Source of the DNA: Planctomycetota bacterium
GTDB taxonomy: Bacteria; Planctomycetota; Phycisphaerae; Phycisphaerales; UBA1924
Assembly: GCA_039819165.1 (NCBI GenBank)
Contig: JBCBSM010000001.1
Coordinates: 2,232,001 to 2,296,000, forward strand
Reading direction: 5' to 3'
DNA length: 64,000 nucleotides
In this document: positions 1 to 64,000 of the stretch, one piece after another
Layout: each line of letters starts with the position of its first letter
Numbering within the stretch: position 1 is the stretch's first letter
The notes under the pieces: generated by a model
What the model saw: only the letters and a program-made list of their open reading frames with translations
What the model was told of the DNA's origin: nothing
The model's database searches: none
Position numbers and translations under genes: made by a program

Positions 1-586
1 TGCCGTTGGCCAGCGGCGCGTAGGTGACCTGGTAGGCCGAGCCCGCCGGATCGGCGCCGTCGGCCTGCGCGACGAGCCCGACCGCCGGCGTAAATAGCCA
101 GTTGTCGTCGGCGTAGAGCGTCAGGTCCACGCCCACCGGGGCGGCGCCCATGATCGGGACCGAGATCCCATCGATGTCGATCGTGTTGGCGTCGGTCTCG
201 TGCATCGTGCCGAGCGCGTCGGCCACGCCCGTGGGCACGGTGCCGTCGGGCAGGGCCCGCACCGCGCTATCCACGCCCGCGGGGATGGTGCCCAGCCACA
301 GGTCCTCGCCCATGTCGCTATCGATGATGCCGCGATCGATGATGAAGCGGGTGACCGCCTCGTCGAGGCGTTCCTCGGCCACCCCCATGCCCGTCTCGGC
401 CGCGCTCATGGCGCGGCTGACGTGCAGGTGCGCCGCGGCGGCCCGCAGGTTGCCCTGGCTGACCACCGCCATCGCCGCCGCCAGCGAGCCGAACAGCAGC
501 AGGAACATCATCGAGAGGATGGACACCACGCCGCGGCGGGAGAGCCGCGTGCGGCGTCGCTTCGTAAGCCTGGGTGTCGCGCTCAT
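1..586 (-). CDS. PilX-like pilus assembly protein, 3' end outside window
   Basis: The reading frame starts at an ATG preceded by AAGGGAG and stays open to the window edge, giving about 195 residues without a stop. The N-terminus is basic (several Arg/Lys), then a hydrophobic helix of about 20 residues (SILSMMFLLLFGSLAAAMAV), then a segment AAETGMGVAEERLDEA. That layout is typical of PilX/PilV-type minor pilus proteins with an uncleaved-looking N-terminal anchor. It is the last visible gene of a pilT-pilC-prepilin run on the same strand, 41 bases after the prepilin stop. This supports a role in type IV pilus or type II-like assembly. The family call rests on the N-terminal pattern and context only, because the C-terminal part is missing. 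Confidence 0.6.
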   Translation of the reverse strand, partial: MSATPRLTKRRRTRLSRRGVVSILSMMFLLLFGSLAAAMAVVSQGNLRAAAAHLHVSRAMSAAETGMGVAEERLDEAVTRFIIDRGIIDSDMGEDLWLGTIPAGVDSAVRALPDGTVPTGVADALGTMHETDANTIDIDGISVPIMGAAPVGVDLTLYADDNWLFTPAVGLVAQADGADPAGSAYQVTYAPLANG

Positions 587-627
587 GGCCGGACTCCCTT
601 TCGTGCGAATCGGTTGGCCCTGCATGC

Positions 628-1281
628 CTACGGCACCACCCACACCACCCGCGTGATCTCCGTCGGCCCGCTCGCAAACGGGCCGGCGTAGCTCACGGTG
701 ACCTCTACCTTGAGCGGGAACTCGTCCATCGCGATGCCCCGCGAGCCGCCACCGGGCGCCTCCTCGTAGTCGGGCGCTAGCTCCCACGTCGGATCGGTGG
801 GGTGCACCTTCACGACGCGGACGGTCTGCGTCCAGCCCGCCATGGGCACGGGGTCGCCGTCGTCGTCGAGCATCACGGTGCCGTCGGCGAAGATCTCGGG
901 GATCAACACGCCGAAGGCGTCGACCGGGCCCGGCAGGTCGCCGTCGTCGATGAAGCCCGGCGTGCCGTCGAAGGCGAAGCTCAGCCCGTCGAAGTCGTCC
1001 AGGTCATCGAAGTCGGTGACGAGCACCTCGCCGTCCTCGGGGCCCCAGTCGTCGGGGCCCGCCAGCCCGGTCACCGGATCGTGCCGGGGCAGCGGCTGGC
1101 TGAGCTCTCGGATCTCGTTGCCCAGGAACGTGGCGGTGGCCGCGTGGCTCGACCAGTGGTTGCTGCGGATGAAGGCCTGGTAGGCCTCCACGATCGCGAC
1201 CACGCCCACGCCGATGATGACCGTGGCCAGCGCCGTCTCGATGAGCGTGAAGCCGCGTCGGTTGCGTCGCGTTGCTCGCAC
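628..1281 (-). CDS. Type IV prepilin-like protein (N-terminal methylation motif)
   Basis: 217 residues starting at GTG, with GGAGG seven bases upstream. Residues 9-14 read RGFTLIE, the class III prepilin peptidase site: cleavage after Gly, then methylated Phe, with Glu at +5. A hydrophobic helix follows (ATVIIGVGVVAIVEAYQAF). The C-terminal half is Asp/Gly rich and has no recognised domain. It is probably a minor pilin or pseudopilin (PilV-like) exported and processed by a prepilin peptidase encoded elsewhere. It lies between pilC and the PilX-like gene on the same strand, consistent with one pilus operon. The prepilin class is certain from the motif; whether it is PilV, GspI or another minor subunit is not. 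Confidence 0.8.
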   Translation of the reverse strand: MRATRRNRRGFTLIETALATVIIGVGVVAIVEAYQAFIRSNHWSSHAATATFLGNEIRELSQPLPRHDPVTGLAGPDDWGPEDGEVLVTDFDDLDDFDGLSFAFDGTPGFIDDGDLPGPVDAFGVLIPEIFADGTVMLDDDGDPVPMAGWTQTVRVVKVHPTDPTWELAPDYEEAPGGGSRGIAMDEFPLKVEVTVSYAGPFASGPTEITRVVWVVP

Positions 1282-1344
1282 GGGAAGACCTCCGCCGGGC
1301 CGAACGCCGGCCCCTCAGCCTCGAACTTCCAAACCGTGCGGCGA

Positions 1345-2571
1345 TTAGCCCACGATCTGGCTCATCCGGAAGATGGGCAGGATGATGGCCATGGCGATGA
1401 AGCCGACGATGCCGCCCATGACGATGATCATGATCGGTTCGATCAGGCTGGTCACGGCCTTGATCTGGTCCTTCAGCTGCTTGGCGTAGTACACCGACAC
1501 CTCGTCGAGCACCTCGCCCAGCTTGCCGGATTCCTCGCCCGCGCTGATCATCTGCACCACCGCTCGCGGCAGCAGCGTCGTCTTGCTCAGCGGCAGGCTG
1601 ATCTTCTTGCCCTGCTTGACGGCCACGTACACGTTCCGCCACATCGCCTTGTACAGCCGGTTGCCCGAGATGTCGCCCGTGATCGCCAGCGTGTCGAGCA
1701 TCGGCACGCCCGCGTTGATCAGCTGCCCCTTGGTGTGCAGGCTCCGGCTGATGTACAGCGAGCGGAACATGTTCTTGAGCACCGGCAGCGTCAGCTTCAG
1801 CCGATCCGCCAGCAGGCCGCCCGGCTCGGTCTTCAGCCCTAGGAACAGCGCGATGCCCACGCCGAAGAGCCCGGCGATGATGAAGGGCCACTGCTCCTGC
1901 ATGAACGCGCTGAGGTTCATCAGGAACTTGGTGGACGCCGGCAGGGCGTCTTCCTTGCCCTCGAACACCGCCTTGAACTTGGGCAGCACGAAGGTCAGCA
2001 GGAAGACCGTCACGCCGACGGCCATGGTCCCGATGATGCCCGGGTAGATCGCCGCCCCCACGACCATCTTGCGGGTCTCGATCTGCTGGGCGATGTAGCC
2101 CGCGATGCGATCGAGCATCTGGCTGAACGAGCCGGCCATCTCCGACGCCCGCACCATGTTGATGTACAGCGGGCCGAACAGCTTGGGATGCCGCGCGAGC
2201 GCCTCCGAGAAGCTCTTGCCGCTCTCCACGTCGGTCTTGAGCTGCTGGATGACCTTGCGGAAGCCGCGGTGCTGCGTCTGGTCGGCGATGCCCTCCAGGC
2301 TGCTGCGGAGGTTGATGCCCGCCCGGATCATCACCGCCAGCTGCGTGGTGAACTCCAGCACGTGCTTCTGGTTGGGCTTGCCCGAGTTGAGGTCGGCCAG
2401 CTTCTCGAGCACCTGGGCCCGCTGGATGCCACCGCCCACCGGGTTGACCGATAGGATGTGCAGCCCCTGGTTGCGGAGCACCGTGGCGGCGGTCTGCACG
2501 CTGTCGGCCGACAGCACCCCCACCTGGATCTGCCCCGCGCTGCTCTTGACCTGGTAGCGGTAGTTCGGCAT
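1345..2571 (-). CDS. pilC: Type II secretion F / PilC inner-membrane platform protein
   Basis: 408 residues from MPNYRYQV, the usual N-terminus of the GspF/PilC family. An in-frame ATG four codons upstream is possible, but it precedes the conserved start of the fold. The protein shows the two GspF domains: the first about residues 70-190 with LEFTTQLAVMIRAGINLRSS, the second about 270-395 ending in a hydrophobic helix (IMIIVMGGIVGFIAMAIILP). Central membrane helices lie near residues 165-190 and 215-240. It forms the cytoplasmic-membrane platform that couples the pilus ATPases to pilin insertion or removal. It follows pilT by 76 bases on the same strand, which fits a retraction/assembly operon. 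Confidence 0.9.
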   Translation of the reverse strand: MPNYRYQVKSSAGQIQVGVLSADSVQTAATVLRNQGLHILSVNPVGGGIQRAQVLEKLADLNSGKPNQKHVLEFTTQLAVMIRAGINLRSSLEGIADQTQHRGFRKVIQQLKTDVESGKSFSEALARHPKLFGPLYINMVRASEMAGSFSQMLDRIAGYIAQQIETRKMVVGAAIYPGIIGTMAVGVTVFLLTFVLPKFKAVFEGKEDALPASTKFLMNLSAFMQEQWPFIIAGLFGVGIALFLGLKTEPGGLLADRLKLTLPVLKNMFRSLYISRSLHTKGQLINAGVPMLDTLAITGDISGNRLYKAMWRNVYVAVKQGKKISLPLSKTTLLPRAVVQMISAGEESGKLGEVLDEVSVYYAKQLKDQIKAVTSLIEPIMIIVMGGIVGFIAMAIILPIFRMSQIVG

Positions 2572-2647
2572 GCTGGCCTCCACCCCCCGCGGCGCACCGG
2601 CCGCCGAGCCCCGTGGCCGCCACCGGCCGCCGGAGCGTCACCCCTGC

Positions 2648-3709
2648 TTACGCGACCAGCTGACGCTCCAGCTTGTCCGGATATGCCGCCTGCGCCACCG
2701 CGTCCTCCTTCGAGATCATGCCGTTGAAGTACAGCTCCGCGATCGACGCATCGAGGCTCGACATGCCGATCGAGCGGTTGGTGTCGATCACGTTGGGGAT
2801 CTCGAAGGTCCGGTTCTCGCGGATCAGGTTGCGCACCGCCGGCGTGCACAGCAGCGTCTCGACCGCCGGCACCATGCCCGGCTCGTCGATGCGGCTGAAC
2901 AACGTCTGGCTCACCACCGCCTGCAGCGTGTTGGCCAGCATCGAGCGGATCTGGTTCTGCTGCCCGGCCGGGTACATGTCGATGATGCGCTCGACCGTCT
3001 GGCTCGCATTCACGGTGTGCAGCGTGCTGAGCACGAGGTGGCCGGTCTCGGCCGCGCTAATGGCGAGCGCCGTGGTCTCCAGGTCGCGCATCTCGCCGAC
3101 CAGGATGATGTCCGGATCCTGCCGCAGGGCGTGCTTCAGGCCGCTGGAGAACGTGGGCATGTCCTGGCCCAGCTCCCGCTGCTCGATGAGGCAATGGTCG
3201 CTCTGGAAGGTGTACTCCACCGGATCCTCGAGCGTGATGATGTGCTTGCGGTACCGCTCGTTCATCGCCTGGATCATCGCCGCCAGCGTGGTCGACTTGC
3301 CCGAGCCGGTGTCGCCGGTCACGAGCACCAGGCCGCGGGGCAGGTAGGTCAGCCGCGCGATGACCTCGGGCAGGTTGAGCGCCGTCAGCGGCGGCACCTT
3401 GGTCTTGATGGCACGCAGGCACAGGCCGACCTGGCCGCGCTGCAGGTGCGCATTCACGCGGTAGCGAGCCAGGTTCTCGATCTCGTACGAGAAGTCGGCG
3501 TCCTTCTGGCGATCGAAGATCCCGATGGACTCGGGCGGCGCCATCTCCTCGAGGATCGCCCGCCCGGTGTCGGGGGAGATCACCGGGAAGTCCATCGGCG
3601 TCATCACCTGGTTGACGCGCATCACGGGCGGCTGGCCCGCGACGAGGTGGATGTCCGACGCGTTCGCCGTATTGGCGGTCTTGAGAATCTCGTGCAGGTC
3701 CACGCGCAT
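2648..3709 (-). CDS. pilT: Type IV pilus retraction ATPase PilT
   Basis: 353 residues from MRVDLHEILK. A start 15 codons upstream exists but adds only low-complexity sequence. The Walker A motif is GDTGSGKST (132-140), the Asp box ITLEDPVEYT lies near 158-167, Walker B is DIILVGEMRD (200-209), and the His box AETGHLVLSTLHT lies near 220-232. The loop GEMRDLET is diagnostic of PilT-type secretion ATPases. The enzyme hydrolyses ATP to depolymerise the pilus (twitching motility). PilT versus PilU cannot be resolved from this window, and no PilB is present here. It is the first gene of the pilus cluster and is transcribed away from rnhA. Confidence 0.93.
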   Translation of the reverse strand: MRVDLHEILKTANTANASDIHLVAGQPPVMRVNQVMTPMDFPVISPDTGRAILEEMAPPESIGIFDRQKDADFSYEIENLARYRVNAHLQRGQVGLCLRAIKTKVPPLTALNLPEVIARLTYLPRGLVLVTGDTGSGKSTTLAAMIQAMNERYRKHIITLEDPVEYTFQSDHCLIEQRELGQDMPTFSSGLKHALRQDPDIILVGEMRDLETTALAISAAETGHLVLSTLHTVNASQTVERIIDMYPAGQQNQIRSMLANTLQAVVSQTLFSRIDEPGMVPAVETLLCTPAVRNLIRENRTFEIPNVIDTNRSIGMSSLDASIAELYFNGMISKEDAVAQAAYPDKLERQLVA

Positions 3710-3896
3710 CCCCCTGTGTTCTGAGCCCCCCGCGGGCTGCCGCTGCGGTGTCATCGACCCCGCGGCCAGCGGCGCTCGTCGCGCCGGCCGCGTGGAGGGC
3801 GCAAGGCAGTCCGGTTGTGCGGGTGCAGGGCGGCCGCGGGGCCGATAGCCACCGGGCGGCGTCCGGGAACGCCGCCGCAGCGAGCGAAGGGATGGG

Positions 3897-4355
3897 CTAG
3901 GCCCCGGCCTCGTCGCGCGCCGCGACCGCCATCCGGTCGGCCCGTTCGTTCTCGGGGTGATCGCTGTGCCCGCGGACCCAGTGGAAGCGCAGCTCGTGCA
4001 CCGCCATCAGCTCGTCGAGGCGGACCCACAGGTCCTGGTTCTTGACCGGCTTCTTGTCGGCCGTCGTCCAGCCCCGCTTCTTCCAGCCGACCATCCACTT
4101 TTCCAGGCCGTTGATGACGTACTGCGAGTCCGAGAACAGCTCGACGATCGACGGCCGGCCCAGGGCCTCGAGACCGCGGATGGCCGCCGTCAGCTCCATG
4201 CGGTTGTTGGTGGTGGCCGCCTCGCCGCCGCTCTCGGTCTTCTCCGTCCCGCTGGCGGGGTGCTTGAGGATGTAGGCCCAGCCGCCCGGCCCCGGATTGC
4301 CCGAGCAGGCGCCATCGGTGTACAGCTCCACGGTCGTGCGCGCATCGGTGGCCAC
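3897..4355 (-). CDS. rnhA: Ribonuclease HI
   Basis: 152 residues starting at GTG. It has the RNase H fold with all four catalytic carboxylates visible: D14 ([12 protein letters not shown]), E54 ([10 protein letters not shown]), D76 (LFSDSQYV) and D140 (NERADRMA), plus the flap His near 130 ([13 protein letters not shown]). The length matches the bacterial type I enzyme. It removes the RNA strand of RNA-DNA hybrids, such as Okazaki primers and R-loops, in the cytoplasm. The gene stands alone between pilT and the divergent purL; 57 bases separate the two start codons, so the promoters must be short or overlapping. Confidence 0.95.
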
Positions 4356-4412
4356 GGCCGATGGTACCGCGCCGCGCTCGCAACAGGCGTTCTCGGACGC
4401 TTAGGCTTCCCG

Positions 4413-7283
4413 GTGAGCACCCACCGATTCGAAGTCGCTCCCGCCGCGGTCGCCGGCGATCCGCGGGCCGAACGCCTGGTCCGGGAAGCCGCCCGGCTGG
4501 GCTACACGCTGCGCCGCGTCCGGACCGCGAAGGTCTACCTCTTAGAGGGCGAGCTGTCCGAGGACCAGCGGCTCGCCATCGGCGAGGGCCTGCTCGTCCA
4601 CCCCGTGACCGAGCGGCTGGAAGACGGCGCGGCGCCGGAGGGCGGCGTCACGCTGGAGGTCCACCCGCTCCCGGGCGTCATGGATCCGGCGGCCCAGTCC
4701 GTCCGAGAAGCCGTGGCCGAGCTCCTGGGCGTCGACGTCGGGGTGTCCACCGGGATGCGCTACGACCTGGAGGGCGTCGATGCCGAGGCCGGCCGCGCCA
4801 TCGCCGACAGGCTGCTCTACAACCCGGTGGTGCACGGGCTGCACGCCGGGCGGTTCCACCCCGAGAGCCTGCCGCGCGGCACCCCCTACGAGCTGCGGCC
4901 CGTCAGCGTCGAGCTGCGCGGCCTGGATGACGCCGGCCTCGAACGCCTCAGCCGCGAGGGCCACCTCTTCCTGAGCCTGGGCGAGATGCGCGCCATCCAG
5001 CGCCGCTACGAGTCGCTCGGCCGCGAGCCCACGGACATCGAGCTCGAGACGCTCGCCCAGACGTGGTCCGAGCACTGCGTGCACAAGACGCTCAAGAGCG
5101 ACTACCGCTACGCCGGGCCCGCGGACGACACGATCGACTGGTCGAACCGCCCCGGCGTGACCCGGAACGCCGACGGCAGCGTCACCATCGAGAACCTGCT
5201 CAAGAACACCGTCGCCGCCGCCACCTACGAGCTGATCGAGGGCGGCCTGGATTGGACGCTCTCGGTCTTCCACGACAACTCGGGCGTCATCGCCTTCGAC
5301 GCCGACTACGGCGTGTGCGTCAAGGTCGAGACGCACAACCACCCCAGCGCCATCGAGCCCTACGGCGGGGCGGCGACCGGCATCGGCGGGTGCATCCGCG
5401 ACATCATCGGCACCGGGCTGGCCGCCAAGCCCATCGCGAACACGGACGTGTTCTGCGTGGCCCCGCCGGATCTGTCCGACGTGCCTCCCGGCTGCATCCA
5501 CCCGAGGCGCACGCTCCAGGAAGTCGTCCGCGGCGTCCGCGACTACGGCAACCGCATGGGCATCCCCACGCTGAACGGCGCGGTGGACTTCGACGAGCGC
5601 TACGTCGGCAACCCGCTGGTCTTCGCCGGCTGCGTCGGCCTCATCCCACGCGATAAGGTCGACGGAAAGCCCAAGCCCGGCGACCGCATCATCGCGCTCG
5701 GCGGGCGCACCGGCCGCGATGGCATCCACGGCGCGACGTTCTCGAGCGCCGAGCTGACCGATACGCACGCCGACGAGTTCAGCCACGCCGTCCAGATCGG
5801 CAACCCCATCGAGGAGAAGAAGGTCCTCGATGCGATCCTGCGGGCCCGCGATGCTGGCAGCACGCCGCTGTTCAGCGCCATCACCGATTGCGGCGCCGGC
5901 GGATTTAGCAGCGCGATCGGCGAGATGGGCGAGGAGCTCGGGGCCGAGGTCCACCTCGACCGAGCGCCACTCAAGTACGCCGGCCTGAGCTACACCGAGA
6001 TCTGGATCAGCGAGGCCCAGGAGCGGATGGTGCTCTCGGTGCCCGAGGACAGCGTGGCGGCGCTCCAGCAGATCTGCGACGAGGAGGGCGTCGAGCTAGC
6101 CGACCTGGGCCGCTTCGGCACGCTCGACCGCGAATTGGTGCTGCGCTACGACGGCCACGAGGTCGGGCGGCTGCCCATGGACTTCGTGCACGGCGGCATC
6201 CCCCGCGAGACGCTCGAGGCCAGCTGGCATCCGGCGCAGGCCGCGTTGCCTTCGATCGAGGTCATGCCGGCTCAGGCTCCTTCGGGCGAGGGCGGCATCC
6301 GTGAGACGCTGCTCGCGCTGCTGGCGCACCCGTCCGTTGCCAGCAAGCACTGGCTCATCCGCCAGTACGACCACGAGGTGCAGGGCAACACGGTGCTCAA
6401 GCCGCTGGTCGGGCCGCCCGCGGGCGACGGTGCCAGCCGCGGGCCGGGCGATGCCGCGGTGATCGAACCGGTGCCGGGCTCGGGCAGGGGCCTCGCCATC
6501 GCCTGCGGCCTGCAGACCCGCGTGGGCGATCCCGCCCGCGGAGGCGACCCCTACCAGATGGCCCTCGCCGCCATCGACGAGTGCGTCCGCAATCTTGTCT
6601 GCGTGGGCGCGAACCCCGGCCGCATCGCCATCCTCGACAACTTCTGCTGGCCGGGCGTGAAGGACGCCGACAGCCTGGGCAACCTCGTGCGGGCGGCCGT
6701 CGGCTGCTACGACGGCGCGAAGGCCTACCGCACGCCGTTCGTCAGCGGCAAGGACTCGCTCAACAACCAGTTCCGCCTGGACGATGGCACGGTCATCCGC
6801 ATCCCGCCGACGCTGCTGATCACGGGCGTGGGCATCGTGGACGATATCACGACGTGCGTGACGATGGACGCGAAGCGGGCGGGGAACGAGATCGTGCTGG
6901 TCGATGCGTCCGAAGCATGGACCGAGCGCGGACCGGCGGCCGCGGATGCGGTTGCTCGGGCGATCCGTGCCGGCCAGGTGCGTTCGGCGCACGACGTGAG
7001 CGACGGCGGCGTGCTGTGCGCACTCGCCGAGATGCTGATCGCCGGGAGCACGCCCAGAGCACCGATCGGCGCTCGCGTCGAATCTCTCGACGACCCCTTC
7101 GGTGAGGCTCAAGCGCGTTACCTGCTCGAGATCGAACCGGGCGTAGATGTCGCACCCCATCTCGGGGACGTGCCCCATCGGCGGATTGCAGCCCTGGATG
7201 GAATGGGAGTGCTCGGCGTCGGGGGCGTCACGATCCCCGTCGAAGACCTCGCCGCCGCGTGGCGGGGCACGCTCGATTGGTAG
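4413..7283 (+). CDS. purL: Phosphoribosylformylglycinamidine synthase, PurS-PurS-PurL fusion
   Basis: 956 residues from a GTG start; upstream in-frame sequence lies antisense to rnhA and is not believed. Residues about 1-70 and 75-150 each resemble PurS. The second has the characteristic PGVMDPAAQSV opening and a DRLLYNPVVHGL ending like the PurS LLANPVIE tail; the first has EGLLVHPVTERL at the equivalent place. From about residue 190 the protein is PurL: TWSEHCVHKT, the ATP-binding ETHNHPSAIEPYGGAATGIG near 306, and SGKDSLNNQF near 775. It makes FGAM from FGAR using ammonia from a PurQ glutaminase, which is not in this window. In Bacillus PurS is a separate dimeric subunit; here two copies appear to be fused in cis. 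Confidence 0.9.
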   Translation: MSTHRFEVAPAAVAGDPRAERLVREAARLGYTLRRVRTAKVYLLEGELSEDQRLAIGEGLLVHPVTERLEDGAAPEGGVTLEVHPLPGVMDPAAQSVREAVAELLGVDVGVSTGMRYDLEGVDAEAGRAIADRLLYNPVVHGLHAGRFHPESLPRGTPYELRPVSVELRGLDDAGLERLSREGHLFLSLGEMRAIQRRYESLGREPTDIELETLAQTWSEHCVHKTLKSDYRYAGPADDTIDWSNRPGVTRNADGSVTIENLLKNTVAAATYELIEGGLDWTLSVFHDNSGVIAFDADYGVCVKVETHNHPSAIEPYGGAATGIGGCIRDIIGTGLAAKPIANTDVFCVAPPDLSDVPPGCIHPRRTLQEVVRGVRDYGNRMGIPTLNGAVDFDERYVGNPLVFAGCVGLIPRDKVDGKPKPGDRIIALGGRTGRDGIHGATFSSAELTDTHADEFSHAVQIGNPIEEKKVLDAILRARDAGSTPLFSAITDCGAGGFSSAIGEMGEELGAEVHLDRAPLKYAGLSYTEIWISEAQERMVLSVPEDSVAALQQICDEEGVELADLGRFGTLDRELVLRYDGHEVGRLPMDFVHGGIPRETLEASWHPAQAALPSIEVMPAQAPSGEGGIRETLLALLAHPSVASKHWLIRQYDHEVQGNTVLKPLVGPPAGDGASRGPGDAAVIEPVPGSGRGLAIACGLQTRVGDPARGGDPYQMALAAIDECVRNLVCVGANPGRIAILDNFCWPGVKDADSLGNLVRAAVGCYDGAKAYRTPFVSGKDSLNNQFRLDDGTVIRIPPTLLITGVGIVDDITTCVTMDAKRAGNEIVLVDASEAWTERGPAAADAVARAIRAGQVRSAHDVSDGGVLCALAEMLIAGSTPRAPIGARVESLDDPFGEAQARYLLEIEPGVDVAPHLGDVPHRRIAALDGMGVLGVGGVTIPVEDLAAAWRGTLDW

Positions 7284-7327
7284 AGAGCAAATCCGCACGA
7301 CCGCCCTTCGGCGATCGCGCGCTCCGT

Positions 7328-7356
7328 CGGAGTCGCGTGCGCGAGCACGCGGGCTC
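7328..7356. terminator. Palindromic GCGA-loop hairpin between convergent genes
   Basis: A perfect inverted repeat CGCGTGC-GCGA-GCACGCG (7334-7351), extended imperfectly by GAG/CTC on the outside, fills the gap between the purL stop and the stop of the convergent small gene. There is no T-run, so a role as intrinsic terminator is uncertain. The same core recurs at 39383-39519 and 41085-41104, so it also belongs to a dispersed repeat family (see findings). Confidence 0.5.
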
Positions 7357-7641
7357 TTAGAACACCATCGGCGGGCCGCCCCGCTCGCTGGGCAGCAGCC
7401 CGCCCTCGGCCAGCCGCCGCTCGCTGGCACTGAACTCGTGCAGCGGGCGGACGACCCCGAGCCGGGCGTTGGCCCTCGCCAGCGCGGCTTTGAACAGGCG
7501 GAGCAGCCCGACGAAGCGAGCGAGCCGCAGCATCGCCCGCAGCGCCGCCAGCCCCGAGACGACCTGGACCATCTGGAGCAGGGCCTCGATGGTGAGATGG
7601 AATGAACTATCCGCAACGCGAACCAAGCCGGTGGGCAGCAT
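7357..7641 (-). CDS. Small conserved-looking hypothetical protein (94 aa)
   Basis: 94 residues starting MLPTGLVRVADSS. I chose this start because AAGGAGGGG lies six bases upstream; the longer frame adds only an Arg/Pro-rich leader over that site. The protein has an amphipathic to hydrophobic middle (LLQMVQVVSGLAALRAMLRLARFVGLLRLF, shown in two parts: residues about 21-35 and 36-50) and a C-terminal ERRLAEGGLLPSERGG. It may be membrane-associated or dimerise through the Leu-rich helix. No known domain is recognised. It runs convergently with purL and follows the 40-residue ORF on the same strand. Confidence 0.6.
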   Translation of the reverse strand: MLPTGLVRVADSSFHLTIEALLQMVQVVSGLAALRAMLRLARFVGLLRLFKAALARANARLGVVRPLHEFSASERRLAEGGLLPSERGGPPMVF

Positions 7642-7860
7642 GATGCCCCTCCTTCGTGCTGGCCGGCCGGGCGAGGGACGCACCGCGCGCCGCATCGCCC
7701 CGCCGGGGTGTGGTCATGGGTGCCGACGCGGCGACGCACGCGCGAGCGGTGCGGCGGGCGGCGGCGGATCAGCGCGAGATCAACGCAACAGCGGCGCGAT
7801 CACGCACGATGGGGGATGTGGTGCGGGGTGGCCGGTCGACGGCCCCGGGCGTCCGGTCCG

Positions 7861-7983
7861 CTAGCCCTGGTACGGGCCGGCGTGCGTCCGGTCGATCCCG
7901 ACGCCGGAGCCGGCATCCACCGGCGTGCGCAGGACGAGGGCCGAGAGACCGAGCACCTGGATGGTGTTGATGGTCGTGATCAT
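7861..7983 (-). CDS. Very small ORF, 40 residues, function unknown
   Basis: ATG is preceded by GAGGAGG with a 7-base spacer. The translation begins MITTINTIQVLGLSALVLRT and ends HAGPYQG, then TAG. A sigma-70-like promoter lies about 70 bases upstream (8053-8080), so the transcript would have a short leader. The N-terminal 19 residues are mildly hydrophobic, and the rest is Gly/Asp rich. It is too short for normal gene callers. Coding potential is supported by the site and promoter, not by homology. It could be a small secreted or membrane peptide, or a leader peptide for the 94-residue gene downstream. Confidence 0.5.
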   Translation of the reverse strand: MITTINTIQVLGLSALVLRTPVDAGSGVGIDRTHAGPYQG

Positions 7984-8052
7984 CGGACGCCTCCTCTTCT
8001 GGCCGGGGTCCCGCGTGGAGCAGGCCGGCCGGACCGGATCGCGAGAGCGGAT

Positions 8053-8080
8053 ACGGTACCCCGAATGCCGACGGGGTCAA
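8053..8080 (-). promoter_or_regulatory. Sigma-70-like promoter for the 40-aa ORF
   Basis: On the minus strand TTGACC (8080-8075) is followed after 16 bases by TACCGT (8058-8053). Both boxes match housekeeping consensus well (TTGAC, TAnnnT). The predicted start site near 8046 gives a leader of about 60 bases before the small ORF. No other gene lies between it and the ORF. Confidence 0.5.
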
Positions 8081-8169
8081 CCCCTATCGGCCGGTCGGAC
8101 CCGCTGGATTCACGGAACGGCAACACGCCGGCCCGGTCACGCGGGCACCGCAGGAATCGAGAGCGAGGC

Positions 8170-9633
8170 TCACCGCAGCCCGTACTCCTTGAGCTTGCGG
8201 TAGAGGGTCCGCTCGCCGATGCCCAGGAGGCGGGCGGCCTGCTCGCGGTTGCCGCCGGTGAGGCGGAGCGTCTCGCGGATGGCCCGCTTCTCGATCTGCT
8301 CGAGGCTGGTGCCCGCCAGCGTGCCGGCGGCGGCGCCCGCCTCGCCCGCGTCGGCGTCGTCGCCCGCGCGGACCTCGGCGGGGATGTGGCGGACCTCGAG
8401 GCGTGCCGCCTGGTCGCCCTCGGCCTCGCCCACGCCCATCACCACCATGTTCTGCACGACGTTGAGCAACTGGCGGACGTTGCCCGGCCAGTGGTATGCG
8501 GTGAGCCGCATGAGCGCGGCGTCGGTGACCTCGGGCGTGGCCTGCTTCATCTCGTCGGCGAAGCGGGCGGCGGCGTGCTGCACGATGCGGGGGATGTCCT
8601 CGCGGCGCTCCCGCAGCGGCGGCACGTGCACGTGCGCGCCGTTGATGCGGAAGTACAGGTCCTCGCGGAACGTGCCCTGGGCGATCATCGCCTGTAGGTC
8701 TCGGTTGGTGGCGCTCACGAAGCGGACGTCGGTCTGGCGGGGGTCGTTGCTGCCCAGGCGGACGACGTCGCCGGTCTCGAGCACCCGCAGCAGCTTGGCC
8801 TGCATGCTCATGGGCATGTCGCCGATTTCGTCGAGGAAGAGCGTGCCCCCGCTGGCGTACTCGAACACGCCCTCGCGGTCCTTCTCGGCCCCGGTGAACG
8901 CGCCGCGGATGTGGCCGAAGAGCTGGTCCTCGATCAGGCTCTCGCTCTGGCCCGCGCAGTTGAAGGCGACGTATCGCTTGTTCGCCCTCGGGCTGTTGCG
9001 GTGCACGGCCTGGGCGATGAGCTCCTTGCCCGTGCCGCTCTCGCCGGTGATGAGCACGGCGATGGTGCTGGGCGCGACCGTCTTGACGGTCTTGAGGATC
9101 CGCCGCATGGGCTCGCTGCCCGCGATGATGCCCTCGAAGCCGTCGTGCTGCACCAGGTCGGTCAGCTCGCCCGATTCGTGTCGCAGCAGCACCGCCTCGG
9201 CGGCGCGGTTGATGAGGCTGCGGAAGACCCCCAGGTCCAGCGGCTTCTCGATGAAGTCGTACGCGCCGTCCTTGAAGGCGCGGCGGGCGGTCGAGACGTC
9301 GCCGTGGGCCGTCACCATCACCGTCTCGGCATCGGGCTGCAGCCGGCGGGCGGCGGCGAGCACGAGCAGGCCCGCGTTGCCGCCCTCGGCGTCGACCGTC
9401 GCGCCGTCGAGCGTCGCCACGCCCGCGGAGGTGGGCATCCGCAGATCGGTGACGATCACGTCGAAGGCGCCCCCCCGCAGCTCGTCCATGGCCTCGGCCA
9501 CGCCGCCCACGATGGTACAGACGTGGCCCGGCTTGCGCAGCGCATCGGCCATGACGTCGGCGTGGTCGGGCTCGTCCTCGACGAGGAGCACCTGGGCGGC
9601 GAGCTTGCGGTCGGTGGGTTCGGCGATGGCCAT
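8170..9633 (-). CDS. NtrC-family sigma-54-dependent response regulator
   Basis: 487 residues with three domains. The receiver (about 14-140) has phospho-acceptor D63 (VIVTDLRMP) and the conserved Lys near 130. The AAA+ domain has Walker A GESGTGKE (197-204), the sigma-54 contact loop GAFTGA (244-249) and Walker B TLFLDEIGD. The C-terminal Fis-type helix-turn-helix is GNREQAARLLGIGERTLYRK. It activates sigma-54 holoenzyme by ATP hydrolysis after phosphorylation by a sensor kinase, which is not encoded nearby. The receiver carries an extra Gly/Ala-rich stretch of about 20 residues after DLRMP, longer than usual. One candidate sigma-54 promoter is seen in the window, upstream of hsp20; no direct link is shown. 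Confidence 0.92.
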   Translation of the reverse strand: MAIAEPTDRKLAAQVLLVEDEPDHADVMADALRKPGHVCTIVGGVAEAMDELRGGAFDVIVTDLRMPTSAGVATLDGATVDAEGGNAGLLVLAAARRLQPDAETVMVTAHGDVSTARRAFKDGAYDFIEKPLDLGVFRSLINRAAEAVLLRHESGELTDLVQHDGFEGIIAGSEPMRRILKTVKTVAPSTIAVLITGESGTGKELIAQAVHRNSPRANKRYVAFNCAGQSESLIEDQLFGHIRGAFTGAEKDREGVFEYASGGTLFLDEIGDMPMSMQAKLLRVLETGDVVRLGSNDPRQTDVRFVSATNRDLQAMIAQGTFREDLYFRINGAHVHVPPLRERREDIPRIVQHAAARFADEMKQATPEVTDAALMRLTAYHWPGNVRQLLNVVQNMVVMGVGEAEGDQAARLEVRHIPAEVRAGDDADAGEAGAAAGTLAGTSLEQIEKRAIRETLRLTGGNREQAARLLGIGERTLYRKLKEYGLR

Positions 9634-9643
9634 CGCGTGCAGT

Positions 9644-10159
9644 TTACGAGAGCGCCGCGGCGCCGGGCGACGCCGCCCGCGCCAGCCCGCCCGCGGCGAT
9701 GGCGATGGCGTCGGCGACGTCGGCCGGCGAGGGTGGCTCGGCCAGCCCGTACCGGGCCTGCACCGCCAGCCGCATCTGGTCCTTGCTCGCCCGCCCGAAT
9801 CCGGTCATCGATCGCTTGACGGCCGCCGGCGGCAGCTCGAGCACCGCGAGCCCGGCCCGCTTGGCGGCCAGCAGGATGACCCCCCGGGCGTGGCCCATCG
9901 CGATGGCCGACCGCGGGAAGCGCTCGTGCACGAAGACCGACTCGACGCAGGCCAGCCCGGGCTGCACCCGCTCGATCAGCTCGCACAGGTCCCGCTCGAG
10001 TTCGACGAGCCGCCGGGCCAGGCCGTCGGGGGAGGCGTCGCCCCGCGTGAGGCGGAAGACGCCCGCCTCGACTAGCCGCTCGCCCCCGCCGTGCTCGTCC
10101 ACGCAGGCGTAGCCGGTCAGCCGCAAGCCGGGATCGATGCCGAGCACGCGCACGCTCAT
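9644..10159 (-). CDS. ruvC: Holliday junction endodeoxyribonuclease RuvC
   Basis: 171 residues, ATG start. The catalytic carboxylates of the RuvC resolvase fold are visible: D9 (VLGIDPGLRLTGY), E73 (ACVESVFV), and the C-terminal pair in PADVADAIAIA (D147, D150). The VKRSMTGFGRASKDQM segment matches the DNA-binding region. It cleaves Holliday junctions together with RuvAB. Its start overlaps the stop of ribE by four bases (ATGA), so the two are translationally coupled. ruvA and ruvB are not adjacent. Confidence 0.95.
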   Translation of the reverse strand: MSVRVLGIDPGLRLTGYACVDEHGGGERLVEAGVFRLTRGDASPDGLARRLVELERDLCELIERVQPGLACVESVFVHERFPRSAIAMGHARGVILLAAKRAGLAVLELPPAAVKRSMTGFGRASKDQMRLAVQARYGLAEPPSPADVADAIAIAAGGLARAASPGAAALS

Positions 10160-10794
10160 CGGGAGTGGTTGTCGGCACGATCGCCCGGATCGCGGGAGTA
10201 GTGCTTCTGCCAGTGGATCAACGCCTTGGCCATGCAGTCGCACTCGAGGTTGACGAGCCCCCCCGCGTTCAGCCGGCCCAGGTTGGTCCGCTCGAGCGTC
10301 TCGGGGATGAGCGCGATCTCGAACCAGCCCTCCGCGGGCGACAGTTCGGCCACCGTCAGCGACACGCCGTCCACCGCGATCGAGCCGCGGGGCACGACGA
10401 ACTCCATGAGCGGCGCCGGCGGGCGGATCCGCGCCCGCCACTCGCCATCGGTGCGGACGCGGACGATCTCGCCGACGCCGTCGACGTGGCCCTGCACGAT
10501 GTGGCCGCCCAGCAGCGTCCGCGGCGTGCAGGATCGCTCCAGGTGCAGGTGATCGCCCGCGGCCAGGCCGCCCAGCGTGGTGTTGGCCAGCGTCTGGGGG
10601 ACGGCGTCGAAGGCCAGGGCGTTGCCGTCGTGCTCGACCAGCGTGAGGCAGCAGCCGTTGATGGCGATCGACTCGCCGCGCTGCGGCGGCGGATCGGCCA
10701 GCAGGCCCGGGGCCTCGATCGAGAGCCGGCGGCCGGCGTCGATGGACGTGGCCGACAGCAGCCGCCCGGTGTGCCAGATCAGCCCCGTGAACAC
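10156..10794 (-). CDS. ribE: Riboflavin synthase, alpha subunit
   Basis: 212 residues starting at GTG (read VFTGLIWHTGRL), the canonical N-terminus of the family; longer frames add unrelated Arg/Pro-rich sequence. Two tandem lumazine-binding domains are visible: the first with AINGCCLTLVE and GHIVQGHVDG, the second with AVDGVSLTVAE and ETLERTNLG. It converts two 6,7-dimethyl-8-ribityllumazine molecules into riboflavin plus the pyrimidine donor. No other rib genes are adjacent; it pairs with ruvC in a two-gene unit. Confidence 0.93.
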   Translation of the reverse strand: MFTGLIWHTGRLLSATSIDAGRRLSIEAPGLLADPPPQRGESIAINGCCLTLVEHDGNALAFDAVPQTLANTTLGGLAAGDHLHLERSCTPRTLLGGHIVQGHVDGVGEIVRVRTDGEWRARIRPPAPLMEFVVPRGSIAVDGVSLTVAELSPAEGWFEIALIPETLERTNLGRLNAGGLVNLECDCMAKALIHWQKHYSRDPGDRADNHSR

Positions 10795-10951
10795 GCCGTC
10801 CCTCCCGCGGCCGGGCGGCCGCCGCCTCGCCTTGACCCCCTGCGGCGGGCGTCGGATACTGTGGCTTCCGCGGCCGAACCGCGGCGGAACGCGCGGCGCG
10901 TTCCGACCAGCAACCGTACGGGCCGCGACCCGCCCTGGGAGCCATCCACGC

Positions 10952-12133
10952 ATGCGTACTCGAAACGAATCTCGTCGTGCCCGGGCAGCGGCCGGCGTCG
11001 GCGCGGCGTGCCTGCTGGCGGCCGGCGTGCTCGCGGCCGGCTGCGCGAGCACCGGCGTGGTCTCGCCCGGCGCCCAGAGCGATTCGCTGCGGGTCGAGGC
11101 CGACGACCTGCGCACGCTGGGCTACGCCCGGGGCTGGCAGGGCTACCCCATCGTGACCCGCGGCCGCGACGTCGAGCACGCCCTCGTTGCCGACGACGTT
11201 GTGCTGGTGCTCGAGGGCGGCTCCACGCTGAGCTGCCTCGACGTCGAGGACCGCGGCCGCCTCCGCTGGTCCCGCCAGCTCGATACCGCGACGACGCCGT
11301 TCTTCGGCATCGCCCGCGAGGGCAACCTCGTGTACGCCAACTCGTCGGCCGAGCTGTTCGTGGTCGATCTGCTCACGGGCGACCTCGTCTCGCGGCAGGC
11401 GTTGTCCCGCCAGGTCAGCACCGGGCCGGTCCGCGTGAACGGGCAGCTCATCTTCGGGTGCGGCGACGGCCAGATCCTCTCGTGGCTGCCCTCGGGCGGC
11501 TTCGACGGCATCCCGCTGTGGGACAACAAGATCGACGGGCCCGTCCGCAGCCAGCCCGTGCTGCTCGACGCCGGCTTCGTCGGCATCGTTTCCGAGACCG
11601 GCAACGTCATGTTCCTCGATCCACAGACCGGCAGCCGCGTCCGAGAGGCCGGCGGCGGCGCCCGCTTCAACGCGCTCTTCGGCGGGCCGGGGGCCCAGCC
11701 CGACGGCGGCGACCGCTACCTCGTCGTCGCCAGCGAGGACCAGTCGCTGTGGGCCTTCGATGCCGGACGCAGCCAGCACCTCTGGCGGGTGCCCACCGAG
11801 GCGCCGCTGTCGCGTCGGCCGATCGTCCACCAGGGCATCGTCTACGCCGACCTGGGCGAGACGGGCTTCCACGCCCTCGACCTGCGGACGGGCGATGTGC
11901 TCTGGCAGGCCGAGGACGTCTCGGGCGAGCTGGTCGCCGTCCGCGACGACCTGCTGATCGTGTTCGACGCCGAGGCGGAGGCCATCGCCCAGGTCGACCT
12001 GTTCACGGGAGATGTGTTCGCCCGCATCGACGTGCCGGGCGTCGTCCGCATCGATGCCGAGGGCGTGGTCGATCGGCCCATCTACATGGTGACCGATCGC
12101 GGCCTGGTCGCCCAGTTCACGCCCGACGCCTGA
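10952..12133 (+). CDS. Lipoprotein with PQQ-like beta-propeller
   Basis: 393 residues. The N-terminus is basic then hydrophobic, ending in a lipobox LAAGC with Cys31, so it is probably a lipoprotein exposed to the periplasm. The rest is a series of WD/PQQ-like blades, each with a pattern such as LFVVDLLTGDLVSRQ, ILSWLPSGGFDGIPLW, FHALDLRTGDVLWQA and AQVDLFTGDVFAR. The family includes BamB-like scaffolds and quinoprotein relatives. No PQQ-ligand residues can be assigned, so a structural or assembly role is more likely than dehydrogenase activity. It is eight bases upstream of purH and may share its transcript. Confidence 0.75.
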   Translation: MRTRNESRRARAAAGVGAACLLAAGVLAAGCASTGVVSPGAQSDSLRVEADDLRTLGYARGWQGYPIVTRGRDVEHALVADDVVLVLEGGSTLSCLDVEDRGRLRWSRQLDTATTPFFGIAREGNLVYANSSAELFVVDLLTGDLVSRQALSRQVSTGPVRVNGQLIFGCGDGQILSWLPSGGFDGIPLWDNKIDGPVRSQPVLLDAGFVGIVSETGNVMFLDPQTGSRVREAGGGARFNALFGGPGAQPDGGDRYLVVASEDQSLWAFDAGRSQHLWRVPTEAPLSRRPIVHQGIVYADLGETGFHALDLRTGDVLWQAEDVSGELVAVRDDLLIVFDAEAEAIAQVDLFTGDVFARIDVPGVVRIDAEGVVDRPIYMVTDRGLVAQFTPDA

Positions 12134-12141
12134 TCCTCCGC

Positions 12142-13716
12142 GTGCCCGACGCCGTCCGCCCGATCCGCCGCGCCCTGCTGTCGGTCAGCGACAAGGCGGG
12201 CATCGTCGAGCTTGCGCGCACGCTGGCGGCCCGCGGCGCCGAGATCGTCTCCACCGGCGGCACCGCACGGGCGCTGCGGGACGCGGGGCTCACCATCCGC
12301 GAGGTGGCCGACCTCACGGGCCTGCCCGAGATGTTTAGCGGCCGCGTCAAGACGCTGCACCCCGCGGTGCACGGCGGCATCCTCGCCGTCCAGGAAGACG
12401 CGGAGCACCAGGCGGCGATGGATGCGCACGGCATCGGTCCCATCGATCTGGTGTGCGTCAACTTGTACCCCTTCGAGCAGACCGTGTCGAAGCCCGGCGT
12501 CTCGCGGGCCGAGGCGATCGAGCAGATCGACATCGGCGGGCCCGCGATGATCCGGTCGGCGGCGAAGAACCACGATCGCGTCGCGGTGCTCACCAGCCCC
12601 GAGCAGTACGGGCTTGTGGCGCAGGAGGTCGAAGCCCACGGCGGGACCACCAGGACGCTCCGGGAATCGCTCGCGACCGCAGCCTTTGCGCGCACCAGCG
12701 CGTACGACGCCGCCATCGCGGCGCACCTCGGCGGCGATGACGATTTTCCACCCGTGCTCGCGCCCCGCTTCGAGCGCATGGCCGAGCTGCGCTACGGCGA
12801 GAATCCCCACCAGCGGGCGGCGGTCTACCGCGACCCCAGCCACACCGGCCCCACCGTGGTGGGCGTCGAGCCGCTGCACGGCAAGCCGCTGAGCTACAAC
12901 AACGTGGCCGACGCGTCGGCGGCGCTGGAGCTCGTCCGCTCGATGGCGCACGCCAGCGGCCGGGTGGCGGCGGCGGTCGTCAAGCACGCCAACCCGTGCG
13001 GGGCGGCGGCGGGCGGGATGCCCGAGGCCGTCGATCGGGCGCTGCTCGGCGATCCCGTCGCGGCCTTCGGCGGCATCGTTGCGTGCAGCCACGAGATCGA
13101 CGAGCCGACGGCCGAGCGGCTGAGCGCCGACGGGCTGTTCCTCGAGGTCATCGCGGCGGCGGGCTTCACGATGGCCGCGCTCGAGCGGCTGCGGGCGCGG
13201 TGGAAGAACACCCGGCTGCTGGCGGTCGGCGAGGTTGCCAAGCCCACGCCCGGGCGCACGCTTCGGACCGTGCCGGGCGGCGCCCTCGTGCAGCAAGCCG
13301 ACGTGCTCAGGCCCGGCGGCGACTGGACGCACGCCGCCGGCCCGCCGCTGACGCGCGACGCCGAGCGCGACGCTCGCACGCTGGTGTGCGTCGCGCGTGC
13401 GCTGACGAGCAACGCCGTGGCCATCGGGGGGCGGACCGACGGCGGCGTCGCGCTCTTCGGCGCGGGCGCGGGCCAGATGGATCGGCTGACGAGCTGCCGG
13501 CTCGCCGCCGACAAGGCGGGCGATCGCGCCCGCGGCGGCATGGCCGCCAGCGACGGCTTCTTCCCCTTCCCCGATGGTCCGGAAATCCTCATCGACGCCG
13601 GCGTCACGGCCATCGTCCAGCCCGGCGGATCCAGGCGGGACGGCGAGACCATCGAGCTGTGCGAGGACCGCGGCGTCACGCTCGTGATGACCGGCATGCG
13701 GCACTTTCGCCACTAG
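12142..13716 (+). CDS. purH: Bifunctional AICAR formyltransferase / IMP cyclohydrolase
   Basis: 524 residues from GTG. The N-terminal MGS-like cyclohydrolase domain is seen in RRALLSVSDKAGIVELA, IVSTGGTARAL, FSGRVKTLHPAVHGGIL and NLYPFEQTV. The transformylase domain begins with LRYGENPHQRAAVYRD and contains VKHANPCGAA and the closing GGSRRDGETIELCEDRG. It performs the last two steps of IMP synthesis. With purL, this is the second purine gene within 10 kb, but the two are not in one operon. The stop codon is the first base triplet of a repeat element. Confidence 0.96.
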   Translation: MPDAVRPIRRALLSVSDKAGIVELARTLAARGAEIVSTGGTARALRDAGLTIREVADLTGLPEMFSGRVKTLHPAVHGGILAVQEDAEHQAAMDAHGIGPIDLVCVNLYPFEQTVSKPGVSRAEAIEQIDIGGPAMIRSAAKNHDRVAVLTSPEQYGLVAQEVEAHGGTTRTLRESLATAAFARTSAYDAAIAAHLGGDDDFPPVLAPRFERMAELRYGENPHQRAAVYRDPSHTGPTVVGVEPLHGKPLSYNNVADASAALELVRSMAHASGRVAAAVVKHANPCGAAAGGMPEAVDRALLGDPVAAFGGIVACSHEIDEPTAERLSADGLFLEVIAAAGFTMAALERLRARWKNTRLLAVGEVAKPTPGRTLRTVPGGALVQQADVLRPGGDWTHAAGPPLTRDAERDARTLVCVARALTSNAVAIGGRTDGGVALFGAGAGQMDRLTSCRLAADKAGDRARGGMAASDGFFPFPDGPEILIDAGVTAIVQPGGSRRDGETIELCEDRGVTLVMTGMRHFRH

Positions 13717-13773
13717 AGCGATCTTGGGCAGCCCGTGGCGGCCTCGGGCCGCGACGCTCGCTCTCGAACGGCC
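13714..13773. repeat. Divergent partial copy of the stop-codon-adjacent repeat
   Basis: The element starts on the purH stop codon with CTAGAGCGATCTT and continues with GCGGCC-TCG-GGCCGC (perfect 6-bp hairpin), CGCTCGCTCT and ACGGCC. The order and spacing match the fuller copies after nusG and after the AsmA-like gene; the 3' half is not recognisable. Confidence 0.55.
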
Positions 13774-13936
13774 TTGGGATCCCCCAGGGTTGTGCGGATC
13801 GCGCGAAACTGGCGCTGTCGCCGTTGAATCGCGGGCGAAACCGGCCGAAAATCCGTGGCGGAAAGCGAAATCACGGATGCGTACGGCGAGGACCCCACAA
13901 CGCAGGTACAGCAGCGGGCGACCAGCCGTCCGCACC

Positions 13937-14542
13937 ATGAGGGCGTGCACGCTCGACGTGCCCGTCCTGCTGCTGAACCGCAGCTACGCCGCCCTCCGGG
14001 TCATCTCCGCCCGGAGGGCGTTCACGCTTCTGTGCAAGGAGCTGGCCGAGGTCGTGCACGTCGAGGGCGCGGGCTTCTCGAGCCACGACTTCGCCTCGTG
14101 GGTCGAACTCTCCGAACTGCAGCGGCAGATCGAGCCCGAGGCGCACGACTGGGTCCGCACCGTGCGGCTGTCGATCGCGGTGCCGCGGGTCATCCGGCTG
14201 CTCGAGTACGACCGGCTACCGCGCATGGAGGTCCGGCTCAGCCGCCGCACGGTGTTCGAGCGGGACAACCACCAGTGCCAGTACTGCTCGCGGTACTTCC
14301 GCACGTCGGACCTGTCGGTGGACCATGTGCTGCCCCGTGCGCGGGGCGGGGGCGATAGCTGGGAGAACCTGGTGACGGCGTGCATCCGCTGCAACGCCGC
14401 CAAGGGCGATCGCACGCCGTCGGAGGCGGGCATGCCGCTGATCAAGAAGCCCCGCCGGCCCGCGCCGGGCGGCGTGCTGGCGGGTCGCCGCGGCGCGCCA
14501 CGCTACAGCGCCTGGGCGGCGTTTCTGCCCCAGGTGCGCTGA
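13937..14542 (+). CDS. HNH endonuclease domain protein
   Basis: 201 residues starting MRACTLDVPVLLLNRSYAAL, the typical opening of the short HNH proteins found in many bacteria. The HNH zinc site is clear: C114-x2-C117 (CQYC), D129-H130 (SVDHVLPRARGG), N144 and C149-x2-C152 (CIRCN). The N-terminal part (about 1-95) has no motif of its own. Members of this family are free-standing nucleases of unknown biological target, not linked here to a toxin, restriction or phage module. A region of 220 bases separates it from purH. Confidence 0.85.
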   Translation: MRACTLDVPVLLLNRSYAALRVISARRAFTLLCKELAEVVHVEGAGFSSHDFASWVELSELQRQIEPEAHDWVRTVRLSIAVPRVIRLLEYDRLPRMEVRLSRRTVFERDNHQCQYCSRYFRTSDLSVDHVLPRARGGGDSWENLVTACIRCNAAKGDRTPSEAGMPLIKKPRRPAPGGVLAGRRGAPRYSAWAAFLPQVR

Positions 14543-14589
14543 CGCCGCGGCGCGACGAAGCGAGGCCGGGATTCCTGGTTCTGCGTGGC

Positions 14590-14895
14590 TCAGGTCGAGG
14601 CGGCGCCGGTCGCGCTGCCCGAGGCCTGGTCGGCGAAGGCGGCCAGCTCGAAGTCCTTGGTGGTGATGCCGCCCGCGTCGTGCGTGGACACGGTCAGCGT
14701 GACCTTCGAATAGCGGATGAGGATGTCGGGGTGGTGCTGGGTGCGCTCGGCTTCCTCGGCGATCTCGTTGACGAACCGCATGGAGGCCCGGAAGTCGGCG
14801 AACTCGAAGGTCCGCTGGATCTCGCCGCTGATCTCGGTCCACTCGGGGTGGCCCGAGAGGCGGTCCTGGACTTCGGTCTCGGAGAGCTTGTCCAT
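14590..14895 (-). CDS. Pterin-4-alpha-carbinolamine dehydratase
   Basis: 101 residues. It has the family signature HHPDI (54-58) with the catalytic His pair, followed by KVTLTVSTHDAGGITTKDFELA, in which His72 lies in the THDAGG loop. It dehydrates 4a-hydroxytetrahydrobiopterin; in bacteria without phenylalanine hydroxylase it is thought to act in other pterin chemistry such as molybdopterin. The start was taken at MDKLSETEV because upstream sequence is antisense to gluQ. It faces the HNH gene convergently. Confidence 0.92.
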   Translation of the reverse strand: MDKLSETEVQDRLSGHPEWTEISGEIQRTFEFADFRASMRFVNEIAEEAERTQHHPDILIRYSKVTLTVSTHDAGGITTKDFELAAFADQASGSATGAAST

Positions 14896-15042
14896 CCTGT
14901 GTGGCTCCAATCCTCGGCTCGGCGGACGGGATCCTCCCCGCCCGGATACAACGGTAGCCGCCGGTCCGCCATGGTCGCCCGGGCTCCGAACACGGCCCGA
15001 GCGCGGCAGCCCCGGCGCTCGAGTGCGCCGATTGAACACAGC

Positions 15043-16020
15043 ATGATGCAGCAGGACGCCAACAACCAGCCCTTGCGCGAGGCCACCCGGCTCGCGCCCT
15101 CGCCCACCGGGGCGCTGCACCTGGGCAACGCCCGCACCTTCGTGGTCAACTGGATCCTGGCGCGGCGGCGCGACTGGCGGGTGGTCCTGCGGATCGAGGA
15201 CCTCGACGGACCCCGCGTCAAGCCCGAGGCCATCGGCCAGACCATCGAGGTGCTGGAGTGGCTGGGCCTGGACTGGGACGAGGGGCCGATCCTCCAGAGC
15301 GAGGACCGCGAGCGGCACATGGGGGCCGTCGCCGAGCTAGCAGCACGGGGCCTGGCCTACCCGTGCGCGCTGACGCGGACCGAGATCGAGGCGGCGGCGT
15401 CGGCCCCGCACCTGGGCGGCGCGCCGGCGTCCCCGCCGATGCGGCCCGTGGACCTCAGGCCGGCGGCCTTCCGCGATGCCGGCACCAACTGGCGGTTCGT
15501 GATGCCCGACCGCGAGGTCCAGATCGACGACGCCTGCGCGGCACGGAGCGTGCATCGGCCCCTCGACGACGCGGGCGACGTCGTCATATGGACCAAGCGC
15601 GGCATGGCGGCGTACCACCTGGCCGTCGTCGCGGACGACCACGCCCAGGGCATCACGCACGTCGTTCGCGGCGACGACCTGCTGCCCTCGGCCGCGGTGC
15701 AGAGGTGCCTGTACGACGCGCTGGGGATCGGGCCCCTCCCCGCGTACGCCCACCTGCCGCTGGTGGTGGGGCCCGACGGCCGCCGGCTCGCCAAGCGGCA
15801 CGGCGACAGCCGCCTGGTCCGCTACCGCGACGCCGGCGTGCCACCCGAGCGGATCCTGGGACTGCTGGCGTCGTGGAGCGTGCCGGACCCGGACCCAGGC
15901 CCGGCCCGCGAACCGCTGGACCTCGAGGCGTTCGCGGCCCGCTTCGACCTCGATACGATGCCGAGGGACCCCGCCCGATTCACGCCGGAGGACGACGCAT
16001 GGCTTCTCGGACGCTCCTGA
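15043..16020 (+). CDS. gluQ: Glutamyl-Q tRNA(Asp) synthetase (truncated GluRS paralogue)
   Basis: 325 residues, too short for a full glutamyl-tRNA synthetase; the anticodon-binding domain is missing, as in GluQ-RS. The HIGH motif is HLGN (26-29) after RLAPSPTGAL, and the KMSKS equivalent is LAKRHGD. Catalytic-core segments RIEDLDGPRVKPEAI, TEIEAA and HVVRGDDLLPSAAVQ are present. The enzyme attaches glutamate to queuosine at position 34 of tRNA-Asp. The zinc-ligand cysteines of the E. coli enzyme are largely absent (only one Cys at YPCALTR), so the metal site may be lost. The last 22 bases overlap the DUF192 gene. Confidence 0.85.
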   Translation: MMQQDANNQPLREATRLAPSPTGALHLGNARTFVVNWILARRRDWRVVLRIEDLDGPRVKPEAIGQTIEVLEWLGLDWDEGPILQSEDRERHMGAVAELAARGLAYPCALTRTEIEAAASAPHLGGAPASPPMRPVDLRPAAFRDAGTNWRFVMPDREVQIDDACAARSVHRPLDDAGDVVIWTKRGMAAYHLAVVADDHAQGITHVVRGDDLLPSAAVQRCLYDALGIGPLPAYAHLPLVVGPDGRRLAKRHGDSRLVRYRDAGVPPERILGLLASWSVPDPDPGPAREPLDLEAFAARFDLDTMPRDPARFTPEDDAWLLGRS

Positions 16021-16505
16021 TCGCGGTGCTGCTGGCCGGCCTCGCGGGCCTGCTCGCCGCCTGCACGCCCACCGATGCGGTCGCCAACGACGTGGAGACC
16101 GTGCGGATCAAGGGCGAGGTCTTCTTCCTGGAGATCGCCGCCGACGATCCGACGCGGGTCCGCGGGCTGTCGGGACGGGAGTTGATCGAGGAGGACGGCG
16201 GCATGCTGTTCGTCTTCCCCAGGCCCCGGCCGCTCAGCTTCGTGATGCGGGACTGCCTGGTGCCGATCGACATCGCCTTCCTCGACCAGTTCGGGACCGT
16301 GACGGCGACGCACGAGATGCCCATCCAGCCCAGGAACGAGGGCGAGAGCGACGCCGAGTACGAGAGGCGGCTGACGCAGTACTCCAGCCGGGCGGCCGCC
16401 CTCTTTGCCATCGAGCTGAGGTCCGGAAAGCTGGCCGAATTGGGCGTGGAGCCGGGCGATCGCATCGAGCTGGACGCGGAGCGGCTGCAGCGGATGGCCC
16501 GCTAG
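15999..16505 (+). CDS. DUF192 family lipoprotein
   Basis: 168 residues. A hydrophobic signal (LLIAVLLAGLAGLLAACTP) ends in a lipobox with Cys, predicting a lipoprotein. The mature part has the DUF192 features RVRGLSGRELIEEDGGMLFVF, SFVMRDCLVPIDIAFLD and the C-terminal LAELGVEPGDRIEL. The function of DUF192 is unknown; members are small single-domain secreted or membrane-tethered proteins. The ATG lies inside the end of gluQ, so the genes overlap by 22 bases and are probably coupled. Confidence 0.88.
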   Translation: MASRTLLIAVLLAGLAGLLAACTPTDAVANDVETVRIKGEVFFLEIAADDPTRVRGLSGRELIEEDGGMLFVFPRPRPLSFVMRDCLVPIDIAFLDQFGTVTATHEMPIQPRNEGESDAEYERRLTQYSSRAAALFAIELRSGKLAELGVEPGDRIELDAERLQRMAR

Positions 16506-16556
16506 GTCGATACCTCCGGGGGGCCGCTGCGGGCCCGTCCGGAGGAGGTCCGCCCG

Positions 16557-17795
16557 GTGTCGACGGCTTCGATCACGCTCGCGGCGAGCGATGGCGCGCA
16601 GGACCGTGCAGACGCGCTGTGGGCGGCCATCACGCGGACCTGGGGCCCGGACGCCCCCGAGCCCAGGCGGATGGACGCCGCCGACCTGGCCGACGCGCTC
16701 CTGGACGACGAGGCCGACGCCCCCCCGGGCGGCATCGCGCTGGTCGTACTCGACGAGCACGCCCCGCGGGCCACGGTGGTCGCGCTGGCGCACATGCTCC
16801 GCGATGCGCTCATCGCCGGGTACGTGCAGCTGCCAGCGCTCGACGCCGACCTGCGGCGAGAGGTCTCGGGCGGCGGTCTGCTGGCGATCGACCGCGACGC
16901 GGCGGCGGCCGAGATCGCCGAGGGGCTGCGGGCGCTGGCGTCGAGGCAGGAGGCCGTGGGCATGCTGCAGCGGGAGCTGCGGATCCTCAGCAGCTTCCAG
17001 GGTGGCGCCAAGCAGGAGATGGATCGGCTGCACGAGGAGCTGAACCTGGCGGCGGCCATCCAGCAGGAGCTGCTGCCCGCCCAGCTGCCGCAGCCCGAGG
17101 GGCTGGAGTGCGGGGCGCTGTTCCGGCCGGCCAGCTACGTGAGCGGCGACATCTACGACGTCACGCAGATCGACGACGACCGCCTGGCGTTCTTCGTGGC
17201 CGACGCGGTAGGCCACGGCGTGCCCGCGGCGCTGCTGACGATGGTGATCTCGCGCAGCCTGCGCTCGGGGGCGGCCACGCGCTCGCCCGCCGAGGCGATC
17301 ACCGCGCTCAACGCCGACCTCGTGCGCGCCCAGCGGGGCCGCTCGCGCTTCGCGACCGCGGTGTGCGGCACCATCGACGTCCGCAGCCGCGAGGTAACGC
17401 TGTGCACCGCGGGCCATCCGCCGGCGCTGCTCTTCGGCGAGCACGGCATGACACCCATCGAGAGCGGCGGGGCGCTGCTGGGCGTCTTCGAGGGCGAGCC
17501 CTACGAGCAGACCAGCTTCACGCTCGAGCGGGGCCAGACGCTCGTGCTGTACAGCGATGGCTTCGAGATGGCCTTCCCCGACGGCGGCGAGGCGGCGGCC
17601 TCGGACGTGTACCTCCGCGAGTTCGCGGCGCTGCCGTGGTCCGGCCAGGACCGGCAGGGCACCACCGACGCGGCGCTGCAGAAGCTCGCCGAGCGCGTCG
17701 ACTGCCAGGCGGGCTCGCTGCACCAGCGGGACGACCTGACGGTGCTGGCGATCGCGGCGCAGCCCGAGTCCGGCGCGGGCCGGCGGGCGGCGTAG
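16557..17795 (+). CDS. SpoIIE/RsbU-type PP2C serine phosphatase
   Basis: 412 residues starting at GTG, with GGAGGAGG upstream. The first about 130 residues look like a degenerate receiver-like domain without a clear phospho-Asp. A helical linker follows (ELRILSSFQGGAKQEMDRLHEELNL, residues about 140-165). The PP2C-type domain runs from about 165, with QQELLPAQLPQPEGL, SGDIYDVTQIDDDRLAFFVADAVGHG, CTAGHPPALLFG and VLYSDGFEMAF. Metal-binding Asp residues are in SGDIYD, ADAVGHG and YSDG. Such proteins dephosphorylate anti-anti-sigma factors of the SpoIIAA/RsbV type. No partner-switch gene is adjacent, so the target is unknown. Confidence 0.87.
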   Translation: MSTASITLAASDGAQDRADALWAAITRTWGPDAPEPRRMDAADLADALLDDEADAPPGGIALVVLDEHAPRATVVALAHMLRDALIAGYVQLPALDADLRREVSGGGLLAIDRDAAAAEIAEGLRALASRQEAVGMLQRELRILSSFQGGAKQEMDRLHEELNLAAAIQQELLPAQLPQPEGLECGALFRPASYVSGDIYDVTQIDDDRLAFFVADAVGHGVPAALLTMVISRSLRSGAATRSPAEAITALNADLVRAQRGRSRFATAVCGTIDVRSREVTLCTAGHPPALLFGEHGMTPIESGGALLGVFEGEPYEQTSFTLERGQTLVLYSDGFEMAFPDGGEAAASDVYLREFAALPWSGQDRQGTTDAALQKLAERVDCQAGSLHQRDDLTVLAIAAQPESGAGRRAA

Positions 17796-17819
17796 CCCGC
17801 GCCGATCTCTCAATTCTCC

Positions 17820-18635
17820 TTAGTTCCTGGTTGCTGCGACGTCGGGAGCACTCCGCGTGCGGAGCCACCGGTCGGTCTCGACCAGCCCGTCGCGCAGGCG
17901 GATGACCCGCTCGCAGCGGTCGGCCACCGAGTCGTCGTGGGTGACCATGATGATGGTCATGCCCCGGGCGTGCAGCGACTCGAAGAGCTGGAGGATCTCC
18001 TCGCCTGTGCGCGAATCGAGGTTGCCCGTGGGCTCGTCGGCCATGAGGATCTTGGGGTCGGCCACGAGCGACCGGGCGATGGCGACGCGTTGCTGCTGGC
18101 CGCCCGAGAGCTCCCGCGGGCGGTGCCCCAGCCGATCGCCCAGGCCGACCATCCCCAGCTTCTCGATGGCGCGGCTGCGGCGCTCGCCCTTCTCCACGCC
18201 CTGGTAGAACAGCGGCACCTCGACGTTCTCCTCGACGGTGAGCTGCGGGATGAGGTTGAAGGCCTGGAAGACGAAGCCGATGGTCTGCCCGCGGAACAGC
18301 GACAGCTCCTCGTCGGTCATCTCGCGGATGTCGCGGCCCGCGAGCAGGTAGCGGCCGCCGGTCGGGCGATCGAGGCAGCCCAGGATGTTCATGAGGGTGC
18401 TCTTGCCCGAGCCCGAGGCGCCCATGATGGCGACGTACTCGCCCCGGCCGATCTGCACGTCGATGCCGCGGAGGGCCTCGACCATGATCGAGCCGTCCGG
18501 CTTGTAGTAGGCCTTGGAGAGATCGGTGAGCTCGGCGACGGCGTCGCGGGCATCGGGGGGGCCGGCGGCGCTCTCCGGGCCGGCCGCGGGGGCGGCCGCC
18601 GGTGGGGCGTCGGGGTGGGCGCTGTCGGGCGGCAT
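17820..18635 (-). CDS. ABC transporter ATP-binding protein (LolD/MacB type)
   Basis: 271 residues. The Walker A motif is GASGSGKST (72-80), the Q-loop lies in FVFQAFNLIPQLTVEENV, the signature is LSGGQQQR (177-184), Walker B is ILMADEPTGNLDSR, and the H-loop is MVTHD. The FNLIPQLTVEENVEVPL segment marks the lipoprotein-release/MacB subfamily. The N-terminal 30 residues are Pro/Ala-rich and unlike the family. The matching permease (FtsX-like) is not in the window, so the substrate is unknown. The gene is divergent from tRNA-Trp. Confidence 0.9.
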   Translation of the reverse strand: MPPDSAHPDAPPAAAPAAGPESAAGPPDARDAVAELTDLSKAYYKPDGSIMVEALRGIDVQIGRGEYVAIMGASGSGKSTLMNILGCLDRPTGGRYLLAGRDIREMTDEELSLFRGQTIGFVFQAFNLIPQLTVEENVEVPLFYQGVEKGERRSRAIEKLGMVGLGDRLGHRPRELSGGQQQRVAIARSLVADPKILMADEPTGNLDSRTGEEILQLFESLHARGMTIIMVTHDDSVADRCERVIRLRDGLVETDRWLRTRSAPDVAATRN

Positions 18636-18764
18636 CGGCGAACTGTACAGGTGCGTTCGAGATCGGTTCGCCCCCACGCGGACTTTCTTGCCGCCGGCGG
18701 CGTGCCAATCATCCTGGTCCGGGGCCGCGTCGCCGGTGGATCGCGTCGCGGCCCGACAATCCGA

Positions 18765-18838
<74 letters not shown>

Positions 18839-18843
18839 CGTGC

Positions 18844-18861
18844 GCGGGGCGAAGGCCCCGC
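18844..18861 (+). terminator. Small GC hairpin between tRNA-Trp and secE
   Basis: GCGGGGC-GAAG-GCCCCGC forms a perfect 7-bp stem six bases after the tRNA. There is no T-run, so it is more likely a tRNA 3'-processing boundary or weak attenuator than a strong terminator, since secE begins 40 bases further on. Confidence 0.35.
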
Positions 18862-18901
18862 ATCCAGATCCGGCGACATCCGGCCGGAACGCGAGGTGGC
18901 G

Positions 18902-19576
18902 ATGGCACTGGCGATGTACAAGCCGGGACAGGGTTATTGGACCCGGGCGATGACGGCGGTCTTCGGCGGCGTGCTCGTGCTCGCCGCGGCGGCCTGGCTC
19001 TACGGCCAGGGCGTGCTCATCCCGCTGCCCGACCGGGCCTGGAACGCCAACTACCTCTCGACCGACGCCAGCGTCGAGATGGGCGACACCGTCACCCTGC
19101 TCGGGCAGACCGTCAGCGGCGAGCGGCCCGCGCTGGGCACGGCGGCGGTCGAATCCGTGGAGGTCGGGGGCAGCGGCGGGCTGGTCACCCTCGTGGACAT
19201 GCAGGTGGACGAGGGCGTGCAGCGGCCGCAGGTCCAGGCGCTGCGGACCGCCTCGGGCACCGAGCTGGCCATCGACGGCGGCGTTCGCGGCGTGCCCATC
19301 GTCGACCGCATCTACGTCCAGGGCGGGCTGGTGCTGGTCACCGTGCTGCTGGGCGCGTCGATGCTGCTCTACTTCGTGGCCGTCCGGCGGTCGTCGGTGG
19401 ACTTCCTGATCGCCACCGACGGCGAGATGCGGAAGGTCAACTGGTCGACCCGCAAGGACGTCATCGGGTCGACCTGGGTGGTCATCGGGGCCTCGCTGCT
19501 GCTGGGCATCTGCCTGTTCCTGGTCGACACCGTCTTCGCCACGGTGTTCCGCCAGGTGGGCGTGCTGGACGGCTAG
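18902..19576 (+). CDS. secE: Preprotein translocase subunit SecE (extended)
   Basis: 224 residues, against about 60-130 in most bacteria. The real SecE core is at the C-terminus: EMRKVNWSTRKDVIGSTWVVI is the diagnostic amphipathic-plus-membrane motif, followed by the final helix LLLGICLFLVDTVFATVF. Two more hydrophobic segments precede it (AVFGGVLVLAAAAWLYG and LVLVTVLLGASMLLYFV), with about 110 polar residues between them that would face the periplasm or paryphoplasm. It is an essential part of SecYEG. It lies 63 bases after tRNA-Trp and upstream of nusG, the conserved neighbourhood. Confidence 0.92.
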   Translation: MALAMYKPGQGYWTRAMTAVFGGVLVLAAAAWLYGQGVLIPLPDRAWNANYLSTDASVEMGDTVTLLGQTVSGERPALGTAAVESVEVGGSGGLVTLVDMQVDEGVQRPQVQALRTASGTELAIDGGVRGVPIVDRIYVQGGLVLVTVLLGASMLLYFVAVRRSSVDFLIATDGEMRKVNWSTRKDVIGSTWVVIGASLLLGICLFLVDTVFATVFRQVGVLDG

Positions 19577-19699
19577 GCGGGCCAGCCTTATCATGACTGT
19601 GATCGGCCGTGGACCGCTGCGAGCGTGTCCGCGGCCGCTGTCACTCTCTGGAGCCCCCACGCGAGATGCGGGCGGCGGGCCGCAGCGACGGAGCCAGCC

Positions 19700-20512
19700 A
19701 TGATCGAGGGCGAGACCCCTACGCAGACCTCCACAACGCCGACCGAGCCGCCGACCGAGCCGCCGACCGAGCCCGCGGGTCCCCAGCCGGCCGACGACGC
19801 GGCTCCCGCCGGGGAGGCGGAGGCACCGGCCTCGCCGGCCGAGCCCAAGCCGGCCGAGGCCGAACCCACCGAGACCAAGACCACCGAGACCAAGACCACC
19901 GAGACCAAGACCGCCGAGGCCGAGCCGCCGGCCGAGCCCGACGAGCCCATCGTGCAGGAGGGCATGGGCTGGTTCGCGCTGCGGGTGGCCTCCAACAAGG
20001 AGAGCTCGGTCCGCGACACGCTGCTGCGGAAGGTGGCCATCGAGAACAAGACCGAGTTCGTGGGCCGCATCCTGGTGCCCACCGAGAAGAACCGCACCTT
20101 CAAGAACGGCAAGATGAAGGTGACCGAGACCAAGCTCTACCCGGGCTACGTCTTCGTGGAGATGAAGCTCGAGGACGACGGCCGCATCCCCCAGGACGTG
20201 TTCTTCCTGATCAAGGAGACCACGGGCGTGGGCGATTTCGTGGGCACGCCCCGGCCCACGCCGCTGGAGCTGCACGAGATCGAGAAGATCCAGCAGAGCA
20301 GCAAGGCGCCCGACGAGGAGCCCGAGGTGCGGATGAGCTTCGCCAAGGGCGAGCACGTCACCATCAAGGAGGGCCCCTTCGAGGGCTACGAGGGCACCGT
20401 CGACGAGCTGCTGCCCGAGAAGGGCCTGGTGAAGGTGATCGTGACGATCTTCGGCCGCCAGACGCCCATCGAGATCGAGGAGTGGAAGCTCTCCAAGGTG
20501 GACGAGAGCTAG
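19700..20512 (+). CDS. nusG: Transcription antitermination factor NusG
   Basis: 270 residues starting MIEGETPTQ. The first 90 residues are an acidic Pro/Thr/Glu tail with tandem TEPP and TETKT repeats. The NGN domain follows (GMGWFALRVASNKESSVRDT, LYPGYVFVEMKL, GDFVGTPRPTPL), and the C-terminal KOW domain is recognised from KGEHVTIKEGPFEGYEGTVDE to the end. It binds RNA polymerase and either ribosomes or Rho. The usual downstream partners rplK-rplA are not here: a repeat element begins on its stop codon, and the AsmA-like gene follows. Confidence 0.93.
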   Translation: MIEGETPTQTSTTPTEPPTEPPTEPAGPQPADDAAPAGEAEAPASPAEPKPAEAEPTETKTTETKTTETKTAEAEPPAEPDEPIVQEGMGWFALRVASNKESSVRDTLLRKVAIENKTEFVGRILVPTEKNRTFKNGKMKVTETKLYPGYVFVEMKLEDDGRIPQDVFFLIKETTGVGDFVGTPRPTPLELHEIEKIQQSSKAPDEEPEVRMSFAKGEHVTIKEGPFEGYEGTVDELLPEKGLVKVIVTIFGRQTPIEIEEWKLSKVDES

Positions 20513-20635
20513 AGCGTCTTTTGAGCGCTCCGTAGCGGCCTCCGGCCACACACTCGCTCTAGTACGGCCGCGCCGGAGTGAATCCGGCGGGCCTGGACGA
20601 ACGCACACGCCACACGTGAGTCGAATCTGCTCTAG
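20510..20635. repeat. Structured intergenic repeat, copy after nusG
   Basis: 126 bases beginning on the nusG stop codon. It is bounded by CTAGAGC at the left and GCTCTAG at the right. Inside are a GCGGCC-TCC-GGCCAC hairpin (one mismatch) and a perfect CGCCGGA-GTGAA-TCCGGCG hairpin. It is clearly alignable over its full length with the copy at 24897-25023. Confidence 0.8.
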
Positions 20636-20690
20636 ACGCTTCACGACGGAATGAACCGCCGGCGCATCGTCGTTGTGTACCCTGCGGACG

Positions 20691-23600
20691 GTGGGAACAC
20701 GGGAGACGCCGGCGGTGCCCGAGGCGGTGCCTGAACAGACCACGAAGACTCGCGGGCGGCGCCTGCGACGCTGGGCCATGGTGCTCGGCGGTGCGCTGAT
20801 TCTCCTGCTGGTGGCCGTCATCGCGAGCGGTCCCTGGCTGCTCGGCCGGCTTGCGCCAACGCTGGCCGCCCGCGCACCCATCCCCGGCCATCTGGCGGTG
20901 CGGGACGCCTCGCTCTCGTGGCTCGGCGGGCTGCGCGTCGGCGAGGCGACGCTCTACGACGCGGACGGCAACGCCATCGCCGGTCTCCGCGCGTCGACCG
21001 GTGGCGGGCTGCTGGGGCTGCTCGACGGCGTGGTGCAGCAGGACGTGGTCGTCGAGGGCTGGGCCCACGTGGTCGTGGCCGAGGACGGCACGACCAACAT
21101 CGAGCGGGCGCTCGGCCTGTCCCGCGGCGCGCGTGGCCCCGCGGCCCCACCACCGCCGCCCGCGTCCCGCGACGCGATGCCCGTGCGTCGGATCGTGGTC
21201 GACGGCCTGCGCGTGGTCGTGACGCCGCCCGGCGGCGAGCGCGTCTCGCTCGTCGGCTCGGGCAATGCGGCCTTCGACGGCGGCGCTCTGAGCGCGACCT
21301 TCGACGGGCGCACCGGCACGGTGGCGTCCGCGGGCATCGACGCGGCGTCGATCGCCGCGATGGCGCCGGGCCGGAGCGTCGTCGCGCTCGATGCGCAGCT
21401 CGATCTCGGAACGCTCTCGGGTACGGCGTCGGCGAGACTCGCGGACCTGCCGCCGCAACTGGCCGCGGTCACCGCCGCGTGGCTGCCGGAGGGCGCAGGC
21501 CGCGACGCGTTGGCGATCGCGCTCGCCGGCGGACTCGACGCGCAGGTGCAGATCGAATTGGACCGCGGGGCGCCGATCGTCGCCGTGGTCGACGCCGAAT
21601 CCGATACGCTGCGCGTCGACCTCCGCGCCAAGAGCGGCAACGACGCGATTGCGCTGGCCGCACCCGCGACGCTGCGGCTCGACGCCGACGCCTTCCTGCG
21701 GTCGCCGAGCGTGCGGCGGCTGGTGCTGGCGTCGCCCGACGTGGACCTGGAGCGGGCGGGCATGGTCGAGCTGTCGATCGCGACCGCCCGCGTGCCCCGC
21801 GACGGCGGCGTGCCGGCGTGGCATGCCGCGACGGGCCGCGCGACGGTCGCGATCGAGGACGCGACGCTGCGGGTGCCGGGCCCGGACGGTCGTCCGGTGG
21901 GCGTGGATCTCTCGGGCGCCACGCTCGAGGCGGATCGCTCGGCGGCGGGACCGGCCCGCATCGCGGGGCGATCGGGCGTCGCGCTCGCGGGCGAGCGGCC
22001 CGGCCGCGTCGAGTTCGAGGTGGACATCGGCGTGGAGGATCTTGCCGCCGTTGGTGCGCTGGAAAGAGCGATGCTCGCCCGCGCGTTTCCCGCCGGGAGC
22101 GTCACGATCGAGGGTCTGCCCACCGGCGCGCTGGCTCCATGGCTGCGCTCGCTGCGAGAGCGTGGCATCGAGCTCGCCGAGGCTGCCGGCCCGGTGCTGG
22201 CGGCGGACGCACGCTGGGGGGTGGCCGACGACGGCCGTCCAGAGGTGTCCGCCCGCGTGCAGGCCAAGGCGCTCGACGCGGAGGTCGCCGGCCTGTGGAC
22301 CGACCGGGGCATCGAGATCGGCACGACGCCGGCGCGCATCCGCCTTGGACGACCCGCGATGGCCGTGGCGCCATTGCTGCCCGAGGGATGGACACTTCGA
22401 GGCGACGGCGACGTGCGGCTGACGATTCTCGATGCCCTGCTGCCGATCGACGGCGGGGGGTTCGATCCGGCACTCGCAACCGGCGCACTGCGGCTGGACG
22501 CGGGCGGCTTCGAGATCGTGCCGCCCGGCGGCCCCCCGGTGCGATCGGAGCGGCTGGCGGCGACGCTCGGCGTGGCGCGGGACGCCTCGATGCTCTCGCT
22601 CTCGATCGAAGGCGGCGTCGATGGCCGCCCCGCGACGCTGGCGGCCGAACTCAGCGCGGGCGCGATCGCGTCGCTCGCGGGCGCGACGCTGACCGACCCG
22701 CCGGCGGTCGTCGGCACGATCGAGGCGTCGGCGGCCACCACGGCGCTCGGGGCGCTGGACATCGACGCCGCGGGCCGGCCGCTGCAGAGGTGGCTCGCCG
22801 ACGCCATCGGCCCCGAGGCCAGCGTGCGGCTGACCCTCCGCGAGCCGGCGGAGGGGCGGGCGTTCGAGGGCGTGCTCTTTGCCGGCGGGCCACACGGCCG
22901 AGTACGCACCGAGCAGCTGCGGATGGTCGACGGACGGCTGGCCGCCAACGCGATCGTGGCGACGGGGGAGATCACGCCGGCGCTGTGGTCGGCCGTCGCG
23001 CCGCTGGCGGGGCTGGAGGGTTCCTCGCTCGCCGCGCCCGCGGGGTACGAGGCGAAGACCGGTGCGGCATCCCTCGAGCTGGCGAATCTCACGGCGTGGC
23101 GGGCGGCGCTCGAGGAGGTTCCCGTCGAGCTTGCGTTTGCCGATCCCATCGGCCTGCGTGGGCTGCCGGTGGGCGCCGACGACGCGGGGGCGGCGGTGCG
23201 GCGCGACGTGTCGATCCGCGGGCTGCGCGGCACGGTGGATGCGCTCGGCCCCGCGCTCGCCGCGGAACCGGGCTGGCGCGCAGGGCTGTCGGCCGAGGCC
23301 TGGACGCCGGGCGACCAGCGGATCGGATCGATCCAGGCCACGGCCGCCGCCCCCGACGCCGAGCGGGTCGTGCTCGAGGCGACGGCCACCGAGGTGGACG
23401 TGCCGTCCGCCATGACGCTGGCGGGCCTGGATGCGTCGGCTCCGTCGATGGTCGGCGCACTCGGGGGGTCCGCATCGATCGACGCCCGGATGGTCGCCCG
23501 CCGTGGCGACGCGGGAGCGCTTGCGCTCGCGGCCGCGACGCTCGACCTGCAGGGGGATCGCCTGAAGACGACCGAGCCGCTCGAATTGCGGGCGGGGGCC

Positions 23601-24899
23601 CGCACGATGCGGATCGCCGAGCCCGTGCGGCTGGCGTGGTCGCCCGACGCCGACTGGATGGCGAGCGAACTAGGCCTCGGCGTTGCGTCGGCTTCGCCCA
23701 TTGCCATCGAGGTTCGCGAGCTGGCGATGGGCAATGCGATGGCCGCTGGCGAGGCGCTGCTCGACCCGCAGCTGTTCCGCCTCGCGGCGACCGTTTCGGG
23801 CGACGGTGTCGCGCTGCGGCGGGCCGATGGCGGCTCGGGGCGGCTGGACGACGTGCGGATCGAGGCGCACCGGACCGGGCCGGGCGTGGTGGCGATCGAT
23901 GCCGCCGCGGTGGCGCCCAACGGTGGGCGGCTGGACCTCTCGGGCGTGGTGGCCGGCCTGGGCGCGAGCGGCGGCTTCTCGATGGACGACCTGTCGGCCA
24001 CGCTGGTCGCGCGGGGCGACGAGATCCCGGTGGGCATGGTGGACTCCCTGGCGGGTGCGAACGGCCTGCTGCTGGAGGGCTTCGGCAACCTGGCGACGCT
24101 CGATGCGCAGCTCGACGACGCCGTGCTGCGGGGCGGCGGGCTGCGAAGCGGCTCGGTGCGCGCCAGCATCCGCGGGCCGCGGGCGGCGGTGCTCGCCGAT
24201 GGCCGCATCGACGACGGCGTGCTCCGCCTGCCGGGCCAGCAGACGGTGCTGACGCTAAACATGATCCGTCCGGATGTTGCGGATCGCTTCGGCAGCCTCA
24301 TCCCGCAGGTGCTGCACCTCGAGAAGCGGCCCGAAGACGGGCCCGCGACGCTGGTGCTCACCGACGCCGCCGTGCCGCTCGACGGCGACCTCGCGCGGCT
24401 GGACCTGCCGCAGGGGCAGCTCGCGCTGGGCACCGCCCGCTTCGAGACGACGCCCGCGTTCGCCAACATCCTCCAGCTCGCGGGCCGGCGGGACGCGGGG
24501 CTCGTCGGCCGCCGTCTGCAGCCCATCCGGGCCCGCGTGGAGCGGGGCGTGGTGGCCTACGAGCCCTTCGAGCTGCCGCTGGGCGAGTTCACGCTCGAGA
24601 GCGAGGGCACCATCGACCTGGTCGGGCGACGGATGGACATCCTCACGTGGATCCCGCTGGGGGCGCTCAGCGACGAGGCCGCCGGCCGCTTCGGCATGGG
24701 GCTGGGCCGCGCGCTGGGACGATCCGTGCCCGGGCTGGAAGCCGCATCCATGGTGCCCTGGCGGACCAGCGGCCCGTTTGGTCGCACGACGACGGCCCCC
24801 GCGCCCGAGCAGCTGATCGAGCGGCGGGGCCGCGAGTTCTTCGAGGGCCTCGACCCGAGCCAGGCCATCCGCGACATCTTCCGCCTGCCCGGCGGCTAG
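20691..24899 (+). CDS. Giant AsmA-like membrane-anchored protein
   Basis: About 1402 residues from a GTG start (VGTRETPAVP); a TTG six codons upstream is an alternative. One N-terminal membrane anchor is seen (MVLGGALILLLVAVIASGPWLLG), then a very long beta-rich body with repeated short strands (patterns such as VRLTILDALLPID, ARVERGVVAYEPFELPLGEF). The end resembles the AsmA C-terminal domain, with LESEGTIDLVGRRMDILTWIPLG. AsmA/TamB/YhdP-type proteins form long periplasmic bridges thought to carry phospholipids to the outer membrane. The middle is too divergent to assign repeats by eye. It is flanked on both sides by copies of the same structured repeat. Confidence 0.75.
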   Translation: MGTRETPAVPEAVPEQTTKTRGRRLRRWAMVLGGALILLLVAVIASGPWLLGRLAPTLAARAPIPGHLAVRDASLSWLGGLRVGEATLYDADGNAIAGLRASTGGGLLGLLDGVVQQDVVVEGWAHVVVAEDGTTNIERALGLSRGARGPAAPPPPPASRDAMPVRRIVVDGLRVVVTPPGGERVSLVGSGNAAFDGGALSATFDGRTGTVASAGIDAASIAAMAPGRSVVALDAQLDLGTLSGTASARLADLPPQLAAVTAAWLPEGAGRDALAIALAGGLDAQVQIELDRGAPIVAVVDAESDTLRVDLRAKSGNDAIALAAPATLRLDADAFLRSPSVRRLVLASPDVDLERAGMVELSIATARVPRDGGVPAWHAATGRATVAIEDATLRVPGPDGRPVGVDLSGATLEADRSAAGPARIAGRSGVALAGERPGRVEFEVDIGVEDLAAVGALERAMLARAFPAGSVTIEGLPTGALAPWLRSLRERGIELAEAAGPVLAADARWGVADDGRPEVSARVQAKALDAEVAGLWTDRGIEIGTTPARIRLGRPAMAVAPLLPEGWTLRGDGDVRLTILDALLPIDGGGFDPALATGALRLDAGGFEIVPPGGPPVRSERLAATLGVARDASMLSLSIEGGVDGRPATLAAELSAGAIASLAGATLTDPPAVVGTIEASAATTALGALDIDAAGRPLQRWLADAIGPEASVRLTLREPAEGRAFEGVLFAGGPHGRVRTEQLRMVDGRLAANAIVATGEITPALWSAVAPLAGLEGSSLAAPAGYEAKTGAASLELANLTAWRAALEEVPVELAFADPIGLRGLPVGADDAGAAVRRDVSIRGLRGTVDALGPALAAEPGWRAGLSAEAWTPGDQRIGSIQATAAAPDAERVVLEATATEVDVPSAMTLAGLDASAPSMVGALGGSASIDARMVARRGDAGALALAAATLDLQGDRLKTTEPLELRAGARTMRIAEPVRLAWSPDADWMASELGLGVASASPIAIEVRELAMGNAMAAGEALLDPQLFRLAATVSGDGVALRRADGGSGRLDDVRIEAHRTGPGVVAIDAAAVAPNGGRLDLSGVVAGLGASGGFSMDDLSATLVARGDEIPVGMVDSLAGANGLLLEGFGNLATLDAQLDDAVLRGGGLRSGSVRASIRGPRAAVLADGRIDDGVLRLPGQQTVLTLNMIRPDVADRFGSLIPQVLHLEKRPEDGPATLVLTDAAVPLDGDLARLDLPQGQLALGTARFETTPAFANILQLAGRRDAGLVGRRLQPIRARVERGVVAYEPFELPLGEFTLESEGTIDLVGRRMDILTWIPLGALSDEAAGRFGMGLGRALGRSVPGLEAASMVPWRTSGPFGRTTTAPAPEQLIERRGREFFEGLDPSQAIRDIFRLPGG

Positions 24900-25023
24900 A
24901 GCATCTTCGAACGCTCCGTAGCGGCCGTGCGGCCGCACACTCGCTCTCGTACGGCCTCGCCGGAGGTACGTCCGGCGGGCCTACACGAACGCACGCGCTA
25001 CACGTGGATCGAATCTGCTCTAG
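24897..25023. repeat. Structured intergenic repeat, copy after AsmA-like gene
   Basis: 127 bases starting on the stop codon of the preceding gene and ending GCTCTAG. It is highly similar to the copy after nusG. The hairpin stems are kept while loops differ: GCGGCC-GTGC-GGCCGC here, and CGCCGGA-GGTACG-TCCGGCG. It separates the AsmA-like gene from the convergent NUDIX gene, so it could act as a bidirectional terminator. Confidence 0.8.
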
Positions 25024-25033
25024 CGGCTGACCA

Positions 25034-25720
25034 CTAGGCCCAGCCGAGCCAGCGGGCGGTCGCGATCATGGGTCCGATTACCGGCTCGTGGTCCAGGAAC
25101 GCGGGCAGGTCGGCGATGGGGATCCACCGCGCCTCGTCGTACTCCCACGCGTGCTCGCGCGGTGGGCGGAGCGGCGGCGGGTCGCCCTCGAGGCGCGCAC
25201 GAACGAGGACATCGACGCTGCGCGCACCCGGATCGGGCACGATGCCTACGACGCGAGCGTCACGCAGCGGATGCGCGATGCCCACCTCCTCGTGCAGCTC
25301 GCGGCGGAGCGTGCGGAGGAGGTCCGGCTGGCCGAGCACGCGGGCGTCGTCGGCCGCTTCCAGCCCGCCGGAGGGTCCGAACTCCCACATGCCCGGATAG
25401 CTGCGGGTCGAGCGCCCGCGGCGGCCGGCGAGCACAACGGGCCGCCGGCCCGCCTGCGCCTCGATGATGCCGGTGATGCTGAGGATCGACACGGGCACCA
25501 CCGCCGCCCGCGGGCACACGAGGTGCGCGAAGCGGTCGAGCCGCGCGTGCAGCGTGGCGGACGCCGCGTCGATTGCGGTGATCGCGAGGATGGGACCGTC
25601 GAACAGCCGCGGGTTGGCCTCGGTCGCCGCCCGCCACCGCTCGGCGATGCCGGGATCGCGGGCCGGCCGCGGGCCGGCGACGACCACCGTGGGCGGGCGC
25701 CGCAGCGGCAGGATCTTCAC
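25034..25720 (-). CDS. NUDIX hydrolase
   Basis: 228 residues. The NUDIX box is partly canonical: the core RRELHEEVGI gives the REXXEEXG metal site, preceded at unusual distance by GPSGGLEAADDARVLG; the insert before the helix is longer than the standard GX5E spacing. The N-terminal 110 residues carry ILAITAIDAASATLHARLD and VVPVSILSITGIIEAQAGR. The substrate cannot be predicted. Its start overlaps the ybaB stop by four bases (ATGA), so it is the last gene of the dnaX cluster. Confidence 0.82.
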   Translation of the reverse strand: MKILPLRRPPTVVVAGPRPARDPGIAERWRAATEANPRLFDGPILAITAIDAASATLHARLDRFAHLVCPRAAVVPVSILSITGIIEAQAGRRPVVLAGRRGRSTRSYPGMWEFGPSGGLEAADDARVLGQPDLLRTLRRELHEEVGIAHPLRDARVVGIVPDPGARSVDVLVRARLEGDPPPLRPPREHAWEYDEARWIPIADLPAFLDHEPVIGPMIATARWLGWA

Positions 25721-26094
25721 AGGCCCATCGCGGCGCCGAACTGGCCGGCGATGTCCTCGGGCAGGCCCAGCTCCTGCGCTTCGTCGGCCACCGTGCGGCG
25801 GGCGATGGCCTGGGCGGCGGTGAGCGCCTCGTTGGTAGCCTCGGCGATCAGGCCCTCGGCCAGGGCGCGGGACTCGTCGCCCGACCCAAGCCCCGCGAGC
25901 ATCGCCGGTTCGAGGCGGACTTCGACGATCCGCAGTGCGCCCGATGCGGTCACGCGGACGGCCCCGCCGCCCGCCGAGCCCTCGGCGCGGGCGCCGTCGA
26001 GCGTGCGGCGGACGCGCTCGGCGGCCTCCGCGAGCTTCTGCTTATCGCGGAGCAGCCCGGCGAGGGCGCCCACGGCGCGCATGCTATCGAACAC
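25717..26094 (-). CDS. YbaB/EbfC nucleoid-associated protein
   Basis: 125 residues with the family layout: N-terminal helix (MRAVGALAGLLRDKQKLAEAAERVRRTL), a beta segment GGGAVRVTASGALRIVEVRLEP and a C-terminal helix LAEGLIAEATNEALTAAQAIA. EbfC-type proteins are dimeric DNA binders. The position downstream of dnaX is the classic dnaX-ybaB arrangement, here with one small gene between and no recR after it. Confidence 0.9.
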   Translation of the reverse strand: MFDSMRAVGALAGLLRDKQKLAEAAERVRRTLDGARAEGSAGGGAVRVTASGALRIVEVRLEPAMLAGLGSGDESRALAEGLIAEATNEALTAAQAIARRTVADEAQELGLPEDIAGQFGAAMGL

Positions 26095-26127
26095 GGTCGC
26101 CCTCCGCTCGCATCCGCCCAGGGGCTG

Positions 26128-26472
26128 CTACGCGCCGGGGCCGGGCGTGATGATCGTCTTGGACACGACGCGTCCGCCGCGGACGGCGACCTCGAAGACC
26201 ATCGGGTTGGCCGAGTCGACCTGGCTCATGGTGAAGCGATAGCGGCCCTCGCCGACGTCCTCGGCGTTGTCGTTGCCGACGCGCTGCTTGAGCTCGTCGA
26301 GCGTGAGCTGCTCGTCGATCATCTCGGTCTCGACCCAGGCGTGCATGTCGTTGCGGCTCACGGTGCCGTTGCCGCCCTGCATCATCGTGAAGTAGTACAC
26401 GCCGCCCGCGCAGGCCGCGATGACGAGCAGCAGGACGATGGTCTTGGCGGGGTTGGATCCCTTCTTGGACAT
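26128..26472 (-). CDS. Small single-pass membrane protein, unknown function
   Basis: 114 residues. The N-terminus is basic (MSKKGSNPAK), then one membrane helix (TIVLLLVIAACAGGVYYF) and a polar C-terminal domain of about 80 residues (TEMIDEQLTLDELKQRVGND, RYRFTMSQVDSANPMVFEV). Topology suggests the C-terminal part is outside. No family is recognised. Its place between dnaX and ybaB is unusual, because those two are normally neighbours. Confidence 0.75.
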   Translation of the reverse strand: MSKKGSNPAKTIVLLLVIAACAGGVYYFTMMQGGNGTVSRNDMHAWVETEMIDEQLTLDELKQRVGNDNAEDVGEGRYRFTMSQVDSANPMVFEVAVRGGRVVSKTIITPGPGA

Positions 26473-26532
26473 GGGGGCCTCCGGTGTGCGAGCGTGAACG
26501 AGCGTCCGCGAGCCGGGCGGACCACGGGTAGG

Positions 26533-26781
26533 TTAGCCCCCGGAGCCCGATTCCGGGGCGAACAGCTCCCGCGCCCGCTGCACCAGGGGATGCTCGTCGA
26601 GGGACTGGCGCCCCTCGTCCGCCGGGTCCCGGGCGTGGTCCTCGGCCGGAACGGGTGCAGGCCCGGCGTCGCCGGACGGCGCCGACGCACGCACCGGTGG
26701 GGGCGCGGGCTCGGCACCGGGCGTTGGTGCGGGTCGTGCTGGCGGCGGCGCCGGCGCGTCGGTGCGCGCCGGCTTCAGGCT
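26533..26781 (-). CDS. DnaX C-terminal tail reached by -1 frameshift (tau-like product)
   Basis: From the slippery site the -1 frame stays open for 82 residues and reads SLKPARTDAPAPPPARP, a Pro/Ala-rich linker, then EHPLVQRARELFAPESGSGG. The last part resembles the HPLV..A.ELF tails seen at the end of many full-length DnaX proteins. Composition and ending look like real protein, unlike the shadow frames. The full frameshifted protein would be 457 residues. It overlaps no other gene and stops 60 bases before the next start. Confidence 0.65.
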   Translation of the reverse strand, partial: SLKPARTDAPAPPPARPAPTPGAEPAPPPVRASAPSGDAGPAPVPAEDHARDPADEGRQSLDEHPLVQRARELFAPESGSGG

Positions 26782-26787
26782 TTTCCC
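26751..26787 (-). promoter_or_regulatory. Programmed -1 ribosomal frameshift signal in dnaX
   Basis: On the minus strand the zero frame reads GCG GGA AAA GCC TGA. G GGA AAA (26787-26781) is a canonical X XXY YYZ heptamer. After an 8-base spacer (GCCTGAAG) comes a perfect hairpin CCGGCGCG-CACCGA-CGCGCCGG with eight GC-only pairs (26772-26751). Spacer length and stem stability are what known -1 sites need. No internal Shine-Dalgarno stimulator is obvious upstream. Confidence 0.7.
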
Positions 26788-27905
26788 GCCGGCGCCTCCG
26801 CGTGGGTCGGGGCGGATCGGGCGAGCGCCCCGAGGTCGGCGAAGCGTTCGGCCGACGCCAGGCGGACCAGGGCCGCGTCGAACATCGCCCGCGGCGCCGG
26901 GCTGTCGCGGCAGATCCGTCGGGCGGCCTCGCACACGGCGATCAGGTGCGATAGCGCGGGCGCATCGAATCGGGCCGCACGGTCGATCTCCGCTCGGCGG
27001 GCGGCATCGGACAGCTCGACCAGATCGGTCTCCGGCCCGCACGCGGCGAGCACCATGAGGTCGCGCAAACGCGCGGCGATGGTCTCGAGCGCCAGCTCGG
27101 TGCCGATGCCCAGCGCGAGCAGTGCATCGCCGGCGTCGAGCGCAGCCCGCGCCTCGCCCTGCGCGAAGGCGTCGATGAGCGCGCCCACGAGCTCGCGATC
27201 GGGTAGGCCCAGCAGTTCCTCGAGCAGCGCGAGCGTGAGGTGCGTCTCGCCGGCGGCCATGAGGCGATCGAGCAGGCTGAGCGCATCCCGCATCGACCCA
27301 GCTCCCAGGCGCGCGACGGCCGCCAGCAGGTCGTCGTCGGCTTGCACCCCCTCCTGCTCGCACACGTCCTTGAGGTGTTCGGCGATGCGGGCCGCGGGGA
27401 TCATCCGGAAGTCGAAGCGCTGGCAGCGGCTCTGGATCGTCGCTGGCACCTTGTTGGCCTCGGTGGTGCACAGGATGAACCGCACGTGTGCGGGCGGCTC
27501 CTCCATCGTCTTGAGGAGGGTGTTGAACGCCTCCTTGGTGAGCATGTGCACCTCGTCGACGATGTAGACCTTGTCGCCGCCGCGCATGGGCAGGTAGCCC
27601 GCGTTGGCGATCAGCTCGCGGGCGTTGTCGACGCCGCGGTTGCTGGCGGCGTCGATCTCGATGACGTCGCTGTCCTGGCCGGCCATGATGGCCGCGTTGA
27701 CCTCGTCGCTGCCGCCGGCGAGCGCCTTGGCGAAGATGCGGGCCATGCTGGTCTTGCCCACGCCCCGGGTGCCGCAGAAGAGGTACGCGTGCGCGACGCG
27801 GCCCTGCTCGATGGCCCGCGCGAGCGTGCGGGCGATGGCCTCCTGGCCGACGACGGCCTCGAAGTCCTGGCTGCGATAGCGGCGGGCGAGGGCGGTGTAG
27901 GGCAT
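26775..27905 (-). CDS. dnaX: DNA polymerase III subunit gamma/tau, zero-frame (short) product
   Basis: 376 residues starting MPYTALARRYRSQDF, the standard DnaX N-terminus. AAA+ motifs: Walker A GTRGVGKT (45-52), Walker B VYIVDEVHML (113-122) and the sensor-I region with IQSRCQRFDF. The zinc-binding Cys cluster that normally sits between Walker A and DAASNRGVD is absent; the stretch reads ALAGGSDEVNAAIMAGQDSD instead. Domain III follows, ending about residue 360. The zero frame stops two codons after a GGGAAAA slippery site, so this form lacks any C-terminal tail. It loads the beta clamp as part of the clamp loader. Confidence 0.92.
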   Translation of the reverse strand: MPYTALARRYRSQDFEAVVGQEAIARTLARAIEQGRVAHAYLFCGTRGVGKTSMARIFAKALAGGSDEVNAAIMAGQDSDVIEIDAASNRGVDNARELIANAGYLPMRGGDKVYIVDEVHMLTKEAFNTLLKTMEEPPAHVRFILCTTEANKVPATIQSRCQRFDFRMIPAARIAEHLKDVCEQEGVQADDDLLAAVARLGAGSMRDALSLLDRLMAAGETHLTLALLEELLGLPDRELVGALIDAFAQGEARAALDAGDALLALGIGTELALETIAARLRDLMVLAACGPETDLVELSDAARRAEIDRAARFDAPALSHLIAVCEAARRICRDSPAPRAMFDAALVRLASAERFADLGALARSAPTHAEAPAGKA

Positions 27906-28072
27906 GGGGGAGGGTAGATGAGCGGGCGATCGGAGACGGCACCGCCGTGCCCCGGACTCCTTTCGTCGGCCCCGGACATCCGGTATTCTCTCCGCGATGA
28001 GCGGCTGAACCACGCCGCTCCGGGCGTCCAGCCCCGGGCGCCCCGATGCCACGACGAGTGAAGGAGGATCGC

Positions 28073-29724
28073 ATGGCACGGGCATTATTGAAGGGACGCA
28101 TGGCCGCCATCATTGCCGCGGTGGGAGCAGCCACCCCGGTGTTGGCCCAGGCCGATCCGCTGGCCGAGTCGTTCCCGCCCGTGTTCGATTGGCGGACGCT
28201 GCTGCTCGCGGAGGGCGGGGATGGCTCGCTGGGCTATGCGCTGCGGGACTGCGTGTTCGAGTGGCGATGGGGTACCAATGAGCCAATCGCCGCCGGCGAT
28301 GTGAATGGTGACGGCCGCGCGGACTTGCTGCACAGCGTCGATAGTGGGTTTCGCTTTAGCGGATTTGGCGTATTAGTGAGCCAGCCGGGCCAGCCCGCAT
28401 CTCGGTACATTTCTGATCCACTCCGCAACAATGGTTCCAGCTGCGGTGGGCAACTCCTCACGAGTTTCTTAGCGCGAGTTCCGCGGTCGGTGACATCAAC
28501 GGAGATGGCGTCGATGACGTTGCCGCGGAGCTTCAACGGCGTGGCTGCGACCGAGATCGGAATTGCCACGACTCCGTGCTGTTCTATGGCCGCGACAAAT
28601 CAACCGCCGGGCCATTTCCTCGGCTCATCGATGACTTCGAAACGCGGATCCTGGATCGCTGGGAGTCCATCGGGATCTACGACGCGATTGGTGATCTCAA
28701 TGGCGACGGTGTGGACGATCTGGCTTTTCTGAGTTCTCCGCCATACTGGGCGGAACAGCGACAGCAGATCAAGATTCTCTTCGGCACCACCCCGGATCGT
28801 CCCTTTCCTGCCCTGGCCCAGCTGGACGACCTCATGCGAGATTTCGGCGGATTTCGGATCACCAGTCCAGGGCATGGTCTGGCCGCGTTTGCCAATCCGG
28901 TGTCGGCTGGGGACTTCAATGGCGACGGGCGGTCCGACATCATGTTTTCTCGCTCGGTTGGCAGCGAACTAGAGGCCTTCGTGGTTTTTGGCCGGCCCGA
29001 GAGCGAGCCCTGGCCGATCGAGTTCGACGTCGTCAATGCGGCCCCGTCGGAAGCCGTCCGGCTGGCTGGATGGGTCGGAACTGGGACGGGCCGGCGGGGT
29101 CATGGCGGTGTCGGGGATGTGAATGGTGATGGAGTCGATGATGTCGCGATCACGAAGAACCGCTTGTGCCACGTTGTCTTTGGGCGCAAGGACTCCTTCC
29201 GAGATCCGTTTCCTTCCGACATCAATCTGGAGGCCCTAGATGGATCGAGCGGCGTTGTCCTGATCGGCGCATATGGCCGGCAGGCCATCAGCTTCATGCA
29301 CCACCAGAAACTAGGTGACATCAATAGTGATGGTGCCGACGATCTCCTGTTTCTGGATCGGATCGTCTTTGGCCGACCCCATCGCGACTTTCCCGCGAGG
29401 ATCAACGTGGCCGATCTTGGTGATAGAGAAAAGTTGTTGTTCGCAGCTGACGAAAATATGTTTTTGCGAGCACTTGGCGACGTGAACCGCGACGGCATCG
29501 GCGATTTCTCGATGACGGGCGTCAACTTCGGATCCACGTGCGCCATCGCCGCAATTGTCTACGGGCGGCGACCGCCGCCGCCCTGCCGCGCCGATCTCGA
29601 TCGAGATGGTGTGGCGACGATGTTCGATTGCCTCGCGTTCAATATGGCGTGGCAGGATGGGGATCGTGTCGCAGACCTCGACCAGGATGGCTTCTTCACG
29701 CTTCACGACTACCTGTTGTTCTAA
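28073..29724 (+). pseudogene. Secreted FG-GAP protein with degenerate dockerin tail, frameshifted
   Basis: ATG follows AAGGAGG with five bases between; a signal peptide (MAAIIAAVGAATPVLAQA) is seen. The first frame carries one FG-GAP calcium motif (GDVNGDGRADL) and stays open to 28732. From about 28480 the conserved sequence continues in another frame (net -1) with GDINGDGVDDV, GDLNGDGVDDL, GDFNGDGRSDI, GDVNGDGVDDV, GDINSDGADDL and GDVNRDGIGDF, so seven propeller repeats in all. The end is a decayed dockerin: CRADLDRDGVATMFDCLAF and DLDQDGFFTLHDYLLF, with no GCP. Base composition is visibly less GC-rich than the neighbours. It is either a decaying gene or a sequencing error. Confidence 0.7.
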
Positions 29725-29754
29725 GTAATCTTCAGTGTTGGCTGCCCGTAGGCC

Positions 29755-30222
29755 TCATCCCCGCAGCGTCTTCTCGGCCAGCATCGACAGGTTGAAGAGC
29801 ACGATCGCCACGCCGCCAGTGGTCAGGTCGAACACCAGCGGGCCCCAGGCGCCCCGGGTCTTGGTCAGCCGTGCGATCGGCGTCGGCTTCAGCGCGAGCG
29901 CGACCCCGCAGAACAGCAGCATCGCCCAGCTGATCTGGAGGAGCATCGGCCCGGCGTCTCCGCGGTAGTAGTGGGCTTCGGCGATCGGGATGGAGGCGCC
30001 CGCCATGATGCTGGCGGCCCGAGAGGGCAGCGTGTGCGCCGGCCGCAGGAAGCAGCCGGCGATGCCCAGGAGGATGAGCAGGCCCATCGTGTTAAAGGAC
30101 CAAATCAGGGCCACGTCCGCCACGATGAGCACCGCCGAGATGGCGGCCGGCGTGAGCACGCCCGCGAGCATCGGGGCAACCGGCCAGGCGGCGGGTGCAG
30201 CGGGGAGCGGCCGGACGGTCAT
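29755..30222 (-). CDS. Polytopic membrane protein, unknown function
   Basis: 155 residues from MTVRPLPAAP; a start 27 codons upstream is possible but adds a charged leader. About four hydrophobic segments are seen: LAGVLTPAAISAVLIVADVAL, MGLLILLGIAGCF, MLLQISWAMLLFCGVALALK and GGVAIVLFNLSML. No family is recognised. It is convergent with the frameshifted FG-GAP gene and divergent from hsp20. Confidence 0.65.
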   Translation of the reverse strand: MTVRPLPAAPAAWPVAPMLAGVLTPAAISAVLIVADVALIWSFNTMGLLILLGIAGCFLRPAHTLPSRAASIMAGASIPIAEAHYYRGDAGPMLLQISWAMLLFCGVALALKPTPIARLTKTRGAWGPLVFDLTTGGVAIVLFNLSMLAEKTLRG

Positions 30223-30326
30223 GGCCGACTCTAGAGCCCGAGGCCGGATCGCCTGCCAATCCTGCAAGTCGGCTGCCCATCTGGCGGATCCGGGGCGGCA
30301 CATGGGCCGGGATGCCGCCCGATGCC

Positions 30327-30344
30327 CTTGGCACGCGGCTTGTT
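30327..30344 (+). promoter_or_regulatory. Sigma-54-like promoter upstream of hsp20
   Basis: CTTGGCACG-CGGC-TTGTT matches the sigma-54 consensus YTGGCACG-N4-TTGCW with one mismatch, T for C at -12. The spacing from the GG at -24 to the G at -12 is correct. It lies 53 bases before the hsp20 start. An NtrC-type activator is encoded at 8170-9633, though no activator site was identified here. Confidence 0.5.
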
Positions 30345-30396
30345 AATTCGACCCAATAGCAAACCTTGCCGCCCAAGTCCGAAGGGAGGACCGACC

Positions 30397-30849
30397 ATGA
30401 AGCCCGTCCTGTACCGCGACCTGTTCGACGACACCGCCGACTCGCTCCGCCGAGACCTGTTCCGCCTGATCGAGCCGCTGGGCTTTGGCCGGCCGGCGAA
30501 CGGCGGCGAGGGCGCCGTGTCCTACCCCTGCGACGTGCACGAGACCGAGGACGCCTACGCCATCGAGGCCGAGCTGCCCGGCTTCACCCGCGAGCAGATC
30601 AAGGTGACGCTCCGCGAGGGCGTGCTGGGCATCGCCGCCGACCGCTCGGAGGCGGCCGAGCAGACCCGCGAGAACGGCGAGTGGGGCCAGCCGCACCTCC
30701 GCGAGCGGACGCACACGCGGATCCGCCGCAGCTTCCGCCTGCCCGGCATGGTGGACGAGGGCGGCGTGGACGCCGAACTGAAGGACGGCGTGCTGCACGT
30801 CCGCGTGCCCAAGCAGCGGGTCGCAAGCCGCGAGATCGCGATCCGATAG
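30397..30849 (+). CDS. Small heat shock protein, Hsp20 family
   Basis: 150 residues, with GGGAGG eight bases upstream of ATG. The alpha-crystallin domain spans about residues 40-140: VHETEDAYAIEAELPGF, LREGVLGIAADRSE, RIRRSFRLPGMVDEGGVDAE and the conserved KDGVLHVRVPK. A short C-terminal tail ends IAIR, an IXI-like motif. It is an ATP-independent holdase. The sigma-54-like promoter upstream would give stress-linked expression; no CIRCE element is seen. Confidence 0.93.
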   Translation: MKPVLYRDLFDDTADSLRRDLFRLIEPLGFGRPANGGEGAVSYPCDVHETEDAYAIEAELPGFTREQIKVTLREGVLGIAADRSEAAEQTRENGEWGQPHLRERTHTRIRRSFRLPGMVDEGGVDAELKDGVLHVRVPKQRVASREIAIR

Positions 30850-30891
30850 GCCACGCTCCGCGGACCACCGCTCGACGTCACCACGAATAGG

Positions 30892-30928
30892 CGCACGCCG
30901 CACCTCCCTCCTCGGAGTGCGGCGTGCG
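30892..30928. terminator. Bidirectional hairpin terminator after hsp20
   Basis: CGCACGCCGCAC at the left pairs perfectly with GTGCGGCGTGCG at the right, a 12-bp stem around a 13-base loop, followed on the plus strand by TTGTTG. It sits between hsp20 and the convergent dockerin gene. Confidence 0.65.
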
Positions 30929-30966
30929 TTGTTGTAGCGTCGAGTTGGTGTGCGTCGGCCGTGGCG

Positions 30967-31752
30967 TTACGGGCAGCCGGCGTCGAACTCGTTCTGGAAG
31001 GCCAGGAAGTCGAAGATCGTCAGCGCGCCGTCGCCATCGAAGTCGGCGGCGAGATCGCCCGCATCGAAGGCGTTCTGGAAGCCCAGGAAGTCGAAGATGG
31101 TCAGCTCGCCATCGCCATCGAAGTCGGCGCGGCACACGCCTTCCGCCACGTCGTAGTCGGCCGGCCCGTGCAGCTCGGCGCCGGTGTCGTCGATCAGATC
31201 GATCCGCTCGCTGTCATCGGTCGTAATGACGAAGTCGCTCGCCGCGGTCCACAGGCCCGCGGTGACGGCCTGCGCCGAGCGGGTCTGGGCCGAGCCAACG
31301 TCGCCGCCCGCGAGGTTCCACTGCACGTGGTCGACGATGTCGGTGGTGCTGCCGAAGCTGACGACGCCGTCGGGTCCGGGCGTGAAGATCTCCAGGGCGT
31401 ACGCGTCCTGGTCGAGCGGGCCGGCGAAGGCGCCGCCCAGGCTGGCGCGATCGAGGCGGTCCGGATCACCCGCGGGTGCATCGTCGTCGAAGTGGATGAA
31501 GACCGAGGTGCCTGCCTCGATGGTCACGCCGTTGAGGCCGCCCGAACCCGAGTAGCGGCGGGCCTCGTTGAAGTCGTGCGAGCAGAAGCGCCAGCCGCTC
31601 AGGTCGACGTCGGTGGCGGCGAAGTTGAACAGCTCGATGACGCCCGTGCCGAAGTCGACGCTGCGGATCTGGACCTGGCGGTCGACCTGGGCGTGGGCGG
31701 CGGCGGCGAGGCCGGCAGTTGCGGCGATGGTGATAGCGCTGCGCGGAGCCAT
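30967..31752 (-). CDS. Secreted lamin-tail-domain protein with C-terminal dockerin-like domain
   Basis: 261 residues. The signal peptide is MAPRSAITIAATAGLAAAAHAQ. Residues about 25-160 form a lamin-tail (LTD) domain: VDFGTGVIELFNFAATDVDL, SGWRFCSHDF and GTSVFIHFDDDAPAGDPDRL. The C-terminal 55 residues are two EF-hand-like repeats (DFDGDGELTIFDFLGFQNAF and DFDGDGALTIFDFLAFQNEF), preceded by Cys and closed by AGCP. LTD domains occur in secreted nucleases and surface proteins; no catalytic domain is present. The dockerin tail suggests attachment to, or assembly on, a cell-surface partner not known here. Confidence 0.82.
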   Translation of the reverse strand: MAPRSAITIAATAGLAAAAHAQVDRQVQIRSVDFGTGVIELFNFAATDVDLSGWRFCSHDFNEARRYSGSGGLNGVTIEAGTSVFIHFDDDAPAGDPDRLDRASLGGAFAGPLDQDAYALEIFTPGPDGVVSFGSTTDIVDHVQWNLAGGDVGSAQTRSAQAVTAGLWTAASDFVITTDDSERIDLIDDTGAELHGPADYDVAEGVCRADFDGDGELTIFDFLGFQNAFDAGDLAADFDGDGALTIFDFLAFQNEFDAGCP

Positions 31753-32043
31753 GGATGCTCTCCCGTGTCTGGTGTGTGCGGTCTGGCGTTGGGTGGCCGA
31801 TCCCATCCGTCTCGGGCCGGCCGTCGCCCGCAGAGGTTGGGTCGCCGCCAAGGCGTTGCACCTTGCTGGAATTCTGGGGTCGCGGGCGCACGGCGCTAGC
31901 CTCGGGGTACCTCAGGGCACGGCAGCGGAGCACGAGGCATCGAGAGGTCGCCCCCACCCAACTCGGACCTTGATGCCGGCCCGGCCGAGCTCGATCCGCA
32001 CGAGTTCGCGGGGCTGCTCGAGGAAGCCAGGCCCACCCTGCTC

Positions 32044-32481
32044 GTGGTGGCGGCAGCGGAGGTCGGCCGCGCCCACGCCGCCGACGCCGTCCAGCAGGCC
32101 GCGATGACCGCGCTCGGGCAACTCGACCGATTCCAGCGTGGCAGCGACTTCCGGGCGTGGATGGCGGCGGTCGTCCGCGGCGCCGCCCGCAACATGCGGC
32201 GGAGCGAGCAGGCCCGCGCCCGGAGGGAGCGCACGCCGCGGCTGATTGCCACTACTTCGGACATGGATTCCCCGGATCCCGCCGGGCTTTATGAGGCCTT
32301 GGATGCACTGCCGGCGATGCAAAGAGAGTGCATGCTGCTGCGCGCCGTCGGAGGGCACACCTATACAGAGGTCGGCGCCATCGTCGGCGTGCCCGAGGCA
32401 ACGGCGAGGAGCCACGTGTACCGGGCGCGGCGGGCGTTGCTGGGGAGGCTCGACGGCGCCGGCACCACGGAGGACGCATAG
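32044..32481 (+). CDS. ECF-type RNA polymerase sigma factor (start uncertain)
   Basis: 145 residues from GTG. Region 2 is seen in AVQQAAMTALGQLDRFQRGSDFRAWMAAVV, and region 4 in ALDALPAMQRECMLLRAVGGHTYTEVGAIVG followed by the helix-turn-helix ATARSHVYRARRALL. The stop is eight bases before the anti-sigma gene. The frame stays open upstream to 31900 and reads like protein (ELDPHEFAGLLEEARPTLL), yet contains no ATG, GTG or TTG before 32044. The true start may be a non-standard codon, or GTG 32044 gives a shortened region 2. Confidence 0.8.
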   Translation: MVAAAEVGRAHAADAVQQAAMTALGQLDRFQRGSDFRAWMAAVVRGAARNMRRSEQARARRERTPRLIATTSDMDSPDPAGLYEALDALPAMQRECMLLRAVGGHTYTEVGAIVGVPEATARSHVYRARRALLGRLDGAGTTEDA

Positions 32482-32489
32482 GCAGCACC

Positions 32490-33227
32490 ATGACCGACCC
32501 ACGACCCACCATCCCCGACGACGAGCTGCAGCAGCTGTTCGCCTACCACGACGGCGAGCTCGCGGCCGACGACGCGAAGGCCCTTGAAGCACGCCTCCGC
32601 CAGTCGCCCGAGCTCGCCCGCGAACTGGAGGCGCTCCGCATCGCCGAAGACGGCCTGAGGCGTGGATTCGAGGGCGTGGGCGACGTCGCCATCACGCCCG
32701 AGGTCGACGTTTTGAGGGTGCATCCCTTCCGGCCGCTGCCGATGCGGGCGATCCTCGCGCTCGCGGCGGCGATCGTGGTGCTCGGCGTGGCGTGGGTCGC
32801 CGTGCAAAGCGGCGTGGGCGGCGGGCGTGCGCTGCAGGTCGCCCAGATGGCCCGCGTGCTCGATGGCGACTTCGAGCCCGACGTCGTCTGCGATACGCCC
32901 GAGAAGTTCCTCGACTACACCGTCGATCGGTTCGGCGTGCCCATCACCGCCGACTTCGCCACGCCCGTGGCCCTCATCGGCTGGACCTCGCTGGACGACG
33001 GCTACCTCTCCGCCGCCGCTGCGGGCGAGCACACCCGCGTGCTGCTCGCGCGGGCGGATGCCGGCGAGCGGGTCATCGTCGTCTTCCGGCCCGCGGGCCA
33101 TCTCGCGATCGAGGAGACCATGGCTTCCGATCTGCACCGCCACACCCGGACGATCCGCGGCATCGCCATCGACGAGATCAGCACGCTGGACGCACCCGTG
33201 GTGTTGCCGCTGCTAGGTGAGGGCTAG
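32490..33227 (+). CDS. Anti-sigma factor with one membrane helix
   Basis: 245 residues. The cytoplasmic N-terminus resembles anti-sigma zinc-finger domains in layout (DDELQQLFAYHDGELAADDAKALEARL, ELARELEAL), but the Cys-x2-Cys pair is missing, so no zinc site. One membrane helix (ILALAAAIVVLGVAWVAVQ) spans residues about 89-107, and the rest (about 130 residues) would be extracytoplasmic, with a single Cys at DVVCDTPEKF. It is co-transcribed with the sigma factor and presumably holds it at the membrane until a signal arrives. Confidence 0.75.
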   Translation: MTDPRPTIPDDELQQLFAYHDGELAADDAKALEARLRQSPELARELEALRIAEDGLRRGFEGVGDVAITPEVDVLRVHPFRPLPMRAILALAAAIVVLGVAWVAVQSGVGGGRALQVAQMARVLDGDFEPDVVCDTPEKFLDYTVDRFGVPITADFATPVALIGWTSLDDGYLSAAAAGEHTRVLLARADAGERVIVVFRPAGHLAIEETMASDLHRHTRTIRGIAIDEISTLDAPVVLPLLGEG

Positions 33228-33232
33228 GGCCC

Positions 33233-34114
33233 CTACGGACATCCGGCGTCGAAGGCGTTCTGGTAGGCGAGGAAGTCGAAGATCGTCAGTTCGCCGTCGC
33301 CGTCGAGGTCGGCCCGCGGATCGCCCGCATCGAAGAGGTTCTGGAAGGCCAGGAAGTCGAAGATGGTCAGCAGCCCGTCGCCGTCGAGGTCGGTCGGGCA
33401 GGGCGCGGGATCGAATACGTTGGCGCACACGAAGAAGCTTGCCGCCGCCAGGCTGTCCTGCACCTCGTCGAAGCCCGCGGTCTCGTCGGTGGCGATCGCT
33501 TCGATGCGCAGCTCGTAGCGACCGGCATCGAGGTCGATCACGATCGTGTCGTTGGACTCGATTCGTACCTCCGTGCCCGCGTCGTCTAGCACGGCCGATT
33601 CCTCGAAGAGGATCTCGCCCGTGTCGAGGTTGGTCAGCGCCAGCGACGCCGAGGCGTCGCCCGGGCGATCCCGGGAGACGTCGCCGCCGAAGCGGTCGTC
33701 GACGAGCAGATTGAACTCGTCCATCTCGAATCGCGAGCCCGCGCCGACGGCGAACTCCAGCACGTAGGTGCTGCGGGCGGCGGCGTCGCCCAGCCCCTGG
33801 ATGAACAGCTGCGCGACGGCCGAACCGCTCGCGTCGATCACGTCCTCGCCCGGGCGGAAGCCGGGCTGGAAGAAGCTCCGCTGGCTGGCGCTCGACCGAT
33901 TGGACGCGAAGGGCGGCACGACCGCCGACGCGGAGGCGGTCTCCTCGAAGAGGCCCGGCTGGCTCGACTCGAACGCCTCCTCGTCGGTCACCGGATCATC
34001 GAAGACCAGCGACAGTGCGTCGGCCGTTACGCCGCGCTCGATGGTGCGATCCTGGGCGCATGCGTGCGGTGCGAGAACCGCCATTGCGGCGCCGATAATC
34101 GTGGTGCGAATCAT
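33233..34114 (-). CDS. Secreted protein with C-terminal dockerin-like domain
   Basis: 293 residues. The signal peptide is MIRTTIIGAAMAVLAPHACAQ. The middle is beta-rich with STYVLEFAVGAGSRFEMDEF, ALTNLDTGEILFEE and DAGRYELRIEAIATDETAGF, resembling bacterial pre-peptidase or carbohydrate-binding beta-sandwiches but matching none clearly. The tail starts CPTDLDGDGLLTIFDFLAF and ends DAGCP, a complete two-repeat dockerin-like domain. The stop lies five bases from the stop of the convergent anti-sigma gene. Confidence 0.82.
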   Translation of the reverse strand: MIRTTIIGAAMAVLAPHACAQDRTIERGVTADALSLVFDDPVTDEEAFESSQPGLFEETASASAVVPPFASNRSSASQRSFFQPGFRPGEDVIDASGSAVAQLFIQGLGDAAARSTYVLEFAVGAGSRFEMDEFNLLVDDRFGGDVSRDRPGDASASLALTNLDTGEILFEESAVLDDAGTEVRIESNDTIVIDLDAGRYELRIEAIATDETAGFDEVQDSLAAASFFVCANVFDPAPCPTDLDGDGLLTIFDFLAFQNLFDAGDPRADLDGDGELTIFDFLAYQNAFDAGCP

Positions 34115-34237
34115 GACTCTCCTCCCGGTGGGGCCGATGATCCCGATGCAATGCTTGGCCCGATCGCATGGTAATCGGCCGGACGGCCGGCTTCGAGCGG
34201 GACTTCCCGTCCGCTCGCGGCTCTATCCTGTCTGCCC

Positions 34238-35308
34238 ATGACCACCACCCGCCCCCGCATCCTCACCGGCGATACGCCTACGGGCCTGCTGCACCTGGGC
34301 CACTTCGTGGGCAGCCTCGAGAGCCGCGTGGCGATGCAGGACGACTACGACTGCTACTTCCTCATCGCCAACATGCACGCGTACACCACGCGGGCCGAGG
34401 ATCCGGCGTCCATCCGCCGCAGCACCATCGAGATCGTCAAGGACTGGATCGCCGTCGGCATGGACCCCGAGCGCAGCACCTTCGTGCTGCAGACCGAGGT
34501 CCCCGCGATCGCCGAGTTGACGTGGTACTTCGCGATGCTGCTGCCCTTCAACCGGGTGATGCGCAACCCCACGCTCAAGACCGAGATCGACAGCAAGGGG
34601 CTGGGCGATACCTACTCCTTCGGCTTCCCGATGTACGCCGTTGGCCAGTGCGCCGACATCCTCAGCTTCCGCCCCGAGTGGGTGCCCGTGGGCGAGGACC
34701 AGGTGGCCCACATCGAGATGTGCCGCGAGGCGGCCCGCCGCTTCAACCAGGTCTACTGCGGCGTCGATCCCCACGCCGAGGACGACGAGCACGAGAGCCT
34801 GGGCGGCGTGTTCCCCATCCCCAAGGCCAAGGTCGGCCGCGTGGGCCGGCTCGTCGGCACGGATGGCACGCACAAGATGTCCAAGAGCCTCAACAACGCC
34901 ATCTTCCTGAGCGATTCCTTCAAGCAGATCAAGAAGAAGATGGGCCAGCTCTACACGGGCCGCCAGGCCCTCGACGAGCCAGGCGACGTGCACAACGCAC
35001 TGTTCGAGTACGTCCACGCCTTCATCCGCGACGACGAGCGCGTGGCCGAGCTCGAACGCCGGTACGCCGCGGGCGACAACATCGGCGACGGCCACATCAA
35101 GGTCGAGGTGGCCGAGCACATCGATAAGCTCCTCGAGCCCATGCGCGAGCGCCGGGCCGAGCTGGACGGCGACGCCGGCGACGAGCGGGTGATCGAGCTG
35201 CTCCGGGAGCATGCCGCGAAGGCCAACACGCTGGCCGAGGACACGCTGCGGCGGGCGAAGGAAGCGATGAAGCTGGACCTGATCGAGCGCCAGCTCCGCT
35301 TCGAGTAG
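34238..35308 (+). CDS. trpS: Tryptophan-tRNA ligase
   Basis: 356 residues. The HIGH motif is HLGH (19-22) after LTGDTPTGLL, and KMSKS is intact in GTHKMSKSLNNAIFL near residue 213. Class I core segments FLIANMHAYTT, FPMYAVGQCADIL and VGEDQVAHIEMCREAARRFN are present. It charges tRNA-Trp, whose only gene in the window is at 18765. miaA follows after ten bases, so both may share a transcript. Confidence 0.96.
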   Translation: MTTTRPRILTGDTPTGLLHLGHFVGSLESRVAMQDDYDCYFLIANMHAYTTRAEDPASIRRSTIEIVKDWIAVGMDPERSTFVLQTEVPAIAELTWYFAMLLPFNRVMRNPTLKTEIDSKGLGDTYSFGFPMYAVGQCADILSFRPEWVPVGEDQVAHIEMCREAARRFNQVYCGVDPHAEDDEHESLGGVFPIPKAKVGRVGRLVGTDGTHKMSKSLNNAIFLSDSFKQIKKKMGQLYTGRQALDEPGDVHNALFEYVHAFIRDDERVAELERRYAAGDNIGDGHIKVEVAEHIDKLLEPMRERRAELDGDAGDERVIELLREHAAKANTLAEDTLRRAKEAMKLDLIERQLRFE

Positions 35309-35318
35309 CGAACGAGCC

Positions 35319-36308
35319 GTGGCAACAGCCGCACCCACGCCCATCGTTCCGGTGATCGCCGGTCCCACCGCCGGCGGCAAGACCGAGATCGCGATCGCGT
35401 GCGCACGCCTCGGCGCCGAGCGCGGTGCGCCGGGCGAGATAATCTCCGCTGACGCCTTCCAGATCTATCGCGGCATGGACATCGGCACCGGCAAGGCGCC
35501 CCAAGCCGAACGCGATCCGTCGCAAGGCGGCGTGCCGCACCACCTCATCGACATCGTCGAGCCGATGGAGCGGTTCACGGTTGCCGACTGGCTTGCGCGC
35601 GCGGCAGAGGCGATCGCGGACATCGAGGTACGCGGCGGCTGGCCGATCGTCGCCGGCGGCACGCACCTCTACGTCAAGGCGCTGCTCGACGGGCTGTTCG
35701 AGGGGCCGCCCGCGGACGAGGCGCTCCGCGCGGAGCTCCGCGCCCTCGGCCTTCCCGCGCTGCGCGAGGAGCTGGGCCGCGTCGACCCGGCCTCGGCGGC
35801 GCGCATCGACGCCAACGACGAGCGGCGGACCATCCGCGCCCTGGAGGTCTGGCGGCTGACGGGGCGGACCATCAGCGACTGCCAGCGGCAGTGGGACTCG
35901 GCCGAGCCCAGCGGGCCGCTGCACGGCCGGGCGCTGCTGGTGGTGCTCGACTGGTCGGCCGAGTCCATCAATCGCCGCATCAACGCTCGCGTGCGCGCCA
36001 TGCTGGAGGCCGGCCTCGCCGGGGAGGTCCGGCGGCTGGATGAGGCCGGACGGCTGGGGCCCCAGGCCCGCGAGGCCCTGGGCTACAAGCAGCTGCTGGG
36101 GGCGGCACAATCCGGGTTTTCCCTGGATAGCGCCGCCGAGCGGATCAAGATCGAAACCCGCCGATTCGCCAAGAACCAGCGAACGTGGCTGCGGCGGCTG
36201 GTGGCCTCGCCGCCCGGCGGAGCGTCGATCCTGCGGGTTGATCCCGAAAACCGGGATCCGGGTGAGATCGCGCAAGGCATTGTCAAACATTGTTTTACGA
36301 TAGAATGA
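35319..36308 (+). CDS. miaA: tRNA dimethylallyltransferase MiaA
   Basis: 329 residues from GTG. The P-loop is GPTAGGKT (15-22). Conserved segments EIISADAFQIYRGMDIGTGK, HHLIDIVEP, IVAGGTHLYVKALLDGL, and the C-terminal EALGYKQLLG and RFAKNQRTWLRRL match the family. It adds a dimethylallyl group to A37 of tRNAs reading U-starting codons, among them tRNA-Trp; it is encoded next to trpS. The 3' end overlaps the AT-rich region with CATTGT repeats. Confidence 0.94.
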   Translation: MATAAPTPIVPVIAGPTAGGKTEIAIACARLGAERGAPGEIISADAFQIYRGMDIGTGKAPQAERDPSQGGVPHHLIDIVEPMERFTVADWLARAAEAIADIEVRGGWPIVAGGTHLYVKALLDGLFEGPPADEALRAELRALGLPALREELGRVDPASAARIDANDERRTIRALEVWRLTGRTISDCQRQWDSAEPSGPLHGRALLVVLDWSAESINRRINARVRAMLEAGLAGEVRRLDEAGRLGPQAREALGYKQLLGAAQSGFSLDSAAERIKIETRRFAKNQRTWLRRLVASPPGGASILRVDPENRDPGEIAQGIVKHCFTIE

Positions 36309-36316
36309 CTCATTGT
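36278..36316 (+). promoter_or_regulatory. AT-rich segment with three CATTGT direct repeats before topA
   Basis: CATTGT occurs at 36278, 36288 and 36311, with spacing of 10 and 23 bases, so the first two lie on the same DNA face. TTGTCA (36280-36285) and TAGAAT (36301-36306) could be -35 and -10 boxes, but the spacer is only 15 bases. It is the only AT-rich patch in the region and overlaps the miaA end, so it is a plausible control region for topA. Confidence 0.35.
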
Positions 36317-36488
36317 TGTCAAGAAGCTGTCCACACCGATTCCCGCCGATCGCTCGAATAGCGTCCCGGGCGTAGCCGATTGGTAGCGAGCGCCGGTGGC
36401 GTTCCGCGAGGCCCGCTGGGGGCACCTTGACATCGCCCCGGCGGGCTGATTCCCTAGGTCGCCGCCGGCGGGCGGAAGCGTGCAGTCC

Positions 36489-39344
36489 ATGGCAAAGAAG
36501 ACGACCAAGAAGACGAGCAAGAGGACCTCCAAGAAGGTCTCGAAGAAGACCTCGAAGAAGGTCTCCAAGAAGGCCGCGGGCCGGTCGGCGGCCGGTGCGG
36601 GCCGACGGTCCAGCCGAGGCACGGGCTACAAGGCCGGCCAGGCCAAGGGCCGCGACCTGGTCATCGTCGAGAGCCCCAGCAAGGCCAAGACCATCAACAA
36701 GTACCTGGGCGACGGCTACGTCGTCCTGGCCAGCGTCGGCCATGTGCGGGACCTGCCCGAGAAGGCCGAGAAGGGCGACAAGAGCCCCGTGCCGGGCGTC
36801 GCCCTCGAGAAGCGCTTCACCCCGAGCTACCAGGTGCTCAGCGGCAAGGAAGCCGTGATGCGGGAGCTCAAGCGGGCCGCCAAGGACGCCCAGAGCGAGG
36901 GCGGCAGCGTCTGGTTCGCCACCGACCTCGACCGCGAGGGCGAGGCCATCGCCTGGCACCTGGCCGACGAGATCGGCATCGACGCCGCGGACGCCAAGCG
37001 GGTGGTCTTCGCGGCCATCACGAAGAACGAGATCTCCCGCGCGTTCCAGAACCCGCACGCCATCGATCTCGACAAGGTCAACGCCCAGCAGGCGCGGCGG
37101 ATCCTGGACCGCATCGTGGGCTACCAGGTCAGCCCGCTGCTCTGGAAGAAGGTCACCCGCGGGCTGAGCGCGGGCCGCGTGCAGAGCGTCGCGGTGCGGC
37201 TGGTCGTCGAGCGGGAGCGGGCCATCCGCGCGTTCGTGCCCGACGAGAGCTGGAGCGTTACCGCGTGCTTCGCGGGCGACGAGAAGTCGGCCCGGGGACT
37301 GCTGCCGCAGTGGGCGCGGCTGCTCGCGCAGCGGGACGACAAGGGCAACCCGCCGCCGCTCAAGAAGCAGAACGCCTGGCTGGCCGAGCACGGGGCGCTC
37401 CGCGCCGAACTGATCGAGATCGACGGCGAGAAGTTCGAGGTGCTACAGGAAGGCCGGCTCGACCCCGACGCCGAGGCGGACGTCAGCGCCGAGAAGTTCC
37501 GCAAGGCCGGCACCTGCGACGTCACCCCCGGCGTGGTCTCCGCCCTCGAGAAGGCGGGGATGACCCAGATCGAGACCCACGTCGAGGAGGACGCGTCGGG
37601 CCGCGGGCCGGCCCGCTGGCGGCGGACCATCACGGGCGTGGCCGACCCGGCCATGGCATGGAGCGTCCGCTCGATCGAGACCAAGCGCACCAGCAGCCGG
37701 CCGCCCGCGCCGTTCATCACCTCGACCATGCAGCAGGCCGCCAGCAGCCGCCTGGGCTTCGGCGCCCGCCGCACGATGGGCGCCGCCCAGCAGCTCTATG
37801 AGGGCATCGACATCCCGGGCGAGGGGCCCGTTGGCCTGATCACCTACATGCGGACGGACTCGACCCACATCGCGGGCGAGGCGCTGAACATGGCCCGTGA
37901 CCACATCGCCAGGACCTACGGCGACGACTACCTGCCCGAGAAGCCCAACTTCTTCGGCTCGTCCAACAAGAGCGCGCAGGAGGCCCACGAGGCCATCCGC
38001 CCCACCAACGTTGCATACACGCCCGACATGGTCCGCCGGGTGCTCAAGAACAAGCCCGACCTCGCGCGGCTGTACGAGCTGATCTGGCAGCGCTTCGTCG
38101 CGTGCCAGATGGCCAACGCGCAGTGGGACGCCACCACCGTGCTCATCGACGGCGGCAAGGATGCGACCCTCACTTTCAAGGCCAGCGGCCGCGTGCTGGT
38201 CTTCGACGGCTTCTACAGGGTTGCCGGCGTGCCCACCGCGAGCGACGAGGCGACGCTGCCCGAGCTGCGCGAGCAGGACGCGCTGCACGCCTTCGCCATC
38301 GAGCCGCGGCAGCGCTTCACCAGCCCGCCGGCCCGCTACACCGAGGCCAGCCTCATCAAGACGCTGGAGAGCGAGGGCATCGGCCGCCCCAGCACCTACG
38401 CGAGCATCGTGCAGACCATCCAGGATCGCAAGTACGTGGACCTGCTCGAGCGGCGCTTCCACGCGACCGACCTGGGCGAAGTCGTCACCGACAAGCTCGT
38501 CGAGGCCTTCCCCCGCATCCTCGACGTTGGCTACACCCGCGAGATGGAGGCCGAGCTCGACAAGGTCGAGGACGAGCATCTCGACTGGATCGAGATGCTC
38601 GAGCGGTTTTATGGGCCGTTCAGGAAGAGCCTGGAGGCCGCCGAGGAAAACCTCCAGCACGCCAAGGCCGAGACGCAGCCCAGCGACTACCTGTGCCCCC
38701 GCGACGGGGCGCCGCTGGTCTACCGCTTCGGCAAGAACGGCCGGTTCCTGAGCTGCTCCCGCTACCCCGACTGCGACTACGCCTGCCCGGTCGACCGCTA
38801 CGGCAAGCCCCGCCCCGTCGAGTACGTCGACGTGCGCTGCCCCAAGACCGGTCGGCCCATGGTCCACCGCACGGGCCGCTTCGGGCCGTTCATCGCGACC
38901 GACCTGGCCGAGGGCGAGAGCCCGGGCGACGGCATGATCCTCAACGTCGACAAGAAGGGCTACGTGACGGCCCCCGCGCCCCCGCCGCTGGAGACCGACC
39001 TGCCGTGCCCCCTCTGCGAGAGCCCGCTGAACCTCCGCAACGGGCTCCGCGGCCCGTGGCTGGGCTGCTCGCGCTTCCCCAAGTGCCGCGGCCGCGGCAA
39101 GTGGGCCGAGCTGGACGACGCGAAGAAGAAGGCCCTCGAGGACGCGCTCGAGGCGCACGAGCGCGCCCACCCCATCCCGATCATCCGCCGCCTCGACGGC
39201 ACGCCGCTGACCGACGCCAAGGGCAAGCCCCTGGAGGGCGCCCCCAAGGTCGAGCAGCTCGTGCTGCAAGAGACGCCCGAGGAGGCGGTGAGCAGCCACG
39301 CCGGCCCGATCCACAAGGACGAGAAGCTGGCGAAGTCGGCGTAG
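36489..39344 (+). CDS. topA: DNA topoisomerase I
   Basis: 951 residues from MAKKTTKK. The first 30 residues are a Lys/Ser/Thr-rich tail (KKTSK, KKVSK repeated), then the Toprim domain IVESPSKAKTINKYLG near 60-75, with DLDREGEAIAWHLADEIG as the acidic metal site. The active-site Tyr is Y453 in LITYMRTDSTH. Two Cys4 zinc ribbons (CPRDGAPLVYRFGKNGRF...CSRYPDC and CPLCESPLNLRNGLRGPWL...CSRFPKC) flank a topoisomerase ribbon-like unit with fewer Cys. It relaxes negative supercoils. The lysine tail is an extra nucleic-acid-binding element. Confidence 0.95.
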   Translation: MAKKTTKKTSKRTSKKVSKKTSKKVSKKAAGRSAAGAGRRSSRGTGYKAGQAKGRDLVIVESPSKAKTINKYLGDGYVVLASVGHVRDLPEKAEKGDKSPVPGVALEKRFTPSYQVLSGKEAVMRELKRAAKDAQSEGGSVWFATDLDREGEAIAWHLADEIGIDAADAKRVVFAAITKNEISRAFQNPHAIDLDKVNAQQARRILDRIVGYQVSPLLWKKVTRGLSAGRVQSVAVRLVVERERAIRAFVPDESWSVTACFAGDEKSARGLLPQWARLLAQRDDKGNPPPLKKQNAWLAEHGALRAELIEIDGEKFEVLQEGRLDPDAEADVSAEKFRKAGTCDVTPGVVSALEKAGMTQIETHVEEDASGRGPARWRRTITGVADPAMAWSVRSIETKRTSSRPPAPFITSTMQQAASSRLGFGARRTMGAAQQLYEGIDIPGEGPVGLITYMRTDSTHIAGEALNMARDHIARTYGDDYLPEKPNFFGSSNKSAQEAHEAIRPTNVAYTPDMVRRVLKNKPDLARLYELIWQRFVACQMANAQWDATTVLIDGGKDATLTFKASGRVLVFDGFYRVAGVPTASDEATLPELREQDALHAFAIEPRQRFTSPPARYTEASLIKTLESEGIGRPSTYASIVQTIQDRKYVDLLERRFHATDLGEVVTDKLVEAFPRILDVGYTREMEAELDKVEDEHLDWIEMLERFYGPFRKSLEAAEENLQHAKAETQPSDYLCPRDGAPLVYRFGKNGRFLSCSRYPDCDYACPVDRYGKPRPVEYVDVRCPKTGRPMVHRTGRFGPFIATDLAEGESPGDGMILNVDKKGYVTAPAPPPLETDLPCPLCESPLNLRNGLRGPWLGCSRFPKCRGRGKWAELDDAKKKALEDALEAHERAHPIPIIRRLDGTPLTDAKGKPLEGAPKVEQLVLQETPEEAVSSHAGPIHKDEKLAKSA

Positions 39345-39382
39345 GCGGACGGGCGTCGGCATTCGGCGAATCGGGCTCCCAT

Positions 39383-39519
39383 CGAGCCGCGTGGGTACGC
39401 ACGCGGACCAACGCATGTCGTTCGTGTCGGTCGGTTCGCAATGGGCACGAGTTGCTGAACGCTTGTCTCTCCCGGACTACCCGGTTGGTCTAGGTCCGCG
39501 TGCGTACCCACGCGGCTCG
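39383..39519. repeat. 27-bp perfect inverted repeat made of two palindromic units
   Basis: The left arm (39383-39409) and right arm (39493-39519) are exact reverse complements, 83 bases apart. Each arm is itself a near-palindrome CCGCGTGG-GTAC-GCACGCGG preceded by CGAG. The arrangement, two head-to-head REP-like units, resembles a BIME. The same core occurs at 7334 and 41085. It lies between topA and the cystathionine synthase gene. No transposase (RAYT) is in the window. Confidence 0.7.
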
Positions 39520-39528
39520 GACGATCTG

Positions 39529-39612
39529 CCCCATTGCCCATTGCCCATTGCCCATTGCCCATTGCCCGGTGCCCGATGCCCAGTGCCCGGTGCCCGGTGC
39601 CCGGTGCCCGCT
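39529..39612. repeat. Heptamer tandem repeat, 12 units
   Basis: Twelve 7-base units in a row: one CCCCATT, four GCCCATT, then GCCCGGT, GCCCGAT, GCCCAGT, three GCCCGGT and GCCCGCT. It ends 22 bases before the ATG of the cystathionine synthase gene and occupies the place of its promoter or leader. A change in copy number would move the promoter-start distance by seven bases each time. Confidence 0.85.
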
Positions 39613-39634
39613 CACCCCGCTCCTACCCTTCCCC

Positions 39635-41071
39635 ATGCCCACGTTCGACCACATCCTCGACGCCATCGGCGACACGCCGCTCGTGAAGCTCAATGCCGTC
39701 GTGCCCGCTTCCGGGCCGAACGGAACGCCCGCCGCCGTGTACGCCAAGTGCGAGTTCCTCAACCCCGCGGGCAGCATCAAGGACAGGATGGCCTGGCACA
39801 TCATCCGCCGGGCCGAGGAGGAGGGCCTCCTGAAGCCCGGTGGGACAATCGTCGAGAACACCAGCGGCAACACGGGCGCCGGTGCGGCCATGGCGGCGGC
39901 GGCGCGGGGCTATCGCGCGGTGTTCACCATGCCCGACAAGATGAGCCAGGAGAAGATCGACGCGCTGCGGGCGTTCGGCGCCGAGGTCATCATCACGCCC
40001 ACCGACGTGCCGGGCGACAGCCCCGACCACTACGTCAACGTCGCCAAGCGCGTGGCCGAGGAGACGCCCGGCGCCTTCTACATGGACCAGTACCACAGCC
40101 AGTGGAACATCGAGGCCCACGAGCAGAGCACCGGGCCCGAGCTCTACCGCCAGAGCCAGGAGGCCTGGGGCGAGCAGGCCGACGCCATCGTCGTGGGCAC
40201 GGGCACGGGCGGCACGATCTCGGGCATCGGTCGGTACTTCAAGAAGAAGGGCGCGCCCACGCTCATCGTCGGTGTCGATCCGCTGGGCTCGGTGCACTAC
40301 AGCGTGTTCCACACGGGCGAGGCCAGCACGCCCTACGTCTACAAGGTGGAAGGGCTGGGCGAGGACATCGTCTGCCGTGCGTTCGATCCGTCGGTCGTCG
40401 ACGAGATGCACCAGGTCAGTGACTACGAGTGCTTCACGATGGCCCGCCGGCTGATCCGCGAGGAGGGCCTGTACTGCGGGGGTTCGAGCGGTGGCATGGT
40501 GCACGTGGCCATCGAGGTCGCGCAGCGGCTCGGGGCGGGCAAGAACGTCATCGCCATCTGCCCGGACTCCGCCGGTCGCTACATCACCAAGTACCTCCGG
40601 GACGACTGGATGAAGATGCACGGCTTCCTCGAGCCGCCGCGCGGGCTGGGCGTCGTGGGCGACCTCATCCCCGAGGGCACCAAGGTCATCACGGCGGCCG
40701 AGGATCGCACATTGGGCGAGGTGATCGAGACGATGCGGACGCGGGGCATCAGCCAGGTGCCGATCGTCGATGCGGGCGGCAAGCCCCTGGGCATGGTGCA
40801 CGAGATCGACATCCTGCGGGGCCTGCAATCCGGCGACGTGGACACCAGCACGCCCGTGCGCGCCATCGAGACCCAGATCGGCGGCATCCTGCCCCCCACC
40901 GCCCGCGTGGAGGAGCTCTACGGCGTGTTCGCGGCCGACCAGGCGGCCATCGTCGTCAGCGAAGGTCGGCTCGTCGGCGTGCTCAGCGAGATCGACCTCA
41001 TCGAGTACCTGGCCCGCCAGGGCAACCACGAGCCGTCGCACGACACCACGCCGAGCCCGGCGCACGCCTAA
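39635..41071 (+). CDS. Cystathionine beta-synthase / cysteine synthase with CBS pair
   Basis: 478 residues from MPTFDHIL. The PLP domain is fold type II: NPAGSIKDRM contains the PLP lysine K49, ENTSGNTGAGAAM binds phosphate, and GTGTGGTISGIGRYFK is the second PLP loop. Two CBS motifs follow about residue 350 to the end (VITAAEDRTLGEVIETM, RGISQVPIVDAGGKPLGMV, VVSEGRLVGVLSEIDLIEYL). The reaction is serine (or O-acetylserine) plus homocysteine or sulfide. Given the next gene, reverse transsulfuration to cysteine is likely. The reading frame continues upstream through the heptamer repeat but is not believed coding. Confidence 0.9.
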   Translation: MPTFDHILDAIGDTPLVKLNAVVPASGPNGTPAAVYAKCEFLNPAGSIKDRMAWHIIRRAEEEGLLKPGGTIVENTSGNTGAGAAMAAAARGYRAVFTMPDKMSQEKIDALRAFGAEVIITPTDVPGDSPDHYVNVAKRVAEETPGAFYMDQYHSQWNIEAHEQSTGPELYRQSQEAWGEQADAIVVGTGTGGTISGIGRYFKKKGAPTLIVGVDPLGSVHYSVFHTGEASTPYVYKVEGLGEDIVCRAFDPSVVDEMHQVSDYECFTMARRLIREEGLYCGGSSGGMVHVAIEVAQRLGAGKNVIAICPDSAGRYITKYLRDDWMKMHGFLEPPRGLGVVGDLIPEGTKVITAAEDRTLGEVIETMRTRGISQVPIVDAGGKPLGMVHEIDILRGLQSGDVDTSTPVRAIETQIGGILPPTARVEELYGVFAADQAAIVVSEGRLVGVLSEIDLIEYLARQGNHEPSHDTTPSPAHA

Positions 41072-41084
41072 CACTCCGTCCGAG

Positions 41085-41104
41085 CCGCGTGCGTGAGCAC
41101 GCGG
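41085..41104. repeat. REP-like GTGA-loop hairpin between transsulfuration genes
   Basis: CCGCGTGC-GTGA-GCACGCGG is a perfect 8-bp palindrome with a GNRA-type loop, preceded by CGAG. It has the same head and core as the units at 39383 and 7334. It sits in the 78-base gap between two co-oriented genes and could modulate their relative expression. Confidence 0.65.
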
Positions 41105-41149
41105 GCCACCGCCCGGCTGCCGGCGTCTCGCTGCGAGGGAACACGAACC

Positions 41150-42307
41150 ATGAAGATCGATGACAGCGCCGGTTTCGGCACCAAGGCCATCCACGCCGGG
41201 CAGCAGCCCGACCCCTCCACCGGCGCGATCGCCGTGCCCGTCTACCAGACCTCGACGTACGTGCAGCAGTCGCCGGGCAAGATCGTCGGCGAGTACGACT
41301 ACAGCCGCGCCGCCAACCCGACGCGGGCGGCGCTCGAGGCCAACCTCGCGGCCCTCGAGGGCGGCGCACACGGGCTGGCGTATTCCTCGGGCGTGGCCGC
41401 CACCGGCGCGGTGCTGCACCTGCTGAGCGCCGGCGACCACGTGCTGCTGTGCGACGACGTCTACGGCGGCACCAACCGGCTCTTCCACCGGGTGTTCGCG
41501 CAGCTGGGCATCGAGACGACGCTCGTGGACATGACCGACCACGACGCCGCGCGCGCGGCGATCCGCGACAACACGAGGCTGGTGTGGATCGAGACGCCCA
41601 CCAACCCCACGCTCAAGGTCGTGGATATCGCGGTGATGGCCGAGATCGCGCACAAGAGCAAGGCCATCGTCGCCGTCGACAACACCTTCTCGAGCCCATA
41701 CCTCCAGCAGCCGCTGAGGCTGGGCGCCGACATCGTGTGCCACAGCCTGACCAAGTACATCGGCGGGCATAGCGACGCCATCGGCGGTGCGCTCATCACC
41801 AGCGACGACGATCTGCACCAGCGGCTCAAGTTCCTGCAGCTCTCCGAGGGTGCCGTGCCCGGCATCAACGAGTGCTTCCTGTTCCTGCGGAGCACCAAGA
41901 CGCTGCACGTCCGCATGGACCGCCACTGCGCCAACGCCCGGGCGGTGGCCGACCACCTCGTGGCGCACGACAAGGTCGAGAAGGTGGTCTACCCGGGGCT
42001 GGAGAGCCACCCGCAGCACGCCGTCGCGGCGAAGCAGATGCGCGGCTTCGGCGGCATGGTGACGATCTACCTGAAGGGCGGCCTCGATGAGTCCCGCGCC
42101 TTCCTCGAGAAACTGCGGATCTTCGCGCTCGCCGAATCGCTGGGCGGCGTGGAGAGCCTCGTCGATCACCCGGCCATCATGACGCACGCCAGCGTGCCCG
42201 CCGACCAGCGCAGGACGCTGGGCATCACCGACAACCTGGTGCGGCTGAGCGTGGGCATCGAGGAGGTCGGCGACCTGATCGCGGACCTGGACCGGGCGTT
42301 GGGATGA
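41150..42307 (+). CDS. Cystathionine gamma-lyase / gamma-synthase family PLP enzyme
   Basis: 385 residues from MKIDDSAGF. Family signatures: FGTKAIHAGQQPDPSTGA, YSRAANPTRAALEANLA, the PLP lysine K202 in CHSLTKYIGGHSDAIGG, and the C-terminal ADQRRTLGITDNLVRLSVGIE. Fold type I, Cys/Met metabolism family. Paired with the upstream beta-synthase it most likely acts as cystathionine gamma-lyase (reverse transsulfuration), but gamma-synthase cannot be excluded from sequence. The stop overlaps the next ATG by four bases. Confidence 0.92.
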   Translation: MKIDDSAGFGTKAIHAGQQPDPSTGAIAVPVYQTSTYVQQSPGKIVGEYDYSRAANPTRAALEANLAALEGGAHGLAYSSGVAATGAVLHLLSAGDHVLLCDDVYGGTNRLFHRVFAQLGIETTLVDMTDHDAARAAIRDNTRLVWIETPTNPTLKVVDIAVMAEIAHKSKAIVAVDNTFSSPYLQQPLRLGADIVCHSLTKYIGGHSDAIGGALITSDDDLHQRLKFLQLSEGAVPGINECFLFLRSTKTLHVRMDRHCANARAVADHLVAHDKVEKVVYPGLESHPQHAVAAKQMRGFGGMVTIYLKGGLDESRAFLEKLRIFALAESLGGVESLVDHPAIMTHASVPADQRRTLGITDNLVRLSVGIEEVGDLIADLDRALG

Positions 42308-43017
42308 CCGGCGACGGGCCGGGCAGCCACGGCGGGCAGCCGGAGCGCGAGCCGACCGATCGCGACCGGGCCCGCTCGCTGAACCTGCGGAGCGAGGACG
42401 TCGTCAAGTTCCGGATCGTGATCGCAACGGCGTTGCGGCTGGTCGGCATCGTCGCGATGGTCTACTACGGCATCGGCGCCGGATTGCAAGCGTGGAGTCT
42501 CATCGGGACCACCAGGGTCGGCTGGTGGTCGTTCTACTTCCTCCGCGAGGCAACGCTGATGACGCTGGGCGTCGTGTTGCTCTTCGTGGCCGCGCCGCTC
42601 GCCCGCGTGCTGGTGCCGACGCGGCTCCGCGAGGCGACGTGCCCCGACTGCGGCCACTCCATCACCGAGCTCGCTGATGGCCGCTGCACGGAGTGCGGCT
42701 ACCTGCTCTCGCCGCTGCGCGTGAGCCCGATGACGCCGCTCGAGCGCACGCTGTGGCTGCTCGCCGCCGTCACCGCGTGCTATCGCGTCGCCGCGGTCTG
42801 CTTCGTGGCGTACGCCATCCTCGAAACGGGCTGGCTGCTCGTCGGCTCGATGTACTTCCCCTCGCGCATCTTCGAGAACTACGGCTACGACCCCGATGCC
42901 GCGGTGCTGGCCGTCGGGTGGGGCACGCTCAAGATCGTGGCCGGCCTCGTGTTCCTCACGCTCGCGCCGGCACTCGCGAGGCGGACGGTGCCGGTGGTAT
43001 CGTCGGCGAGCCCATGA
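42304..43017 (+). CDS. Zinc-ribbon membrane protein, unknown function
   Basis: 237 residues. Membrane segments occur at about 38-62 (IVIATALRLVGIVAMVYYGIG), 75-100, 145-170 and 205-225. Between the second and third lies a Cys4 ribbon, CPDCGHSITELADGRCTECGY. No enzyme motif is seen. The start overlaps the stop of the transsulfuration gene (ATGA), and the next, similar gene overlaps its own end, so the three are one transcription unit. A link to sulfur or metal chemistry is only suggested by context. Confidence 0.7.
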   Translation: MTGDGPGSHGGQPEREPTDRDRARSLNLRSEDVVKFRIVIATALRLVGIVAMVYYGIGAGLQAWSLIGTTRVGWWSFYFLREATLMTLGVVLLFVAAPLARVLVPTRLREATCPDCGHSITELADGRCTECGYLLSPLRVSPMTPLERTLWLLAAVTACYRVAAVCFVAYAILETGWLLVGSMYFPSRIFENYGYDPDAAVLAVGWGTLKIVAGLVFLTLAPALARRTVPVVSSASP

Positions 43018-43946
43018 CCGACCACGCCCCGGAGGCCACGCCCGACCTGCTCGAGGTCGCGATGCCCGGCACGATGTGCGTCGCTTGCGGTTATCCGTTG
43101 GACGGGCTGGATGTCCGGGGTCGATGCCCCGAGTGCGGCGAGCACGTGGCGCGGTCGATCCACCTCGTCGATCTGGCGTACGCACCGCCCGCCGACCGGG
43201 ACGCCGTGCTGTCCGGGCTCGGCGGCCTGCGTCGGGCCGGCTGGATCGCCCTCGCGGGCCTCGCGATGGTCGTGGCGGGCTTCGAGCTGCGGGGCACGAT
43301 CGCCGGGCCGCGCCTCGCGATGTTCGCTACGGTCTTCGGGACGGCCGTGCTCCTCTGTGCGCTCGGCTACGCAACACGCGGCGTCTGGGTGCTCACCGGC
43401 CCCGATCTCGCCGGCCACGAGCGTCGCAGCGAGAGCCTGCGGCGCATGCTCCGCTACGGCTCGCTCGCCGCGTGCGTCATCGCCCTGGCCTCGATCTCGC
43501 TGTTCGCGCTCGCCGGCGTCGGCGTGCACATCCGTCCGCGCATGATCGCCCGGCATGGCCTGATCGCCTGGATGGTCTTCGCGATGCTGCCCGTCGGTGT
43601 CGTCGCGTACCTGCAACTGCTCGCGGACCGGGTCCGTGCGGTGGGCCGCGGGATGCTGGGCGGCGTCGTTGCGGCGTGCATGCTGCCGCTCGCGCTGACA
43701 CCCGCGGCGTTGACCTTCGGCGGCGACGGCGTGTATCGCCTCCTGGGCGTGCCCGCGCAGGTGCGCTTACCGAGGCCGGCCGTGTTCGGCATCGCCGATT
43801 CGTACGGCTGGCCGATCCTGCTGGCGGCCGGCATCGCGGCGATGCTCGCGGGCGTTGCATGCTTCGCGAGAGGCCTGGACCGATCGATGCGCGACGCGGC
43901 GATTCGCCCGACGCCGGGCGGTCCGTCCGCGGACGGGCCGGGCTGA
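43014..43946 (+). CDS. Second zinc-ribbon membrane protein, unknown function
   Basis: 310 residues. A Cys4 ribbon is close to the N-terminus (CVACGYPLDGLDVRGRCPECGE), followed by about eight hydrophobic segments, among them AGWIALAGLAMVVAGFELRG, LAACVIALASISLFALAGVGV, AWMVFAMLPVGVVAYLQLL and LAAGIAAMLAGVACF. It shares the ribbon-plus-membrane plan with its upstream neighbour but places the ribbon first. ATGA overlap with that gene indicates coupled translation. Such CPxCGYxL(D/x) ribbons are common in planctomycete membrane proteins of unknown role. Confidence 0.7.
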   Translation: MTDHAPEATPDLLEVAMPGTMCVACGYPLDGLDVRGRCPECGEHVARSIHLVDLAYAPPADRDAVLSGLGGLRRAGWIALAGLAMVVAGFELRGTIAGPRLAMFATVFGTAVLLCALGYATRGVWVLTGPDLAGHERRSESLRRMLRYGSLAACVIALASISLFALAGVGVHIRPRMIARHGLIAWMVFAMLPVGVVAYLQLLADRVRAVGRGMLGGVVAACMLPLALTPAALTFGGDGVYRLLGVPAQVRLPRPAVFGIADSYGWPILLAAGIAAMLAGVACFARGLDRSMRDAAIRPTPGGPSADGPG

Positions 43947-43949
43947 CCG

Positions 43950-44531
43950 CTACGCCGTCGCGACGCCCACCGCCGCCGCGACCTCGGCCACCCGCCGGCC
44001 GACCTTCTCGGCGGCCTTGCGGTGATCGTCGGACTTGAGCCCGCCCGCATCATCGAAGGCGTCGGCCGCGTTGGGCAGGCTGAACTGCTCGGGCAGCACG
44101 ATCGAGCGGATGTGGCCGAAGATGCGGCGGACCGTGGGCAGCCCGCGGATGCCACCGAGCCCGCCGGGCGACGCCGCCACCAGCCCGACGACCTTGCCCT
44201 CGAAGCACTCCAGCGGGCCCTCGCCGTCGCGGGGGCGGCTGACCCAGTCGATGGCGTTCTTCATCACGCCCGTGATGGCGCTGTTGTACTCCGGGCAGCC
44301 CACGATGAGGCCGTGGTGGGTCCGGAAGATGTCCTTGAGCTTGAGACAGTTGTCCGGCAGCCCGTCTGCCTCTTCGATCTCCTCGTCATAGAGCGGCAGC
44401 GGGTAATCGCGTAGACGCAGCTCGGTGATCTCGGCGCTCGCCGCGCCGCGGGCCGCCGCCACGGCGAGGGCGTGGTTGAGCGAGTCGCGCCGCAGGCTGC
44501 CGGCGAAGACGAGGATGCGCGTGCTGGCCAT
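43950..44531 (-). CDS. NADPH-dependent FMN reductase family protein
   Basis: 193 residues from MASTRILVFAGSLRRDSLN, in which GSLRRDS binds the FMN phosphate. GCPEYNSAITGVMKNAIDWVSR is the second family hallmark, and VGLVAASPGGLGGIRG lines the isoalloxazine site. It reduces FMN, quinones or azo compounds with NAD(P)H. The start was chosen at the family N-terminus; a longer Arg-rich frame is not believed. It is convergent with the zinc-ribbon operon. Confidence 0.9.
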   Translation of the reverse strand: MASTRILVFAGSLRRDSLNHALAVAAARGAASAEITELRLRDYPLPLYDEEIEEADGLPDNCLKLKDIFRTHHGLIVGCPEYNSAITGVMKNAIDWVSRPRDGEGPLECFEGKVVGLVAASPGGLGGIRGLPTVRRIFGHIRSIVLPEQFSLPNAADAFDDAGGLKSDDHRKAAEKVGRRVAEVAAAVGVATA

Positions 44532-44564
44532 GCCAATCTCCGGTGGTGCAGGGCCGGAGAATAG

Positions 44565-44603
44565 CCGCCGCCGGCGCACCCAGGGGGGCGGCGCCGGCGG
44601 CGG
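44565..44603 (-). terminator. Long GC hairpin downstream of the Cys-rich dockerin gene
   Basis: A 13-bp perfect stem (44565-44577 with 44591-44603; arm CCGCCGCCGGCGC) around a 13-base loop. On the minus strand it follows the dockerin gene at 44661 and precedes the FMN reductase start. There is no clear U-tract, so it is a candidate terminator or RNA boundary. Confidence 0.4.
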
Positions 44604-44660
44604 ATGGCGCCCCCGCGCGACACGGGAGCAGAAGAGGAGTGCTCGCGTCGTCGCGGGCGG

Positions 44661-46028
44661 CTACGGGCAGCCGTCGGCGAAGGCGTTCTGGAAGCACAGG
44701 AAGTCGAAGATGTTCAGCCGGCCGTCGCCGTTGCAATCGGCGGCGAGGTCGCCCGCGCTGAACAGGTTCTGGAAGCACAGGAAGTCGAAGATGTTCAGCC
44801 GGCCATCGCCGTTGCAGTCGGCGAAGCAGCTCGTCGCATCGGGCACGCCGGCGTCCTCGATCACCAGCCGGTCCAGGCCCCGGCCGCGAACCTCGACACG
44901 GTCCAGGTCGATCGGTGCGCCGCGGAGTTCGGCGGGCTGCATCCGGATGCTGTCGGCCCGCACCCGCGTGCTGCCGATCTGGATGTCGAACGGCGAGTCG
45001 CACTTGAGCACCAGCACGGGCCAGCCGTCATCATCCTCGATCCAGCACCACGTCAACGAGGTGCACGGGTCGAAGATCTTGAAGCTGCCCCCCGCCGGCA
45101 CCGCGTCGCGGCCGGCCTCCTTGCCGTCGAGGAACGCCACGATCGGCACGGTCGTGGCGCCGACGCCGCGGAAATTGGGCACGATGTCCAGCTCGCCGCG
45201 GCGGGGCGTGGTCAGGCCGAGCGTGATCCACGGGTCGATCCAGAAGCACCACGGCAGGGGGTACCAGGTCAGATCGAGCGAGGCGGCTGGATCCAGCGTG
45301 CTCATGAGGTGCTGGATCTCGAAGTTGCCCATCTTGTCGCCCTTGGAGTCGTCGGCCTGCAGCCCGACGCCGATCTCGCCCGGCCCGCCCGGCAGCGGGA
45401 ACAGCTCGAGCCCGTCCTTGACGATGTCGCCGCCGACGCCCGGGAAGGGCGACGCGATCCAGTCGTCGATGACGAGCGGCCCGACGAAGACGGTGCGGTC
45501 GGCCTCGATGGGCGTGCACGTGTTGCTGACTGCGCTGTCCGCGTCGGGGTAGTAGGAGAAGCTGTCGGTCTGGGTCTCGATCGTGCGATAGCCGTCGCCC
45601 GACGCCTCGAACTCGCCACACCAGACCAGGATGGGGTTGTCGGTGTCGGCAAAGATGCCGCCGATGGGGAAGTGCAGCTGGCCCACCGCGATGTCCAGCA
45701 CGTCGTCGCCCACGACCTGCCCCACCGACCCGCCGACGGGCGGGCCGAGGCCGCAGTAGTCGCCGGAGATCCAGTCGACGCCGTCGGTGAGGATGTCGAC
45801 ACGGCCGCCGCCGAAGGCGTGGCCCGAATCGGGGAAGTGGGCCCAGAGCTCCACCTCGAAGTTGTCCGACAGGATGGCCTTGCGCTGCACGCGCAGCTCC
45901 CACCGGCAGCACTCGTCGGCCGACGCCGCGGCGCCCGCGGCGGCGACGGTGCCGAGCGCGAGCACGCCCAGCAGGCCGAGCCGCGAACACACGGCGCGAT
46001 CCGAAGCACTCTTGGTGATGCGAGACAT
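44661..46028 (-). CDS. Secreted protein with Cys-rich dockerin-like tail
   Basis: 455 residues, with AAGGAAGGA upstream of ATG. A signal peptide is present (LGLLGVLALGTVAAAGAAASA). The body (about 40-395) has many aromatic and Cys residues (DECCRWELRVQRKAIL, WYPLPWCFWIDPWITL, SLTWCWIEDDDGWPVL) and no recognised domain. The tail is a dockerin variant: ADCNGDGRLNIFDFLCFQNL twice, with Cys inside each loop and helix, ending DGCP. The variant residues occur in both repeats, so they are not random. Confidence 0.78.
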   Translation of the reverse strand: MSRITKSASDRAVCSRLGLLGVLALGTVAAAGAAASADECCRWELRVQRKAILSDNFEVELWAHFPDSGHAFGGGRVDILTDGVDWISGDYCGLGPPVGGSVGQVVGDDVLDIAVGQLHFPIGGIFADTDNPILVWCGEFEASGDGYRTIETQTDSFSYYPDADSAVSNTCTPIEADRTVFVGPLVIDDWIASPFPGVGGDIVKDGLELFPLPGGPGEIGVGLQADDSKGDKMGNFEIQHLMSTLDPAASLDLTWYPLPWCFWIDPWITLGLTTPRRGELDIVPNFRGVGATTVPIVAFLDGKEAGRDAVPAGGSFKIFDPCTSLTWCWIEDDDGWPVLVLKCDSPFDIQIGSTRVRADSIRMQPAELRGAPIDLDRVEVRGRGLDRLVIEDAGVPDATSCFADCNGDGRLNIFDFLCFQNLFSAGDLAADCNGDGRLNIFDFLCFQNAFADGCP

Positions 46029-46305
46029 GGTGTTCCTTCCTTTCCCGTGCGGCTCCGCCCCGGCCCGGCCGCGGCGTGCCGCGTTCGGGCGGCCGCTGCC
46101 GGACCCCGCGGCCCGGCGAGTGGCGGTCGCCCCGGCACCGGAGCGCACCCCAGGCGGATCGCTCACGGTCGCGGCTCGCGACGCCGGCGAAGGCCCGAAA
46201 TCGACGGCGTGCGTGGGGATTTGCGTGAGTCGCCGGCCCGGGCGGCGCTGTGGGAGCAGCGAGGCGCCCACCCGCGTGTCCGGGCGTCGAAGAGAGGAGC
46301 TCCCG

Positions 46306-47925
46306 ATGATCCACCGCACCGTCCAGTCCGTCCGCCGCGTTCGCCTTGCCGCCTGCACCGCGCTGGCGGCGCTGTCGGTATTCGCCGCCAGCGTCGAGGC
46401 CGTCCCGCTCCCGCCGGGCGGGGTCGTGCCGCTCTCGGGGTCGGTGGGCCGCCCGGGCGTGGTGGTGAGCGACGGCGGCATCCCCTTCAGCATCCCCGAT
46501 GGCTCGGGCCGCGTCGTCACGGGCAACGTCCAGAACCGCGTCGTCCGCCACGCCGACGGCACGCTGTCGTTCAGCCCCCGAATCCGCGACGTCGGCGGTA
46601 CGTCGGCCTTCGGCATCGTCCGCGTCATCCACGAGGGCTTCGCCGGCTTCGCCACCGACGTGGACTACTGCGTGAGCTGTCTCGGCGATGTCGGCCCCAC
46701 GCTGTGCGGCCGCTCGGGCGACGGCGACGACCTGGACTACAGCTTCGCGTTCGCGCCGGTCTTTCGAGGCAGTTCGTCGCGGTTCTTCGGCCCCGAAACC
46801 GACGCGACCCAGTTCGATCCCACCGGCGGCCGCTTCACGATCGTCCTGGAGAACGGCTTCCGCACGACCATCAACATCGCCGCCCCGGTGATCGACACCA
46901 CGCCGCCCGAGGTCCGCATCACGAGCCCCGCGCCCGAGTCGTGCGTGTGCCCCAGCTTCGTGACGCCCATCGAGGTCGTCGTCTGCGACGATGAGAGCGA
47001 CCTGTCCTGGACCGTCCGCGCCCGCCGCTCGCGGGATGCCGACGGCACGGGCTGGACCATCATCTCGACGGGCACCATCGAGCTCTGCTCCCCCTTCACG
47101 CTGACGACCTGGGACACCCGCGGCCTCTCGGGCGAGTACATCCTCGAGGTCGAGGCCATCAACGAGGTCGGCCTGGTGACGACCGCGGCCCTCGAGGTGC
47201 GCATCGATGCCAGCGTGGCGCCCGCCTCGCTCCGCACGCCCGTGGACGGCACCATCGTCGGCGGCAACACCTGCTTCGACGGCACCATCTCGCAGGACTG
47301 CGGCGGCCAGTACACGGTGGGCTACCGGCCCGCCGGCTCGGGCGGCGGATTCGTGCCCGTGGATCCCGACAGTCCCGTCTACTTCGGCGGGGTGATCAAC
47401 GAGCCCTTCGCGTTCTGGGACACCCGGTCGCTGGCCGACGCCAAGTACGAGGTCCGCATCCGCACCGAGAACCCCTGCGGCGACACCGCCGACGTCTCCG
47501 TGGTCTACGAGGTCGACAACACCCCGCCGATCGCGGTCGTCACCAACATCGAGCCGTGCGAGTGGGTCGGCGGCGTCGTGCCGGTCCGCGGCGAGATCTT
47601 CGACAAGAACATCGGCGGCTGGGTGCTCGAGTACACCGGCGGCGGCAGCCGACGCTGGAACACCATCGCCACGGGCAGCGGCAACATCCCCGCGGGCGGC
47701 CTGATCGCCAACTGGGACACCCGCAGCCTCCAGCGGTGCGCCTACACCCTCCGCCTGCGGGCCAGCGACACCGCCCGCCGCGGCTGCATCGCCCCCAGCG
47801 GCAACAGCACCCACGACCTGCTGTCGGTCAGCGTGGGCTGCGAGGCCGACTTCGACGGCGACGGCGAGCTGACCATCTTCGACTTCCTGGCCTTCCAGAC
47901 CGCCTTTAGCGCCGGCTGCCCGTAA
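46306..47925 (+). CDS. Secreted multi-domain beta protein with single dockerin repeat
   Basis: 539 residues, with AGAGGAG before ATG. A signal peptide is present (RLAACTALAALSVFAASVEA). An N-terminal region about 30-195 is followed by two or three Ig-like units, each opening with TPPEVRITSPAPES, VAPASLRTPVDGT and TPPIAVVTNIEP and each containing a WDTR(S/G)L motif. The end has one dockerin half only: CEADFDGDGELTIFDFLAF and AGCP, half the length of the others. It is divergent from the Cys-rich dockerin gene with 277 bases between starts. A clear intrinsic terminator follows. Confidence 0.8.
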   Translation: MIHRTVQSVRRVRLAACTALAALSVFAASVEAVPLPPGGVVPLSGSVGRPGVVVSDGGIPFSIPDGSGRVVTGNVQNRVVRHADGTLSFSPRIRDVGGTSAFGIVRVIHEGFAGFATDVDYCVSCLGDVGPTLCGRSGDGDDLDYSFAFAPVFRGSSSRFFGPETDATQFDPTGGRFTIVLENGFRTTINIAAPVIDTTPPEVRITSPAPESCVCPSFVTPIEVVVCDDESDLSWTVRARRSRDADGTGWTIISTGTIELCSPFTLTTWDTRGLSGEYILEVEAINEVGLVTTAALEVRIDASVAPASLRTPVDGTIVGGNTCFDGTISQDCGGQYTVGYRPAGSGGGFVPVDPDSPVYFGGVINEPFAFWDTRSLADAKYEVRIRTENPCGDTADVSVVYEVDNTPPIAVVTNIEPCEWVGGVVPVRGEIFDKNIGGWVLEYTGGGSRRWNTIATGSGNIPAGGLIANWDTRSLQRCAYTLRLRASDTARRGCIAPSGNSTHDLLSVSVGCEADFDGDGELTIFDFLAFQTAFSAGCP

Positions 47926-47949
47926 CCAACCGACCGCGCCGGCACCCAC

Positions 47950-47973
47950 GGGCACGCACGGCGTGCCCTTTTT
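47950..47973 (+). terminator. Intrinsic terminator
   Basis: GGGCACGC-ACG-GCGTGCCC, an 8-bp perfect stem, followed at once by TTTTT. It lies 25 bases after the stop of the Ig-like dockerin protein and before the tautomerase gene. Confidence 0.85.
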
Positions 47974-48037
47974 CGTGCGCACCGCGAACACCGGCCGCGC
48001 CGGTGGCGTCGGATCGGCCGAGCCCCTGGAGACAGCG

Positions 48038-48253
48038 ATGCCCTACGTCAACGTGCAGATCACCGCCGGCGCCACCCGCACCCAGAAGCAGCGGCTCGTC
48101 GAGGACATCACCCGTTCGCTCGTCGACACGCTCGGCAAGAAGCCCGAGCAGACGCACATCGTCATCCAGGAGATCGCCGAAGCCGACTGGGGCTTCGCCG
48201 GCATGCTCACCGACGACTATCGCCGCCGAGAGCGGGATGGCGTCGCTACTTGA
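48038..48253 (+). CDS. 4-oxalocrotonate tautomerase family protein
   Basis: 71 residues. Pro follows the initiator Met (MPYVNVQITAGATRTQKQRL), giving the catalytic N-terminal Pro after Met removal, and the length matches the 4-OT family. The conserved Arg near residue 40 of the classical enzyme is not obvious, so activity may differ. It overlaps the convergent hydroxylase gene by eight bases. Confidence 0.88.
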   Translation: MPYVNVQITAGATRTQKQRLVEDITRSLVDTLGKKPEQTHIVIQEIAEADWGFAGMLTDDYRRRERDGVAT

Positions 48254-49229
48254 TCATCACCCACCGCTTGTAAAACGTTCGGTTGATGCGGATCAGCAGC
48301 ACCTGCAGCACCGCGACGATGGCATCCATGACCGGCTTGATCTTGTTGGGCCGCACGATATCGATGAACATGCAGTACCGCACGTGGTCGCTCTCGTTGA
48401 CCGACTGGTGCATCAGCGTGTCGTCGAAGATGAACAGCGGCTCGTTGTTCCAGTAGTGCACGCGATCGCCCACCTGGATGAAGGCCGCGTTGTCGGGCGT
48501 GGGCCGCAGGTTGTACAGCACGCGGAAGGTCGCCCGCAGCGGGCCGAAGTGCCACGACGTGCTCTTGCGCTTGTTGAAGATCGAGACGCCCACCGTGCGG
48601 ATGGTCTCGTACTCCTTGCAGAAGGCCGGCACGTCGACCGTCGCGGGCAGCTCCCTGCCGTACCAGCGGAAGAAGAGCATGCTGCGGTCGTCGCGGATCT
48701 TGTCCCGGAGCTGCTCGATGAGATCGCTGCCCCGGGCCGCGTCCAGCAGCTCGGTCAGCTCGCGGCGGTGCAGCTCGGGCAGGTCCTCGAATCGATAGAT
48801 GCCCTTGTTGCGGTAGGGCAGGCTCAGCACGTCCATCAGCAGGTTGAAGGGCGAGAGCAACCAGGTCAGCACGCCCTTGCCGAAGAAGTAGCTGTCGACG
48901 ACGGCATAGGTCAGCGGCCGGTGGCGGCCGACATCGATGGCGCCGCAGAACACGTAGAAGCCCACGATCATCGGGATGGCGTAGAGCTCGGCCAGCCACG
49001 CCCCCACGACCAGCCCCGCGACGACCAGCACGCCGCCGATCCGCTTGGCCAGCCGCTTCACGAGTCGCGCGCTGATGCCCGTGCCGCCGTCGAAGGCCCG
49101 CGGGCCGTCCGGCCGCACCTCCACGAACCCCGCGGCCCCGCCGCCCGCGGAGGGTGATGTCTCGGCGGGCGATCGTGCGTCGCCGGCGTCGGTGTTCGGG
49201 AGACTCTCGGTCGTCGTCACCGGCTGCAT
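48246..49229 (-). CDS. Aspartyl/asparaginyl beta-hydroxylase family membrane protein
   Basis: 327 residues. The first 65 residues are polar and Ala/Gly rich, then a membrane region (GGVLVVAGLVVGAWLAELYAIPM, in two parts from about 65 to 105). The catalytic domain covers about 190-327: TVGVSIFNKRKSTSWHFGPL, AAFIQVGDRVHYWNNEPLFIF, DDTLMHQSVNESDHVRYCMF and IDIVRP. His in LMHQS and the Arg in VRYCMF are the expected iron and 2-oxoglutarate ligands. These enzymes hydroxylate Asp/Asn in proteins or modify lipid A. The start is not supported by a strong ribosome binding site. Confidence 0.82.
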   Translation of the reverse strand: MQPVTTTESLPNTDAGDARSPAETSPSAGGGAAGFVEVRPDGPRAFDGGTGISARLVKRLAKRIGGVLVVAGLVVGAWLAELYAIPMIVGFYVFCGAIDVGRHRPLTYAVVDSYFFGKGVLTWLLSPFNLLMDVLSLPYRNKGIYRFEDLPELHRRELTELLDAARGSDLIEQLRDKIRDDRSMLFFRWYGRELPATVDVPAFCKEYETIRTVGVSIFNKRKSTSWHFGPLRATFRVLYNLRPTPDNAAFIQVGDRVHYWNNEPLFIFDDTLMHQSVNESDHVRYCMFIDIVRPNKIKPVMDAIVAVLQVLLIRINRTFYKRWVMIK

Positions 49230-49431
49230 GCGCGGTTCTCCCGGGCGGTCCCGCGGCGGGCGCGGACCGCCAACGGATGCCGGACAGGATAGCGCGGCGG
49301 GCCGAAGTCCCTGTGGAACTCCCGCGGGCGCGCCCGAACATGAAACCCCGGGCAACCCCCCGCGAATGACGGGATAACCAACCCCCAGGGGCGTGCGCAG
49401 GCCGCCAGGACACCGCCCCCCACCCGGAGAG

Positions 49432-50181
49432 ATGCACATGCACCCGTCCCGCCTCGCCGGCGCCATCGCCGGCCTCGCCATCGTCCTCCCCGCCGCCCAC
49501 GTCGCCGCCGACGAGATCATCTATGAGACTGCCGACCCCTTCGGCAGCCCGTTCGGCCTGATCGGCTTCGACGTGTTCACCGAGCAGTCGGTGGCCGTGC
49601 GGTTCACGCCCGCCGCCGACGCGACGCTGGCCCGCGTGTCGGCCTGGTTCATGAGCAACGCTAGCGTGCCGCAGACCCGACCCGTCACGCTAACCATCCA
49701 GACCGACGCCGCCCCCGCGGGCTTCTCGCAGCCCTCGGGCGACGTCCTCGAGACCCTGGAACTGATCGTGACCGCCATCGGCTGGGACCCCCAGCTCGAT
49801 ACGGCGGAGGCCAGCGGCACCACCCTCCTGCGGGCCGGCGAGACCTACTGGCTCGTGGCCGAGGGCGACTTCGCCCGGGCCCAGAACCCCGTGTGGAACT
49901 GGGCGACGGGCGTGACGGGCTACACCTCGACCACGACCCCCGCCGGCGCGTGGCAGCAGGGCGGCGACGGCGCCGTGCCGGGCCTCATCATCGAGGGCGA
50001 CGCCGCCACCGCCTGCCCGGCCGACCTCGACGGCGACGGCGAGCTGACGCTCTTCGACTTCCTGGCGTTCCAGAACCTCTTCGACGCCGGCGATCCGGCC
50101 GCCGACTTCGACGGCGACGGCAGCCTCACCCTCTTCGATTTCCTGGCCTTCCAGAACGCCTTCGACGCGGGCTGCCCCTGA
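49432..50181 (+). CDS. Secreted protein with C-terminal dockerin-like domain
   Basis: 249 residues from MHMHPSRLAG; the second ATG two codons on is equally possible, and CGGAGAG lies just upstream. Signal peptide LAGAIAGLAIVLPAAHVAADE. The body is one beta-sandwich-like domain (AVRFTPAADATLARVSAWFM, RAGETYWLVAEGDFARAQNP), similar in plan to choice-of-anchor or exosortase-substrate domains. The tail CPADLDGDGELTLFDFLAF and DFDGDGSLTLFDFLAF ends DAGCP. It starts a run of five co-oriented dockerin genes. Confidence 0.82.
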   Translation: MHMHPSRLAGAIAGLAIVLPAAHVAADEIIYETADPFGSPFGLIGFDVFTEQSVAVRFTPAADATLARVSAWFMSNASVPQTRPVTLTIQTDAAPAGFSQPSGDVLETLELIVTAIGWDPQLDTAEASGTTLLRAGETYWLVAEGDFARAQNPVWNWATGVTGYTSTTTPAGAWQQGGDGAVPGLIIEGDAATACPADLDGDGELTLFDFLAFQNLFDAGDPAADFDGDGSLTLFDFLAFQNAFDAGCP

Positions 50182-50371
50182 GGCCTGCCCGGGCCGCATG
50201 CCCCGGCCTAGGCCCAAATTCGCGCACTTCTAGCGCTCCCGCGGGCCGGCCCGCGGGTCGCCGCATCTATGCTTCCTGCCACGCCGGCGACGCCGATCTA
50301 CCCCGCCATGCGGCATCCGGAGGTGCCGCCGCGGACGCCGCCGGCACTCCGGATGACAGGGAGATTCTGCC

Positions 50372-51235
50372 ATGACCCGTTGCATCGCAGCCGTCTGTGG
50401 GATTGCCATCGCCGCGACCGCGGCCGCTCAAGAGACCCGCTCGGTCGTCGCCTTCGAGACCGGCACGATCCGCGTTGACGGGCCCCGCCCGCCGGACTTT
50501 GGCGACTTCTTCTTCAACATCCAGGGCGAGGGCAGCCCCGTGGAGTTCCGCTCCTATGGCACCGCGCGGTGGGACCTGACCGCCGTGCAGGCCGAGTTCG
50601 ATGCGGCCTTCCCGGGCGGCTGGGAGGTCACCGCCGTCACCCTGGAGATGACCCAGGACAACGCCGGCTTCACCGCCGACGGCCTCGTGGATGTCTTCAT
50701 CTCCACCGACGACACCACCGACGCCAAGACCGCCGGTAGCCCGCTATTCTGGCCGTTCTTCGACGCCGGCAGCGGCGACCCGCAGCTGCCGCTGGCCGAG
50801 GCCGACCCGATCCTCAGCTACCTCTTCTTCGAGATCGAGACCGGCACCATCGACGCGTACGACCAGAGCGGCGGTCCGGGCGGCGGCGTCGAGGCGCTCG
50901 CCCTGACCGACGCCGTCAGGGCCGAGATCGAGGGCGACGAGGTGATGACCTGGGTGTTCGTGGAGGCCGAGGCCGGCGTCGTGGCGACCTACCGGGGCCA
51001 GACCGAGTTCATGGGCCGCGAGGGCCCCAAGCTCATCATCACCGCCGAGGGCGACGGCAGCGGCACCTGCCGGCCGGATATCGACGGCGACGGCTCGCTG
51101 ACGATCTTCGACTTCCTCGCCTTCCAGAACCTCTTCGACGCGGGCGATCTGGCCGCCGACTTCGACGGCGACGGCTCGCTGACGATCTTCGACTTCCTGG
51201 AGTTCCAGAACGAGTTCGACGCCGGGTGCCCCTGA
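50372..51235 (+). CDS. Secreted protein with C-terminal dockerin-like domain
   Basis: 287 residues. Signal peptide MTRCIAAVCGIAIAATAAAQE. The body reads like a PEP-CTERM-type beta domain: AFETGTIRVDGPRPPDFGDF, SYGTARWDLTAVQAEFDAAF, VTAVTLEMTQDNAGFTADG and TYRGQTEFMGREGPKLIITA. Tail: CRPDIDGDGSLTIFDFLAF, then DFDGDGSLTIFDFLEF, ending DAGCP. The ligand is unknown. An RBS-like GGGAG lies upstream of ATG. Confidence 0.82.
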   Translation: MTRCIAAVCGIAIAATAAAQETRSVVAFETGTIRVDGPRPPDFGDFFFNIQGEGSPVEFRSYGTARWDLTAVQAEFDAAFPGGWEVTAVTLEMTQDNAGFTADGLVDVFISTDDTTDAKTAGSPLFWPFFDAGSGDPQLPLAEADPILSYLFFEIETGTIDAYDQSGGPGGGVEALALTDAVRAEIEGDEVMTWVFVEAEAGVVATYRGQTEFMGREGPKLIITAEGDGSGTCRPDIDGDGSLTIFDFLAFQNLFDAGDLAADFDGDGSLTIFDFLEFQNEFDAGCP

Positions 51236-51565
51236 TAGGTCGCTGGTTGGCCGAGCCGGCGATCGAGGCGGGTCCGGATAGCGACCCACTCCGAGAGCGG
51301 TGCGAGAGCGGTATTTGCTCGGTATCGGGCCTTCATGCGGCCGACGAACTCCCGCAGTGCCCGCTCTTTCGGACTTCAAGCCCCCCAGGAAGGCGCAGCG
51401 TTGGTTTTTATTGGACTCGGGTTACCCCACTTCCAACGATTTCCGCTTCCACTTGCGCCGTTTTTGCGGTAAGTTACCCATGAGCCGCGTTGTGCGGTTT
51501 GTACCGTTAGGCACGGCTGGATGCATCGTCGTGCCCTCACGTTCACATCCCCTGGGGAGGAAATG
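51236..51565. other. Intergenic region with AT-richer promoter-like stretch
   Basis: 330 bases without a gene. The second half is T-rich (GGTTTTTATTGGACTCGGG, CGTTTTTGCGGTAAG) and holds two related octamers, GGTTACCC and AGTTACCC, about 60 bases apart. It probably contains the promoter of the first of the three paralogous dockerin genes, but no pair of boxes has good spacing. No RNA gene is seen. Confidence 0.4.
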
Positions 51566-52378
51566 ATGAACCAGAAGACCGTTTTTGCCAGCCTCGCCGT
51601 CTGTGGTCTCGCCGCGGCGGCCAGCGGCCAGATCCGCCTCTCGCAGAGCACCGACGAGTTCGTCGTGGTCGCCGGCGTCGGCGTGGCGTGCGTCTCGACG
51701 GCTGCGCCGCAGACGGGTGCCGACAACCAGTTCTCGCGCTCGTTCACGCTGACCGACTTCGGCGTCAGCACGGCCTTCGACGTGAACACCGTCGAGTTCG
51801 GCATCGAGACGCTGGCCCTGCCGACCCTGGTCGAGGGCACCATCACGGTGAACCTGTTCGAGGTTCCGGCCGGCAGCCCGCCGATCCTTGGCGGCACGCT
51901 GGTCGGTTCGGCCGACGTCGTGCTGACCGACCGGACCGAGGAAGTCGTCATCGTTGACGTGGCCGGCACCGTGAGCGCCGGCGCGGCCCTGATGGTCGAG
52001 ATCAACGTTCCGTCCTTCCAGGACCTTGTTGGTGGCGCGCTCACCGGCGACGTGTACTTCCCGGGCGGCAACAGCTTCGGCCAGTCGGCCCCGAGCTTCA
52101 TCGGCTCCACGGCCTGCGGCCTGCCCGACCCGACCGACTACGCCGCCATCGGCTTCCCCGACACGCACCTGATCATCGTCGCCGAGGGTGAGGAGGGCAT
52201 GGGCGGCATCTGCCTGCCCGACATCGACATGGATGGCGAGCTGACCATCTTCGACTTCCTCGGCTTCCAGAACCTCTTCGATGCCGGCGACCTGGCCGCC
52301 GACTTCGACGGCGACGGCGTCCTGACCATCTTCGACTTCCTCGAGTTCCAGAACCTGTTCGACGCCGGCTGCCCGTAA
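51566..52378 (+). CDS. Secreted dockerin-tailed protein, paralogue A
   Basis: 270 residues. I chose the second of two adjacent ATGs because GGGGAGG is five bases from it. Signal peptide KTVFASLAVCGLAAAASGQ. The body starts IRLSQSTDEFVVVAGVGVAC, with shared blocks NQFSRSFTLTDFGVSTAFDV, TVEFGIETLALPTLVEG, ALTGDVYFPGGNSFGQSAPS and CGLPDPTDYAAIGFPDTHL. The tail is CLPDIDMDGELTIFDFLGF and DFDGDGVLTIFDFLEF, ending DAGCP. The next two genes are clear homologues along the whole length. A strong terminator follows. Confidence 0.82.
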   Translation: MNQKTVFASLAVCGLAAAASGQIRLSQSTDEFVVVAGVGVACVSTAAPQTGADNQFSRSFTLTDFGVSTAFDVNTVEFGIETLALPTLVEGTITVNLFEVPAGSPPILGGTLVGSADVVLTDRTEEVVIVDVAGTVSAGAALMVEINVPSFQDLVGGALTGDVYFPGGNSFGQSAPSFIGSTACGLPDPTDYAAIGFPDTHLIIVAEGEEGMGGICLPDIDMDGELTIFDFLGFQNLFDAGDLAADFDGDGVLTIFDFLEFQNLFDAGCP

Positions 52379-52896
52379 TACGGACCAGCACGACTCGAAT
52401 AGTTCGATGATCGAGTGGGGCCCCGCACGTGCGTGCGGGGCCCTTTTTTCGTCACGCCAGGTCTCTCGGCCCAACCCCGATCGCCACCGCGTCGGGGTGG
52501 CCCACGCCGATCCCGCACGCCCCTCGGTCGACGCGGTGCATGCGTGCGCCGTCAACTAGCTCGTGCGCATCCCTGCAGCATCCTCCCTCGGCATTGACGG
52601 CACCGCCACGATCGTGCGGGCCGAGCGCCCGATCGACCCCCTGCAGGCGCACGCGAGCATCGTGGCGGAGCTCGTAGTCGGACTCTGCTCGCCCCGCCAG
52701 ATTGCGAGCATCGGTGGCGTCCGCCGGATTGCCTGCGGGTGGGGACTCGTTTGCATGGGCGTCGCGTGCGCTTCGTCGGCGCCGTCCGCAACTCGCCCCT
52801 CGGCTCGTGGTACTACCCGCTGCGTCGCCCCCGCCTCGGCGACGCGCGGTGGGGGCACACCGAGGGAGGCGCACGTCCCAGCCACGGGAGGTTCCG
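52379..52896. other. 518-base gap between paralogues A and B
   Basis: Holds the strong terminator at 52418. The remaining sequence is GC-rich. A short frame on the plus strand (52563-52985) runs into paralogue B out of frame and has no RBS or recognisable motif. I see no RNA gene. The promoter of paralogue B should lie here but was not located. Confidence 0.4.
52418..52449 (+). terminator. Strong intrinsic terminator after paralogue A
   Basis: An 11-bp perfect stem (arms GGGCCCCGCAC and GTGCGGGGCCC) with a GTGC loop, followed by TTTTTT. It lies 40 bases after the stop codon. Confidence 0.92.
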
Positions 52897-53697
52897 ATGA
52901 AGAGTCTCGTACTACCAGCCACGATCGCCGCCTGCGCGGGCCTGGCCCAGGCCGACCCCGTCCGACTGTCACACTCGACCGATGAGCTGCCGATCGCCGC
53001 GGTCGGCATCGCGTGCTCGTCGACGGCCGCGCCCCAGACATCCAGCGACAACCAGTTCTGGCGGGAGTTCTCGCTGCCGTTCTTCGGCATCTCCGAGGCC
53101 GTCACGATCTCGCAGATCGAGTTCGGCGTCGAGACGATCGCCCTCCCCACGCTCGTCGAGATCCCCGTCACGATCAACCTCTTCCAGGGGCCCGCGGGCG
53201 TCGCGCCGGCCAGCACGCTCGACCTCATCGGCACCACCGAGGTCATGCTCGGCGACACGTCGCTCGAGGTCATCACCGCCGACGTGACCGGTGTTGTCGA
53301 TGCCGGCAACTCGCTGGTCGTCGAGATCAGCGTGCCCGACCTCGAGCTGCTCGCGGGCGCACTCACGGGCGACGTCTACTTCCCCGGCGCCAACTCCTTC
53401 GGCGAGACGGCGCCGTCGTACATCAGCTCCGACGGCTGCGGCACGCCCGAGCCGGTCACCTACGCCACCATCGGCTTCCCGGATGTCAACCTCGTCCTCG
53501 TGGCCGTCGGCGAGACCGGCGGCGCCGTGTGCGTGCCCGACTTCGACGGCGACGGCTCGCTGACGATCTTCGACTTCCTGGCGTTCCAGACCGCCTTCGA
53601 TGCCGGCGACCTCATGGCCGATCTCGACGGCGATGGCGTCCTCACCATCTTCGACTTCCTGGCGTTCCAGACGGCCTTCGACGCAGGCTGCCCGTAA
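52897..53697 (+). CDS. Secreted dockerin-tailed protein, paralogue B
   Basis: 266 residues, with GGGAGG six bases before ATG. Signal peptide MKSLVLPATIAACAGLAQA. It follows paralogue A block by block: VRLSHSTDELPIAAVGIAC, NQFWREFSLPFFGISEAVTI, IEFGVETIALPTLVEIPVTI, ALTGDVYFPGANSFGETAPS, GCGTPEPVTYATIGFPDVNL. Two dockerin repeats (DFDGDGSLTIFDFLAF, DLDGDGVLTIFDFLAF) end DAGCP. The gene is 43 bases upstream of paralogue C, so the last two may be one unit. Confidence 0.82.
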   Translation: MKSLVLPATIAACAGLAQADPVRLSHSTDELPIAAVGIACSSTAAPQTSSDNQFWREFSLPFFGISEAVTISQIEFGVETIALPTLVEIPVTINLFQGPAGVAPASTLDLIGTTEVMLGDTSLEVITADVTGVVDAGNSLVVEISVPDLELLAGALTGDVYFPGANSFGETAPSYISSDGCGTPEPVTYATIGFPDVNLVLVAVGETGGAVCVPDFDGDGSLTIFDFLAFQTAFDAGDLMADLDGDGVLTIFDFLAFQTAFDAGCP

Positions 53698-53740
53698 CGG
53701 GAGCTGATTACGCCCGCGTAGCTCTCATGGGGAGCTGCGC

Positions 53741-54535
53741 ATGCGAAATCTAATATTACTTGTCGCGCTCGCACCCGCGGCCACGTGCGCTGCGCAGGTG
53801 CGGCTTTCGCATTCGGTCGATGAGGGCACGATCACGCCCGGCGTGGGCGCCGCGTGCACGACGATCGACGATCCGAGCACCGGCCGGGACAACAGCTTCT
53901 GGCGGGGCTTCTTCCTGCCGGACTTCGGCGTCGACGACAGCCTGCGGGTCACGCGGGTCGAGTTCGGCGTCGAGACGCTCGCCCTGCCCACGCTCGGCGA
54001 GGCCGATATCGCCATCAACCTGTATTCGCCGATCGACTGGCCCATGCCGCCGAGTTCGTTCGACCTCGTGGGGTCGACCACCATCACGCTGACCGAGCGT
54101 TCGCTCGACGTCGTCGCGGCCGACATCCACGGCGTGGTCCAGGGAGGCTGGCTCGTCGTCGAGGTCGCGGTGCCCGATTTCAGCCTGGCGTCGGGCGGCC
54201 TGACCGGCGACGTGTTCATCCCCGGCGCTAACTCGGCCGGACAGACCGCGCCGTCCTACGTCAGCTCCGATGGCTGCGGCCTCCCCGAGCCGACCGACTT
54301 CGCCGACATCGCCCTGCCCGACACGCACCTGGTCATCAGCGTCGAGGGCGAGCAGTTCATCTGTCGCTGCTGCGCCGACTTCGACCGCGACGGCCAGCTG
54401 ACCATCTTCGATTTCCTAGCCTTCCAGACCTACTTCGCGGTGGGCGACTCGCGGGCCGACCTCGACCGGGACGGCGAACTGACCATCTTCGACTTCCTGC
54501 AGTTCCAGAACTACTTCATCGCCGGCTGCCCCTAG
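53741..54535 (+). CDS. Secreted dockerin-tailed protein, paralogue C
   Basis: 264 residues, with GGGGAGC upstream. Signal peptide MRNLILLVALAPAATCAAQ. Third member of the family: VRLSHSVDEGTITPGVGAAC, NSFWRGFFLPDFGVDDSLRV, VEFGVETLALPTLGEADIAI, GLTGDVFIPGANSAGQTAPS. The dockerin is more divergent (DFDRDGQLTIFDFLAF, DLDRDGELTIFDFLQF), preceded by CRCC and ended by AGCP, so it has two extra Cys before the first repeat. A hairpin terminator follows on the plus strand as well as the minus. Confidence 0.82.
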   Translation: MRNLILLVALAPAATCAAQVRLSHSVDEGTITPGVGAACTTIDDPSTGRDNSFWRGFFLPDFGVDDSLRVTRVEFGVETLALPTLGEADIAINLYSPIDWPMPPSSFDLVGSTTITLTERSLDVVAADIHGVVQGGWLVVEVAVPDFSLASGGLTGDVFIPGANSAGQTAPSYVSSDGCGLPEPTDFADIALPDTHLVISVEGEQFICRCCADFDRDGQLTIFDFLAFQTYFAVGDSRADLDRDGELTIFDFLQFQNYFIAGCP

Positions 54536-54562
54536 GGCCTCGTCGAACGAGAGCCGTGCGCA

Positions 54563-54588
54563 CGAAAACGCCCCCGGCGAGGGGGCGT
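54563..54588 (-). terminator. Intrinsic terminator for the SnoaL-like gene
   Basis: An 8-bp stem ACGCCCCC with GGGGGCGT around GGCGA. Read on the minus strand it is followed by TTTTCG, so it terminates the SnoaL-like gene. It also lies after paralogue C on the plus strand. Confidence 0.75.
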
Positions 54589-54611
54589 CGGCGCTGCGTC
54601 TCGCGTCGTGC

Positions 54612-55043
54612 TTACCCGCCCTGGTTGGCGTCGTAGCAGAAGACCTCCCGCACGATCTTGCCGTCCTCGACCGTGTAGTTGGCGATCTCCTTCATCCAGC
54701 CGCGGGGCCGCGAGCCGTCCTTGGGCTCCACGTCCATGTCGAAGATGACGCTGAAGCCGCCCGGGCCGACGAACGGGCCGGTCGCCTTCGCCTCGTGGCA
54801 CTCGAAGTTGTCCATCCACCAGCGGTACTTGCCCTCGATGGCCTCGCGGCCCACGAACTCCGAGCCGTCGCCCTCCACCGAAGTCCAGCTCGACGCGAAG
54901 TGCGCGTCCCACAGCTTTCCATCGTGAGCGATGGGGTCGGCGCCGTCGGGCAGCGACGCGTTGCAGTGGTCCACCAGGTCCTTGCCGATCTTCGTGATGG
55001 TCTCGATGGGCGTGGTCGCCCCCGTAGTCGCTGGCGTGCTCAT
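54612..55043 (-). CDS. SnoaL-like / NTF2-fold protein
   Basis: 143 residues with AAAGGAG upstream of ATG. The fold is suggested by YRWWMDNFECHEAKATGPF, GFSVIFDMDVEPKDGSRP and the C-terminal EIANYTVEDGKIVREVFCY, in which KIVREVF(C)Y is the typical last strand of SnoaL-like proteins. These small alpha+beta barrels bind ligands or act as isomerases, and many are of unknown function. No partner is adjacent. Confidence 0.78.
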   Translation of the reverse strand: MSTPATTGATTPIETITKIGKDLVDHCNASLPDGADPIAHDGKLWDAHFASSWTSVEGDGSEFVGREAIEGKYRWWMDNFECHEAKATGPFVGPGGFSVIFDMDVEPKDGSRPRGWMKEIANYTVEDGKIVREVFCYDANQGG

Positions 55044-55114
55044 GGCGTGCTCCTTTGCTCCCCTCAGAAGGTGATTCTCGCGATGCGCAGGATACACGAC
55101 GCGGACGTGAGACG

Positions 55115-56335
55115 CTAATGGATCGTGAGAGTGGGCCCCGCCCGGCCCCGGCCCAGCGATGCCAGCGCCAGCTGGCTCTCCAGCGTCGAGAGCACGGCCT
55201 CGAAGGCCTCCCGGACGCGTCGCATCGGTACCGTGTCGGTCTGGAAATTCGCCGTCGGATCGCCGGCGTCGCTGTTGGCCCGCAGGTCCATCGCCAGCGG
55301 CACTGCGCCCAGGAAGGGCACGCCGAGCCGCTGGGCCATCTGCTGCGCGCCGCCGCGGCCGAAGATGTCGTACTCGGTGCCGTCGTCGGCGATGAAGACG
55401 CTCATGTTCTCCACCACGCCCAGGACGGGGACCTCGAGCTGCTCGAACATCCGCACCGCCCGGACCGCGTCGTCCTGCGCCACGCGCTGCGGCGTGCACA
55501 CCACCACCGCGCCCGTCAGCCGCAGCGTCTGGGCGAGCGTGAGCGGTACATCGCCGGTGCCGGGCGGCAGATCGATGACCAGGTGGTCCAGCTCGCCCCA
55601 GTCGGTCTTCTCGACCATCTGCTTGACGGCGCCGTGCGCCATCGGCCCGCGCCAGATCAGCGCCTTGTCGGCCTCCACCAGCTTGCCGATGGTCATCGAC
55701 TTGACGCCGTGGGTGTAGAACGGCTGGAACCGCCCGGCGATGGTGCTCGGCTCATGGGCGGCCAGCCCGAGCATCGCGGGCACGCTGGGCCCGTAGATGT
55801 CCGCGTCGAGCAGGCCCACCGCGTGGCCCCGTCGCGCGAGCCCGACGGCGAGGTTGGTCGCGATCGAGCTCTTGCCCACGCCGCCCTTGCCCGCCCCCAC
55901 CGCGATGGCGAAGTTGGCCGCCGGCGCGTCGCTCGCCGCGGGCGCGGAAGGCGCGGGTGCATCGTCCGGCGCGCTGGCCGTGTCGGCGGGCCGCAGCGCG
56001 CCCCTGGGCGAGGCCTCGAATTTCGACGTGCGGACGACCGTGCCGGCATCATCCACGAACTCGACGGTCAGCGCACGGATGCGCTCGCCCGCTCGGACCG
56101 CGCCCTGGCGGATCGCCTCCAGGCACGCGGCGGCGACGGCCTCCATCGCCTCGGGCTGGTCGCGCAGCGATGGCAGGTGCAGCCGCACGGCAACGGACCC
56201 CTCGAGCACCGAGACCCATTCGAGCCGCCCCTCATCGACGACGTTGGCCGGCTCGCCCGCGGGCGTGACCGCCGAGAGCCACCGCCGGATGTTCGCTTCC
56301 GATATCACGAGCCGCGTCCGGTCATACTTCGACAT
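55115..56335 (-). CDS. Mrp/NBP35-family ATPase (Fe-S carrier type) lacking the CxxC motif
   Basis: 406 residues from MSKYDRTRLV. The N-terminal DUF59-like domain (about 1-100) is followed by an Ala/Pro linker, then the P-loop GAGKGGVGKSS (147-157), LLDADIYGPSVPAMLG and DLPPGTGDVPLTLAQ. These are the Mrp hallmarks of iron-sulfur assembly. The usual C-terminal CPxC pair is not present: the corresponding segment reads ENMSVFIADDGTEYDIFGRGG. So cluster binding by this protein is doubtful. Start choice is uncertain because the ATG follows six G directly with no spacer. Confidence 0.85.
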   Translation of the reverse strand: MSKYDRTRLVISEANIRRWLSAVTPAGEPANVVDEGRLEWVSVLEGSVAVRLHLPSLRDQPEAMEAVAAACLEAIRQGAVRAGERIRALTVEFVDDAGTVVRTSKFEASPRGALRPADTASAPDDAPAPSAPAASDAPAANFAIAVGAGKGGVGKSSIATNLAVGLARRGHAVGLLDADIYGPSVPAMLGLAAHEPSTIAGRFQPFYTHGVKSMTIGKLVEADKALIWRGPMAHGAVKQMVEKTDWGELDHLVIDLPPGTGDVPLTLAQTLRLTGAVVVCTPQRVAQDDAVRAVRMFEQLEVPVLGVVENMSVFIADDGTEYDIFGRGGAQQMAQRLGVPFLGAVPLAMDLRANSDAGDPTANFQTDTVPMRRVREAFEAVLSTLESQLALASLGRGRAGPTLTIH

Positions 56336-56501
56336 CCCCCCGTGGCATCCACGCGCTGCTGCCTCGTCGTCCAGTAATGGTATCGGGACGACGCTGCAAT
56401 CGGCCGCGGCTCCGGCCGTTGTAGGGGTGTCGGCCGGCCGCATAGCGTCACCCGCCGGGCGACCGAGACAGCCCCGACGTTCCGCTCGCAGGAGGTGCCC
56501 C

Positions 56502-57524
56502 GTGCCGCACGCAGCAAGCCGACTCATCGCCCTTTTCGCCGTTGCCGGCCTCGCGACGGCGGCCGCCGGACAGGCCGAGCCACACGCCGAACCAGAGGCC
56601 GAGGCGCAGGCCGGCGCCCCGGCGCCCCCGCTGCTCTCGGGCCCGGAGGTGCGGGACGAACGGCTGCCCGGGGCCGAATCCTCGTTCTCCGAGGCGCCCG
56701 GCGCGATGTCTCGTTACGCCGACCGCACCGTGCCGCCCCGCGCCTTCCGACGCGCCCTGGGCGAGCTTTCGGCTCCGGACGCACCCGAGAACATCCGTCT
56801 CTCCGGCGCGCAGCGGGATCGGATCGGCGGCCTGGTCCGCGCCTACGAGCGGGAGGTTGCCGAATTCCGTCGCACGCACGCCGACGAGCTCCGCGCTCTG
56901 CGGTCCGCGGGCCGCCGGGGCGAGCGCGGCGCGGACGGCGGCGACCGCCCGCGTCCGCCACGTTCCCGCGCCGAGCGCAGCCGCCCGGCCGACGCGCAAC
57001 CCGGCGAGATGGAGGCGCCACGCGAAGCGCAGCGGCCCGGTGATCGCGCACCTGCGCGCACCGCGGCGGGCAACCCGTCCGCGCCCGAAGGCCTCCGAGA
57101 GCGCGCCCGGGAGCTGCGGGCGATGATGCCGAGCCCCGTGGACACGCAGAACAAGATCTGGGCCGAGCTCAACGACGACCAGCGGGCGCACCTCGAGGCG
57201 GTCCTCGAGCGCTTCAGCGCCCAGCGGGACCAGCAGGCCGAGCAACGCGACCGCGAGCGATACCGCAAGCAGATCGGCGATCGCTTCGCCGAGATGCCCG
57301 ACGCCCCCGCCGGCGACGCCACCGAGCTGCGGCGGTGGTTCGAGGCCCAGCCCGAGGATGTCCGGCAGCGCGTTCGCCAGCGGCTCGAGGCCATCCCGGC
57401 CGAGCGTCGCGAGCAGCTGGTCCAACGCCTCCAGCAGATGTCGCCCGAGCAGCGGCAGCGGCTGCTCCGCCGGCTCCAGGCGGCCCAGAGCGAGGACCGC
57501 CCACCCCGCCGGCGGCCAAACTAG
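56502..57524 (+). CDS. Secreted Arg/Glu-rich protein, DUF3106-like repeats
   Basis: 340 residues from GTG, with AGGAGG six bases upstream. Signal peptide LIALFAVAGLATAAAGQ. The body is highly charged and low-complexity, with a Pro/Arg-rich central part (about 140-215). The C-terminal 130 residues are amphipathic helices with the repeated motif (I/M)(P/S)xxxRxxLxxRLQ: IPAERREQLVQRLQQ and MSPEQRQRLLRRLQA, like DUF3106. Spy/CpxP-like chaperones have a similar look. Function is unknown. Confidence 0.65.
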   Translation: MPHAASRLIALFAVAGLATAAAGQAEPHAEPEAEAQAGAPAPPLLSGPEVRDERLPGAESSFSEAPGAMSRYADRTVPPRAFRRALGELSAPDAPENIRLSGAQRDRIGGLVRAYEREVAEFRRTHADELRALRSAGRRGERGADGGDRPRPPRSRAERSRPADAQPGEMEAPREAQRPGDRAPARTAAGNPSAPEGLRERARELRAMMPSPVDTQNKIWAELNDDQRAHLEAVLERFSAQRDQQAEQRDRERYRKQIGDRFAEMPDAPAGDATELRRWFEAQPEDVRQRVRQRLEAIPAERREQLVQRLQQMSPEQRQRLLRRLQAAQSEDRPPRRRPN

Positions 57525-57949
57525 CCTCCTCGCCGGCGCCGGGCCGCGAGACCGTCGCGCTCCGCCGGCAGCCAGCGGTCACCCAGGTTGGGCCCGTTCT
57601 GCGGTTCCGTCTGGTGAAATAAATGTTGTGATTCCCCCTAGACGTCGCGCCCGCGGCGTCGCGTGTTATCGGTGGTTGGCGGTTCTCGATTCTCGCGATG
57701 ATGCGGGCGGATTGCCCTTCGAACGACGCTTGGGGCCCTCGGCGGCGGGAGGTGCTTCCACCCGTTCGGGGTGAGCTAAGGCCTGCTGCCGCCGAAAGAT
57801 GCACAAGCGATGGGGTGGCACTGCCCGATAAACCGCTTAGTATCGAAGATCTCTCTCTCTCCTCCAGCGGGGTGCCGTTTAGCGGCGGTACCCCGCTTTG
57901 TTGTTCGGCCGGCATTCGCCTTGCCCGCGCCGCCGCGACACACTTGCCC
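57525..57949. other. Intergenic region before the exopolysaccharide locus
   Basis: 425 bases. It contains a short AT-rich stretch (GTGAAATAAATGTTGTG at about 57614), a CT microsatellite near 57850 and a hairpin AGCGGGGT/ACCCCGCT (57866-57897) about 50 bases before the epimerase. The promoter of the epimerase must be here; I cannot place the boxes with confidence. Confidence 0.4.
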
Positions 57950-58936
57950 ATGAATGAGCGCGTCCTGCTCACCGGCGCCGCCGGCTTCATCGGATCGCAC
58001 GTCGCCGAGATGCTCCGCGCCCGGGGCTGGCAGGTCATCGGCGTCGACGCGCTGGACGGCTTCTACGACCGCGACCGCAAGCTGGCGAACTGGTCGCAGG
58101 CGGCCGGCGGCGAGCCACTGCACCGCGTCGACATCACCGACGCCGCCGCCATCGGCGAGCTCGTCGCCCGCACCAGGCCCACGGGCATCATCCACCTGGC
58201 CGCCAAGGCCGGCGTGAGGCCCAGCCTCGCCGACCCCGCGGGCTATGCGCTGCACAACGTCGTCGGCACGCAGCACGTGCTGGATGCGGCCCGCACGCAC
58301 GGCGTCGAGCGCCTCGTGCTTGCGTCGTCGAGCTCGGTGTACGGCAACAACCCGAAGGTGCCCTTCGCCGAGGACGACGATGTCTCCGCGCCCATTAGTC
58401 CGTACGCCGCGACCAAGCGCGCCTGCGAACTGATCGCGCACGCCCACCACGCCGCATCGGGCACGCCCGTCGCGATGCTCCGCTTCTTCACGGTCTACGG
58501 GCCCAGGCAGCGGCCCGACCTGGCGATCAGCCTGTTCATGCGCGCGATCGCGCACGGCGAGCCGCTGCGGGTCTTCGGCGACGGCGGCATGAGCCGAGAT
58601 TTCACCTACGCCACCGACATCGCCGCCGGCGTGCTGGCGGCCTACGACCGCATCCCCGAGCACGGTTACCGCATCTGGAACCTCGGCAGCGATGCGCCGG
58701 TGACCGTCCTGGAGCTGGTCGAACGCGTCGCGGCGGTCGTGGGCCGGCGGCCGACCATCGAGCATGCTCCACAGCCCACGGGCGATGTTGATCGCACGTG
58801 GGCCGATCTCACCCGCAGCCGATCCGAGCTGGGCTACGCGCCCGCTACGCCGCTCGACGAGGGACTCCGCCGGCAGTGGGCCTGGCTGGCCGACCAGCCG
58901 CGGATGGCCGCCCCGCGGCAGCCCGTCAGCCGTTGA
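57950..58936 (+). CDS. NAD-dependent nucleotide-sugar epimerase (UDP-glucuronate epimerase type)
   Basis: 328 residues. The NAD-binding motif is GAAGFIG (9-15), the SDR catalytic pair is Y152-x3-K156 (PYAATK), with ASSSSVYG as the Ser-bearing strand. LRFFTVYGPRQRPD and FGDGGMSRDFTYATDIAAG fix it in the extended SDR family nearest to UDP-glucuronate 4-epimerases. It supplies an activated uronic acid or related sugar for polysaccharide. Its end overlaps that of the GH56 gene by 11 bases. Confidence 0.88.
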   Translation: MNERVLLTGAAGFIGSHVAEMLRARGWQVIGVDALDGFYDRDRKLANWSQAAGGEPLHRVDITDAAAIGELVARTRPTGIIHLAAKAGVRPSLADPAGYALHNVVGTQHVLDAARTHGVERLVLASSSSVYGNNPKVPFAEDDDVSAPISPYAATKRACELIAHAHHAASGTPVAMLRFFTVYGPRQRPDLAISLFMRAIAHGEPLRVFGDGGMSRDFTYATDIAAGVLAAYDRIPEHGYRIWNLGSDAPVTVLELVERVAAVVGRRPTIEHAPQPTGDVDRTWADLTRSRSELGYAPATPLDEGLRRQWAWLADQPRMAAPRQPVSR

Positions 58937-60086
58937 TCTCCCGCGACGCGTCCTCGCCGGCGGGCTTGAGGATCTCCGCCCACATCCGCCAGTACTCGTC
59001 CAGCTCCTCGGCCGTCGCCACGCTGTGCCACACGATCACGCCGGCGGCACCGTTCTCGGCCAGGATGCGGAACACCTCGCGGTGCTGGAAGTATGTGACC
59101 GGCTGCAGCGAGATGTCCTGGGACGAGTAGTACACCGCCGAGTGGATGGGGATCACCGGCTTGCCCCGGGCCAGCCGGACCGCCTCGCGGACCATCGACG
59201 AGAGCCATTCCTCGTGGCCGCGCACCGGTATCTGCCCGGGCTTGAAGCCGCCCTCGGGCGTCTCCGGCAGCACCTCGAAGGGCGGATAGATGCGGGGCGC
59301 GACGAAGTCCGCCGCGTCGTACAACCACTGGTTCTGGTCGTTGAGCAGGCTGGCCTCGTGCGTGAGGTCGCCGTAGCCCTTGACGCCCGGCGGCGTCAGA
59401 TCACTGTTGACCAGCACCTGCGGGTAGTTGTAGAAACCCCACTTGGCCCGCGGCCGCAGCCGCTTGCAGGTGTAGAGCGTCGTGAGCATGAAGTTCCGCA
59501 CGTGGGCCTCGTAGGTGGCCTCGTACACCCGCTCGGCGTCGGCGGCGGAGAGCCCATCGACCAGGTGCGGGCGACGCTCGCGGATGAAGTCCCGCCAGTC
59601 GTCCTTGAAGTCGGTGTCGAGCGCGTCGGACGGTGCCGACGACGGCTGATTCGACGTCCGCTCCCACAGCGCCCACCAGGCCTCGTAATCGATGACCACG
59701 TAGCCGTCGAACCCCGCCGGCACGAGCGATGGCATGCGCTGCTCTAGCGAGCGGACGTGCAGCGCCATGCCGCGGCGGATGACCGCCATGTGGTGCGGCC
59801 CCTGGCGACGCCAGATGCCCAGCTTCCATCCGCCGATGTCGATGATGTTCTTCTGCCACACGCCGCCGCTGATGTCGATGTCCTCGCGCGGCAGGCCCAG
59901 CGACGAGTGGGCCGCGAGCTCGACGTGGAAGGCGAAGCGCTGGCGGGATTGCTCGGCCCCGGTCCCCGAGAACTCGGCGACGCCGCCGGGCCCGGCCCCC
60001 GCGACCGCCAGCGCCAGGACGGCCAGGCCCAACGCCGCCGCCGCCCGCCTCACCGAGGGTCCGACCATGCCGCCTCGCCGTGCCAT
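58926..60086 (-). CDS. GH56 hyaluronidase-like secreted glycosidase
   Basis: 386 residues, with AAGGGAAG before ATG. An N-terminal export signal (VRRAAAALGLAVLALAVAGAG) is seen. Conserved GH56 features: GFDGYVVIDYEAWWALWERT, in which D133-x-E135 is the catalytic DxE motif; NFMLTTLYTCKRLRPRAKWG; WGFYNYP; NDQNQWLYDAADFVAPRIYP; and the closing ENGAAGVIVWHS. These line up in order with animal and venom hyaluronidases. GH56 is well known in animals and rarely described in bacteria, so this is a remote but consistent match. Substrate may be an exopolysaccharide rather than hyaluronan. Confidence 0.8.
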   Translation of the reverse strand: MARRGGMVGPSVRRAAAALGLAVLALAVAGAGPGGVAEFSGTGAEQSRQRFAFHVELAAHSSLGLPREDIDISGGVWQKNIIDIGGWKLGIWRRQGPHHMAVIRRGMALHVRSLEQRMPSLVPAGFDGYVVIDYEAWWALWERTSNQPSSAPSDALDTDFKDDWRDFIRERRPHLVDGLSAADAERVYEATYEAHVRNFMLTTLYTCKRLRPRAKWGFYNYPQVLVNSDLTPPGVKGYGDLTHEASLLNDQNQWLYDAADFVAPRIYPPFEVLPETPEGGFKPGQIPVRGHEEWLSSMVREAVRLARGKPVIPIHSAVYYSSQDISLQPVTYFQHREVFRILAENGAAGVIVWHSVATAEELDEYWRMWAEILKPAGEDASREING

Positions 60087-60347
60087 GCCGACTTCCCTTC
60101 GTGCATGCCGACCCGGGAACCATGCCCGCGGGCGGCCGCCGGAACCATACGAGTCCTCAGGGGCGTATCGGCCCCTCCCGGGGTGGCCCGCTCCCGCGGG
60201 GCCGCGGCAAGTTCCGCCGCGTTCCAGCCGAAGGGAAGATCTGGCGTGTGCGGCCTGCGGGGATGCGCCGGGCACGCCCGACGAACCCCGGGGCCCTTGG
60301 ATGCGTCTGGGTTGTCGGCGTCCCGCGGCCCGCAAAGTGTTTGGAAT

Positions 60348-61667
60348 ATGTTCGAGCTACAAGACTATCTCGACGTCGTGCCCCTGCCGGTGCTGGTCCT
60401 CGCGCCGGTCCTCGCGGGCATGGCCTTCATGTTCTGCCCGTCGCGGATCCGCCTGCCCATCGCGCTGACCATCCTGCCGCCCTTCCTGCTGGTGGGCCGC
60501 CTGCCGATGCTGGGGCCGCCCGCTCTGGCCGCGAAGGCGCTCGGGTTCGCCATGCTGCTGGCGGTCGCGGCGGCCGCCATCGCCTCGCCGGGGCGGAAGC
60601 GGAAGCTGCCCCCGATCGCGTACGGATACCTGCCGCTCGCTCTGGTGGGCCCGGTCTTCCTGGTGACGGCGGAGGACAACACCTTCCCGCTGCTGCTCTC
60701 GGTGCAGTGGATCTGCATGGTGCTCGCGACGCTGGCCGTGACGCGGACGATCGTCGACCGCGATTCGCTGATGCTGGTGCTCGTCTCGCTGGCGACCGGC
60801 TTCACGCTGTCGATGCCCATCATGCTGAGCGCCCTGGTCACCGGCAACTGGACGTTCACCGGCCACTCGCGATTCGAGCCCTACGGCGCGTCGTCGCTGC
60901 AGGTGGGCATCATCTTCACCATCGCCGCGGGCCTGGGCCTGTACCTGGCGTTGCGCGGCAGGTTCTGGCCGCTGCGTCTCATCTGGCTCGGCACCGCCGC
61001 CGTCTCCGCGGGCCTCGGGCTGCTGAGCGGCACCCGCTCGGTGATGATCACGATGGTCGGCGTCTGCGCCCCCCTTGGCTTCTACATGATCCGCCGCCCG
61101 GTGCTGGCCATCCCCATGATTGCGATGATGCTGGTGGGCGTGGCGGTCATCATCAGCCGCGTCGATGCCAACCCCTTCCATCGCTACCAGACCGTGGAGA
61201 CCGCGCGCGGCGAGCAGGCCGTCACCTACATCCGCGAGTCCATCTCCCAGCGGCCCATGACGGGCCTGCTGGGCACCAGCGGGCTGCGTGCGGAGAGCGA
61301 CGAGGATCTGGGCTACCACGCCCACAACGCCTACCTCAAGATGGCCTACACCGGCGGCATCGTGCTGCTCGCGCCCTACCTGGTGCTGGCCTTCGTGTCG
61401 TGCCTGGCCGCCTTCCTCGTGTGGAAGAACCGGGCACTCTTCGACGTCGACCCGCTGCTCATGAGCGTGCTATTCGCGTTCCTGCTCATGGTGTATGCGC
61501 ACGGCATGGTGAACCACATGATCTACCTGGCGACCAACAGCTGGGCGTTCATGCACCTGCTGCTGTCCATGCTCTTCATGAGCTGGGCGGGCGAGATGCT
61601 CCGCTTCAAGCGAGACAATCCCGCCATGGCGACCATGCTCCTGAGCCAACCCAGGCTCGCGACCTAG
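60348..61667 (+). CDS. O-antigen ligase / Wzy-like polysaccharide polymerase
   Basis: 439 residues with about eleven hydrophobic segments (for example VLVLAPVLAGMAFMFCPS, IAAGLGLYLALRG, MLLVAVAAAAIAS, IPMIAMMLVGVAVIISRV). After the large extracytoplasmic region comes the conserved DLGYHAHNAYLKMAYTGGI, the H-N-x-Y-L motif of WaaL/Wzy enzymes. It joins repeat units or transfers them to an acceptor at the outer face of the membrane. Its stop overlaps the sulfotransferase stop. Confidence 0.82.
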   Translation: MFELQDYLDVVPLPVLVLAPVLAGMAFMFCPSRIRLPIALTILPPFLLVGRLPMLGPPALAAKALGFAMLLAVAAAAIASPGRKRKLPPIAYGYLPLALVGPVFLVTAEDNTFPLLLSVQWICMVLATLAVTRTIVDRDSLMLVLVSLATGFTLSMPIMLSALVTGNWTFTGHSRFEPYGASSLQVGIIFTIAAGLGLYLALRGRFWPLRLIWLGTAAVSAGLGLLSGTRSVMITMVGVCAPLGFYMIRRPVLAIPMIAMMLVGVAVIISRVDANPFHRYQTVETARGEQAVTYIRESISQRPMTGLLGTSGLRAESDEDLGYHAHNAYLKMAYTGGIVLLAPYLVLAFVSCLAAFLVWKNRALFDVDPLLMSVLFAFLLMVYAHGMVNHMIYLATNSWAFMHLLLSMLFMSWAGEMLRFKRDNPAMATMLLSQPRLAT

Positions 61668-62557
61668 GGCCGCGACGCCGCCTCGGTGCGCAGCCGCTCG
61701 TACTTCGCCCGCGTGTGTGCCGGATCCCAGATCGGGTGCGGCCGGCCGAGCAGCGCCGCCAGGGCGCGATGGTCGTCCTCGAGCGCGTCCAGGATGCGGT
61801 CCACGCAGGCTGCCGACGGCGGCGGCGGCGGCGGCGGCGCCTTGGGCGCCAGCCGCAGCCGCAGCGCGTCGCGGAGCGAGTTGGGCAGCATCGGCCGCAG
61901 CCGGCGGTACGCCCAGGTCTCCCGCAGCGCCATCGCCCAGCCCGCGTCCACCGAGCGCTGGTCGGCCGCGTTGAAGCGCGTACCTGCGTCGATCCGTTCG
62001 GGCCGCGGCTCGAAGCCCAGCACCGGCGCTAGCTCGCGGGCGACCTCGGCCCGACGCGTCACGAACTCCTCGAACACGTAGACGTGTAGCTTCTCGCGGC
62101 CGAATTGCTCGATCCAGGGCTCCAGCTGCCACGCGTACCGGGTGAACGCGATCGCGTTGGGATCCTCGTCGACGAAGCGATCGACCTCGCGGGCGCCGGG
62201 ATGGTTGGTGATCCAGTGGTGATGGTGGCTGACGATCCGGGCGACCGGTTCGCGGACCAGGTAGATCAGCGTGATGTTCGGCCCCAGGACCTTGCGGGCG
62301 CGCTCGGCTGCGCCCGTGAACCGCGGCATCCGCGTGTAGCCCGTCGAGGCGTCGCCCCGGGCGTCGCCGTCCTTCGAGCCGGCGTAGAGCGCGGCGTACT
62401 CGGCCAGGCCCGCGTCGGTCAGCACCGCGTCGTCGACCAGGCTCGTCGGCTCCTTGTTGTACGGCAGGAACACGCCGGGCTGCGTGAGCAGGTCGCGGTA
62501 CAGCGTGGTCGTGCCGCACTTCTGGGCGCCGATGATGAGGAAGGTCGGTAGCTTCAC
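61664..62557 (-). CDS. PAPS-dependent sulfotransferase
   Basis: 297 residues from GTG (VKLPTFLIIGAQKCGTTTLY). GAQKCGTTTLY is the PAPS 5'-phosphosulfate loop, and REPVARIVSHHHHW is the 3'-phosphate-binding segment. Near the C-terminus is a Pro-run (APPPPPPPSA). It would add sulfate to a polysaccharide or lipid made by this locus. Its start overlaps the stop of the glycosyltransferase gene by four bases (GTGA). Confidence 0.88.
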   Translation of the reverse strand: MKLPTFLIIGAQKCGTTTLYRDLLTQPGVFLPYNKEPTSLVDDAVLTDAGLAEYAALYAGSKDGDARGDASTGYTRMPRFTGAAERARKVLGPNITLIYLVREPVARIVSHHHHWITNHPGAREVDRFVDEDPNAIAFTRYAWQLEPWIEQFGREKLHVYVFEEFVTRRAEVARELAPVLGFEPRPERIDAGTRFNAADQRSVDAGWAMALRETWAYRRLRPMLPNSLRDALRLRLAPKAPPPPPPPSAACVDRILDALEDDHRALAALLGRPHPIWDPAHTRAKYERLRTEAASRP

Positions 62558-63750
62558 CCGCGGCGCTCCCGGTGCGTGCCGCCCAGCACGTCGCGATAGC
62601 ACGCCAGGGTTTGCTCGGCGACCTTGGGCCAGGTGAACCGCTGCCGCACGAGAGCGGCACCCGCTCTGCCCATCGCCTCGCCCGCGGCCGGATCGTGCAG
62701 GATGCTCTCGAGCCCGAGGGCCACCTGCGTGGCGTCGAGGTCGGTCTCGATGCCGGCGTCGGCCTCGGTGACTTCGGGGAAGTGGCACGCCTTCGAGATC
62801 ACCACCGGCAGCCCGAGCGCCAGCGCCTCGGTGATGGCGATCGAGAAGCCCTCCTGCCGGCTGGGCAGGCAGAACACCGCCGCATCGCGCAACGCCGCGA
62901 GCTTGTCCACGCCGTATTGCGGTCCGACCACGTGCACGCGTTCGCCCACGCCGAGCCGGGCCACCTGGGCCTCGAAGGGCGCCCGCTGGCCGTCGTCCGG
63001 GCCGGCCACGACGAGCCGCGCGCCGGGCACGCGATCGAGCAGCAGCGCGAATGCGTCGGCGAGGTAGTCCAGCCCCTTCTTGTGCGCCAGCCTGCTGAGG
63101 AAGAGGACGTACGGATCGTCGCCCAGCTCCGGGTGCGCGGCGCGGAACGTCCCGGCGGGGGGCGTCGCGTCCAGCTCTTCCAGGAAGATGCCGTTGGGTA
63201 TCACGCGGGTCGGCGTGCCGTGCAGCACGGGCCGTGCCAGATCGGCCTCGTCGCGGTTGAGCATGTGCACGAACGCGGCCCGCCGAAGGAACGCCCGGTG
63301 CGTCGTCGCGAGTACCAGCTTCTTGCGCCACGGCTTGACCGACAGCGTGTACGGATCGAGCATGCCGTGCGGCGTGATGACGTACGGGATGCCACGCCGC
63401 CGCGCAACGCGGGCCGATGCGGGCATCATGAACTCCCACATGCCGTGGGCGTGCAGCACGTCGACGCCGCCGTCTGCGAGCGCCGCGAAGGTGCGCGCGG
63501 CGCTCGCGCCCGTGAGGCGTTCCGGCGGGGACGGCTCGGCGATCCACTCGACGCGAACCAACTCGCCGCTCGGCGTTTCTTTGAGCAAGCCCTCGGCGCG
63601 CTCGCGGCCGTCGCGATAGCCGTAGGCCAGCAGCGTGGCCTCGCAGCCCAGCCGCGCCTGGGCGGCGGCAAGCCGGGCGGCGACGATGGGCGGGCCGCCC
63701 GCGGCCGGATCCAGCCGATCGATCAGGTGCACGATCCGCAGCGGCGTCAC
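62554..63750 (-). CDS. Glycosyltransferase family 4
   Basis: 398 residues. GT-B fold: the N-terminal domain has IVHLIDRLDPAAGGPPIVAARL and VLHAHGMWEFM; the C-terminal domain has VLFLSRLAHKKGLDYLADAF, the donor-phosphate Lys, and the E-x7-E motif in PSRQEGFSIAITEALALGLPVV. It transfers a sugar from a nucleotide donor during repeat-unit assembly. It is between the sulfotransferase and an acyltransferase gene, with four-base overlaps on both sides, so the three are coupled. Confidence 0.9.
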   Translation of the reverse strand: MTPLRIVHLIDRLDPAAGGPPIVAARLAAAQARLGCEATLLAYGYRDGRERAEGLLKETPSGELVRVEWIAEPSPPERLTGASAARTFAALADGGVDVLHAHGMWEFMMPASARVARRRGIPYVITPHGMLDPYTLSVKPWRKKLVLATTHRAFLRRAAFVHMLNRDEADLARPVLHGTPTRVIPNGIFLEELDATPPAGTFRAAHPELGDDPYVLFLSRLAHKKGLDYLADAFALLLDRVPGARLVVAGPDDGQRAPFEAQVARLGVGERVHVVGPQYGVDKLAALRDAAVFCLPSRQEGFSIAITEALALGLPVVISKACHFPEVTEADAGIETDLDATQVALGLESILHDPAAGEAMGRAGAALVRQRFTWPKVAEQTLACYRDVLGGTHRERRG

Positions 63751-64000
63751 GTTGCGTCGGCCCCATCAGTGGAGTCGCCGGCGGAGTCGGCTCCCTCAAT
63801 GGGCGGGCGGGCCTTGACGAACTGCGCCGGGTTGCCCATGAAGATGGACCAGGGCGGGAGGTCCTTCATCGCCACGCCGCGGGAGCTCAGGATCGCGCCC
63901 GCGCCGACCCGCACCGCGGGCCCGACGAAGGCGTCGGCCGCGATCCAGGCGTCGTCCTCGATGATGATCGGCGGCCGCAGCAGCGGCATGCCGGGCTTGG
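63747..64000 (-). CDS. Hexapeptide-repeat acyltransferase (WcaF-like), 5' end outside window
   Basis: The visible 83 residues are the C-terminal part: IIIEDDAWIAADAFVGPAVR, VGAGAILSSRGVAMKDLPPW, SIFMGNPAQFVKARPP. The hexapeptide pattern and GNPA (acetyl-CoA/left-handed beta-helix end) mark the colanic-acid-type acetyltransferases. The frame is open to the window edge upstream of the ATG at 63989, so the true start is beyond 64000. It overlaps the glycosyltransferase start by four bases. Confidence 0.82.
   Translation of the reverse strand, partial: KPGMPLLRPPIIIEDDAWIAADAFVGPAVRVGAGAILSSRGVAMKDLPPWSIFMGNPAQFVKARPPIEGADSAGDSTDGADAT

Follow-up and report, generated by a model that had tools for sequence, protein, structure and literature searches.

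A probable programmed -1 ribosomal frameshift cassette of reversed polarity in the dnaX gene of a planctomycete and its family

Introduction

Can a bacterium depend on a slipping ribosome for its full-length clamp-loader protein? The question is raised by the dnaX gene on the minus strand of a 64,000-nucleotide stretch of a Planctomycetota genome (the window), where the zero frame ends just behind a slippery heptamer and the -1 frame runs on. An initial annotation of the locus described a frameshift cassette of reversed product logic, the zero frame giving the short form and the slip the long one. The short form itself is disputed: passages of PMC3290774 doubt that most bacteria make gamma, and in passages of PMC5009743 gamma is the subject of considerable controversy.

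Results

The dnaX cassette in the window. With the start ATG at 27905, picked by alignment with relatives, the zero-frame product scored 355.8 bits against NCBIfam TIGR02397 (cut-off, 250); by its sequence it is gamma-like, with the ATPase domains and domain III. The zero frame at the junction reads GCG GGA AAA GCC TGA on the minus strand, so the slippery G GGA AAA just before the TGA was correctly read in the initial annotation, as was a -1 frame open for 82 residues (Table 1). The annotation had counted 8 bases of spacer and 8 bp of hairpin; the sequence gives 7 nt and 9 perfect G-C pairs, with a 6-nt loop (26759-26764). The GGAGG upstream element was absent from that account and is added here. 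Fused to K375, the tail would give a 457-aa tau-like product.

Table 1. Features of the dnaX cassette (positions in the window)
Feature	Position	Strand	Basis
dnaX zero-frame product, 376 aa, ending ...APAGKA-stop	26778..27905	-	Pfam PF13177, PF22608, PF12169; NCBIfam TIGR02397
Shine-Dalgarno (SD)-like GGAGG, 7 nt 5' of heptamer	26795..26799	-	sequence; SD-like 4-mers enriched here in short-site dnaX genes
Putative slippery heptamer G_GGA_AAA	26781..26787	-	sequence; identical in 7/7 genus members
Zero-frame stop TGA, one codon past heptamer	26775..26777	-	sequence
7-nt spacer, heptamer to stem	26774..26780	-	sequence
Stem 5' arm, GCCGGCGCG, 9 bp	26765..26773	-	sequence and folding
Stem 3' arm, CGCGCCGGC, 9 bp	26750..26758	-	sequence and folding
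-1 frame tail, 82 codons: Pro-rich linker and conserved C-terminal motif EHPLVQRARELF	26536..26781	-	sequence, selection analysis
Stop of -1 frame tail	26533..26535	-	sequence

The locus thus has an in-frame X_XXY_YYZ heptamer, an upstream SD-like element, judged on the presence and conservation of GGAGG in the sequence, and a 3' stem-loop (9 bp at 7 nt). The GGAGG could pair with the 16S 3' end, because GGATCACCTCCTTT, the usual 16S 3' end with the anti-SD, was found in two copies in the window's genome. The same genome encodes tRNA-Lys UUU and CUU and tRNA-Gly UCC, and since the UUU tRNA is present, the AAA codon of the heptamer fits slippage by it. An AAG of the E. coli type would be expected to slip less with the CUU tRNA present; yet, according to a passage of PMC4066793, 46 of 83 species with such a CUU tRNA have insertion sequence (IS) elements that use AAG motifs.

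By itself, the hairpin of the window is unexceptional for such GC-rich DNA (z, -0.92, with 41 of 200 shuffles folding as well; second estimate, z of -0.98), and the case therefore rests on conservation. The sequence GGGAAAAGCCTGA occurred once in the 3.14-Mb window genome and at the same place in all seven genomes of the window's genus. Between the folds of two members of this genus (G000 and G003), the stem was, in our reading, kept via two-sided changes at pairs 6, 8, and 9. An Rfam search of the site returned three matches, all below gathering scores and none a frameshift element.

Two further open reading frames lie downstream of dnaX on the minus strand (25717-26094 and 26128-26472). The first after dnaX encodes 114 aa, by eye a small membrane protein, with look-alikes after dnaX in genus members and no Pfam family above cut-off; it is followed by a YbaB/EbfC gene (PF02575, 3.1e-12). 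dnaX and ybaB are a common gene pair.

Occurrence in relatives. The census comprised the window's genome and 100 relatives (101 genomes), in which 97 dnaX loci were read and 96 classified. Left out were three family genomes with no dnaX among the matches listed (G011, G045, and G051), one genome outside the family without dnaX (G093), and a family locus at a contig end (G014). Two tails ended at contig ends: one gene (G024) was called reversed from the site alone, with only 12 tail codons, and the other (G031) from a 127-aa open stretch. Two loci of unclassified polarity (G075 and G100) were kept in the site statistics. The window's family contributed 61 genomes, and 53 of the 57 classified were reversed, which supports the reversed product logic of the initial annotation. 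The four exceptions (G044, G046, G047, and G048) carried tau in frame and kept an A7 or A9 tract where the heptamer stands in the others. Of the 40 genomes from the rest of the order, 39 were classified: 13 genes were reversed, 24 were in frame, and 2 were unclear; runs of A9 to A12 occurred in 31 of these 39 genes. The tail in the zero frame without a slippery site, named in the initial annotation as evidence against programming, was not found in the order: all 28 in-frame relatives (4 in the family and 24 outside) had an A7 to A10 run at the homologous position.

The 53 reversed family genes carried the heptamers A_AAA_AAA (40 genes), G_GGA_AAA (12 genes), and C_CCA_AAA (1 gene), so that 13 sites were of the non-homopolymer X3A4 form and kept the X_XXY_YYZ re-pairing rule. 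The zero-frame stop lay exactly 3 nt past the heptamer in 44 genes and directly after it in 7; in the remaining two the distance was 18 and 21 nt. Upstream of the site, the 19,777 dnaX codons of these genomes contained no zero-frame AAAAAAA, GGGAAAA, CCCAAAA, or TTTAAAA and one each of AAAAAAG and CCCAAAG. The lysine codon of the heptamer was AAA in all 53 genes, compared with 590 AAG versus 83 AAA upstream. Heptamer, spacer, and hairpin recur in relatives, the first of the checks that the initial annotation had proposed.

The tail as protein. The second check was selection on the tail, and here too the outcome agreed: codon substitutions in the genus show purifying selection on the tail when it is read in the -1 frame. 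Over all aligned columns its pN/pS was 0.58, compared with 1.01 and 1.57 for the same alignment in the other two frames. The Jukes-Cantor (JC) dN/dS was lowest in the shared core (0.13). Within the tail it was 0.18 in the C-terminal motif and 0.48 in the linker, and 0.34 over the ungapped columns; these ratios are rough since the synonymous sites are far diverged (pS about 0.6 to 0.7).

Tails measured 69 to 82 aa in the window's genus and 100 to 249 aa in most other family members, with tails below 100 aa elsewhere in the family in G034, G043, G049, and G057. The genus tail consists of linker and terminal motif only, and only the terminal motif is shared with the longer tails. The 82-aa tail of the window had no globular domain, and no Pfam family scored; PF12362 appeared with the longer family tails, only below cut-off. 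By sequence comparison, these longer tails are homologous to tau C-termini: NCBIfam gamma/tau models matched one of them (G008) over their C-terminal parts (best E, 4.4e-6), and hhalign aligned a profile of six tails of the family's clade with one of nine in-frame tau tails of other Planctomycetota at 98.1% (E, 7.1e-14). A different family, f5, has short in-frame tails that end in a similar terminal motif. For a longer tail of a relative (L109), AlphaFold predicted a small alpha-beta domain, with a C-terminal helix where the conserved motif lies (pLDDT, 80.7). The top fold match of this model was 4tps (SirA; Z, 9.6); E. coli tau domain V (5fku_E, Z of 6.5 over 71 aa at 2.7 A; 2aya, Z of 6.0 over 72 aa at 2.8 A) was among the matches, level with unrelated chains.

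Tract length and stimulators. The 96 classified sites were split into short (A7 or X3A4; n = 62) and long (A9 to A12; n = 34) tracts. An SD-like 4-mer at positions -17 to -8 was present at 53 of the 62 short sites (7 in a control stretch) and missing from the other 9, compared with 6 of the 34 long sites (control, 7). Folding of the 3' 50 nt gave a median z of -1.6 for short sites (n = 61) versus 0.0 for long ones (n = 34), and a control stretch 100 nt further on gave 0.2 and 0.1, respectively. With the named loci added, SD-like elements accompanied 68 of 81 short versus 10 of 76 long sites, and stems of at least 8 bp were found at 69 of 81 short sites (shuffles, 22%) versus 14 of 76 long ones (shuffles, 19%). 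As both elements are common at short tracts and mostly missing at long ones, stimulators that act on the ribosome go with short tracts. In phylogenetically independent pairs, the association with short sites had the right direction and was not significant, both for the SD-like element (4.0 of 9 for, 0.3 against, median p of 0.125) and for the hairpin (2.9 for, 0.1 against, median p of 0.25). At the long tracts, mostly without stimulators, RNA polymerase slippage is the expected mechanism.

Polarity changes in the gene tree. A quick tree of this one gene was built from 161 DnaX rows, 96 from the census and 65 from named loci; of 80 named loci, 8 from outside the planctomycetes and 7 with a reading frame running off the contig had been left out, and at least five named rows duplicate a census genome. 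The rows comprised 73 reversed/short, 61 in-frame/long, 12 reversed/long, and 8 in-frame/short genes, 4 without a site, and 3 unclear. On this tree, where branch support is uneven (55 of 154 inner branches starred, 46 open), parsimony required at least 16 changes of polarity and at least 11 of tract class. An XXXAAAN heptamer near the gamma/tau junction was found in 157 of the 161 rows, although for L155 and L174, at least, the match may be fortuitous. That the heptamer is kept in so many rows while polarity changes so often argues that both DnaX products are wanted, whichever frame is the default. In the other four rows (L123, L124, L133, and L161, all Planctomycetota), no XXXAAAN heptamer was found near the junction, and these loci are candidates for gamma loss.

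Outside the window's family, the prevailing arrangement is an in-frame A9 or A10 run with a -1 stop close by, as in Gemmata sp. and in metagenome-assembled genomes labelled Schlesneria. Reversed genes with A10 also occurred, eight of them in family f6 (L069, L071, L073, L076, L077, L087, L089, and L098) and four more at L120, L132, L147, and L148. Because long sites as a class have no excess of SD-like or stem sequence, these are probably reversed genes that work by transcriptional slippage. The simplest story for the whole tree would be an ancestral frame-indifferent A-run with drifting polarity, which in the window's family underwent one major conversion into a short ribosomal cassette, with smaller conversions elsewhere.

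Myxobacterial dnaX. A separate set of 38 myxobacterial loci was made up of 8 named loci and the best 30 loci of 60 genomes, with one gene counted twice (L165 and L229). By homology, the tau tail lay in the +1 frame in 21 loci, in the -1 frame in 2, and in frame in 8; 7 gave no tail match. In the +1 loci (L165, L170, L175, L178, L229, L231-L233, L235-L242, L244-L247, and L258), the zero frame stops at about 396 to 408 aa and the tail is DnaX_C-like; the +1 stretch of L170 matched PF20964 at 8.5e-5, under cut-off. Most of them share a strikingly conserved block before the stop, in which GGAGG lies in the loop of an inverted repeat (GGAGCG/CGCTCC) and CTTTCGC follows; the same block occurs in L173, L234, and L243, with no tail match. 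From its sequence, the arrangement resembles reversed dnaX in a +1 version, with a shift from TTT to TTC. L248 and L250 are the loci with the tail in the -1 frame by homology, L251 and L252 have an open -1 frame and no homology match, and L250 to L252 carry CCCTTTT just before the stop. The direction of the shift in this gene seems to have changed within one order. No myxobacterial dnaX frameshift was found in open-access PMC text, judged by listing.

Discussion

With high probability, the dnaX gene of the window carries a cassette for programmed -1 ribosomal frameshifting that is built like the one of E. coli and has reversed polarity. Ribosomes that stay in frame would stop one codon past the heptamer and release the 376-aa gamma-like clamp-loader ATPase. 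Those that slip from G_GGA_AAA to GGG_AAA would read 82 further codons and make the 457-aa tau-like protein; from what E. coli tau does, its C-terminus is expected to tether the polymerase. Apparently, full-length clamp-loader protein is made only by a -1 slip in this organism and in nearly all of its family. The ratio of tau to gamma would then be set by frameshift efficiency from the opposite side, as had been suggested in the initial annotation. The cassette, its conservation, the selection on the tail, and the homology of the longer family tails to tau C-termini are read from the sequences; the slippage, its ribosomal nature, its efficiency, and the roles of both proteins are our inference. 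Earlier work cited in a passage of PMC4066793 called G_GGA_AAA inefficient in E. coli, which weighs against this reading, although the same paper also counts V_VV.A_AA.R among the efficient motifs. Other points on that side are the unexceptional hairpin of the window, the independent pairs that fell short of significance, the four family genomes with tau in frame, the 9 short sites that lack an SD-like 4-mer, the window's tail with neither globular domain nor Pfam family, and the Rfam search that matched no frameshift element.

The same two products could be made by transcriptional slippage of the Thermus type, in which RNA polymerase lengthens the G3A4 or A7 tract by one base and the extended mRNA, translated normally, yields tau. 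This mechanism was preferred in the paper that first collected reversed dnaX genes (PMC3711429), passages of which add that two shorter homopolymers combined can also slip; an A7 tract is compatible with it, and it is the expected mechanism for the A9 to A12 runs of 31 of the 39 genes classified outside the family. However, the window's genus has at most four As in a row, short of the homopolymer of about 8 to 9 or more that goes with Thermus-type slippage, and the 13 X3A4 sites among the 53 reversed family genes obey the tRNA re-pairing rule X_XXY_YYZ all the same. Since, in addition, the SD-like element and the stem accompany short sites and mostly not those of A9 or more, we regard transcriptional slippage in the window's gene as unlikely. 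Termination and reinitiation, with the tail as a separate peptide started at an NTG that overlaps the zero-frame TGA, is more doubtful still. Such a codon always arises where the stop is TGA, and it was ATG in 4, GTG in 3, and TTG in 1 of the 53 genes, but it was CTG in 36, and in 9 genes the stop is TAG or TAA and no NTG overlaps it. The GGAGG of the window ends 16 nt before the NTG, which is far for a start site; moreover, reinitiation leaves the heptamer and the stem unexplained, and a detached tail could hold no partner at the clamp loader.

It is also very improbable that only the short form matters and that the tail is a decaying remnant. The genus tails have no globular domain, are short beside the 100 to 249 aa usual elsewhere in the family, and contain a loosely constrained linker (JC dN/dS, 0.48), all of which would suit decay; yet the C-terminal motif (0.18) and the cassette were kept in 7 of 7 genus members, and family f5 also has short in-frame tails with a similar terminal motif. 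A genuine frameshift mutation or a sequencing error in the G/A run, the alternative raised in the initial annotation, has nothing in its favour beyond the layout of the window and is hardly credible against 53 of 57 classified family genomes that look alike and purifying selection on the genus tail.

Beyond the window, we tentatively propose, at somewhat below even odds, a wider account of the programmed cassette. Planctomycetota cells would be selected for both DnaX forms, with the default frame near-neutral; an ancestral long A-run, read through RNA polymerase slippage, would have let polarity drift, and the shorter tract, SD-like element, and hairpin of the family would have turned it into a strictly ribosomal switch, making every tau, and every polymerase tethered by tau, dependent on a -1 shift. 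If this is true, gamma is a selected product across the phylum, and the supply of tau is open to regulation by translation conditions. The group offers natural contrasts for studying both mechanism and need (reversed versus in-frame genes, A7 versus A9 or A10, and G_GGA_AAA versus A_AAA_AAA). We expect that standard gene callers annotate the DnaX of these genomes as truncated.

The reversed layout as a kind is already in print. Antonov et al. (2013; PMC3711429) list, in the passages concerned, 17 such fs-genes in 12 genera, from a genome set that included two planctomycetes; poly-A occurred in 12 of the 17 (nine with 10 As and one each with 9, 8, and 7), and transcriptional slippage was proposed. 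Atkins et al. (2016; PMC5009743) restate the case in a passage noting that one nucleotide can swap the roles. They mark as unpublished a candidate with potential E. coli-like stimulators in Chlorobium phaeobacteroides, whose dnaX has seven As (PMC3711429). Fixation in a lineage, the G_GGA_AAA version, and the series of flips were not found in print in open-access PMC text, nor was dnaX or ribosomal frameshifting in Phycisphaera. What is new here, and well supported by the genomes compared, is the fixation in a family, the repeated change of polarity, and the presence of non-homopolymer heptamers in a complete cassette resembling that of E. coli.

As in the Antonov set, the zero frame of the window's gene ends right after the slip site to give gamma, and tau would need a -1 shift. 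Unlike in that set, the arrangement is fixed in a family; poly-A of 7 to 10, which is typical of the set and not defining, is missing from the window's genus (GGGAAAA in 7 of 7 members) and present as A7 in 40 of the 53 reversed family genes; and the window combines G_GGA_AAA with an SD-like element and a stem. Bacterial IS elements with G_GG.A_AA.A, in the part of PMC4066793 that treats them, share the heptamer and a -1 shift that gives the long product, but they are mobile, whereas dnaX is a cellular replisome gene. Thermus thermophilus dnaX, as its A9 transcriptional slippage is described in the passages available, serves the same two products, and most of the Planctomycetota dnaX genes seen outside the family resemble it with an A9 or A10 run, which is usually in frame and has a -1 stop close by; the site of the window, in contrast, has no long homopolymer and has ribosomal stimulators. 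The E. coli gene, as summarized in such passages, has the three elements of the window's cassette in identical order at its gamma/tau junction and likewise a stop one codon after the site. In E. coli, frameshifting at A_AAA_AAG, at about 50%, gives the short gamma, whereas slipping at G_GGA_AAA in the window would give the long tau. Thus, to judge by its sequence, the dnaX of the window works like the E. coli cassette, and it is not filed in the E. coli layout because its -1 frame is open for 82 codons and the shift would not give the shorter product.
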